This document shows, in pieces, positions 1 through 38,060 of a stretch of DNA of 38,060 nucleotides. The notes below the pieces were generated by a model. The model was not told the origin of the DNA, ran no database searches, and saw only the letters and a program-made list of their open reading frames with translations. Made by a program: the position numbers and the translations under genes. This DNA comes from Gammaproteobacteria bacterium (GTDB lineage Bacteria; Pseudomonadota; Gammaproteobacteria; UBA6429; Thiohalophilaceae), in assembly GCA_026197095.1 (NCBI GenBank), contig JAPHTF010000071.1, forward strand, positions 1-38,060, in the 5' to 3' direction. Numbering within the stretch: position 1 is the stretch's first letter; every line of letters starts with the position of its first letter.

Positions 1-778
1 GCGTAATAATGTATGACAATGATTTACCTAACCATTCGGCAACTCTTTTTTGGGTATCATTAGTAGCTGTACTGTACCATCCTTCATAGCAGACTACCCG
101 GGACAATTGAACGCCTAGCATAATGCCATAGGCACGCGGTGCATTTGCATTTTCAGGATGTAGTGCTTCTTTAACTAAAGACGGGAGTTGCCATTTTTCA
201 GCCAGAGCCAAGCTTAACTCATCTAATGTAAAACCTAGAGTCAAATACTGGGCTTCTTCAGAAGGCATGTGTTCTTCTATTTTTAACTGGGCTATTTTGT
301 CTAGCAGCTCAGGTGCATTCATTGAGACAATCATTTCACCGAGAAAATGAAGGTGCGTAGCGGTAAAGACTTCATCGGGTGTCATGTCACGTCGTAATGC
401 AGCCCAATCAGTTGCAAAACGAGCAGCATGATACGCCCGGTTAAATGTCTGAAGAAGTCGGTACTTGGCCTGGCCCTCCAAAACATCACCAACTGCAGGT
501 AAAGCATCAGGAAGTCTTGTTAGCTGATCAGTCCCCATTAATCTGAAAGCCTGATTGATATGGGTAATTTCGGTAGATAATCGGCCTTTGCGTCGGTTGT
601 TTGATTGACGCAGTATATGTACGATTAGACTAGGATCACGTTCAACGACATGGGTGATTTCCTTGATCGGAATATCTTCTTTCCGGCATAAATACCGTAA
701 CTCTTTAATCGTGTGCTTAAGAACTGGCACAGGCTGTTTTTCAGCCAATTCAATCCATTTATTTAAATTATTATTCAT
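1..778 (-). CDS. HDOD-domain protein, C-terminus cut by window edge
   Basis: A minus-strand frame opens with ATG at 776-778 and stays open to the window edge, giving 259 residues. The N-terminus begins MNNNLNKWIELAEKQPVPVL, and the body has the HDOD pattern: residues KEDIPIKEITHVVERDPSLI, then HILRQSNN, then INQAFRLMGTDQL. HDOD domains are HD-hydrolase relatives that usually lack the full metal site and act as signalling or scaffold modules, often with cyclic-nucleotide or chemotaxis systems. I infer a regulatory, non-catalytic role. It is divergent from motA, so the 249-base gap could hold promoters for both. No strong Shine-Dalgarno precedes the ATG. Any C-terminal output domain lies outside the window. 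Confidence 0.8.
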   Translation of the reverse strand, partial: MNNNLNKWIELAEKQPVPVLKHTIKELRYLCRKEDIPIKEITHVVERDPSLIVHILRQSNNRRKGRLSTEITHINQAFRLMGTDQLTRLPDALPAVGDVLEGQAKYRLLQTFNRAYHAARFATDWAALRRDMTPDEVFTATHLHFLGEMIVSMNAPELLDKIAQLKIEEHMPSEEAQYLTLGFTLDELSLALAEKWQLPSLVKEALHPENANAPRAYGIMLGVQLSRVVCYEGWYSTATNDTQKRVAEWLGKSLSYIIT

Positions 779-924
779 TGAGCACTCTAACAGCGTAAAT
801 TCCTTACATTATTACCCGTTATTTTTTTAAGTATATAAATAATGGGAAGAATATCTGTTTTTTAACAGAAATTATTAGTTTTATACAAGCACATATAAAT
901 ATATCGGTCAGAGTAATAATTTTC

Positions 925-952
925 TAAAGTAAATATTATAACTGGTCGATAT
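925..952 (+). promoter_or_regulatory. Candidate sigma28 (FliA) promoter for motAB
   Basis: TAAAGTAA at 925-932 and GTCGATAT at 945-952 are separated by 12 bases. The sigma28 consensus is TAAAGTTT, 11 bases, GCCGATAA. The -35 core TAAAG is intact and the -10 core CGAT is present; the spacer is one base long. It lies about 75 bases before the motA ATG, and a sigma28 gene (fliA) is in this window. Stator genes are classic late flagellar targets. Confidence 0.55.
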
Positions 953-1027
953 GAAATGTAATGATTACCATGATAAAGTATTAACAGATTAAGTTTGTAG
1001 CCAGCTATTTAGGATTTAATTAGAAAA

Positions 1028-1882
1028 ATGAAATTTATTATCGGGCTTGTTGTTACCGTAGCTTCTATCGTCGTAGGGTATCTTGCATCAGGTGGTGTAC
1101 TGGGTGCTTTATGGCAGCCATTTGAAATATTAATTATATTAGGTGGTGCTATTGGTGCTTTTATCGTTGCCAATCCGGCTAATGTCGTAACCGGTACACT
1201 TAAAGGTATTTTAGGTCTGTTAAAAGGTAAAAAATATAAAAAAGAAACCTATATGGATTTATTAGGTTTAATGTTTAAGCTTTTTTCCAAGGCGCGTAAA
1301 GAAGGATTAATGGCACTTGAGGATGATATTGAAAATCCTCATGAGAGCGAAATTTTTAAAGAAGTACCCAAAATTTTAGCCAATCATCATTTAATCGATT
1401 TTATATGTGATTATTTGCGTTTAATGGTGGGCGGTAATATGAATGCATTTGAGTTAGAAAGTTTAATGGATCTTGAATTGGAAACTCATCACCACGAAGC
1501 AGAAGCCCCGAGTCATGCATTACAGGCTATGGCAGACGGTTTACCCGCATTTGGTATTGTTGCCGCAGTAATGGGGGTTGTTATTACCATGGGTTATATC
1601 AGTGAACCACCTGAAGTACTTGGGCATCATGTTGGTGCTGCACTCGTTGGTACGTTTATGGGTATCTTAATGGGTTATGGTTTTGCTGGCCCCTGGGCTG
1701 CATCGATGGGGGAGCAGGCAAAAGAAGAAGGTTTGATTTTTGGTTGTGCCAAGACGTGTATCATTGCAACGTTAAATGGTTATACACCTCAGATTGCTGT
1801 CGAATTCGGACGTAAAGCCCTCACCAGTGACTTAAGACCAAGCTTTATTGAATTAGAAGAATATGTGAAGGGAGCAAAATAA
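1028..1882 (+). CDS. motA: Flagellar motor stator protein MotA
   Basis: A 284-residue MotA of the usual length. MotA forms the ring around MotB in the stator; ion flow drives its cytoplasmic loop against FliG. Hydrophobic segments lie near residues 2-22, 33-50, 172-192 and 201-222, with the cytoplasmic loop between. The residues known to matter in E. coli MotA fall at the same numbers here: Arg90 and Glu98 in the loop for FliG contact, and Pro173 and Pro222 at the membrane face. The start ATG has only a weak AGGA upstream. motB follows after 39 bases. The ion (proton or sodium) cannot be told from this subunit alone. Confidence 0.96.
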   Translation: MKFIIGLVVTVASIVVGYLASGGVLGALWQPFEILIILGGAIGAFIVANPANVVTGTLKGILGLLKGKKYKKETYMDLLGLMFKLFSKARKEGLMALEDDIENPHESEIFKEVPKILANHHLIDFICDYLRLMVGGNMNAFELESLMDLELETHHHEAEAPSHALQAMADGLPAFGIVAAVMGVVITMGYISEPPEVLGHHVGAALVGTFMGILMGYGFAGPWAASMGEQAKEEGLIFGCAKTCIIATLNGYTPQIAVEFGRKALTSDLRPSFIELEEYVKGAK

Positions 1883-1921
1883 TTTTTTCGATTATTGATT
1901 AAATTAGAATAAGACTTTTAA

Positions 1922-2842
1922 GTGGCTGATGATAAAAAACAACCGATAGTCATCAAGAAGATCGTCAAAGGTGGCGGTCATCATGGTGGCGCATGGAAAG
2001 TGGCTTATGCTGACTTTGTAACCGCGATGATGGCATTCTTCCTTTTGCTTTGGTTACTGGGGGTTACCGATGAAGCCATGCGTGGTGGTATATCCGAAAT
2101 GTTCAAAGCACCCTCTCCTTTAATCGGCCCAGGTGGTGCAAGTACCAGCATGATTAAACTTGGCGGTACTAAGGAAATTCCACATGGCGATGGCGAAAAG
2201 CTAAATCAAAAAGCACCGAATGAAGAAGTAAAACCTGAAGTCAAAGAAGTGATTGATACTGTAGCAATTGCTAAAGAAAAGAAAACATTAGATCAGTTAA
2301 TGGAAAAATTGAAAGAAACTATTGAGCAGAGTGATATGCTCAAGGATTTCAAAGACCAAATGTTACTTGAAGTCACTCCTGAAGGCCTGCGAATTCAGAT
2401 TATCGATAAAGAAAAACGTCCCATGTTTTCAGCGGGCAGTGAAAAATTAAAACCTTATACACGCGTTATATTACGCGAACTCGCTAAAACCATTACCAGG
2501 TATGCTCCGAATCAAATTAGTATTACAGGACACACTGATGCCTCTGTATTCGGGCAGGGAATTATTGAGTATGAAACAATTGATGGTGAAGTGCTTAGAA
2601 AAAAATACAGCAACTGGGAACTCTCAAGTGATCGTGCGAATGCTGCCAGAAGAGAATTAATAAAAGGAGGCATGCCAGCCAAACAAGTTGGACGTGTGGT
2701 TGGTTTATCATCAAGTGTATTATTTGATAAGAATAACCCCTATAGTCCGGTCAACAGAAGAATAAGTATTATTGTTATGAATCAGGCAACGCTTGATTCA
2801 ATTGCTAAAAGTGAAGGTAAAACAGCCGTTTCAACAAATTAA
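1922..2842 (+). CDS. motB: Flagellar motor stator protein MotB
   Basis: A 306-residue MotB, partner of MotA, anchoring the stator to peptidoglycan. It opens on GTG at 1922, a start supported by the family N-terminus. A basic Lys/Gly/His-rich stretch (residues 12-23) precedes the single membrane helix starting about residue 27. The ion-carrying Asp is Asp31 in the motif YADFVTAMMAFF, equivalent to Asp32 of E. coli. An OmpA-like peptidoglycan-binding domain fills the C-terminal half (about 160-290), with TGHTDAS and NRRISIIV motifs. An acidic and Lys-rich linker joins the two. The gene ends 43 bases from the convergent rsgA, with no clear terminator between. Confidence 0.95.
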   Translation: MADDKKQPIVIKKIVKGGGHHGGAWKVAYADFVTAMMAFFLLLWLLGVTDEAMRGGISEMFKAPSPLIGPGGASTSMIKLGGTKEIPHGDGEKLNQKAPNEEVKPEVKEVIDTVAIAKEKKTLDQLMEKLKETIEQSDMLKDFKDQMLLEVTPEGLRIQIIDKEKRPMFSAGSEKLKPYTRVILRELAKTITRYAPNQISITGHTDASVFGQGIIEYETIDGEVLRKKYSNWELSSDRANAARRELIKGGMPAKQVGRVVGLSSSVLFDKNNPYSPVNRRISIIVMNQATLDSIAKSEGKTAVSTN

Positions 2843-2885
2843 GTTAAGCCAGAGCATATTCAGTTTATCTGCATATAACATAGTA

Positions 2886-3797
2886 TTACTTGCGTCGCTT
2901 TTCGTTGACCGAGGCAAGAATACGTTGATAACTCTTCCATCGCTGCTCTGATATTTTTTTATTTTTTACCGCATCAAGTAATGCACAGCCAGGCTCACTT
3001 TTGTGTGCACAATCTCTAAATTTACAATGACCAATATAAGGTTTAAATTCAGCGAAACCTGCCGCAACATCCTGTTCAGATAATTCAATAAGACCAAATT
3101 CTCTGACTCCAGGTGAATCAATAATGTGTCCTTGATTTTGTTCTAATGGATAGAGGTAGGCGGTTGTAGTGGTATGTTTACCTTTACCCGTTGCTTCAGA
3201 TATTTCACCAATACGTGCATTTGAATCTTCAAGAATAGTATTTATTAAAGATGATTTCCCAACACCAGACTGACCGACAAAAATATTATTATTATCATTT
3301 AAAAGCTGAATTAATGAATCGAGCCCATGAGCTTGTTTAGCACTGGTGTATATGACAGGGTAGCCAATATCCTGATAAAGTTGCAGGCGTTGTTTTAAAT
3401 CTGAAAATACATGTTCGTCAAATAAATCAATTTTATTTAAAAGTATAATGGGTTTTAAATGACTGTTCTCAGCCGCGACAAGATATCGATCTATCAGTCC
3501 TTCATTAAGCTCAGGCTTGTGTGCAACCACAATAAACACCTGATCAATATTTGATGCAATTATGCGCAAGTTGCCATTGATGTCGGGGCGCTGCAAGATT
3601 GATCGCCGATCTTTAATCGCTGTAATTACGCCTGATTTTTCATCTTCTCGTTGCCAGTAAACAACATCACCACAGACAACCTGGCCAATTGATTTTCGTT
3701 GCTGGCATTGATACAAATTGTTCTCAAAATCTTTGACCAGAGTATAGCTGCGATAGGCTGCTATGACGGTTCCTTGTTTTTGTTCCATACCACTCAT
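2886..3797 (-). CDS. rsgA: Ribosome small-subunit biogenesis GTPase RsgA
   Basis: A 303-residue circularly permuted GTPase that checks late 30S maturation. After an N-terminal OB-fold (about 1-70), the GTPase motifs appear in permuted order: NKID at 121-124 (G4), TSAK at 151-154 (G5), GQSGVGKS at 175-182 (G1 P-loop) and DSPG at 227-230 (G3). The C-terminal zinc site is visible as Cys258, Cys263, His265 and Cys271. It lacks the long N-terminal extension of the E. coli protein. Its ATG directly abuts the stop of the upstream pterin dehydratase gene, so the two are probably cotranscribed; Met4 is an alternative start. Confidence 0.95.
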   Translation of the reverse strand: MSGMEQKQGTVIAAYRSYTLVKDFENNLYQCQQRKSIGQVVCGDVVYWQREDEKSGVITAIKDRRSILQRPDINGNLRIIASNIDQVFIVVAHKPELNEGLIDRYLVAAENSHLKPIILLNKIDLFDEHVFSDLKQRLQLYQDIGYPVIYTSAKQAHGLDSLIQLLNDNNNIFVGQSGVGKSSLINTILEDSNARIGEISEATGKGKHTTTTAYLYPLEQNQGHIIDSPGVREFGLIELSEQDVAAGFAEFKPYIGHCKFRDCAHKSEPGCALLDAVKNKKISEQRWKSYQRILASVNEKRRK

Positions 3798-4133
3798 TTA
3801 TAATTGATCGATTTTCGCTGCACAGATGAAGTCATATAATGTAACTCCAGCTGCTGAGTGAGTTGTGAAATAGATTGAGCAAGTGTTATATCCAAATGTA
3901 ATGTATGGATGGTGATTTTCTTGATGAGTTACCCATGCGGTTGCATTAATAAATGCAAGTGTTTCATAGTAATTTTTAAATGAAAATTGCCGTGAGATTT
4001 TTTTGTTTTCTTTAGAATAATCCCACCCTGGAATTTCTTTAAGGTAGTCTTTTATTTGGTCGTGGTTAAGAAGTTCTGGCGGCATTTCATTATGGCAGTG
4101 TTGCATATGAAGTTGTTGACCAGAACTTAACAC
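3798..4133 (-). CDS. phhB: Pterin-4a-carbinolamine dehydratase
   Basis: A 111-residue protein of the 4a-hydroxytetrahydrobiopterin dehydratase family, which dehydrates the carbinolamine formed when aromatic amino acid hydroxylases use tetrahydrobiopterin. The family pattern is clear: Trp37 in IPGWDYS, the active-site His74-His75-Pro76 in ENHHPYITF, Tyr82-Asn83, and His92 in TTHSAAG, followed by GVTLYDF and AAKID. No phenylalanine hydroxylase is in view, so its role here (pterin recycling or a moonlighting function) is open. It lies between rsgA (abutting) and a cytochrome gene 5 bases upstream, which suggests one transcript. Met17 is an alternative start. Confidence 0.9.
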   Translation of the reverse strand: MLSSGQQLHMQHCHNEMPPELLNHDQIKDYLKEIPGWDYSKENKKISRQFSFKNYYETLAFINATAWVTHQENHHPYITFGYNTCSIYFTTHSAAGVTLYDFICAAKIDQL

Positions 4134-4138
4134 AAAGT

Positions 4139-4450
4139 TTATTTATCGAATTTATAAAAAGTCATATTAAGATATTCAACAACATCATTAACATCATTAT
4201 CAGGCCATTGAACCCCCAGGCTATCACGACAACGTTTAACCTGTTTAATTAGTGCAGGGTAAGTTTCAATTCGATTGTTCTCACGAGTATAGATACCAGA
4301 ACCATCACCACCTTGAATAGAAATATGGCAACTTGTGCAATTACTGTCATGTAATTCTTTGCCATGGCTCATATCAGCATTTGCTGTAAACGAAGTAACA
4401 ATTAAACTTCCTGTAAGGCAAATATAAGAAATGTGTCGAATCATAGTCAT
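4139..4450 (-). CDS. Small periplasmic monohaem c-type cytochrome
   Basis: A 103-residue protein with a Sec signal peptide (about 1-25, cleavage probably after TANA) and a single haem-binding CTSCH motif near residues 38-42. A Met in the C-terminal YLNMTFYK is a candidate sixth ligand. The family is a short cytochrome c similar to those that shuttle electrons in the periplasm. The partner is unknown and no oxidase or dehydrogenase is adjacent. It lies in a four-gene minus-strand run with an M48 protease upstream (14-base gap) and the pterin dehydratase downstream. Confidence 0.85.
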   Translation of the reverse strand: MTMIRHISYICLTGSLIVTSFTANADMSHGKELHDSNCTSCHISIQGGDGSGIYTRENNRIETYPALIKQVKRCRDSLGVQWPDNDVNDVVEYLNMTFYKFDK

Positions 4451-4464
4451 ATCCTTAATGATAA

Positions 4465-5712
4465 TTATTGTTCAATTTTAGCTGATAAATGGGCCACGCG
4501 CACGGGTGCGGGTGGATGCGAATCATGAAAAGCAGAATATAAAGAATCTGGCGTTAATGTGTTCGCATTGTCGCGGTACAGTTTCACTAACGCTTTAATG
4601 AGTGTTTGTGGTTTGCTTTGTACAGCAGCAAAGTCATCGGCCTCAAATTCATGTTTTCGACTTATGAAAGACATTACAGGCTGTAGGTAAATACTGAATA
4701 AAGGGGTAACCATGCTAAAAAGAATTAATGCCATATAGGTTGAGGCATTACTGACACCAAGTGCATGATAAAAAGCATCTTGCTTAATTAACCAGGCCAG
4801 TAAGGCTAAGCCGAATAGCGTAATGATGGCATTTAAAATCAGCCCTTTACGGACATGATGATGTTTAAAGTGGCCTAATTCATGTGCAAGTACCGCTTCA
4901 ACTTCATTGGGCTCAAGTGTTTCAAGTAAAGTGTCAAAAAACACGATACGTTTATTTTTACCGAGACCAGTAAAATATGCATTTCCATGGCTAGAGCGTT
5001 TAGAACCATCCATAACAAAAATGCCGTTACTGGAAAATCCGCAACGATCCATTAATTTTGTAATGCGTTCACGCAATACTTCATCTTCTAAAGGCATGAA
5101 CTTATTAAATAGAGGTGCAATAAATGTGGGGAAAATCCAGGATATTAATAAGCCAAAACTTAGTAATACTGCCCACACATAAATCCACCAAAATGGCGAT
5201 GCATCTTGCATCAGCCACAAAATGCCTGAAATTAACGGCACAGCTAAAACCAAAGTAAGCATAGTTTGCAGTGCCATGTCCTTGATGAATTGTGAAATGG
5301 TCATACGATTAAAACCATAACGTTGTTCAATTTTAAAGGTTCGAAAGAGTGTAAAGGGTAATTCGATGATGGCAGAAATAAACATAATACCAAAAATAAC
5401 CGCAAGACCCGTCAGGATTTCATTGTAGGCGTATGCTCGAAAAAAAGTATCGATCAAATTTAAACCACCACCCAATGTCCAGAGTAAAAGTAAAATGGCT
5501 CCATAGATGAGTTCAATTTTATTCACTGACAACTTTGCTAAAGTGTAATCAGCGGCTTTATGGTGTTGCTCTAATGTAATGTGTTCTGCAAAGGCATTTG
5601 GAACAGAAGCACGATTTTGAGAAATCGCTTTAGACTGACGATTTGATAACCATAGTTGAATCAACAGAGAAAGTAATAGAGCTAAAACAAATAAAATACT
5701 AAACGTTTGCAT
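4465..5712 (-). CDS. M48 (Ste24-like) integral membrane zinc metalloprotease
   Basis: A 415-residue membrane protease. It has the CAAX-protease-1 N-terminal region with several hydrophobic segments (near 4-22, 66-82, 98-117, 150-167, 173-195), then the M48 catalytic core. The zinc site is HELGH, with His277, Glu278 and His281, and the third ligand is probably Glu357 in HEFEADD. Two further hydrophobic stretches (about 292-308 and 323-345) lie between them. Bacterial Ste24-type proteins are thought to cleave membrane or misfolded proteins; the substrate here is unknown. It is first in the minus-strand run and divergent from orn. It is longer than HtpX and has the extra N-terminal region, so HtpX is unlikely. 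Confidence 0.9.
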   Translation of the reverse strand: MQTFSILFVLALLLSLLIQLWLSNRQSKAISQNRASVPNAFAEHITLEQHHKAADYTLAKLSVNKIELIYGAILLLLWTLGGGLNLIDTFFRAYAYNEILTGLAVIFGIMFISAIIELPFTLFRTFKIEQRYGFNRMTISQFIKDMALQTMLTLVLAVPLISGILWLMQDASPFWWIYVWAVLLSFGLLISWIFPTFIAPLFNKFMPLEDEVLRERITKLMDRCGFSSNGIFVMDGSKRSSHGNAYFTGLGKNKRIVFFDTLLETLEPNEVEAVLAHELGHFKHHHVRKGLILNAIITLFGLALLAWLIKQDAFYHALGVSNASTYMALILFSMVTPLFSIYLQPVMSFISRKHEFEADDFAAVQSKPQTLIKALVKLYRDNANTLTPDSLYSAFHDSHPPAPVRVAHLSAKIEQ

Positions 5713-5857
5713 AAATAACCATTTTAATTAATTAAATAACATCGGCAGGCAGGTTAGCGTTTGCTAGAATGATTAGCAAGTCAAAATTCCATGAATGCGG
5801 AGCCCTATATCAGCCATATTGAGTTCTCATTCCTAGCAAATAATAAAGGGTAGCCTT

Positions 5858-6415
5858 ATGACACAAAACGCAAGCAACTTAATCTGGATTGATCTGGAAA
5901 TGACGGGGCTGGATACACAAAATGATGTGATTATTGAAATAGCCACTATTGTTACAGATAGTGAGTTAAATGAAATTGCAGAAGGTCCAATGCTCGCCAT
6001 TCACCAAAGTGATGAGATTATGGGGAACATGGATGAATGGAATACAAATCAACATGGCAAATCGGGTTTAACTGAGCGCGTTAAAAATAGCAAATTGACA
6101 GCGACTGATGCTGAAAAAGAAACACTAGAATTTTTGCGTCAATATGTACCAAAGGGGGCATCGCCAATGTGCGGCAATAGCATATGCCAGGACAGACGTT
6201 TTATGGCTCGGCTGATGCCAGAACTTGAAGATTATTTTTTATATCGTAACCTCGATGTGAGCTCACTTAAGGAACTGGCTAAACGTTGGGCTCCCGATGT
6301 TGCTAAAGGTGTGACTAAATCAGGAGCTCATCTTGCATTGGATGATACGCGTGATTCAATTAATGAATTGCGTCATTATCGCGAACATCTTTTCAAATCC
6401 TTCTCTAATAGCTAG
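5858..6415 (+). CDS. orn: Oligoribonuclease
   Basis: A 185-residue DEDDh 3'-5' exoribonuclease that degrades two- to five-base RNAs, including pGpG left from cyclic-di-GMP breakdown. Catalytic residues are visible: Asp12 and Glu14 in [10 protein letters not shown], Asp112 in CQDRRF, and His158 and Asp163 in [11 protein letters not shown]. The start is supported by AAGGGTAG a few bases upstream of the ATG. The gene usually sits beside rsgA in gammaproteobacteria; here three genes separate them. Its position beside flagellar genes fits a link to cyclic-di-GMP turnover, but that is inference. Confidence 0.96.
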
Positions 6416-6595
6416 GCTCTGTTTAAGCATCTTGGCTATTGTCTATATAAAAAGTATTCACAGGGTCATGAAATCGTCATTTTATGGCATTGAATATAAA
6501 GACAAGTATAAACAAATTCGTCAAAGCTTTGGCGTTCATTTAAATATGTATTTTAACTCATTGTTTTAAATAGGTTTTGTTCTTTATTTAATTGC

Positions 6596-6611
6596 TGGTA
6601 TGTCTTTTGCA
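6596..6611 (+). promoter_or_regulatory. Candidate sigma54 (RpoN) promoter for the fliL operon
   Basis: TGGTATGTCTTTTGCA carries the -24 GG (6597-6598) and -12 GC (6609-6610) with exactly ten bases between, as in the sigma54 consensus TGGCACG N4 TTGCA. It lies 48 bases before the fliL ATG, a normal leader length. Class II flagellar operons of Pseudomonas and Vibrio are RpoN-dependent with a FleQ/FlrC-type activator; that activator gene is not in this window. Confidence 0.6.
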
Positions 6612-6659
6612 TTACAGTAAATAAAGTAGAAAACCCTGTACAACAGGAAAGAAATCGAA

Positions 6660-7241
6660 ATGGCAGATGAAGAATTAGAACTTGATGTAAACCAGGCAAA
6701 AGGCAACAAGACAACAACCATCTTGTTAATTGTATTAATTGTCCTCGTTTTAGTTATGGGTGGCGTGGGTGCCTGGCTATTCTTAGGAAAAGATAGCGGT
6801 GGTGGTGAGGAGTCATCCGATGTGGATGGGAAAGCAGAAAATGTGCTTAAACCCTTGCATTATTTATCACTGGTACCTGAATTTGTCGTGAATTTTGGTC
6901 CCGGTTCAAAAGTACGGTATTTACAAGTTGATCTACAGGTATCAACACGCGACGAAAATGCATTAGTGACTATAAATACTTATCGGCCTGTATTACGCAA
7001 TGATATTTTAGTTTTATTAAGTGGCTTGAGTTTTGATGAGTTAAGCCAACGTGGTGGTAAAGAAGCTTTACAGGCGAGTCTTTTAAATACCATTAATAAA
7101 ATTGTCGTTGATGCAATGCAGGGTGAGAAGAATAAAGAAAAAAATGAAAAACAAAATAATGCGACAAACGATAAACAAAAAGCTGGGGAAATTGCAGGGC
7201 CAGTCGAAAATGTATATTTCACCAGCTTTATTATGCAGTAA
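6660..7241 (+). CDS. fliL: Flagellar basal-body protein FliL
   Basis: A 193-residue FliL: a short cytoplasmic N-terminus, one membrane helix (about 20-43), then a periplasmic domain with the family pattern VPEFVVNFG and YLQVDLQVST and the closing motif VYFTSFIMQ. FliL sits around the stator and supports torque at high load. A polar Lys/Asn/Glu-rich insert (about 157-176) precedes the final strand. AGGAAAG upstream of the ATG is a good ribosome site. It is the first gene after the sigma54-like promoter, and fliM follows after 9 bases. Confidence 0.94.
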   Translation: MADEELELDVNQAKGNKTTTILLIVLIVLVLVMGGVGAWLFLGKDSGGGEESSDVDGKAENVLKPLHYLSLVPEFVVNFGPGSKVRYLQVDLQVSTRDENALVTINTYRPVLRNDILVLLSGLSFDELSQRGGKEALQASLLNTINKIVVDAMQGEKNKEKNEKQNNATNDKQKAGEIAGPVENVYFTSFIMQ

Positions 7242-7250
7242 GGATTAGAC

Positions 7251-8288
7251 ATGTCGGTTAACGAACTATTATCACAAGATGAAATTGATGCGCTGTTACA
7301 CGGCGTCGATGATGGTGAAGTAGAAACAGAAAACGATCTTGAATTACAAGACGGTGTCGCGCGTGAATTTGATTTTGCTTCACATGATCGAATTGTTCGT
7401 GGTCGTATGCCGACACTTGAAATGATCAATGAACGTTTTGCTCGCAGTTTCCGTATATCTTTATTTAATATGTTACGCCGTTCAGCTGAAATTTCAGTAA
7501 GCGGCGTTCAAATGGTCAAATTCTCTGAATACCTTCATAGCATGTTTGTGCCCACAAGTTTAAATATTGTAAAACTTCACCCTTTACGTGGCTCAGCATT
7601 ATGTGTGCTTGATCCAAAGCTTGTATTTATTCTGGTAGACAATTACTACGGTGGAGTAGGGCGTCACGCAAAAATAGAAGGGCGTGACTTTTCAGCAACG
7701 GAACAACGTGTAATAAGTATTGTATTACAAGACGCCTTTAAAGATTTGGAAGAGGCATGGAAGCCCGTAATGAAGGTGAATTTTGAATTTTCAAGTATGG
7801 AAGTTAATCCTCAATTTGCAAACATTGTCAGTCCAACTGAAGTGGTAGTCGTATCAACTTTCCATATTGAGCTCGATGGTGGTGGTGGAGACTTTATGGT
7901 AACCATTCCCTATTCAATGGTTGAGCCGATCCGTGATTTACTTGACGCAGGTATTGCCAGCGACATTACAGACAAAGATGAACGATGGGTCATATCGCTA
8001 CGAGAAGAAATCAAACTTGCAGAAGTTGAAATGTCATGCAACTTAACTGAAATTACACTACCACTGTATGATGTTTTGAATTTAAAAGAAGGTGACATAT
8101 TACCCATTTCGATGCCAGACGTCGTGACTCTTCGTGCTGAAGATATTCCCGTTTTACGAGGGAAAGTGGGTGAGTCTAGAGGAAGTAAGGCAGTAAAAAT
8201 TACTCAAGCAGTTGATCATTCTATTGACAACGAATTAGCTGGTTTAGGTACAACACAAAAACGATTAGAAGGTGGACATCATGAGTGA
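7251..8288 (+). CDS. fliM: Flagellar motor switch protein FliM
   Basis: A 345-residue C-ring switch protein. The N-terminal segment NELLSQDEIDALLHGV matches the conserved peptide that binds phospho-CheY. The middle domain carries MVKFSEYLHS and the SALCVLDPKLVFILVDNYYGG segment expected for FliG contact, and a SpoA (FliN-like) domain closes the protein with LPISMPDVVTL. CheY, CheZ, MotA and FliN, its functional partners, are all in this window. Its last 8 bases overlap fliN (ATGAGTGA), so translation of the two is coupled. Confidence 0.96.
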   Translation: MSVNELLSQDEIDALLHGVDDGEVETENDLELQDGVAREFDFASHDRIVRGRMPTLEMINERFARSFRISLFNMLRRSAEISVSGVQMVKFSEYLHSMFVPTSLNIVKLHPLRGSALCVLDPKLVFILVDNYYGGVGRHAKIEGRDFSATEQRVISIVLQDAFKDLEEAWKPVMKVNFEFSSMEVNPQFANIVSPTEVVVVSTFHIELDGGGGDFMVTIPYSMVEPIRDLLDAGIASDITDKDERWVISLREEIKLAEVEMSCNLTEITLPLYDVLNLKEGDILPISMPDVVTLRAEDIPVLRGKVGESRGSKAVKITQAVDHSIDNELAGLGTTQKRLEGGHHE

Positions 8289-8670
8289 TGATAAAGATGA
8301 TTCAATGGATGAATGGGCAGCGGCAATGGAAGAAGCTGGAACGCCAATGGATAAAGCTGAAAATGTTCCGTTAGACAAGTTACAGAGTTCAGCAAGGTCA
8401 TCAGGTGAGGATATAAATCTTGATGTTATTTTAGATATACCTGTCACCATCACTATGGAGATTGGAAGCACTAAAATAAATATTCGAAATTTGTTGCAAC
8501 TTAATCAAGGTTCAGTGGTTGAGTTAGATCGCATGGCGGGTGAACCCCTTGATGTTGTTGTTAACGGGACATTAATTGCGCACGGAGAAGTTGTCGTTGT
8601 AAATGAAAAGTTTGGTATTCGACTAACAGATATTATTAGTCCAGCCGAACGTGTTAAAAAACTTAAATAA
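8281..8670 (+). CDS. fliN: Flagellar motor switch protein FliN
   Basis: A 129-residue FliN, the lower C-ring component. I chose ATG 8281 (MSDDKDDSMDEWAAAMEEAG) rather than the in-frame GTG at 8272: AAGGTGG lies at the right distance from 8281, and family members carry a DEWAAA motif near the N-terminus. The SpoA domain is clear: LDVILDIPVTITMEIGST, then IRNLLQLNQGSVVELDR, then GEVVVVNEKFGIRLTDI. An acidic N-terminal tail of about 45 residues precedes it. Confidence 0.95.
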   Translation: MSDDKDDSMDEWAAAMEEAGTPMDKAENVPLDKLQSSARSSGEDINLDVILDIPVTITMEIGSTKINIRNLLQLNQGSVVELDRMAGEPLDVVVNGTLIAHGEVVVVNEKFGIRLTDIISPAERVKKLK

Positions 8671-8683
8671 ACAGGATTGTTTC

Positions 8684-9130
8684 ATGCGCATCTTTACGTC
8701 CTTTTTTATATTGCTATTTACGCAACTAAGTTATGCCGCAGTCGCTGCTGATTCAGTAAAAGAAAAAGGTATTCCCTCACTCACTAATGAACCTGTTGGT
8801 TTAGGAAACTACCTGCAGATGTTTTTTGGCTTGTTTATCGTGGTTGGCCTTATTGTAGGTATGGCGTGGTTTATGCGCCGTATGGGCAATATGAGTGGTG
8901 CAACAACAGGTAACTTAAAAGTACTTGGTGGTGTTTCTGTCGGGCAACGTGAACGCATTGTTTTAGTACAGGCAGGTGATACTCAATTACTGGTTGGTGT
9001 TGCACCGGGAGAAATTCGTACTTTACATGTTATGGATGAGCCTATTGCAACCACGCAGACTAATACAAACGTTTCTTCGGGTTTTGCTGAAAAACTTCAT
9101 GCCGCAATTAAAAACAGAGGCGGCGCATGA
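8684..9130 (+). CDS. fliO: Flagellar export-gate assembly protein FliO
   Basis: A 148-residue FliO. I chose ATG 8684 ([12 protein letters not shown]), which follows AGGA, over the open GTG at 8651 that would extend back over the end of fliN. The first 20 or so residues look like a cleavable signal peptide. One membrane helix follows (about 44-62), then a cytoplasmic domain with [19 protein letters not shown] and [10 protein letters not shown]. FliO helps assemble the FliP ring. Its stop overlaps fliP by 4 bases (ATGA). Confidence 0.92.
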
Positions 9131-9888
9131 AGATTATGCATAAGTTATTTTTTATAATTTTAGCTGTAGTGTGTGCATGGGCCCTGCCTGTGCAAGGTGC
9201 TTATGCTGAACTCGGCTTACAAGCAGTTACTGTAACTACTGCACCATCGGGTGAACAATCTTATAGCGTTAGTATTCAAATACTCATTTTAATGACCGTG
9301 TTAACGTTGTTACCGGCAGCGTTAATGATGATGACATCATTTACACGAATTATTATCGTTTTATCTATTATGCGTCAGGCTTTAGGTTTGATGCAGGCGC
9401 CTTCTTCACAAACACTCATTGGTTTATCTTTATTTTTAACGTTTTTTATCATGGCGCCTGTTTTTGATCGCATTAATACAGAAGCTTTACAACCTTATTT
9501 AAGTGAAAAAATGACGATACAAGATGCGGCAGAGGCGGCTGGAAAACCATTGCGGCATTTTATGTTTGGTCAAACACGTGAATCTGACATCATGACATTT
9601 TCACAAATTGCAGGACATGAAAAATTTGCTACGCATGCTGAAGTGCCTTTTTCTATTTTAGTACCTGCCTTCGTTACCAGTGAATTAAAAACCGCATTTC
9701 AAATTGGCTTCCTGTTATTTATTCCTTTTTTAATTATTGACCTTGTGGTCGCGAGTGTATTGATGTCAATGGGTATGATGATGCTGTCTCCCATGGTTAT
9801 TTCATTGCCCTTTAAAATTATGTTGTTTGTCCTGGTAGATGGCTGGAACCTGATTATAGGCACCTTAGCATCAAGCTTTTATGTATAA
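9127..9888 (+). CDS. fliP: Flagellar export-gate protein FliP
   Basis: A 253-residue FliP, core of the FliPQR export gate. It has a cleavable signal peptide (about 1-27), as flagellar FliP proteins do, and the family stretches [53 protein letters not shown] and SMGMMMLSP. Start and reading frame are fixed by the ATGA overlap with fliO. fliQ follows after 12 bases. Confidence 0.96.
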
Positions 9889-9900
9889 AGAGGAAAAGTT

Positions 9901-10170
9901 ATGAGTCCTGAAGATGTGCTTACTATATTTCAACATGCTTTACAGGTTTTATTAATGTTGATTTTAGTGATTCTTATACCTGCGTTAGTCGTAGGTCTAA
10001 TGGTAAGTATGTTTCAAGCGGCGACGCAAATTAATGAAATGACATTAAGTTTTATCCCCAAGCTTATTATTACAGTTGTGACTTTAATGATAGCCGGGCC
10101 ATGGATGTTACGCTTAATAATGGATTATACCCAACAACTTATCCAAGACATTCCATACCTGGTAGGCTAA
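9901..10170 (+). CDS. fliQ: Flagellar export-gate protein FliQ
   Basis: An 89-residue FliQ with two membrane helices (about 15-37 and 52-73). The family segment FQAATQINEMTLSFIPKL links them. FliQ packs around the FliP ring in the export gate. GAGGAAAAG just before the ATG is a good ribosome site. The length is the family norm. Confidence 0.95.
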   Translation: MSPEDVLTIFQHALQVLLMLILVILIPALVVGLMVSMFQAATQINEMTLSFIPKLIITVVTLMIAGPWMLRLIMDYTQQLIQDIPYLVG

Positions 10171-10172
10171 TT

Positions 10173-10958
10173 GTGATTATCTCCGCCACAGAAATCACTG
10201 CACTCATCGGTGCTTATTTATGGCCGCTATTTAGAGTTTCTGCAATGGTGGCATCCGCTCCCGTATTTGGTACACGCAGTGTGCCAACTAAAGTCAAAAT
10301 CATGACAGCTTTAGCCATCACATCTGTTTTAGTGCCCATCTTACCGGCACCAGAAGTTAATGTGTTTAGCCCACTTGCAGTTATCATAATTGCGCAGCAA
10401 ATTCTCATTGGTTTGATTATTGGTTTTACTGTACAGCTTGTGTTTAGTGCAGTAATAACAGGAGGTCAAATTGTTGCCATGCAAATGGGTTTAGGTTTTT
10501 CACTCATGGTTGATCCACAAAATGGTGCACAGTCACCCGTATTGAGTCAGTTTTATATTATTTTAGTGATGCTGGTGTACCTTGCAATAAATGGTCATCT
10601 TGTTTTAGTGGAAGTATTGGCTGAAAGTTTTAATACCATGCCTATTTCAGCTAAAGGATTAGTGGCAGATGACTTTATGCAGGTTGTTCGCTGGGGTGGA
10701 AATATTTTCGCTGGTGGTATGGCTATTGCTTTACCCGCAATAGCATCGTTACTCGTGGTTAATGTTGCTTTTGGTGTGATGACTCGTTCTGCTCCTCAGT
10801 TAAATATTTTCGCCATTGGCTTTCCTATCACGATGTTACTCGGCTTCGCTTTAGTCATGATTACGTTGCCTAACGTAGCACCAAAATCGATCACGTTATT
10901 CAGCGATGTATATCACCTGATACAAAACATCTTAGATATCAAGCCAGGTATTAAATAA
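10173..10958 (+). CDS. fliR: Flagellar export-gate protein FliR
   Basis: A 261-residue FliR, third component of the export gate. The frame stays open back to 10101 inside fliQ, but the GTG at 10173, two bases after the fliQ stop, gives the usual length and N-terminus (ISATEITALIGAYLWPLFRV). GGTAGG sits a few bases upstream. Family features are APVFGTRSVPTKVKI, QMGLGFSLMVDPQNG and the C-terminal FAIGFPITMLLGF. The stop overlaps the flhB ATG by one base. Confidence 0.93.
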   Translation: MIISATEITALIGAYLWPLFRVSAMVASAPVFGTRSVPTKVKIMTALAITSVLVPILPAPEVNVFSPLAVIIIAQQILIGLIIGFTVQLVFSAVITGGQIVAMQMGLGFSLMVDPQNGAQSPVLSQFYIILVMLVYLAINGHLVLVEVLAESFNTMPISAKGLVADDFMQVVRWGGNIFAGGMAIALPAIASLLVVNVAFGVMTRSAPQLNIFAIGFPITMLLGFALVMITLPNVAPKSITLFSDVYHLIQNILDIKPGIK

Positions 10959-12094
10959 TGGCAGAAGATACTGGTCAGGAACGCACCGAACAACCCACCC
11001 CCCGACGAATACAACAAGCTCGGGAAAAAGGGCAGGTACCAACATCTCGTGAATTAAATACGATGCTGATGATGCTTATCGCGGGTGCAAGCGTGATGTT
11101 CATTGGCCCAGGTATTGTTGATAATTTTTTAGACATGTTTCGTCGTTACTTAAACATTAGTCGTGAAAATATCTTTGATGTTACCGCAATGCCTGTGATG
11201 TTAGAAACTGCAATCATCGACGCTTTAATTACCCTGGCGCCATTTTTTACATTAATGGTGTTAGCCGCCGTTGCAGGTCCACTCATGATGGGCGGTGTAA
11301 CTTTTAGTGCTCAAGCACTTTCATTTAAATGGGATAAATTAAATCCGATTACCGGTTTGGGACGGGTGTTTTCTAAAAAAGGCTTGGTTGAACTAATAAA
11401 AGCATTAGTAAAATTTCTTATTATTGGCACAACAGCCATATTATTTTTATACACACAGATTGACGCTTATTTAGGTTTGGGTAGTGAGCCTTTAGTTCAA
11501 GCCCTGCCACACATGGCGAACCTATTGATCTGGTCATTCCTGGCGATAGCATCGGTCCTGGTTTTTATTGCACTCATTGATGTGCCGTTCCAGATTTGGG
11601 ATTACACACAACAATTGAAAATGACATTCCAGGAAATCCGGGATGAAAATAAAGATACTGAAGGTAACCCGGAAGTTCGCGGTCGCGTAAAACGCGTACA
11701 ACAAGAAATGGCACAACGCCGCATGATGGCAGAAGTGCCTAAAGCGGATGTCATTATTACCAACCCGGAACACTACTCCGTTGCAATTAAATATGATCAA
11801 GCAACGATGTCTGCGCCTGTTGTTGTTGCGAAAGGTGTTGATGTTATAGCGATGCAAATCAGAACTATCGCACGTGAACATGAAATTCCGATTTTACAAG
11901 CGCCTCCTTTGGCGCGTGCATTGCATCATACCACTGAGATTGATGCAGAGATTCCAGCAGCCTTGTATTTAGCCGTGGCGCAAGTATTGGCATATATCTT
12001 TAAATTACGTACTGATCCTCGTTGGAATAAACGTAAAAAAGAACACAAAATAAATGATCTTCCTATCCCTGATGATATGAAGTTCGATAAGTAA
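10958..12094 (+). CDS. flhB: Flagellar export switch protein FlhB
   Basis: A 378-residue FlhB. The N-terminal motif ERTEQPTPRRIQQAREKGQV is diagnostic, followed by four membrane segments (about 36-52, 92-113, 145-166, 188-210) and a cytoplasmic domain. The autocleavage site, which switches export from rod-hook to filament substrates, lies at Asn269-Pro270 as in Salmonella, but the following residues read Glu271-His272 instead of the common Thr-His. Cleavage itself depends on the Asn-Pro pair, so function is probably kept. flhA starts 31 bases downstream. Confidence 0.95.
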   Translation: MAEDTGQERTEQPTPRRIQQAREKGQVPTSRELNTMLMMLIAGASVMFIGPGIVDNFLDMFRRYLNISRENIFDVTAMPVMLETAIIDALITLAPFFTLMVLAAVAGPLMMGGVTFSAQALSFKWDKLNPITGLGRVFSKKGLVELIKALVKFLIIGTTAILFLYTQIDAYLGLGSEPLVQALPHMANLLIWSFLAIASVLVFIALIDVPFQIWDYTQQLKMTFQEIRDENKDTEGNPEVRGRVKRVQQEMAQRRMMAEVPKADVIITNPEHYSVAIKYDQATMSAPVVVAKGVDVIAMQIRTIAREHEIPILQAPPLARALHHTTEIDAEIPAALYLAVAQVLAYIFKLRTDPRWNKRKKEHKINDLPIPDDMKFDK

Positions 12095-12125
12095 AACTAT
12101 GCAGCATTAACAACAGGTATTCATT

Positions 12126-14201
12126 GTGGCAGAACAAACAGCCTTTTTAAACAACGTGAGATCCATCGGCAGTAATGGTTTAGGTGCACCAATATTACTC
12201 ATGGTCATGATGGCCATGATTGTTGTGCCACTTGCACCATTTATGCTGGATGTGTTTTTTAGTTTTAATATTTCACTGGCATTAGTTGTTTTATTAGTTA
12301 CTGTATACAGTTTACGTCCTTTAGAATTTTCTTTGTTTCCAACCATTTTACTTATCACAACATTATTACGCCTTGCCTTAAATGTTGCTTCCACACGAGT
12401 TGTCTTACTTGAAGGTCATACCGGTGGCGATGCAGCAGGTCAGGTTATTAAAGCCTTTGGTGAATTTGTTGTCGGCGGGAATTATGCCGTTGGTATTATT
12501 GTCTTTGCTATTCTTGTCATTATTAACTTTGTTGTAATCACAAAAGGTGCAACACGTATCTCTGAAGTCAGTGCGCGTTTTACCCTGGATGCTATGCCCG
12601 GCAAACAAATGGCAATAGATGCAGATTTGAATGCAGGTTTAATTGAGGCGGACGAAGCTCGCCGGCGTCGCGATGAAATCAGTTCAGAAGCTGAGTTCTA
12701 TGGTTCTATGGACGGTGCCAGTAAATTTGTTCGTGGTGATGCTGTTGCTGGTATATTAATATTATTAATTAATATTTTGGGTGGTTTAGTCATTGGTATT
12801 TTACAACATGACTTGAGCTTCGCTGTTGCTGCTAAAAATTATGTTTTATTAACCATTGGTGATGGTCTTGTCGCACAAATCCCTGCTTTATTACTTTCAA
12901 CAGCGGCGGGTATTATTGTTACGCGTGTATCGAGTACACAAGACATGGGACAACAAGTCTTAAGTCAGTTATTCCAAAACCCAAAATCCTTAGCGGTGAC
13001 TTCAGGTATCCTTGGTGTTATGGGGATTATTCCCGGTATGCCACATTTTGCTTTTCTTACTTTATCTTTAGTCAGTGGCCTCGGTGCTTATTACATTAAA
13101 CAACGTCAGTCACGTCCTGAGGTTAAGGAAATTCCGGTAGAAAAGGTGGAGCAAGCACCTGAGAGCAGGGAGTTAAGCTGGGATGATGTTACACCAGTCG
13201 ATACAATTGGCCTGGAAGTGGGCTATCGTCTTATTCCAATGGTTGATAAAGAGCAGGGCGGCCAGTTAATGTCTCGCATTAAAGGGGTACGTAAAAAGTT
13301 ATCTCAAGAACTGGGCTTCCTTGTACCTGCCGTTCATATACGAGACAACCTTGAGTTACCGCCAAATGGGTATCGTATTACGTTGATGGGTGTCAGTGTT
13401 GGTGAAGCGGATATTCAACCTGATAAAGACATGGCCATCAATCCAGGGCAAGTATATGGTTCTATTGCGGGCGTAGAAACAAAAGATCCGGCTTTTGGCC
13501 TGGATGCACTATGGATTGAAGGCTCACAACGCGATCAAGCTCAAACCTTGGGCTATACCGTAGTCGATTCAAACACAGTTATTGCCACTCATTTAAGCCA
13601 GTTGCTGCAAACGCATGCCAATGAATTACTGGGTCACGAAGAAGTTCAACATCTGCTCGATAAGCTGGCTGAATCTGCGCCTAAACTTGTCGAAAACCTG
13701 GTGCCCGATACATTGAATTTAGGCACCATAGTTAAAGTGCTCCAAAGCTTATTAGCTGAAGGCATACCGGTACGTGATATACGCACGATCGCCGAAACAT
13801 TGGCAGAACATGCGTCAAGAAGTCAGGATCCTGACGAATTAACTTCAGCGGTACGCACCTCATTAGGGCGCATGATTGTGCAACAAATCAATGGCATGGC
13901 GGCTGAGCTCTCGGTTATTACGTTAGATCCAAATCTGGAACAGTTGTTGCATCAAGCAGTACAGGCAGACGGTGTAGGTGGAGTTGAACCAGGTTTAGCG
14001 GAACGCTTATTTAATGCGTTACAAGAAAGCGTTCAAAAACAAGAAGCCATGGGACAATCAGCAGTGCTTCTTGTATCGGCCCTGATCAGAACCATGTTAG
14101 CGCGATTTGTGCGACACACGATTCCGAACTTGCACGTACTGTCTTATAACGAGATTCCCAGCGACAAGCAGATTCGCATTGTTGCAACTGTTGGCCAATA
14201 G
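12126..14201 (+). CDS. flhA: Flagellar export-gate protein FlhA
   Basis: A 691-residue FlhA, the export-gate subunit that couples ion flow to export and docks chaperone-substrate complexes. It starts on GTG, with AGG at a reasonable distance. The N-terminal half has about eight membrane segments and the conserved cytoplasmic FHIPEP region, here FTLDAMPGKQMAIDADLNAG and EARRRRDEISSEAEFYGSMD. The C-terminal half is the soluble domain (about 350-691) ending HTIPNLHVLSYNEIP. The length is normal. Confidence 0.96.
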   Translation: MAEQTAFLNNVRSIGSNGLGAPILLMVMMAMIVVPLAPFMLDVFFSFNISLALVVLLVTVYSLRPLEFSLFPTILLITTLLRLALNVASTRVVLLEGHTGGDAAGQVIKAFGEFVVGGNYAVGIIVFAILVIINFVVITKGATRISEVSARFTLDAMPGKQMAIDADLNAGLIEADEARRRRDEISSEAEFYGSMDGASKFVRGDAVAGILILLINILGGLVIGILQHDLSFAVAAKNYVLLTIGDGLVAQIPALLLSTAAGIIVTRVSSTQDMGQQVLSQLFQNPKSLAVTSGILGVMGIIPGMPHFAFLTLSLVSGLGAYYIKQRQSRPEVKEIPVEKVEQAPESRELSWDDVTPVDTIGLEVGYRLIPMVDKEQGGQLMSRIKGVRKKLSQELGFLVPAVHIRDNLELPPNGYRITLMGVSVGEADIQPDKDMAINPGQVYGSIAGVETKDPAFGLDALWIEGSQRDQAQTLGYTVVDSNTVIATHLSQLLQTHANELLGHEEVQHLLDKLAESAPKLVENLVPDTLNLGTIVKVLQSLLAEGIPVRDIRTIAETLAEHASRSQDPDELTSAVRTSLGRMIVQQINGMAAELSVITLDPNLEQLLHQAVQADGVGGVEPGLAERLFNALQESVQKQEAMGQSAVLLVSALIRTMLARFVRHTIPNLHVLSYNEIPSDKQIRIVATVGQ

Positions 14202-14292
14202 AGTGAAGAAGAGCTCGGCAGGGGGAAACAAGCGCCATATGACATAGCCTGGAAAAGCTTTAACCAAGTCGGAACAACAGAGGCCGAGTAAG

Positions 14293-15630
14293 ATGAAGAT
14301 AAAACGTTTTGTAGCCGAAGATATGCGTACCGCGTTACGCAAAGTGAGTGACACACTTGGACCTGATGCGGTTATTTTATCCAACAACCGTATTGATGAA
14401 GGTGTCGAGATTGTTGCGGCAATTGATTATGATGAATCATTAATTAATGAACCGGCAAAAACAGCTGTCACTCAAAAACCCAATCCTTTTATTCAAGATG
14501 ATGAAAGCGTGGCCCGCTCTCACATAGCGCAGCGTAATCGTGAAGCAGCATTAGATGATGTGCGCTATGCTCGAAATATTCCGGCTTCTTCTACACAAGA
14601 TGAAATCAAAAATGCAATAAAATCTTTTCAGGCCTCATCTCCATCATCTAATAAAACAAAGAACAACCAACACCTCTGGACAGAAGAGCCTGCATTTATG
14701 GAAATGCAATCAGAACTTAAATCTTTAAGAGGATTATTGGTCAATCAATTTTCAGGATTAAGCTGGGGCAAAGAAGTTCAATACCATCCTCTACGTGCAC
14801 GCTTATTACAGCGTTTAATGTCATTAGGTTTAAGCCCCAAACTTTCTAAAGATATCGCAGCGAAAGTTAATGAAGAACAAGACTTTGAACATAACTGGCG
14901 CCTTGCGTTAGGTGAGTTAGCGCATCGCATTCCTGTTGGAGAAAATGAAATTATTGAAAAGGGTGGCATCGTTGCACTTGTGGGAGCGACAGGTGTTGGT
15001 AAAACAACAACTATCGCTAAACTTGCTGCACGCTATACACTAAAGCATGGGCCACACCGTGTAGCTTTAATTACAACTGATAATTACCGGGTTGCCGCAC
15101 ATGAGCAGTTACATAGTTATGCTCGTATCATGGGTGTTCCTATGCGTGTCACAGGAGATGCTGAAAGTTTACGTGAAGCGTTAGATAGTCTACGTGATAA
15201 AGAATTAATTTTGATTGATACGGCCGGCATGAGTCAAAGAGACATGCTGTTAAATAAACAATTTGCGATGTTGCAAAGTAAAGCCTTGCCAGAAATTAAA
15301 ACCTACCTAACCTTGGCAACAAATTGTCAACGCGGAGTGTTAACTGAAACAGGTGCCAAGTTTAAGGAAATGAATTTAGCCGGCTGCATCTTAACTAAAA
15401 TAGACGAGACTACGAGCATGGGAGGCGCACTAACAGTAGCCATTGAGAATGATTTACCTATTTCATACTTCTGTGATGGTCAACAAGTGCCAGAAGATAT
15501 TCACTTAGCACGCGCGCACAGTATTGTCAGTCGAAGTGTTTCAGTCATGCAGCACATGGCTTCTGTGAATGCCTATGATGAGGCGACTTCATTAACGATC
15601 GGTGGTATGGTTGCAAACGGAAATGGTTGA
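14293..15630 (+). CDS. flhF: SRP-type GTPase FlhF, polar flagellar placement
   Basis: A 445-residue FlhF, the third SRP-family GTPase, which marks the pole where the flagellum is built. The N-terminal B region begins MKIKRFVAEDMRTALRKV, followed by a low-complexity linker. The NG domain has the P-loop GATGVGKTTTIAKLAARY, the DTAGMSQRD motif (G3) and TKIDE (G4), with late family stretches such as TSMGGALTVAIENDLPI. It starts 91 bases after flhA and overlaps flhG by 8 bases. FlhF with FlhG is strong evidence for polar rather than peritrichous flagella. Confidence 0.95.
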   Translation: MKIKRFVAEDMRTALRKVSDTLGPDAVILSNNRIDEGVEIVAAIDYDESLINEPAKTAVTQKPNPFIQDDESVARSHIAQRNREAALDDVRYARNIPASSTQDEIKNAIKSFQASSPSSNKTKNNQHLWTEEPAFMEMQSELKSLRGLLVNQFSGLSWGKEVQYHPLRARLLQRLMSLGLSPKLSKDIAAKVNEEQDFEHNWRLALGELAHRIPVGENEIIEKGGIVALVGATGVGKTTTIAKLAARYTLKHGPHRVALITTDNYRVAAHEQLHSYARIMGVPMRVTGDAESLREALDSLRDKELILIDTAGMSQRDMLLNKQFAMLQSKALPEIKTYLTLATNCQRGVLTETGAKFKEMNLAGCILTKIDETTSMGGALTVAIENDLPISYFCDGQQVPEDIHLARAHSIVSRSVSVMQHMASVNAYDEATSLTIGGMVANGNG

Positions 15631-16513
15631 TATCCTAGACTTTTCCACCCTAACTGATCAAGCCACAGGATTAAGAAGAATGGCAAAACCACACCCAGTT
15701 CGAGTAATTACTATTGCTAGCGGTAAAGGCGGCGTTGGTAAAACGAATGTATCTGTAAATCTTGCAATTGCACTTGCTTCTCAAGGCAAAGATGTCACTA
15801 TTTTAGATGCTGATTTAGGACTTGCTAATATAGATGTCATGTTAGGCCTGCATTCGAATAAAAATCTTTCTAATGTTATGAATGGTGAATGTGACTTAGA
15901 TGAAATTTTGCTTGATGGTCCACTCGGTATAAAAGTTATTCCGGCTTCTTCGGGTGTTAAAGATATGGCTGAAATGTCGCCGGCACAACATGCCGGGCTT
16001 GTTAGCGCGTTTAGCGAATTAAGCCATAATATAGATGTTTTACTCGTTGATACAGCTGCGGGAATATCAGACAGTGTTGTCAGTTTTTCACGTGCTGCTC
16101 AAGAAATCATTATTGTTGTTTGTGATGAGCCTGCATCAATTACAGATGCCTATGCATTAATCAAATTGCTAAATAAGGATCAAGGAATATTCAAATTTCA
16201 TATTCTCGCCAATATGGTTTCGGGTCCTCAACAAGGTCGTGAAGTGTATGACAAGCTATCAAGAGTTTCTGATCGTTTTCTTGATGTTGCACTCGATTAT
16301 ATCGGTCATGTGCCTTTCGATGAGCACTTGCAAAAAGCGGTTAAGCGTCAAAAAGCCGTCGTTGAAGCGTTTCCACGCAGCCGAGCTAGTCAAGCCTTCC
16401 AAACATTGTCAAAAAAGGTAAACAATTGGCCTATACCCACGGCATCTGGTGGACACCTTGAATTTTTTGTGGAAAGGTTAGTATCAGGACAAACATTGGA
16501 GGTTCTGCCATGA
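15623..16513 (+). CDS. flhG: MinD-like ATPase FlhG (FleN), flagellar number control
   Basis: A 296-residue ParA/MinD-family ATPase that limits flagellar number and stimulates FlhF GTPase. I chose ATG 15623 because it keeps the N-terminal DQATGLR motif (residues 11-17), the family element that activates FlhF; Met20 would lose it, and the GTG at 15602 would extend further into flhF. The deviant Walker A is SGKGGVGKTNVSVNLA, and Walker B-like stretches include DADLGLANIDVMLG. A basic, amphipathic C-terminal part is typical for membrane contact. It overlaps fliA by ATGA. Confidence 0.94.
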   Translation: MVDILDFSTLTDQATGLRRMAKPHPVRVITIASGKGGVGKTNVSVNLAIALASQGKDVTILDADLGLANIDVMLGLHSNKNLSNVMNGECDLDEILLDGPLGIKVIPASSGVKDMAEMSPAQHAGLVSAFSELSHNIDVLLVDTAAGISDSVVSFSRAAQEIIIVVCDEPASITDAYALIKLLNKDQGIFKFHILANMVSGPQQGREVYDKLSRVSDRFLDVALDYIGHVPFDEHLQKAVKRQKAVVEAFPRSRASQAFQTLSKKVNNWPIPTASGGHLEFFVERLVSGQTLEVLP

Positions 16514-17238
16514 ATGGCATAGCAGCATATTCCGCACAACAACCTAATTACATAGATGACATGGTAGAGCGACACGCACCGCTAGTGAAACGTATCGCTT
16601 GTCATTTAATCAATCGCTTACCTGCCTGTGTTCAACTTGAAGATATGATACAGGCGGGCATGATCGGATTACTGGAAGCTTCAGGCAAGTACGACGAAAC
16701 GCAAGGAGCAAGTTTTGAAACTTATGCGGGTATTCGTATTCGCGGTTCCATGTTAGATGAAATTCGAAAGAATGATTGGGCGCCTCGATCAGTACATCGT
16801 AAAGCAAGAGAAGTTGCTGAAGCAGTACGTGAAATTGAAAATGAACATGGTCGTGATGCACGAGACATAGAAATTGCCGAAACGCTCGATATGAGTTTAG
16901 GTGAGTATTACAAAATTCTGCAAGATAATAGCTATCACAAGGTTCTTAGCGTAGACGACACCAGTGTTGTTACTGGTGAATCAATGCTCGATAGTATGTC
17001 TGATAATGCACCAGGTATTCTTGATGGCATGCATAAAGATGATATGCAACGCTTATTGTCTGAAGCAATTGCCGGTTTGCCTGAACGTGAGCGTTTAGTG
17101 ATGGCACTTTATTATGATGAAGAGCTTAATTTACGCGAAATTGGTGCCGTTATGGGTGTCAGTGAGTCTCGTGTTAGCCAGATCCATAGTCAGGCGATCA
17201 TCCGTTTGCAGTCGAGAATGACAGGTCCACTTGATTAG
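16510..17238 (+). CDS. fliA: Flagellar sigma factor sigma28
   Basis: A 242-residue FliA directing late flagellar and chemotaxis transcription. Region 2 reads HLINRLPACVQLEDMIQAG and FETYAGIRIRGSMLDEIRK. Region 4 ends with LREIGAVMGVSESRVSQIHS, the helix-turn-helix for the -35 box. GGAGG lies 7 bases before the ATG, inside flhG. In this window, sigma28-like promoters precede motA and cheY, so FliA probably drives its own downstream neighbours. The gene is followed by a 301-base gap rather than a tight junction, which fits a transcription unit boundary. Confidence 0.96.
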   Translation: MNGIAAYSAQQPNYIDDMVERHAPLVKRIACHLINRLPACVQLEDMIQAGMIGLLEASGKYDETQGASFETYAGIRIRGSMLDEIRKNDWAPRSVHRKAREVAEAVREIENEHGRDARDIEIAETLDMSLGEYYKILQDNSYHKVLSVDDTSVVTGESMLDSMSDNAPGILDGMHKDDMQRLLSEAIAGLPERERLVMALYYDEELNLREIGAVMGVSESRVSQIHSQAIIRLQSRMTGPLD

Positions 17239-17240
17239 AA

Positions 17241-17288
17241 CCAGACTTCGATATGGGCTTAGGTCTGGATTTAGTTCAGAACTAAGCC
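17241..17288. repeat. Overlapping inverted repeats after fliA
   Basis: Three pairings are possible: CCAGAC (17241-17246) with GTCTGG (17263-17268); GGCTTAG (17256-17262) with CTAAGCC (17282-17288); and TTAGTTC (17271-17277) with GAACTAA (17279-17285) around one base. The first two interleave, so they could form a pseudoknot or exclude each other. No U-run follows, so this is not a standard intrinsic terminator. Confidence 0.6.
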
Positions 17289-17422
17289 TTGAAAATATTA
17301 ATTTCACTCACTTTTATTGAAATAACTGCCTAAAAATTGTTCATTTCCACTTTACTATCCCTGTAACAAAAAATAGTAAAAAGTTTTTCTCTCTTTTTAA
17401 CTATTGTTCTCTCTTATATCCT

Positions 17423-17449
17423 TAAGAAATTTATAAAGCTGGCCGATAA
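17423..17449 (+). promoter_or_regulatory. Sigma28 (FliA) promoter for the cheY operon
   Basis: TAAGAAAT (17423-17430), 11 bases, then GCCGATAA (17442-17449). The -10 element is a perfect match to the sigma28 consensus and the spacer is exactly 11. The -35 keeps TAA. It lies about 90 bases before the cheY start. This would make the chemotaxis genes class IV, under the FliA encoded immediately upstream. Confidence 0.75.
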
Positions 17450-17539
17450 CCTCTATAACAATAGTGATCTCCTTTGTTGTAGCAGGATTAATATGGCAAT
17501 AGGAAAATCAATTTAAATGTGTACTGCGGAGGATAACTT

Positions 17540-17923
17540 GTGGACACGGATATGAAAATTCTTGTTGTAGATGATTTTTCTACAATGCGTCGAATAATTA
17601 AAAACTTACTACGTGATTTGGGCTTTAATAATACTGATGAAGCTGATGATGGCTTGACTGCATTACCCATGTTAAAGACGGGTAAGTACGATTTATTAGT
17701 GACCGATTGGAATATGCCTGGCATGCAAGGTATCGACTTACTTAAAGCGGTACGTGCAGATGAAAATCTACAAAATATCCCCGTGCTGATGGTAACTGCG
17801 GAACAGAAAAAAGAGCAGATTGTTGAAGCGGCTCAGGCTGGTGTTAATGGCTACATAGTTAAACCCTTTACGGCTTTAATTTTAAAAGAAAAACTAGAGA
17901 AAATTTTCGCACGTATTGGTTAA
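17540..17923 (+). CDS. cheY: Chemotaxis response regulator CheY
   Basis: A 127-residue single-domain receiver that carries the signal from CheA to FliM. The acidic pocket is Asp11-Asp12, the phosphorylated residue is Asp56 ([10 protein letters not shown]), and the switch residues are Thr86 and Lys108. I chose GTG 17540 because GGAGG lies 7 bases upstream; Met5 at 17552 would put that site too far away. cheZ follows after 22 bases. Confidence 0.96.
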
Positions 17924-17945
17924 TGCCATAAGGGGTTGTTGAATC

Positions 17946-18680
17946 ATGATTGAAGATGATGAGCTTATAACAGACGATAATATAGCACGTGTCAGAGACC
18001 TGTTAGCATGCATGCAAAAAGGCAATGAAGAAGATGCTATTGAGATTATTGATGAATTAACAACAATTCGTGAGACTGAGTTATATCAGGATATGGGTAA
18101 ATTAACCCGTGAATTACATGATGCTATTTCTAATTTTGGAATGGATGACTCAATCAACATTATGGCTGAACAAAGCATTCCTGATGCAAGAGAACGTTTG
18201 AAATATGTCATATCTAAAACTGATGAGGCAGCTAATAAAACGCTTGAAGCCGTAGAAGAATCTATACCTATCTGCGATAACTTAAATAATAAGGCATCAG
18301 AATTGCATGAGTCATGGAAGAAATTTACCAATAGAGAGCTATCTGCAGATGAATTTCGTACTTTGAGTAAAGATATCAGCCATTTTTTTGATAAAACGGC
18401 TGAATTGGGCACAGTAAAAGATCATTTAACATCGGTCTTATTGGCTCAAGAATATCAGGATTTAACAGGGCAAATAATAAAGAAAGTCATTAATCTTGTT
18501 GGCGAAGTAGAAGATAAACTTGTTGGATTAATTAAAATAACCGGTGCTCCCCAGGTGACCAAGAAATCTGGTGGTGACGCAGGTACGCTTGATGGTCCAC
18601 CTGTTCCTGGCATTGCACATAAAGACACTGTTTCAGGTCAGGACGAAGTTGACGATTTACTTTCAAGTTTAGGTTTTTAA
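17946..18680 (+). CDS. cheZ: CheY phosphatase CheZ
   Basis: A 244-residue CheZ, which removes phosphate from CheY. The catalytic helix has Asp172 and Gln176 in EYQDLTGQIIKKVI, matching E. coli Asp143 and Gln147. The C-terminal peptide DEVDDLLSSLGF is the CheY-binding tail, joined by a flexible linker. The protein is about 30 residues longer than E. coli CheZ, mainly at the N-terminus. AAGGGG precedes the ATG. Confidence 0.95.
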   Translation: MIEDDELITDDNIARVRDLLACMQKGNEEDAIEIIDELTTIRETELYQDMGKLTRELHDAISNFGMDDSINIMAEQSIPDARERLKYVISKTDEAANKTLEAVEESIPICDNLNNKASELHESWKKFTNRELSADEFRTLSKDISHFFDKTAELGTVKDHLTSVLLAQEYQDLTGQIIKKVINLVGEVEDKLVGLIKITGAPQVTKKSGGDAGTLDGPPVPGIAHKDTVSGQDEVDDLLSSLGF

Positions 18681-18704
18681 TAACAATGTTGGAAATTTGC
18701 TGCT

Positions 18705-20897
18705 ATGGATGATGAATTACTTGAGGACTTTTTGATTGAAGCAGGAGAGATTCTTGAGCAACTGAATGAGCAGTTGGTAGAACTTGAGAATAGTCCTGAT
18801 GATTCAGATTTATTAAACGCAGTCTTTCGTGGTTTTCATACGATTAAAGGCGGGGCAGGTTTTCTTGCAATAGATGTTATGGTTGCAATTTGTCATCGCA
18901 CTGAAGATATTTTTAACATGCTTCGTAATAACGAGCTCAGCATTGATAATCATTTAATGGATACCGTTTTACCAGTGCTTGATGTCTTAAATGCACAGTT
19001 TGATGCATTACGTAGTGGCGAAGAACCCGAAGCGGCTGAACAATCCTTGTTATCTGCACTTGAAGGTATTATTTCTGGTAAAGCAGCATCAGAAGATGTT
19101 GCAGAAGAATCACAACCTGTCGCTAAAGTTGTGCAAGAAGCGACAGCATCTGGCTCAGAAGATATTTCAGATGATGAATTTGATGCATTGCTTGATGCAT
19201 TAGAAAACCCTTCAACAGAAGCCCTTAAAATTCAGACTAAAACTCACTCAGATGAAATTACTGATGATGAATTTGAAGCGTTGCTAGATGACTTGCATGG
19301 TAAAGGACAGTTCTCTGGTGAAGCAAAGGCTAAGAGCGCAACAACAAGTTATGAAGAAAGTAAAAAAGAGGATGAAATTTCCGAAGATGAATTTGAAGCA
19401 TTATTAGATGACCTGCATGGTAAAGGATCATTTTCTGGAGATGTTGCTAAACAATCTGGTAGTGAGGTAAAAGAATCTAAAAGTTATGAAGAAAATAAGA
19501 AAGACGATGAGATAACTGAAGATGAGTTTGAATCTTTACTTGATGATTTACATGGTAAGGGCCAATTCTCTGCAAATACACAAACTGATGAAAAAGCATC
19601 AGTACCTGAAGCTGCAAAAAAATCGCTAGCTAAAGCACAACCACCTGCCAGAAAAGACACATCTATAGCTGCAACTAAAGCAGCTGTTCCTGAGAAACCT
19701 AAACTGGTTAAAGATGCAAAACCTGCAGCAGAAACCTCAGTTCGTGTTGACACTAGTCGCCTTGATGAAATTATGAATATGGTAGGCGAACTTGTATTAG
19801 TTAGAAATCGTATTTCTCGATTAGGTTCAGAGGGTGGAGATGCTTCTGGTGAAGAAATGACTAAAGCTATTGCAAACCTTGATTTAGTGACTGCAGATTT
19901 ACAATTATCTGTAATGAAAACACGGATGCAACCAATCAAAAAAGTATTCGGACGTTTCCCTCGGGTTGTTCGTGATTTAGCTCGGAGTTTAAATAAAGAT
20001 ATTAAATTAGAAATGATCGGTGAAGAGACTGATTTAGATAAAAATTTAGTTGAAGCACTAGCGGATCCGCTTGTTCATTTAGTTCGTAATTCAGTCGATC
20101 ATGGTGTAGAAATGCCTGATGTCCGAGAAAAAGCAGGAAAACCTCGCCAGGGCACTGTGACTTTAGCGGCATCGCAAGAAGGTGATCATATTTTACTTTC
20201 AATCACGGATGATGGTGGTGGTATGGATGCGGATGTTCTAAGAAATATAGCGATTAAAAAAGGTATACATGATAAAGAATCAGCATCACGGTTAACGGAT
20301 GTAGAGTGTTATAACTTAATTTTTGCACCAGGTTTTTCAACTAAAGAAAAAATTTCTGATATTTCAGGCCGTGGCGTAGGAATGGATGTCGTTAAAACAG
20401 GCATTACCTCTCTAAATGGTTCAATAGAAATTGATTCCAAGTTAGGCGAAGGGACGATTATCAGAATTAAAGTTCCTTTAACGCTCGCAATTATGTCTAC
20501 CTTAATGGTGCGGCTAAAAGATCAATTGTTTTCTTTGCCTTTGGTAAATGTAAATGAAATTTTCCATCTGGATTTAACCAAAACAAATATCATGGATGGA
20601 AAACGCGTTGTTCTTGTTAGAGGAAAAACTTTACCCTTATATTACTTAAATAACTGGCTGGTTAATGGAGAAAGGAATGCTCCTTTACCTGATGCAGGAC
20701 ATGTCGTGGTTGTTCATATAGGTACGCAAAAAGTTGGTTTTATTGTAGATGAACTTATAGGGCAGGAAGAAGTTGTTATTAAACCATTAGGTGCAATGTT
20801 ACATGGTATTTCTGGTTTAGCCGGCGCAACTATCACAGGTGATGGCGGTATAGCACTTATACTTGATATTCCTGGCTTAATGAAAATGTATGCCTAA
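18705..20897 (+). CDS. cheA: Chemotaxis histidine kinase CheA
   Basis: A 730-residue CheA. The Hpt domain (about 1-105) has the phosphorylated His45 in FRGFHTIKGGAGF. No standard P2 domain is recognisable; residues 150-290 instead carry four copies of an acidic motif of the type ISEDEFEALLDDLHGKG. A basic, Ala/Pro-rich stretch leads to the dimerisation domain from about 346 (RVDTSRLDEIMNMVGELVLV). The ATPase domain has the N box HLVRNSVDHGVE, the G1 box DDGGGMD and the G2 box GRGVGMDVV. A CheW-like domain closes the protein (about 595-730). CheW, CheY, CheZ, CheB and ParP are all nearby; no CheR is in the window. Confidence 0.95.
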   Translation: MDDELLEDFLIEAGEILEQLNEQLVELENSPDDSDLLNAVFRGFHTIKGGAGFLAIDVMVAICHRTEDIFNMLRNNELSIDNHLMDTVLPVLDVLNAQFDALRSGEEPEAAEQSLLSALEGIISGKAASEDVAEESQPVAKVVQEATASGSEDISDDEFDALLDALENPSTEALKIQTKTHSDEITDDEFEALLDDLHGKGQFSGEAKAKSATTSYEESKKEDEISEDEFEALLDDLHGKGSFSGDVAKQSGSEVKESKSYEENKKDDEITEDEFESLLDDLHGKGQFSANTQTDEKASVPEAAKKSLAKAQPPARKDTSIAATKAAVPEKPKLVKDAKPAAETSVRVDTSRLDEIMNMVGELVLVRNRISRLGSEGGDASGEEMTKAIANLDLVTADLQLSVMKTRMQPIKKVFGRFPRVVRDLARSLNKDIKLEMIGEETDLDKNLVEALADPLVHLVRNSVDHGVEMPDVREKAGKPRQGTVTLAASQEGDHILLSITDDGGGMDADVLRNIAIKKGIHDKESASRLTDVECYNLIFAPGFSTKEKISDISGRGVGMDVVKTGITSLNGSIEIDSKLGEGTIIRIKVPLTLAIMSTLMVRLKDQLFSLPLVNVNEIFHLDLTKTNIMDGKRVVLVRGKTLPLYYLNNWLVNGERNAPLPDAGHVVVVHIGTQKVGFIVDELIGQEEVVIKPLGAMLHGISGLAGATITGDGGIALILDIPGLMKMYA
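19161..19571 (+). repeat. Four-copy acidic linker repeat within cheA
   Basis: Translated copies start near residues 153 (DISDDEFDALLDAL), 184 (EITDDEFEALLDDLHGKG), 224 (EISEDEFEALLDDLHGKG) and 269 (EITEDEFESLLDDLHGKG). Copies 2-4 also share a following FS and are spaced about 40-45 residues apart; copy 1 is truncated and spaced 31. The DNA of copies 2-4 is similar but not identical, so this is an older duplication kept at the protein level. Confidence 0.85.
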
Positions 20898-20950
20898 TGT
20901 TGCAGAAAATTGTTTAATTAATGATGATAAAAATTAAAGAGGATATTTGA

Positions 20951-22018
20951 ATGACAACCCGTGTCCTGGTTGTAGATGATTCTGGCTTTTTTAGACGTCG
21001 AGTAAAAGAAATACTTGAAGAAGATCCACTGTTAACTGTGATTGGCGATGCTGCTAATGGTCAGGAAGCTATTGATAAAACAATAGAACTAAAACCAGAT
21101 GTAATAACAATGGATATTGAAATGCCGATCATGGATGGCATCAAAGCAACGCAAAAAATTATGCAAACAAATCCAACACCCATCGTAATGTTTTCATCGT
21201 TAACGACTGAAGGTGCAAAAGCAACATTAGATGCGCTTGAAGCGGGTGCATTAGATTTTTTACCTAAACGATTTGAAGATATTTCACAAGATCGTGATGA
21301 AGCAAAAAAATTACTTTGTCAGCGTGTTCATGCTATTGCTCAAAAAAAGCATATGCTGCGAAAAACAGTATCTTCAGTAAGTGCATCATCAACCACAACT
21401 TCTTCGGCAGCATCTTTCACCAGAACACCGGTTAATATTGGTAAGTCAGGTGGAATAGATTTAGTGGCTATAGGTACATCTACCGGTGGGCCACTTGCTC
21501 TGCAAAATATTTTGCTCAATTTACCGGCTGATTTTTCTAAACCTATTGTAATGATTCAGCACATGCCGGCGACTTTTACACCTGCATTTGCGAAGCGTTT
21601 AGATCAAATGTGCAAAATATCAGTTAAGGAAGCAGAAGATGGTGACCAGTTAAAACCAGGACTCGCTTTGTTAGCACCGGGTGGTAAACAAATGTTAGTT
21701 GAAGGTCGCGCTGGAAATGCGGTAGTCCGTGTTATTGAGAGTGAACCGAGTTTAACCTATAAGCCATCGGTTGATATTACCTTTCGTTCTATAAACAAAG
21801 TATTTCCAGCAAAAACGTTGGCCATTGTTTTAACAGGAATGGGCGCGGATGGGCGAGAAGGTGCTCGTACATTAAAAGCACAAGGCTCAGAAATTTGGGC
21901 ACAAGATGAAGAGAGTTGTGTTGTATATGGAATGCCTGCTGCAATTGTTGATGCTGGTTTAGCAGATAAAATACTCAGTCTTAATGATTTTTCAGAGGCC
22001 ATTGTAAAACGCGTATGA
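20951..22018 (+). CDS. cheB: Chemotaxis methylesterase/glutamine deamidase CheB
   Basis: A 355-residue CheB, which demethylates chemoreceptors when phosphorylated by CheA. The receiver domain (about 1-120) has Asp9-Asp10 and the phosphorylated Asp55 (ITMDIEMPIMDG). A Ser/Thr-rich linker (about 140-160) leads to the methylesterase domain, with catalytic Ser177 (GTSTGGP), His204 (QHMPATFT) and Asp300 (GMGADGREG). AGAGGAT precedes the ATG. The stop overlaps the start of motC (ATGA). Confidence 0.96.
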   Translation: MTTRVLVVDDSGFFRRRVKEILEEDPLLTVIGDAANGQEAIDKTIELKPDVITMDIEMPIMDGIKATQKIMQTNPTPIVMFSSLTTEGAKATLDALEAGALDFLPKRFEDISQDRDEAKKLLCQRVHAIAQKKHMLRKTVSSVSASSTTTSSAASFTRTPVNIGKSGGIDLVAIGTSTGGPLALQNILLNLPADFSKPIVMIQHMPATFTPAFAKRLDQMCKISVKEAEDGDQLKPGLALLAPGGKQMLVEGRAGNAVVRVIESEPSLTYKPSVDITFRSINKVFPAKTLAIVLTGMGADGREGARTLKAQGSEIWAQDEESCVVYGMPAAIVDAGLADKILSLNDFSEAIVKRV

Positions 22019-22761
22019 AAATAGATTTTCTGACAATTATGGGTTTAATTATTGGTGTATCCGCTATTCTGGTGGGACAGCAGCTTGAGGGTGGTAAATT
22101 ATCAACGTTAATTAACGGACCTGCGGCATTAATTGTTATTGGAGGTACATTAGGTGCCGTTATGTTGCAGTCACCTATGACAGTTTTTATCCGTGCGATG
22201 AAAATGTTGTGGTGGATGATAAGCACGCCTCAATTTGACAGCGAAGCCGTTATTCAGAAAATTATAAGCTGGAGTAATATTGCACGACGTGAAGGTTTGC
22301 TCGGATTAGAGAACCTGGAAGATGCTGAGAAAGATCCCTTTTCAAAAAAAGGATTACAGTTATTAATCGATGGCAGTGAACCAGAAGCAATTCGAACCAT
22401 TATGGAAGTTGATATACATACACGTGAAAGCTTTGATATTCAGGCTGCTCGCGTTTATGAAAGCATGGGCGGTTATAGTCCTACCATTGGTATTATTGGT
22501 GCCGTTCTGGGTCTTATCCAGGTTATGGGCAATTTATCAGACCCAGGTAAATTAGGTGGAGGCATTGCAGTCGCATTTGTCGCAACAATATATGGTGTTG
22601 CGTTAGCCAATCTTGTTTTATTACCAATTGCAAACAAACTAAAAAGTATCGTGTTAACGGATGCGCATTATAATGAAATGATTGTTGAAGGTTTAGTTTC
22701 AATAGCAGAAGGTGAGAATCCCCGTAACATTGAAACAAAACTATTAGGTTTTCTTCGCTGA
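22015..22761 (+). CDS. motC: Second flagellar stator subunit, MotC (MotA/PomA type)
   Basis: A 248-residue MotA-family protein, shorter than the MotA at 1028-1882 and of the PomA/MotC subtype. It has four hydrophobic segments and a cytoplasmic loop with IARREGLLGLENLED, the counterpart of the FliG-contact region. The family PTIGIIGAVLGLIQVMGNL and AVAFVATIYGVALANLVLLP regions are clear. It is translationally coupled to cheB and followed after 19 bases by motD. As in Pseudomonas, this chemotaxis-linked pair would be a second stator set acting with MotAB. Confidence 0.93.
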   Translation: MKIDFLTIMGLIIGVSAILVGQQLEGGKLSTLINGPAALIVIGGTLGAVMLQSPMTVFIRAMKMLWWMISTPQFDSEAVIQKIISWSNIARREGLLGLENLEDAEKDPFSKKGLQLLIDGSEPEAIRTIMEVDIHTRESFDIQAARVYESMGGYSPTIGIIGAVLGLIQVMGNLSDPGKLGGGIAVAFVATIYGVALANLVLLPIANKLKSIVLTDAHYNEMIVEGLVSIAEGENPRNIETKLLGFLR

Positions 22762-22780
22762 TTATTATCAGGTATGAATC

Positions 22781-23638
22781 ATGGCCAGAAGAAAATCTCC
22801 CCCACATGAATCCGAAAATACCGATCGTTGGATGGTATCCTACGCAGACTTTGTAACTTTACTCTTTGCTTTTTTTGTTGTTATGTATGCGATATCTTCG
22901 ATTAATGAAGGTAAATACCGTGTACTTTCTGACACAATGACAGAAGCATTTAAAGTTTCCCCCAAATCACCGGATCCCATACAAGTTGGTAAAGAACCCA
23001 CGGCGATTAAAGCTAACGAGCAAGGTAGTGAAATAATTAAACCTGTACAAATATTACCTAAACCTCAGCGTACTTATGCTCGTGAGATGAAACAAATTGC
23101 TGATACAGTGAGTAAGTCTGTTCAGCCGCTTATTGATAAAGGTTTGATAAAAATTACCCAACACAAACTGTGGGTTGAAATTGAGATGAACACAAGTATC
23201 TTGTTCTCTAGTGCTGATTCTGAGTTAGCAGAAGAAGCTTTTCCTGCATTAAAAGCATTAGCAGGTGTCTTAAAAACATTACCAAACTCAATTGATGTAG
23301 AAGGTCATACTGATAACCTTCCAATCAGCAATGACCAATTTCCTTCTAATTGGGAGTTATCTGCCGCGCGCGCTGCGAGCGTCGTTCATCTATTTACGCG
23401 CTATGGCGTATCTCCACAGCGTTTATCATCTATTGGTTATGCTGAATATCGTCCAATCGCAGATAATACAACATCTGACGGTAGATTACGTAATCGTCGG
23501 GTAAAAGTTGTTATTTTGGCTGATAAAAATGCACGCCGCATAGCAGAAATTGATCGAGATGTAGACCAGGCTAAAATAGAGGATAATGGGTTAAAATCAG
23601 ATGAGAGCAATAAAGCGAGCGTGGAAGGTGGGCAGTGA
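22781..23638 (+). CDS. motD: Second flagellar stator subunit, MotD (MotB type)
   Basis: A 285-residue MotB-family protein. The single membrane helix begins near residue 17, and the ion-binding Asp is Asp23 in VSYADFVTLLFAFFVVMYA. The OmpA-like domain (about 140-250) has VEGHTDNLPIS, NWELSAARAASVV and GRLRNRRVKVVI. A charged C-terminal tail follows. It differs clearly from the MotB at 1922-2842 in linker and N-terminus, so it is not a recent duplicate. Its TGA overlaps the GTG of parC. Confidence 0.93.
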   Translation: MARRKSPPHESENTDRWMVSYADFVTLLFAFFVVMYAISSINEGKYRVLSDTMTEAFKVSPKSPDPIQVGKEPTAIKANEQGSEIIKPVQILPKPQRTYAREMKQIADTVSKSVQPLIDKGLIKITQHKLWVEIEMNTSILFSSADSELAEEAFPALKALAGVLKTLPNSIDVEGHTDNLPISNDQFPSNWELSAARAASVVHLFTRYGVSPQRLSSIGYAEYRPIADNTTSDGRLRNRRVKVVILADKNARRIAEIDRDVDQAKIEDNGLKSDESNKASVEGGQ

Positions 23639-24444
23639 AAATTTGGGCAATTGCCAATCAAAAAGGCGGGGTGGGTAAAACAACCTCTGCAGTATCACTT
23701 GCGGGACATTTAGTCTCACAAGGTTTACGCGTATTACTTGTTGATATGGATCCACAGGGATCAATGACTTCTTACTTTAGATTTGATCCTGACGATATGC
23801 CTAAAAGTATTTATTCCCTTTTTCAGCTTGATGATTTTACCACTCAAAGCGTTTCATCCGCATTAGTCGATACTAAAATTGAAGGTTTAAAACTCCTGCC
23901 TGCTTCAACTGCGCTAGCCACACTTGATCGCCAGCTTGGAACAAAAGAAGGTAAGGGCCTGGTATTAAAGAAATCACTTGTCGCGTTAGACGATCATTTT
24001 GATTATGTACTCATCGATTGTTTGCCTATGTTAGGTATTTTAATGGTTAATGCATTAGCTGCGTGTGACACCTTATTAATACCCGTGCAAACAGAGTTTT
24101 TAGCTCTTAAAGGTTTGGATCGAATGATGAATACGCTTGAGATGATTACAAAATCAAGAAAGTCACCTTTAAAATCTATAATTGTGCCGACTATGTTTGA
24201 TCGTCGTACTCGTGCATCACTCGAAAGCTTACGGGCTTTACGAGAAAAATATGGTGATAAAGTGTGGGATTCTGTTATTCCAGTTGATACTAAATTCCGT
24301 GAAGCAAGCCGACAAGGTTTACCTATTTCTTTAATGAGTCAATCAACTCGAGGCTCACAGGCCTACCAGCTATTGTTAGAATCTCTGCTTAATCCAAAAC
24401 GAGAATCACACTTAAAACTCGTGAGTTCAACTAATGGCTTCTAA
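23635..24444 (+). CDS. parC: ParA-like ATPase ParC for chemotaxis array positioning
   Basis: A 269-residue ParA/MinD-type ATPase starting on GTG, overlapping the motD stop. The deviant Walker A is NQKGGVGKTTSAVSLAGHL, and a Walker A' region reads VDMDPQGSMTSYF. In Vibrio and Pseudomonas, a ParA homologue in this exact place (motD-parC-parP-cheW) places the chemoreceptor array at the cell pole. The symbol follows that usage and does not mean topoisomerase IV. No parB or centromere-like site is adjacent, which argues against plasmid or chromosome segregation. It overlaps the next gene by 11 bases. Confidence 0.88.
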   Translation: MKIWAIANQKGGVGKTTSAVSLAGHLVSQGLRVLLVDMDPQGSMTSYFRFDPDDMPKSIYSLFQLDDFTTQSVSSALVDTKIEGLKLLPASTALATLDRQLGTKEGKGLVLKKSLVALDDHFDYVLIDCLPMLGILMVNALAACDTLLIPVQTEFLALKGLDRMMNTLEMITKSRKSPLKSIIVPTMFDRRTRASLESLRALREKYGDKVWDSVIPVDTKFREASRQGLPISLMSQSTRGSQAYQLLLESLLNPKRESHLKLVSSTNGF

Positions 24445-25171
24445 TAAACACAATACACTTGTTGATGAGAAACTTGCGGTTTCTTTATTTTTAGATTCAT
24501 TACTACGTGAGCCTGAAGAAGAAACGAGCATTGCTGTTGCTACACCTGAAATTACGCCTGTTGTGGAAATTAAACCCATTGAAACAGTTCCTGAGATTGA
24601 ACCATCTATTGCCGGGAAGGTGAATGAGCCTGAAGCAAATGTTCTAACTGAAAAAAAGGTTGATTCAACGGCACATATAGATATCACTACAGATTCTATT
24701 GTCCCTGACTGGGCTAATGAACCTTTTCAAATTCTTTTGTTTGAAGTAGCTGGATTAAAGCTTGCTGTTCCTTTGATTGAATTAAGTGGCGTCATTGAAT
24801 GGAGAGATACCGTTACTGAAATGCCAGGCCATGCTGACTTCTACATGGGAATACTTCAGCATTTGGGTTATAAAATAGCTGTTATCGATACTGCAAGAAT
24901 GGTCTTACCCGCCAAAAAATTAGCACAATTTGCCGGTGATAATCCTCGTCAACGTGTTAAACATATCGTTTTAATCGATGATTATCGCTGGGGACTTGCT
25001 TGCGACAATATCGGGGAAGTGATCACCCTAAGGCCTGAAGAGGTGCGCTGGAGAACATCAAAAACAACCCGGGGATGGCTGGCTGGAACGGTTATTGAAC
25101 ATATGTGCGCACTGTTAAACAGCGAAGGTTTCTCTAAAATGCTTGAACAGGGGGGTACTATTTCAGACTAG
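24434..25171 (+). CDS. parP: CheW-domain array-positioning protein ParP
   Basis: A 245-residue protein with a conserved N-terminal segment (EKLAVSLFLDSLLREPEEE, about 12-30), an acidic Glu/Pro-rich linker, and a C-terminal CheW-like domain from about 98 (QILLFEVAGLKLAVPLIELS). Its place after the ParA gene and before cheW matches ParP of Vibrio and Pseudomonas, which links ParC to CheA and keeps arrays at the pole. The overlap with parC indicates coupled translation. Alternative reading: a second CheW-type coupling protein. Confidence 0.85.
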   Translation: MASNKHNTLVDEKLAVSLFLDSLLREPEEETSIAVATPEITPVVEIKPIETVPEIEPSIAGKVNEPEANVLTEKKVDSTAHIDITTDSIVPDWANEPFQILLFEVAGLKLAVPLIELSGVIEWRDTVTEMPGHADFYMGILQHLGYKIAVIDTARMVLPAKKLAQFAGDNPRQRVKHIVLIDDYRWGLACDNIGEVITLRPEEVRWRTSKTTRGWLAGTVIEHMCALLNSEGFSKMLEQGGTISD

Positions 25172-25210
25172 GGTAATAAAGAGCCGTAAAGAATAATAAA
25201 TTGAGATTTT

Positions 25211-25226
25211 TGGCATATTAAATGCA
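25211..25226 (+). promoter_or_regulatory. Candidate sigma54 promoter before cheW
   Basis: TGGCATATTAAATGCA has GG at 25212-25213 and GC at 25224-25225 with ten bases between, the sigma54 spacing, and the TGGCA half is a full match. It lies 80 bases before the cheW ATG. An inverted repeat of GGAAGGT (25240-25246) and ACCTTCC (25278-25284) lies between it and the gene. An internal sigma54 start here would uncouple cheW from the sigma28-driven cheY operon. The call rests on pattern alone. Confidence 0.4.
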
Positions 25227-25305
25227 GTATTATCAGCAGGGAAGGTCGTGTGTCATAAAATTGGCATTTGAAGTACTACCTTCCGAAGATCCAGGAGATT
25301 AATAA

Positions 25306-25782
25306 ATGAACGATGTGGTTGAAAATAAAGATGATTCGATTATCCAATGGGTAACTTTTCATCTTGAGAATGAAAAATATGGCATCAAGGTCATGCAAGT
25401 TCAGGAAGTCTTGCGTATGACTGAGATTGCTCCTGTTCCAGGTGCACCACATTATGTTTTAGGCATCATTAATTTACGTGGCAATGTTGTTACCGTTATT
25501 GATACACGCAGACGCTTTGGATTGTCTGATGCTGAATCAGATGACGAAACCAGGATAGTTATTATTGAAGCAGATAACAATGTTGTTGGCATATTAGTTG
25601 ATAGTGTTGCAGAAGTTGTTGATTTGAAAACATCTGAAATAGAAACGGCTCCAAACGTAGGGAACGATGAAAGTTCAAAGTATATTCAAGGTGTTTCAAG
25701 TCGAAATGATGAATTATTGATTTTGGTTGATGTAAATAAATTACTATCTGATGAGGAATGGCAGGAAGTTGCTTCACTGTAA
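25306..25782 (+). CDS. cheW: Chemotaxis coupling protein CheW
   Basis: A 158-residue CheW, which links receptors to CheA. Family features are VTFHLENEKYGIKVMQVQEV, GAPHYVLGIINLRGNVVTVID and the C-terminal LILVDVNKLLS. AGGAG before the ATG is a strong ribosome site. It is separated from parP by 134 bases holding a possible promoter and an inverted repeat. Confidence 0.96.
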   Translation: MNDVVENKDDSIIQWVTFHLENEKYGIKVMQVQEVLRMTEIAPVPGAPHYVLGIINLRGNVVTVIDTRRRFGLSDAESDDETRIVIIEADNNVVGILVDSVAEVVDLKTSEIETAPNVGNDESSKYIQGVSSRNDELLILVDVNKLLSDEEWQEVASL

Positions 25783-25813
25783 ATGAATTAGCTTATGACT
25801 GCTGTTAGATAAA

Positions 25814-25990
25814 ATGGTTGATATCGGAACATCTGATAAAATTACTAATCTCTGGCCAGCCCCACCAAGCAGACCCGTTGAAAAGTCTGGTCTGAAAGAT
25901 AAGTCATCACAACATCAACAACGTAATAAAAAAAACAAAAACGAAGTTAAAGAAGATGGTCCTGGTAAGAACATTGATGAATATGCTTAA
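25814..25990 (+). CDS. Small 58-residue protein of unknown function downstream of cheW
   Basis: An ORF of 58 codons, beginning MVDIGTSDKITNLWPAPPSR and ending GPGKNIDEYA. It has a Trp-Pro/Arg-Pro N-terminal motif, a long hydrophilic basic middle (NKKNKNE) and an acidic C-terminal end. It has no membrane segment and is probably disordered. It fills most of the 262-base gap between cheW and the DUF2802 gene, in the same direction. The ribosome site is poor, and an overlapping five-codon ORF lies just upstream. Short proteins with a similar ending may recur at this position in related genomes, but I cannot confirm that here. Function unknown. Confidence 0.55.
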   Translation: MVDIGTSDKITNLWPAPPSRPVEKSGLKDKSSQHQQRNKKNKNEVKEDGPGKNIDEYA

Positions 25991-26044
25991 TAAATATTCA
26001 TTAATAATTCAGACACTCTAATCATTGCTATAGAGAGAAACACA

Positions 26045-26482
26045 ATGGAACTACTTACTCAATATTTAAATATTTTAAGTGCAACAGAATGGCTGTTGGC
26101 TTCTGTAGCGGTAATTCTTGTCATGAGTTTATTTTCATTTAGACGCCAACGTAAATTACAGCAAGAGCAAACTGTTTCTATGCAGGCTTTGCAGCGTGAT
26201 TTACGCGCATTAGCTAATGCAGCAGTGGGTGTTGGTGGCCGAGTCTTAGAAATTGAACGTCAGCAACGTAAACGTCCTGCAGCCATAAATGTACAAGAAC
26301 CTGTGCAAGCTCAAGTTTCAGCACCTATCGAATTTTATAATCCCTCCAGCCATCCTTATGAACAAGCTATTCGTATGGTTCAGACAGGTGCCAGTGTTGA
26401 TGATATAGTCACTGTTTGTGGATTAAGTAAATCAGAAGCAGAGTTAGTTAGCATGATGCATCGACTTGATAAGGCTTCTTAA
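26045..26482 (+). CDS. DUF2802 membrane-anchored protein
   Basis: A 145-residue protein with one N-terminal membrane helix (about 14-31), a basic and Gln-rich coiled-coil-like stretch (RRQRKLQQEQ... to about 75), a linker, and a conserved C-terminal helical domain with YEQAIRMVQTGASVDDIVT and GLSKSEAELVSMMHRL. This is the DUF2802 arrangement, regularly found at the end of chemotaxis-flagellar clusters of this type. The molecular role is not established. AGAGAG precedes the ATG. It is followed by a strong terminator, so it closes the motility unit. Confidence 0.85.
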   Translation: MELLTQYLNILSATEWLLASVAVILVMSLFSFRRQRKLQQEQTVSMQALQRDLRALANAAVGVGGRVLEIERQQRKRPAAINVQEPVQAQVSAPIEFYNPSSHPYEQAIRMVQTGASVDDIVTVCGLSKSEAELVSMMHRLDKAS

Positions 26483-26524
26483 TTTAATTCTTAATACCTT
26501 ATTTAATTATTTACCAAAATCTAG

Positions 26525-26556
26525 AAAAAATGCCGGATTTAATCCGGCATTTTTTC
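26525..26556. terminator. Bidirectional intrinsic terminator
   Basis: A 13-base-pair stem pairs AAAAAATGCCGGA with TCCGGCATTTTTT around a five-base loop. It has a GC core and a T-run on either strand. It separates the DUF2802 gene (plus) from rne (minus) and would serve both. Confidence 0.92.
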
Positions 26557-26574
26557 TATATAACGTGTTTCTAT

Positions 26575-28989
26575 CTAATCATCTGATTTTGTGAAAACCT
26601 GTTGTAATTCCGGCTTGTTTGTCGCTGTAACAGGAGCGGGTGTTGGAACTTCCTTTTTTACTTCCTTAGGCGCTTCTTTAACTGCTTGCGGCTTTTCTGC
26701 CTCAGCTTTTTGAGCAACAGGCTTTTCAGTTGTTTTTTCTACTCCAGCGTCTTTAGTCACCACTTGAGTGATAGCTGCAGGTTTAACTGTTTCAGTTTTT
26801 TGCACCTCAGGTTTAGGCTTAGGTGTCTCATGAAAAACAGGTGCATCTGCTTTTACTTCCACTGGCTTAGCCGGATCGGTCGAAACAGCTTTCTGTTTTT
26901 GCTCTGTGTTAGCACTAGTAGTAGCGGGAGCAGGTTTATGGACTACAATATCATCATTCGCTGTGGCTTGTTTGGATGCATTTTCACTACTGGTTTGTGC
27001 CTGCTCTTGCCCTGATTGTTGATTTGTATTTTCGCCTGAATTCTTAGCACTACGGCGCCGGCCGCCTCGCTTACCACGGCGGCTTTGTGATTGGCTTTGA
27101 CTGCTATCTTTTTGCTTGCCTTTATTCGAAACATCATCACGTGCTTCAGTTGCCTTTTTCTGTTGCTGTTGTTTGGGTTTATTGTCGCTTTGTTTTCTTT
27201 GTTGTGTATTCGCAGGGCGACGTTGCTGGCTATTACGACGGTTTTGGTTGTTTCCAGCGTTACGTCGTTGTTGCTCGTTATTAGAAGGCTTTGCTTTTTT
27301 GCTTTTTCCTGTTCCAAACAATAACTGCCATAAACGAACCAGGATGTTTGCTTGACTTGATTTTGCAACGGGTCGTGGTGTAGCAGGGGTTACAGATTTA
27401 ACAGCAGGTTCTTCTTTTACAATCCTGCGTGTTTCAGGAGTAACCATATTCTCTAGTGACGCATCAAGAGAAGCCTCAATCAAGTTGTAACTGCTTTGCG
27501 ATGCATCTTCAGATGTTTCATCATCACGAATTCGTTGCACTTTATAATGAGGTGTTTCCATATCATTATTAGGAATTAATAAAACTTTAATGTTCTGACG
27601 CTTTTCTATATCAAATAGCATTTCACGTTTTTCATTTAACAGGAATGAAGCTACATCAATAGGCACCTGGGCAACAATACGTGCTGTTTTTTCTTTCATT
27701 GATTCTTCTTCAACAATACGAAGAATAGAAAGTGCGCTTGATTCAACACCACGAATTGTGCCCTGACCACTACAGCGTGGGCAAACTAACTGACTTGATT
27801 CACCTAAAGATGAGCGCAAACGTTGGCGTGACATTTCTAACAAACCAAAACGCGAAATTCGACCTACCTGAACACGTGCACGATCAACTTTTAATGCATC
27901 TCGCATTCTGTTTTCAACTTCACGTTGATTTTTAGCTGGCGTCATATCGATAAAATCAATAACAACAAGACCACCTAAATCTCGTAATCTTAATTGACGT
28001 GCAATTTCATCAGCCGCTTCAAGGTTGGTATTAAGTGCGGTTTCTTCTATATCACCACCTTTAGTTGCTCTGGCAGAGTTAATATCAATCGAAATTAATG
28101 CTTCGGTATGATCAATAACAAGAGCGCCACCTGAAGGTAAGCGAACCTCACGTTGAAATGCTGATTCAATTTGAGTTTCTATTTGATATCGGGTGAATAA
28201 TGGAACGGGATCTTCATAAAGTTTTACCTTATGCAGATTATTTGGCATAACTTGTTCCATAAACTGACGTGCCTGTTCATAGATAGCAGGCTCATCAATA
28301 ATAACTTCGTTAATATCATTGCGGAAGTAGTCGCGAATAGTTCGGGTAATCAGGCTGCTTTCCTGATAAATCAAAAATGGAGCTGAGCGACCTTGAGATG
28401 CGCTGTCAATAGAACTCCAAAGATTTAATAAATAATCCAAATCCCATTGCAGTTCTTCAACACTTTTACCAATACCTGCGGTACGGATAATAAGTCCCAT
28501 ATCAGAAGGAATATCTAGCTCTGATAATGCATCACGTGCTTCACTGCGAGCATCACCTTCGATACGACGTGAAACTCCACCCGCACGAGGGTTATTTGGC
28601 ATTAATACAGAATAACGACCCGCAAGACTAATAAATGTCGTAAGTGCCGCACCTTTGTTGCCACGCTCTTCCTTAGCAACCTGGATGACAATTTCCTGTC
28701 CTTCACGAACAACGTCTTTAATGTTTACTCGGCCAGAAATCTCTACGCCTTCTTTAAAGTAGACTCGTGAAATTTCTTTTAAGGGCAAAAATCCATGACG
28801 TTCAGAGCCGTAGTCAACAAATGCAGCTTCCAGGCTTGCTTCAACTCGGGTGATTTTACCTTTGTAGATATTGGACTTCTTGGTTTCGCGAATAGCGGTT
28901 TCGATGTCCAGGTCATATAAACGTTGGCCATCAACCAACGCCACACGCAACTCTTCAGATTGAGTTGCATTAAATAGCATTCTCTTCAT
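26575..28989 (-). CDS. rne: Ribonuclease E
   Basis: An 804-residue RNase E, shorter than the 1061 of E. coli because the C-terminal half is reduced. The catalytic N-terminal half is complete: [17 protein letters not shown] start, S1 domain (about 35-120), DNase I-like domain with Asp302 and Asp345 (E. coli 303 and 346), and the zinc-link Cys403 and Cys406 in CPRCSGQG. A membrane-targeting amphipathic helix is likely at 547-560 ([13 protein letters not shown]). The rest is disordered, with Gln/Asn/Arg-rich stretches, a [13 protein letters not shown]-binding patch and a Pro/Lys/Ala-rich tail, the usual degradosome scaffold type. Confidence 0.96.
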
Positions 28990-29438
28990 TATTAAACCTT
29001 TTTCTGGCGCTCAACCAGCGGGGAGTCGGCATAGCCGATCAGTTGGACTGTATGTTAATCAAAACCCGCTGGTGAAAAACTTCAGCACCTGAATAATACT
29101 CTCATGAGAGTCGCCAGATTTTGATTTACTGTCAGTCTCCACCGGCCGGTATTGATTCTGGCCGTGGGAGCGCTGTTAATTTTTTATTTATCTCCAGCAA
29201 ATATTGTTTATTTTTTGCGGAGGTTTTGCTTCTATCAACATCCGAAATTTTCGCATGTTGCTAAACTCTTTTTAGTGTTCTCTATCTGCTGTTTTCACTA
29301 GCTTAAAAATACTGGTTAGTGAGGTGCAGGGCGGAAAAATTTTATCTGTAATTCCAAACACTTGTGTGGAATATACCAGTGTTAGCTTGAAGCATCAATG
29401 CTTGATTCAACTAGCTACAATGCTGTTACAATGCGCAA
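28990..29438. promoter_or_regulatory. rne-rluC divergent intergenic region with structured rne leader
   Basis: This 449-base gene-free stretch is rich in inverted repeats. They include a perfect 14-base palindrome (29098-29111, ACTCTCATGAGAGT), a perfect 10-base palindrome (29151-29160, ACCGGCCGGT), ATTCCA/TGGAAT at 29351-29356/29367-29372, and CTGG/CCAG and CGGC/GCCG pairs close to the rne start. In enterobacteria the long rne leader folds into hairpins by which RNase E cuts its own mRNA. A similar role here is inference from position. I do not recognise the specific enterobacterial hairpin sequence. Confidence 0.6.
29402..29432 (+). promoter_or_regulatory. Weak candidate promoter for rluC
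   Basis: TTGATT (29402-29407), a 19-base spacer and TACAAT (29427-29432). A second TACAAT sits at 29416-29421. The spacer is longer than the optimum, so confidence is low. If used, transcription would start within about 1-2 bases of the rluC ATG. Confidence 0.3.
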
Positions 29439-30425
29439 ATGTCATCTAACGAACAATCCCAGGCTCCTGTTCAGCCTTCAAAAGCGCAATTTGTCGAAAT
29501 AAGTGCCGATCATGCTGGCCAACGACTCGATAATTACCTTCTTTGCCAGTTAAAAGGGGTTCCGAAGAGTCTCGTGTACCGAATTGTGCGAAAAGGTGAG
29601 GTACGCGTTAATAAAGGCCGTATTAAGCCAGAATATCGCCTTAAGGAAGGTGATATCGTTCGTATTCCACCAGTCAGGCTGGCAGAGAAAAAAGAACCCG
29701 GGAAAGCGTCTGATAAGGTTTTAGAGCTGATTGAGTCTCGAATTTTATATGAAGACAACCGGATATTAGTCCTCAATAAGCCATCCGGATTAGCGGTTCA
29801 TGGCGGCAGTGGCTTAAGTTATGGTGTTATTGAAGCACTTCGCGAACTTCGGCCTAATGATAAACAGCTTGAATTAGTGCACCGGCTTGATCGGGACACC
29901 TCGGGCTGTCTGATTATTGCAAAGAAACGCAGTGCCTTACGGCGTTTACATGAGCAACTGCGTGAAGGCACGATGGATAAGCGTTATTTAACCCTGCTAA
30001 AAGGTAAGTGGAAAGGGGCAAACAAATGGGTTGATGCGCCTTTATTAAAGAATGTTATTCGCTCGGGCGAACGACTTGTGTTTGTTGATCCGAAAGGCAA
30101 AGATGCACGCACTCAATTTATTCCATATTGTGTTGCTGAAGAAGCAAGTCTAATGAGTGTGAAATTAGATACGGGCCGTACTCATCAAATTCGAGTGCAT
30201 GCTCAACATCTTGGATTTCCCATTGCGGGTGATGAGAAATATGGTGATGATGAATTTACTCAGCAAATGAAGGGCATGGGCTTGAAACGGCTGTTTTTAC
30301 ATGCATATTCACTAAAATTTCATTTACCTGAAACCGACACTGGTGAAGATGCGCCAATATATGTAGAAGCACCTCTCGATGAACCGCTAGTTAATGTGTT
30401 AAATAAATTAAAAATATCATTATGA
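29439..30425 (+). CDS. rluC: 23S rRNA pseudouridine synthase RluC
   Basis: A 328-residue RluA-family enzyme, expected to modify positions 955, 2504 and 2580 of 23S rRNA. An N-terminal S4 RNA-binding domain (about 25-85, LKGVPKSLVYRIVRKGEVRV) precedes the catalytic domain, with the active Asp in HRLDRDTSGCLIIAKKRSA and the TGRTHQIRVHAQHLG motif. Position opposite rne is the same as in E. coli. No Shine-Dalgarno precedes the ATG; the N-terminus fits the family but the first 20 residues are variable. The stop overlaps the next ATG by 4 bases. Confidence 0.93.
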   Translation: MSSNEQSQAPVQPSKAQFVEISADHAGQRLDNYLLCQLKGVPKSLVYRIVRKGEVRVNKGRIKPEYRLKEGDIVRIPPVRLAEKKEPGKASDKVLELIESRILYEDNRILVLNKPSGLAVHGGSGLSYGVIEALRELRPNDKQLELVHRLDRDTSGCLIIAKKRSALRRLHEQLREGTMDKRYLTLLKGKWKGANKWVDAPLLKNVIRSGERLVFVDPKGKDARTQFIPYCVAEEASLMSVKLDTGRTHQIRVHAQHLGFPIAGDEKYGDDEFTQQMKGMGLKRLFLHAYSLKFHLPETDTGEDAPIYVEAPLDEPLVNVLNKLKISL

Positions 30426-31075
30426 ATCATCAGGCAAAATTAATCGTTTTTGATTGGGACGGAACCTTAATGGACTCTGCCGCTCATATTATTGAATGTT
30501 TACAAACAGCACTTACCGATCTTGAACTGCCACAAAAAACTGACTCTGAGATCAAAAATATCATTGGTCTTGGTTTACGTGAGGCGCTGAATGTTTTGTT
30601 GCCGGAGATTAGTGAGCATGATTTGACTGCGTTAACTGCACGTTATCGCGATCACTTTTTTAGTGAAGAAAAAGAAAGTAGTGAGTTGTTTTCTGGGGCT
30701 CAGGAGCTGGTTGATGAATTACACCATCAAGATTACTTTTTAGCTGTGGCAACGGGAAAAGGTCGCCGTGGCTTAAATAAAGTGCTGAGTGAAACAGGAA
30801 TGGGGAAATATTTTCCCATCACACGTTGTGCTGATGAATCTCATTCAAAACCACACCCACAGATGCTGCTGGATATTATAGATTGGTATGGGGTTGAAGC
30901 AAGTGAAACGATTATGATTGGTGATACTGATTATGATCTTCAAATGGCAAATAATGCAAAGGCACATGGCATAGCTGTGACATATGGCGTACATGAAAAA
31001 CAACGCTTACTTGATTGTAATCCATTAACTTGTGTTAATAATATTGAAGACTTAAAACAATGGCTTTTAGGTTAA
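30422..31075 (+). CDS. HAD-superfamily phosphatase, Gph-like
   Basis: A 217-residue subfamily IA HAD hydrolase. Motif I is VFDWDGTLMDS with Asp11 (nucleophile) and Asp13; motif II is VATGKGRRG; motif III Lys lies in SKPHPQM; motif IV is IGDTDYDLQMA. An alpha-helical cap follows motif I. The family includes phosphoglycolate and pyrophosphate phosphatases; substrate cannot be assigned. It is coupled to rluC by ATGA, the arrangement also known in Pseudomonas. Confidence 0.88.
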   Translation: MNHQAKLIVFDWDGTLMDSAAHIIECLQTALTDLELPQKTDSEIKNIIGLGLREALNVLLPEISEHDLTALTARYRDHFFSEEKESSELFSGAQELVDELHHQDYFLAVATGKGRRGLNKVLSETGMGKYFPITRCADESHSKPHPQMLLDIIDWYGVEASETIMIGDTDYDLQMANNAKAHGIAVTYGVHEKQRLLDCNPLTCVNNIEDLKQWLLG

Positions 31076-31096
31076 ATCTTTAAAGGAAAGATCATC

Positions 31097-32059
31097 ATGA
31101 TTGATGAAATTAACAGTTCGAAAAATAAAAACAATAAAGAAGAATGGCAAGCCGATGTTATCAGCAAACTTGCATTTGCTGCCGTTAATGAACAACGACG
31201 TGCACGTAAATGGAGTATTTTTTTTAAAGCGCTTTTCTTTGTATATTTGTTAGTCCTTTTCATTACCGCTATGTCCTCATCAGATAGTTCAGGTAACCTC
31301 GGGAAGTCAAGCGAGCACACTGCATTAGTTGAAGTGAAAGGTGTCATTGCGGATGGCGGTGAAGCGAGTGCTGATAATATCATTCAAGGCTTGCGCGCTG
31401 CATTCAAAGAACCAAATGCAAAAGCGGTTATCTTGCGTATTAATAGTCCTGGGGGCAGTCCGGTACAGGCCGGTTATGTTTATGACGAAATTAAACGATT
31501 AAGATTAAAACACAAAGAGAAAAAGGTATATGCCGTTATTTCTGATATGTGTGCATCAGGTGGTTATTATATTGCCGTTGCTGCGGATGAAATTTATGCT
31601 GATAAAGCCAGTATAGTTGGTTCAATTGGCGTATTAATGAACGGTTTCGGTTTTACTAAAGCAATGGATAAAATGGGTGTCGAACGTCGTTTGTATACAG
31701 CAGGAACAAGTAAAGGATTTCTGGATCCCTTCTCGGAAGTCAAGCAGTCAGATAAAGAACATATCCAAGCTTTATTAGGCACCATACATAATCAATTTAT
31801 CAGTACAGTTAAAGAAGGCCGAGGTAAACGTCTTGTTGATGATGAAAAATTATTTACAGGTCTCATCTGGACCGGGGAAGAAAGTGTTGCACTTGGATTA
31901 ACCGATGGGCTGGGGAGCAGTAGTTTTGTTGCCCGAGAAATTATTGAAGCAGAAAAGATTATAGATTATACACCACGTCCTAATTATCTAGATCGTTTGG
32001 CTGATCGTATTGGTGTTGCAATGGCGAGTATTTTGTCTCGATCGTTTAATTTACAGTAA
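31097..32059 (+). CDS. sppA: S49-family membrane peptidase, SppA-like
   Basis: A 320-residue signal-peptide peptidase A type protease: short cytoplasmic N-terminus, one membrane helix (about 42-60), then a single S49 domain. The nucleophile is probably Ser154 in CASGGYYIA and the general base Lys206 in TSKGFLDPF, a spacing of 52 as in the short Bacillus-type SppA. The RINSPGGSP and GSIGVL motifs are present. It is about half the length of the E. coli fused SppA, so it is the short form that works as an oligomer. AAAGGAAAG precedes the ATG. Confidence 0.9.
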   Translation: MIDEINSSKNKNNKEEWQADVISKLAFAAVNEQRRARKWSIFFKALFFVYLLVLFITAMSSSDSSGNLGKSSEHTALVEVKGVIADGGEASADNIIQGLRAAFKEPNAKAVILRINSPGGSPVQAGYVYDEIKRLRLKHKEKKVYAVISDMCASGGYYIAVAADEIYADKASIVGSIGVLMNGFGFTKAMDKMGVERRLYTAGTSKGFLDPFSEVKQSDKEHIQALLGTIHNQFISTVKEGRGKRLVDDEKLFTGLIWTGEESVALGLTDGLGSSSFVAREIIEAEKIIDYTPRPNYLDRLADRIGVAMASILSRSFNLQ

Positions 32060-32062
32060 ACC

Positions 32063-32098
32063 AAAAAGAGAGCAACTCATGCTCTCTTTTTTATTTTT
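32063..32098. terminator. Bidirectional intrinsic terminator after sppA
   Basis: A 12-base-pair stem AAAAAGAGAGCA / TGCTCTCTTTTT with a five-base loop, followed by a T-rich run on the plus strand and TTTTT on the minus strand. It lies 3 bases after the sppA stop and between it and the convergent maf gene. Confidence 0.9.
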
Positions 32099-32164
32099 TA
32101 AAATTATTAAATACTGCAAAAGATCAAAATAATTTTACTGCTAGTGTGTTATTCGTTTTAAAAG

Positions 32165-32740
32165 TTATAAAATAGAATAGTTTTCTTTTTCTAACATTTT
32201 CACTAACCTTATCAATGGCAGCCCCATTAAAGTATTGGGGTCTTCGCCTTCAAGTTTTTCAAATAGAACAATACCTAATGCTTCAGATTTAAAGCTCCCG
32301 GCACAATTGTAGGGCGTTTCTTTCTTTAAGTAGCTTTCAATCTGTTGATCGTTGAGCTGACGAAAGACAACATTAAAGGGCACTACCTCAGACTGATATT
32401 CATCAGTGGATGAATTATAAAGACACAATCCTGTATAAAAAGTGACAGTTTTGCCTGATGCATTTTGTAACTGTTTGATAGCGTTCTCATGCGTATGAGG
32501 CTTACCAATTATTTCATTATTGATAACCGAAACTTGATCAGAACCTATAACTAAAGCTGATTCATTTTTGTCAGCAACCGCTTTGGCTTTTGCAATAGAT
32601 AAACGTTCAACAAGTTGTTGCGGTGTTTCATTTTTTAAAGCGGTTTCATCAACGTCAGGTGAAGCGATGTCAAAATCAATACCGAGTTTATCTAAGATCG
32701 CTTTACGAAAAGGGGAGGTTGAAGCAAGAATAAGTTTCAT
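32165..32740 (-). CDS. yceF: Maf-like nucleotide pyrophosphatase (YceF type)
   Basis: A 191-residue Maf/Ham1-fold enzyme that hydrolyses non-canonical nucleotides. The N-terminal LASTSPFRKAILDKLG loop, DVDET (30-32), and the catalytic acid Asp68 in IGSDQV are visible, as is the later GSFKSEALG stretch. Neighbours (rluC side and yceD-rpmF side) match the YceF branch, whose E. coli member prefers 7-methyl-GTP. Substrate preference here is inference from that context. It has no visible Shine-Dalgarno. It lies on the minus strand, whereas in E. coli and Pseudomonas order it usually adjoins yceD. Confidence 0.9.
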   Translation of the reverse strand: MKLILASTSPFRKAILDKLGIDFDIASPDVDETALKNETPQQLVERLSIAKAKAVADKNESALVIGSDQVSVINNEIIGKPHTHENAIKQLQNASGKTVTFYTGLCLYNSSTDEYQSEVVPFNVVFRQLNDQQIESYLKKETPYNCAGSFKSEALGIVLFEKLEGEDPNTLMGLPLIRLVKMLEKENYSIL

Positions 32741-32774
32741 GGTTTATTTTATTTATTTAGAAATAAAAGATCCT

Positions 32775-32853
32775 ACCACAGAGGGCACACAGGTACACAG
32801 AGGAAAGAAAAAATATAAACGTTAACTCTGTGTACCTCTGTGCCCTCCGTGGT
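32775..32853. repeat. Long inverted repeat, MITE/REP-like intergenic element
   Basis: Two 28-base arms (32775-32802 and 32826-32853) are inverted copies with 26 of 28 positions matching, around a 23-base A/T-rich loop. The arms consist of CACAGAGG-type units such as GGGCACA and GGTACACAGAG. It occupies most of the 131 bases between maf and the pyruvate carboxylase subunit gene. Repeats of this CACAGAGG/CCTCTGTG style are scattered through many bacterial genomes. The structure could also act as a transcription barrier or RNA stabiliser. Confidence 0.85.
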
Positions 32854-32871
32854 TAAAAGATTTAATGATTT

Positions 32872-34689
32872 TTATTGAATTTCAATTAAAGTTTCATCGG
32901 GTGTAACGCTATCACCTTTAACTACATGGATGGCTGTGACCGTTCCAGAAATTGCCGCCTGAATTTCAGTTTCCATCTTCATTGCTTCAGTTATTAATAC
33001 CGGGGCGCCCGCTTTTATATCATCTCCTATATTAACGAGCACTTCGACTATTACACCCGGCATTGAGGTAGTGACATGTCCGGGTTCTGTTGCTCGTGGT
33101 CGTTTGCCAGATGCTGATTTCTTACGTGGCTCACCTTCAGCGGCATCCAGATCCAATTCAGTTAATGTTTCAACCATAATTTCTTCAGGTACACCGTCAA
33201 TGCTTAAATAGTAGGGGCGCATGTCCTGAGTTCGATGTCCGGCACCGGTTAAACCTATATGATAGGTTTCACCATGAATGGTGACGTTAAATTCTGTAGC
33301 TACTTGCTGGCCATTGTTATCTACATTCGCTGGCTCTAGTGCTTCGGGAACAAGTTTACCTTGCTCACGCTCTTCCAAAAACTTACGGCCAATATCCGGG
33401 AACATAGCGTAAGTTAATACATCATCTTCATTATGTGCGAGCGTACCAATTTCCTTACGTAACTTATCCATTTCATCTTTTAATAAATCTGCTGGTCGAC
33501 AATCAATAACATCTTCATTACCTATCGCCATATGTTGTACTTGAGGACTAATTTTTCCAGGTGCTTTGCCATAGCGTCCTTGCAAGTAGAGTTTTACTTC
33601 ATTAGTAATCGTTTTATAACGCTCACCACCAAGAACATTTAAAACAGCTTGAGTGCCAACAATTTGCGAAGTAGGCGTAACAAGAGGAGGATACCCTAAC
33701 TCTTTACGAACCAAAGGTATCTCTTTTAATACATCATTCATTCGAGCCAGAGCGCCTTGCTCTTTAAGCTGGTTAGATAAATTTGAAATCATTCCACCGG
33801 GTACCTGGTTAACCTGAACACGAGTATCCAATCCTGTGAACTCACTTTCAAACTGGTGATATTTTTTTCTAACTTCATAAAAATAAAAACCGATTTCCTG
33901 CAACGCAGGAAGATCTAAACCGGAATCAAACTCGGTATCTTTAAAAGCCGCAACCATGCTTTCAGTTGGCGGATGGCTGGTGCCTTCTGAAAAAGCGGAT
34001 ATGGCCGTATCAATGCCAAAGGCACCGTTTTCTACAGCTTTGTACTGGCACATACTGGCAAGCCCTGCTGTTGCATGTGAGTGCAGGTGTACGGGAATTT
34101 TTACCTGTTCGACTAAGGCTTTAACCAACTCTGCTGTGACACTGGGGGTCAGCAAGCCTGCCATATCTTTTATCGCGATACTGTCACAGCCCATCTTTTC
34201 AAGATCGCGACCTAAGCTTATAAAATACTGTAGATTATGATCCGGGCTGGTTGTATAACAAAGCGTACCCTGGGCATGCTTGTCTGCTTCTTTAACCGCT
34301 TTAATTGACGTTTCCAGATTTCTTAAATCATTCATGGCATCAAATATACGAAATACATCAATTCCATTTTCGGCAGATTGCAAGACGAATGCTCTAACAA
34401 CATCATCAGCATAATGTCGATAGCCCAACAGGTTTTGTCCACGTAGTAACATTTGTAAGCGTGTGTTGGGTAATGCCTGGCGTAATAAACGCAATCTTTC
34501 CCATGGGTCTTCTTTAAGAAACCGTACACAGGCATCAAATGTTGCGCCACCCCAGACTTCAAGCGACCAGTAACCAATCCTATCGAGGCGTTCACAAATG
34601 GGTAACATATCTTCAGTGCGCATACGTGTCGCAATGAGTGATTGATGAGCATCACGTAAAATGGTGTCTGTTATATGTACTTTTGACAT
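32872..34689 (-). CDS. pycB: Pyruvate carboxylase subunit B / oxaloacetate decarboxylase alpha-like biotin protein
   Basis: A 605-residue carboxyltransferase with a C-terminal biotin domain. The barrel begins DTILRDAHQSLIATRM (about 8-23) with metal ligand Asp13; AIKDMAGLLTP holds the likely carboxylated Lys and HLHSHATAGLA the His metal ligands. The biotinyl Lys is Lys571 in EAMKMET. Pairing with the biotin carboxylase gene 26 bases upstream makes a two-subunit pyruvate carboxylase most likely (pyruvate plus bicarbonate to oxaloacetate). No oadB or oadG membrane subunit is visible, so sodium-pump oxaloacetate decarboxylase is less likely but not excluded. AAGGA precedes the ATG. Confidence 0.87.
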   Translation of the reverse strand: MSKVHITDTILRDAHQSLIATRMRTEDMLPICERLDRIGYWSLEVWGGATFDACVRFLKEDPWERLRLLRQALPNTRLQMLLRGQNLLGYRHYADDVVRAFVLQSAENGIDVFRIFDAMNDLRNLETSIKAVKEADKHAQGTLCYTTSPDHNLQYFISLGRDLEKMGCDSIAIKDMAGLLTPSVTAELVKALVEQVKIPVHLHSHATAGLASMCQYKAVENGAFGIDTAISAFSEGTSHPPTESMVAAFKDTEFDSGLDLPALQEIGFYFYEVRKKYHQFESEFTGLDTRVQVNQVPGGMISNLSNQLKEQGALARMNDVLKEIPLVRKELGYPPLVTPTSQIVGTQAVLNVLGGERYKTITNEVKLYLQGRYGKAPGKISPQVQHMAIGNEDVIDCRPADLLKDEMDKLRKEIGTLAHNEDDVLTYAMFPDIGRKFLEEREQGKLVPEALEPANVDNNGQQVATEFNVTIHGETYHIGLTGAGHRTQDMRPYYLSIDGVPEEIMVETLTELDLDAAEGEPRKKSASGKRPRATEPGHVTTSMPGVIVEVLVNIGDDIKAGAPVLITEAMKMETEIQAAISGTVTAIHVVKGDSVTPDETLIEIQ

Positions 34690-34715
34690 AACTTTATATC
34701 CTTAAGTTATCTATC

Positions 34716-36134
34716 TTAAATGCCTGAATTGGCTGCAAGTGCTGCAGCAATTGCGGCAACTACTTCACGGGAAGAACGTTTTACAGAGTAGTTGGTCAGT
34801 TCCGGGTGTTGTTCTACAAAACCTGTATTGAATTTGCCTGTTTGAAAGTCTGCTGAGGCTAAAATTTCAATATAATAAGGTATGGTCGTTTTTACACCAT
34901 GAAGGGTAATGTCTCTTAGTGCGCGACGAGAACGATCGATAAGCGAATCCCAGTCCATCGCCCATACAATTAACTTGGCACACATGGAATCGTAATAGGG
35001 TGGAATAACGTAACCACTGTAAATAGCACCATCTGTTCTTACCCCTGGCCCACCTGCCGCAAAGTAACGTGTGATTTTTCCGAAACTGGGAAGAAAATCA
35101 TTCTTTGGATCTTCAGCATTAATACGAAATTCCATCGCGAAGCCACGTCGTGTAATGTCAGACTGCTGGTATCTCAGTTTCAAACCTGAGGCTATTCGGA
35201 TTTGTTCCTGTACGATATCAATACCGGTAATTTCTTCAGTGATAGTATGCTCTACCTGTAAGCGCGTATTCATCTCCATGAAATAGAAATTTTCATTTTC
35301 ATCAAGTAAAAATTCGACCGTACCTGCATTTTTATAGCCGGTTGCTATGCAGGCCTTTACCGCCAGGTCACCTATATAGCTTCGTTGTTCGTCTGTTAAC
35401 TGGGGAGAAGGGGCTATCTCAATCAGCTTTTGGTGTCGGCGCTGAATTGAACAATCGCGTTCAAATAAGTGAATGGCATTGCCATGGTGATCAGCCAGTA
35501 CTTGTACTTCAATATGGCGTGGGTCAGATATGAATTTTTCAATAAAGACTTCAGCATTACCAAATGCTTTTTCAGCTTCTGAAATAACACGCGGATAATT
35601 ACGAAGCAATTCCTCCTCATTATCACAACGACGAATTCCTCGACCACCACCGCCTGAGGTTGCCTTGAGCATAATAGGGTACTTGATCTCACTGGCAATT
35701 TTTTTGGCTTCGGCGATGTCCTTAACATTATCGTTACTTCCGGGTGTAACAGGAATACCTGCTGCAGACATAGTCTGGCGAGCAATAGTTTTATCACCCA
35801 TTTTATAAATGGTTTCAGCATCAGGCCCAACAAAGTAAATTCCACGACGTTTGCATGTTTCAGCGAGCTCGGGATTCTCGGATAAAAAACCATATCCTGG
35901 ATGAACGGCATCACAACCTGCAGCAACCGCAATGTTCACCAGGTGGTGAGCATTGAGGTAACCCGCAACGGTATCTGGCCCCAGACTGTAAGCCTCGTCA
36001 GCCTTTTTAACATGCAAGGCATAACGATCAGCTTCGGCATATACTGCCACTGATTTGATGCCCATTTCAGCACAGGCACGTACAATACGTACGGCAATTT
36101 CACCCCGATTTGCTATTAATAACCTTTTTATCAT
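34716..36134 (-). CDS. pycA: Pyruvate carboxylase subunit A (biotin carboxylase)
   Basis: A 472-residue ATP-grasp biotin carboxylase. I chose the internal ATG 36134 (MIKRLLIANRGEIAVRIVRA), the universal N-terminus of the family; the frame is open 22 residues further upstream with unrelated sequence. Features are HPGYGFLSENPELA, the ATP-grasp loop KATSGGGGRGIRRC, ERDCSIQRRHQKLIE and the catalytic EMNTRLQVEHTITE. It resembles AccC, but coupling to a carboxyltransferase-biotin gene rather than accB points to pyruvate carboxylase. It is divergent from yceD. Confidence 0.88.
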   Translation of the reverse strand: MIKRLLIANRGEIAVRIVRACAEMGIKSVAVYAEADRYALHVKKADEAYSLGPDTVAGYLNAHHLVNIAVAAGCDAVHPGYGFLSENPELAETCKRRGIYFVGPDAETIYKMGDKTIARQTMSAAGIPVTPGSNDNVKDIAEAKKIASEIKYPIMLKATSGGGGRGIRRCDNEEELLRNYPRVISEAEKAFGNAEVFIEKFISDPRHIEVQVLADHHGNAIHLFERDCSIQRRHQKLIEIAPSPQLTDEQRSYIGDLAVKACIATGYKNAGTVEFLLDENENFYFMEMNTRLQVEHTITEEITGIDIVQEQIRIASGLKLRYQQSDITRRGFAMEFRINAEDPKNDFLPSFGKITRYFAAGGPGVRTDGAIYSGYVIPPYYDSMCAKLIVWAMDWDSLIDRSRRALRDITLHGVKTTIPYYIEILASADFQTGKFNTGFVEQHPELTNYSVKRSSREVVAAIAAALAANSGI

Positions 36135-36201
36135 TATTATTTTCAACCTTATAATATGTCGGTGTTTAGGTGAATTATTAGCGAATAAATCCTGTAACAC
36201 C

Positions 36202-36230
36202 TATGTATGAAAATGCTGCTCTGCTGTCAA
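36202..36230 (-). promoter_or_regulatory. Weak candidate sigma70 promoter for pycAB
   Basis: On the minus strand, TTGACA (36230-36225) is followed after 17 bases by TACATA (36207-36202). The -35 is a full match but the -10 matches only partly. It would give a leader of about 60 bases before the pycA ATG. Confidence 0.35.
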
Positions 36231-36324
36231 GCAGCTAATAATTTGAGCTCTGGTCAATAATCAGACAAATATCACGGAACAGACGGATTAGTAAGGGTTT
36301 TTTGTCTTTTTATTGATGCTTTTT

Positions 36325-36353
36325 TTGACATAGCGGTATCACCTCGATACAAT
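36325..36353 (+). promoter_or_regulatory. Strong sigma70 promoter for yceD-rpmF
   Basis: TTGACA (36325-36330), a 17-base spacer and TACAAT (36348-36353): a perfect -35, optimal spacing and a five-of-six -10. The yceD ATG begins only 9 bases after the -10, so the expected start of transcription is 0-4 bases before the start codon. Confidence 0.8.
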
Positions 36354-36362
36354 CCGCGCCTT

Positions 36363-36902
36363 ATGTCAGGGCAGCATCAACGTCTACCCCTGGAAGTGGA
36401 TCCATTTCGTCTTGCGGCGAGAGAAGAACACTTGCAAGGGGCCATTCCTCTAAAGCAGATGAAGCGTCTTATAAGTGCGCTTACTTCGGATGAGGGTGAT
36501 GTATTAATTGATGTGGTTTTTTCAGTTGATCTTAACCGTGTTGTTTTACTTAGCGGCACAATTCAAACTGATGCAAAACTCATTTGCCAGCGTTGTATGG
36601 GAGAAATGGATCTTCCTGTAAAGCTCGACTTTCAAATCGCTTTTGCACGCTCGGAAGCTGAAATGGAAAGGTTACCTGAAGGATACGAGGTTACCCTGAT
36701 AGAAGATACGCCGATGATGTTGTCGGATATTATTGAGGATGAGATCCTCCTGGCTTTACCACCTGTACCAAAACATCTGGATGAGAAGTGTTCTCCAGAG
36801 GCTGAAGGTTGGAAACGCCAGCAAACGATTGAAACAAATACTGAGAGTGTTAAACAGGACAACCCGTTTGATATTCTTGCAAGTTTAAAGACAGATAAGT
36901 AA
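36363..36902 (+). CDS. yceD: YceD / DUF177 protein
   Basis: A 179-residue YceD-family protein. The family motifs are [12 protein letters not shown] (a Cys pair near residues 77-80), [18 protein letters not shown] and the C-terminal [10 protein letters not shown]. The family is linked to 23S rRNA/large-subunit accumulation and always sits before rpmF. The N-terminal [20 protein letters not shown] matches the E. coli protein, so the ATG at 36363 is probably right despite no Shine-Dalgarno and a promoter just upstream. rpmF follows after 14 bases. Confidence 0.92.
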
Positions 36903-36916
36903 TACGAGGCTTTATC

Positions 36917-37096
36917 ATGGCTGTACAACAGAACAAAAAATCTCCATCACGTCGCGGCATGCGTCGTTCACATGACGCATTGACTGGTAGCACATTGTCA
37001 ATTGATTCTACGTCAGGTGAAACACATTTACGTCATCACGTGAGTGCTGATGGTTTTTACCGTGGTAAGAAAGTTATCGAAACTAAGGGCGAATAA
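36917..37096 (+). CDS. rpmF: 50S ribosomal protein L32
   Basis: A 59-residue L32: [20 protein letters not shown] start, the highly basic N-terminal half, and a C-terminal [14 protein letters not shown]. It lacks the CxxC zinc pairs of some L32 forms, so it is the zinc-free type, as in most gammaproteobacteria. CGAGG lies at good distance from the ATG. Its last 16 bases form the left arm of a two-tier hairpin. The yceD-rpmF-plsX order is standard. Confidence 0.96.
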
Positions 37097-37130
37097 ATTA
37101 CTCGGACGAGTAATCTCCCTTAGTTTTATC
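37081..37130 (+). terminator. Two-tier hairpin overlapping the rpmF stop
   Basis: The outer stem pairs AACTAAGGG (37081-37089) with CCCTTAGTT (37117-37125). The inner stem pairs ATTACTCG (37097-37104) with CGAGTAAT (37107-37114). Both are perfect. A TT-ATC-TTT tract follows, a weak U-run. It could be a partial terminator or an mRNA 3' stabiliser that lets L32 be made in excess of PlsX. Confidence 0.65.
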
Positions 37131-37229
37131 TTTGCTTAACATGCAGCAAAGTAAATAATTTTTTATTGTGTAATTGCGGGATATGGGAAACCATGTCCCG
37201 TATTTGCTTTTAAACGGACATCATAATTC

Positions 37230-38060
37230 ATGAGTAAATCTCAAGTTACGATATCACTTGATTGTATGGGCGGCGATTATGGCGTTTCTATAGTGGTACC
37301 GGCTGCACTTGATGCATTATCAAAGTATAAGAATTTATCCTTAATTCTTGTGGGCGATGAAAATGCCATCAAACAAGAGTTAGGTGATAACGCAACAAAG
37401 TTTTCATCTCGTATTGATGTTCAGCATGCAACTCAAGTAGTGGGATCTTCAGAAGCACCTTCAGTCGCACTGCGTGGCAAAAAAGATTCTTCTATGCGTG
37501 TTGCGATAAACCTTGTTAAAGAAGGTAAAGCGCAAGCTTCCGTAAGTGCAGGTAATACCGGCGCACTCATGGCCACAGCACGTTTCGTCTTAAAGACGTT
37601 GCCGGGCATTGATCGACCTGCTATCTGTAGCACACTTCCAAATGCTCATAACCCAACTGGCTTTACTCATGTGTTAGATTTAGGGGCAAATGTCGATTCA
37701 TCTGCTGAGTCATTACTTGAATTTGCATTTATGGGCGATGCTCTCGCTGAAGCAGTGTTTGATCTTGATGCACCATCAATTGGCTTATTAAATATTGGTG
37801 AAGAGGAAATTAAGGGTAATGAACGTGTTAAAGAAGCCTCTCGTTTACTTACCAATAGTAATTTAAATTATATCGGTTACGTTGAAGGTGACGGTATCTT
37901 CCTTGGCTCTGTTGATGTGGTTGTATGTGATGGTTTTATTGGTAATGTCATGCTGAAAACGACCGAAGGTGCTGCAAAAATGATTACCGGTTTTCTTAAA
38001 GAAGAATACAAGGCTAACATTTTTTCCAGGCTCGCAGCACTCATTTCACTGCCTGCATTA
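37230..38060 (+). CDS. plsX: Phosphate acyltransferase PlsX, C-terminus cut by window edge
   Basis: The first 277 residues of PlsX, which turns acyl-ACP into acyl-phosphate for phospholipid synthesis. The N-terminal SLDCMGGDYGVSIVVPAAL carries the MGGD motif, followed by SVSAGNTGALMATAR, VLDLGANVD and the later GFIGNVMLKTTEG. Full-length enzymes are about 340 residues, so roughly 60 are missing. Note GDYGVS where GDxGP/GDHGP is more common. ACGGA lies upstream of the ATG. fabH/fabD probably follow outside the window. Confidence 0.94.
   Translation, partial: MSKSQVTISLDCMGGDYGVSIVVPAALDALSKYKNLSLILVGDENAIKQELGDNATKFSSRIDVQHATQVVGSSEAPSVALRGKKDSSMRVAINLVKEGKAQASVSAGNTGALMATARFVLKTLPGIDRPAICSTLPNAHNPTGFTHVLDLGANVDSSAESLLEFAFMGDALAEAVFDLDAPSIGLLNIGEEEIKGNERVKEASRLLTNSNLNYIGYVEGDGIFLGSVDVVVCDGFIGNVMLKTTEGAAKMITGFLKEEYKANIFSRLAALISLPAL

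Follow-up and report, generated by a model that had tools for sequence, protein, structure and literature searches.

A repeated motif in the linker of CheA

The picture of how CheY docks on its kinase is taken from the P2 domain of the CheA proteins of E. coli and Thermotoga. The locus described here raises the question of what occupies the place of that domain in a flagellar CheA whose linker carries four copies of a short acidic motif, and of which protein these copies would hold. The window, that is, the whole stretch of DNA analysed, covers 38,060 nucleotides of a gammaproteobacterial contig (JAPHTF010000071.1), with the gene order fliA-cheY-cheZ-cheA-cheB ... parC-parP-cheW. As the first-pass annotation had noted, parC and parP are among the genes that follow cheA, and both belong to its operon. 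The features used in the analysis were as follows:

7266 to 7304, plus strand: N-terminal CheY-binding motif of FliM, LLSQDEIDALLHG; compared motif
17540 to 17923, plus strand: cheY, the proposed client of the CheA motifs; groove positions compared
18633 to 18677, plus strand: C-terminal CheY-binding peptide of CheZ, SGQDEVDDLLSSLGF; compared motif, in a protein identified as CheZ by Pfam
18705 to 20897, plus strand: cheA, 730 aa; an Hpt domain, then a disordered linker bearing the four motif helices, then the dimerisation, ATPase and CheW-like domains; no P2 seen
18714 to 19016, plus strand: P1/Hpt domain, residues 4-104 (Pfam PF01627, E 2e-16; AlphaFold2 pLDDT >90)
19161 to 19208, plus strand: motif copy 1, DISDDEFDALLDALEN, without the LHGKG tail; profile match, predicted helix 156-167
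19254 to 19307, plus strand: motif copy 2, EITDDEFEALLDDLHGKG; profile match, predicted helix 187-198
19374 to 19427, plus strand: motif copy 3, EISEDEFEALLDDLHGKG; profile match, predicted helix 227-237
19509 to 19562, plus strand: motif copy 4, EITEDEFESLLDDLHGKG; profile match, predicted helix 272-282
23635 to 24444, plus strand: parC, a ParA/MinD-family ATPase; orthologues surveyed
24434 to 25171, plus strand: parP, with a C-terminal CheW-like domain; surveyed

The linker between the Hpt and dimerisation domains is about 220 residues long and harbours four copies of the core I-S/T-x-x-E-F-D/E-x-L-L-D. They lie in stretches of 18 residues (153-170, 184-201, 224-241 and 269-286), in agreement with the positions (153, 184, 224 and 269) originally given for the repeats. 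The initial description of four LLDDLHGKG copies stands for the core, DEF[DE]xLLD, which is present in all of them, whereas the LLDDLHGKG tail is restricted to copies 2-4, copy 1 ending in LLDALENP. Their DNA sequences are direct repeats that have diverged (identity 66-84%, spacings of 93, 120 and 135 nt), and Tandem Repeats Finder reported no tandem array across them. None of 2000 shuffles of the window linker contained two or more core motifs (0/2000), and the four repeats exceed chance. In the alignments of F6-type CheAs (36 sampled proteins plus that of the window; L096 was left out for its short N-terminus), the motif residues E, F, L, L and D were nearly invariant, and in the rest of the linker conservation was seen at two proline columns only.

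Distribution of the motif and the P2 interval

From across the class, 114 genomes were drawn and searched with only the catalytic half of CheA, so that the linker had no part in the query; 80 places were taken among the matches listed. Matches lacking the query start (ChpA-like long ORFs and others, although L133 was taken), some partial rows (e.g. G048:C104, G057:C103, G060:C10 and G033:C97), the full-length G079:C375 and the low-scoring tail were left out, and the second CheA of G023, which lies inside L123, was not scored with the others. By identity and gene order, 39 of the CheAs were classed as F6-type; most of these are 57-75% identical to the window protein in the catalytic half (two at 49-53%; L123, at about 50%, was put in this group). 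The other 41 form a second group, with identities of about 35-46%. In 36 of the 39 F6-type stretches there is also a CheY with 67-84% identity to that of the window. Once L089 and L109, whose ORFs lack the linker, had been dropped, all 37 F6-type CheAs with a readable linker had 1-4 copies of the motif, compared with 0/41 of the other CheAs. Three copies were found in 20 proteins, two in 12, four in three and one in two, so that the variation in copy number originally suspected between strains is seen between species. The scoring matrix was trained on the repeats themselves and its threshold of 12 bits is not absolute: for 1950 shuffled linkers the best score had a 99th percentile of 7.4 bits and a maximum of 14.0, while the weaker copy of L123 scored 14.8 and all other copies in the rows inspected at least 22.

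An 18-residue profile of the repeat was also run across 150 genomes of the phylum and matched 21 of them at E ≤0.05. In 20 of these, all from the same class, the matches lay in an ORF with CheA signatures (29/30 loci), and one extra match in G198 (E 0.046) lay in a different ORF; no such motif protein was found in the remaining genome, G253, from another class (E 0.049). All of the 80 named relatives, which include Pseudomonas, Stutzerimonas, Shewanella, Marinobacter, Ferrimonas, Idiomarina and Hahella, had at least two copies, a result biased by a search query that included the motif; these loci were excluded from frequency claims because one scan peptide lay inside the motif. The repeats are a real and highly conserved feature of a whole class of CheA.

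According to PMC7184735, cheZ belongs in the early stages to F6 clusters only, and the window CheA has the F6-type gene order, with cheY, cheZ and flagellar genes alongside. The P5 motifs of the classes, as printed in PMC9855816, are LTYIVES (labelled F6) and LVNVNEI (labelled F7). LVNVNEI was found in the window CheA and in that of P. putida, ISIIES in the genome's own second CheA, and an LVNVNEI-like pattern in 48/80 named CheAs and 2/39 sampled F6-type CheAs; the class labels in that legend appear to be swapped.

Above the Pfam cut-off, only Hpt, H-kinase_dim, HATPase_c and CheW were detected in the window CheA. The same copy of Pfam named P2 in 0/41 of the other CheAs as well, and its silence was rejected as an unfair test of P2 absence; a missing label proves little alone. 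An AlphaFold2 model of residues 1-348, computed from 37 sequences, showed a confident Hpt bundle followed by a low-confidence linker. After residue 123 its only helices were 156-167, 187-198, 227-237 and 272-282, which are the four motif copies (block pLDDT moderate, about 67-82), and over residues 125-348 it contained these lone helices with no strand and no P2 fold, in agreement with the first impression that the protein has no obvious P2 domain. All four copies are helical in the model, as is expected of FliM- or CheZ-type peptides, and the folded alpha/beta domain that defines P2, between P1 and P3, is absent from it.

As a control, the same interval was modelled for 32 of the 41 other CheAs (the first row being L140, the second CheA of this genome), and a beta-alpha-beta-beta-alpha-beta domain was obtained with a pLDDT of 89.7, a topology which we take to be that of P2. 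Its nearest PDB folds were ferredoxin-like (PII, S6), with no CheA P2 entry among the matches listed, and it is therefore called P2 by position and topology. Pfam leaves this domain unlabelled as well. No meaningful match came from PDB sequence searches with profiles built on the two linkers. Judging from these models, the P2 domain appears to be missing from the linker of the window CheA, and in its place, between Hpt and P3, lone helices are predicted in a disordered linker, in contrast to the folded P2 with which they would share the task of docking CheY. A point against such a replacement is that a P. putida study treats a region of its CheA as 'YB (P2)' by Pfam (PMC11978298); with the copy of Pfam used here, two Pseudomonas CheAs gave no P2 match at E up to 1.

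Resemblance to CheY-binding peptides

FliM of the window begins with MSVNELLSQDEIDALLHG and its CheZ ends in SGQDEVDDLLSSLGF. Apart from the CheY-binding peptides of FliM (LSQDEIDALL) and CheZ (QDEVDDLLSSLGF), the CheA core matches little: DE-hydrophobic-[DE]xLL occurs in all four CheA copies, and among the 29 proteins of window positions 1-28989 the relaxed core [DE][DE]-hydrophobic-[DE]xLL was found only in FliM (once), CheZ (once) and CheA (four times). Scanning the DNA of the rest of the window for the core revealed no further site, and a whole-genome DNA scan gave 18 sites, six of them in the FliM, CheZ and CheA genes and the other 12 close to the control level of 13. Across the sample, the relaxed core was present in 39/39 FliM, 29/35 CheZ and 33/39 F6-type CheAs (all 39 being used here), as against 1/41 other CheAs and 4/5668 other six-frame ORFs, one of which is a CheA fragment; these counts come from homologues that are not independent of one another, and from a relaxation picked after the motif had been seen. 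Among 7242 equally relaxed 7-mers from the 26 other window proteins, not one combined 30 or more FliM with 25 or more CheZ matches, whereas DEFEALL, relaxed likewise, matched 39 FliM and 30 CheZ.

By profile, the CheA repeats are not significantly similar to these peptides. The HMM of the repeats reached FliM at best with E 320 and CheZ at best with E 4.5, and the FliM HMM gave E 6.3 for the window CheA and 0.69 for the best CheZ (5.3 for that of the window), compared with 0.16 for the best unrelated ORF; the known pair of FliM and CheZ thus scores poorly by profile too. With a 15-column PSSM, each FliM was outscored by 5-201 of the 5668 unrelated ORFs and each CheZ by 11-716, the best CheZ window often being other than the C-terminus. 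On sequence grounds, the link from CheA to FliM and CheZ is a linear-motif resemblance, not demonstrated homology. With the EIDALL peptide of FliM/FliY, the repeats share an S/T-x-x-E box followed by a short, acidic and amphipathic helix, and the pattern [LI][ST]xDE-hydrophobic-[DE]ALL, which is found once per FliM (39/39); with the CheZ peptide, encoded in the same operon, they share a DE-hydrophobic-D-x-LLxxLG core. They differ from FliM in being internal, in having 1-4 copies, in replacing I and D by F and E, in running on to LD-x-LHG and in lacking a significant profile link, and from CheZ in that the latter has a single copy at the extreme C-terminus of the phosphatase. Its central F and E and its LHG tail make the CheA motif distinct, which counts against a FliM/CheZ-like reading; this version of the motif may be tuned differently.

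Because the core matches CheY-binding peptides of FliM and CheZ, and because the model has no P2 fold, we favour CheY docking, one of the two roles that the first-pass annotation had offered for the repeats, although binding itself is something we infer. It seems fairly probable, if far from assured, that in F6-type CheAs the P2 domain has been replaced by FliM/CheZ-like helices in a flexible linker, which dock CheY multivalently. Each copy has a helix N-cap box (T/S-x-x-E) that leads into an acidic amphipathic helix, as in the FliM and CheZ peptides, and CheY would bind to it by the alpha4-beta5-alpha5 groove with which it binds those peptides. With as many as four sites per chain, or eight per dimer, CheY would be held beside the phosphorylated Hpt histidine for phosphotransfer and its local concentration would rise, and CheY-P would then be handed on to CheZ and FliM, the rivals for the same groove. 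A point against this picture is that FliM-type peptides prefer CheY-P, which would fit the retention of product rather than the loading of substrate.

This proposal is consistent with the literature: the EIDALL motif of FliM/FliY binds to a CheY groove flanked by alpha4 and alpha5 (PMC9126983), CheZ and FliM use the same CheY face and activated CheY3 of V. cholerae binds FliM (PMC3774744), and CheYs that moved from an F6 to an F7 CheA changed their P2-facing residues (PMC7184735), as would be expected if the F6 CheA had no P2. In the sampled CheYs, four positions were compared.

The positions I95, A99, Y106 and K119 (E. coli numbering), which we take to line the groove, were invariant in 36/36 F6-type CheYs, and most of them differed in the 32 CheYs of the other loci. 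This shows a FliM-type groove in the F6-type CheYs rather than binding to CheA.

ParC, ParP and other candidate partners

In PMC7534058 and PMC5706961, the LID is an extra CheA segment between 'P2' and P3, bound by the AIF domain of ParP and reported in ParC/ParP species only. The repeats lie in the same interval of an orthologous CheA encoded with ParC/ParP, and in the linkers compared by eye they were the only conserved elements of that interval, the segment from the last repeat to P3 being rich in Ala, Pro and Lys with no common block. The LID of Vibrio may therefore be one of the repeat copies. ParC was surveyed in all motif-bearing genomes, its orthologues being 47-63% identical to that of the window and other ParA-type matches at most 38%. 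ParC was chosen as the marker because the tblastn search for ParP is insensitive, missing even the ParC-positive genomes G095 and G006.

Of the 37 motif CheAs, 31 came from genomes with ParC (24 with ParC in the same locus and seven with ParC elsewhere in the genome) and six from genomes with no ParC orthologue (G001, G008, G020, G023, G024 and G010, with 4, 2, 1, 2, 2 and 2 copies, respectively, those of G023 being degenerate). These six genomes are 91-100% complete (lowest in G001, 91%, in about 270 contigs), and their best ParA-type match was 32-38% identical, or 44% in G010 but beside a different CheA. The insensitive tblastn search found ParP in none of five of them and gave a weak 24% match in G024. 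At least three copies were present in 22/31 CheAs of ParC-positive genomes vs 1/6 of the others (Fisher p 0.02, phylogeny not controlled; Mann-Whitney one-sided p 0.027 on copy number, relatedness uncontrolled), and five of the six ParC-negative CheAs are more diverged from that of the window (49-63% identity vs a mean of 69% with ParC). The motif can do without ParC, and its presence in these six genomes is the outcome that the first-pass annotation had named as refuting its idea; for a role in ParP docking alone, that refutation holds. As for the question whether copy number tracks parP, the number is higher with ParC, a point against CheY docking, yet the motif itself occurs without it.

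Given the higher copy number with ParC and the position of the LID in the repeat interval, one of the copies may also serve ParP in species that have ParC/ParP. A rather unlikely extension of this is that an ancestral CheY-docking array had one copy, perhaps the last, taken over by ParP, with CheY and ParP sharing or competing for sites. The arguments for CheY docking and for the LID would both apply to it, and the last copies of L248 and L249 have a common extension, SGxGPSxEELDAATKP; this extension, however, comes from two sequences of one family (f119), and ParP binding by any copy is without direct evidence.

It is about equally unlikely that the repeats are a multi-copy LID in which each helix binds the CheW-like AIF domain of ParP and tethers the array to ParC at the pole. 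The location of parC and parP within the operon, the interval and species range published for the LID, the conservation of the repeats alone in that interval and the excess of CheAs with three or more copies alongside ParC all speak for it. Unlike the reported LID, however, the repeats also occur in the six genomes without ParC, for which the ParP search gave at most the 24% match, and most copies in their CheAs retain the HG tail; the copy-number link, moreover, is uncorrected for phylogeny, and most of its ParC-negative CheAs are the more diverged ones. ParP-only docking was accordingly rejected as the general role, and the original proposal of a multi-copy ParP-docking site is unsupported in that sense.

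Slightly less likely still, the repeats would be helices for oligomerisation or scaffolding, SHOCT-like or of another kind, with CheA itself or another array part (CheW, CheB, CheV) as partner and not CheY. Pfam SHOCT (PF09851), a family that to our knowledge has no settled function, matched [IL]TxxEFxxxxxxL in 29/37 F6-type N-termini at E ≤0.01 (best 3.3e-8), far better than the FliM link scores, and three of the ten CheAs inspected passed its 27-bit cut-off (L093 33.4, L087 32.2 and L023 27.3). The window CheA nevertheless remained below it, with 20.1 bits over its full length and 24.9 bits for its N-terminal part, and L105 and L120, among the same ten, had no match. The CheA matches are partial, internal and repeated, the best stretches covering at most 19/28 profile positions each and the whole-protein scores summing several copies. 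SHOCT-like helices would also leave the resemblance to FliM and CheZ and the missing P2 unexplained, and CheY could still be their partner.

CheZ was rejected as an obligate partner, since G020 and G086 keep the motif while CheZ was not found in them, nor in the fragmented G044. With CheZ not found there and ParC dispensable, CheY is the most economical partner.

The motif strings had no match in the openly licensed literature, where no description of such docking helices in CheA was found either, and within the literature searched the repeated motif in the CheA linker is undescribed. If CheY docking by these helices holds for CheAs of the Pseudomonas and Shewanella type, the kinase, CheZ and FliM would compete for one groove on CheY, docking would become multivalent, with copy number as a means of tuning it, and studies assuming a P2 domain in these CheAs would need rereading. 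It would also offer a possible explanation for the CheY changes described in PMC7184735 for the takeover of the motor by the F7 kinase. More broadly, and tentatively, in many gammaproteobacteria, among them Pseudomonas, Shewanella and Marinobacter, the main flagellar CheA may dock CheY without P2, by multivalent helices that mimic the motor; kinase, phosphatase and motor would then read CheY through one common linear motif, copy number would set CheY loading and competition, and in enteric chemotaxis the takeover by the F7 kinase would have brought the change to docking on a folded P2.

CheZ and the CheY-binding peptides

The F6-type CheY, CheA and FliM were all present in two near-complete genomes, G020 (L120) and G086 (L113). 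A search by PF04344 did not find CheZ in either genome, in which another phosphatase may serve. In G008, VL replaces LL in the motif copies of the CheA (L105), and IL replaces LL at the CheZ C-terminus, while FliM retains LL; it is possible that the CheY-binding peptides are drifting together.

Linker repeats and array partners

The repeats of two F6-type CheA linkers (L087 and L093) exceeded the Pfam SHOCT cut-off, and a TxxEF helix-cap core may be common to SHOCT and the F6-type repeats. ParP was undetected by tblastn in L107 (G095) and L101 (G006) despite a ParC orthologue in each; it may have diverged or be missing there. In the window, cheW is immediately followed by:
26045-26482, DUF2802 protein gene

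CheA classes and the second CheA

A figure legend in PMC9855816 assigns the P5 class motifs LTYIVES and LVNVNEI to F6 and F7; judged against the gene-order classes found here, the labels in that legend appear swapped. For the second CheA of the window's own genome (L140, G000:C52), structure prediction including relatives' sequences placed a confident ferredoxin-like domain in the Hpt-P3 interval, with the motif GWxIxFxP...GNDP...REL. The Pfam copy used gave this domain no name, and it is probably a P2 subfamily without a Pfam model.
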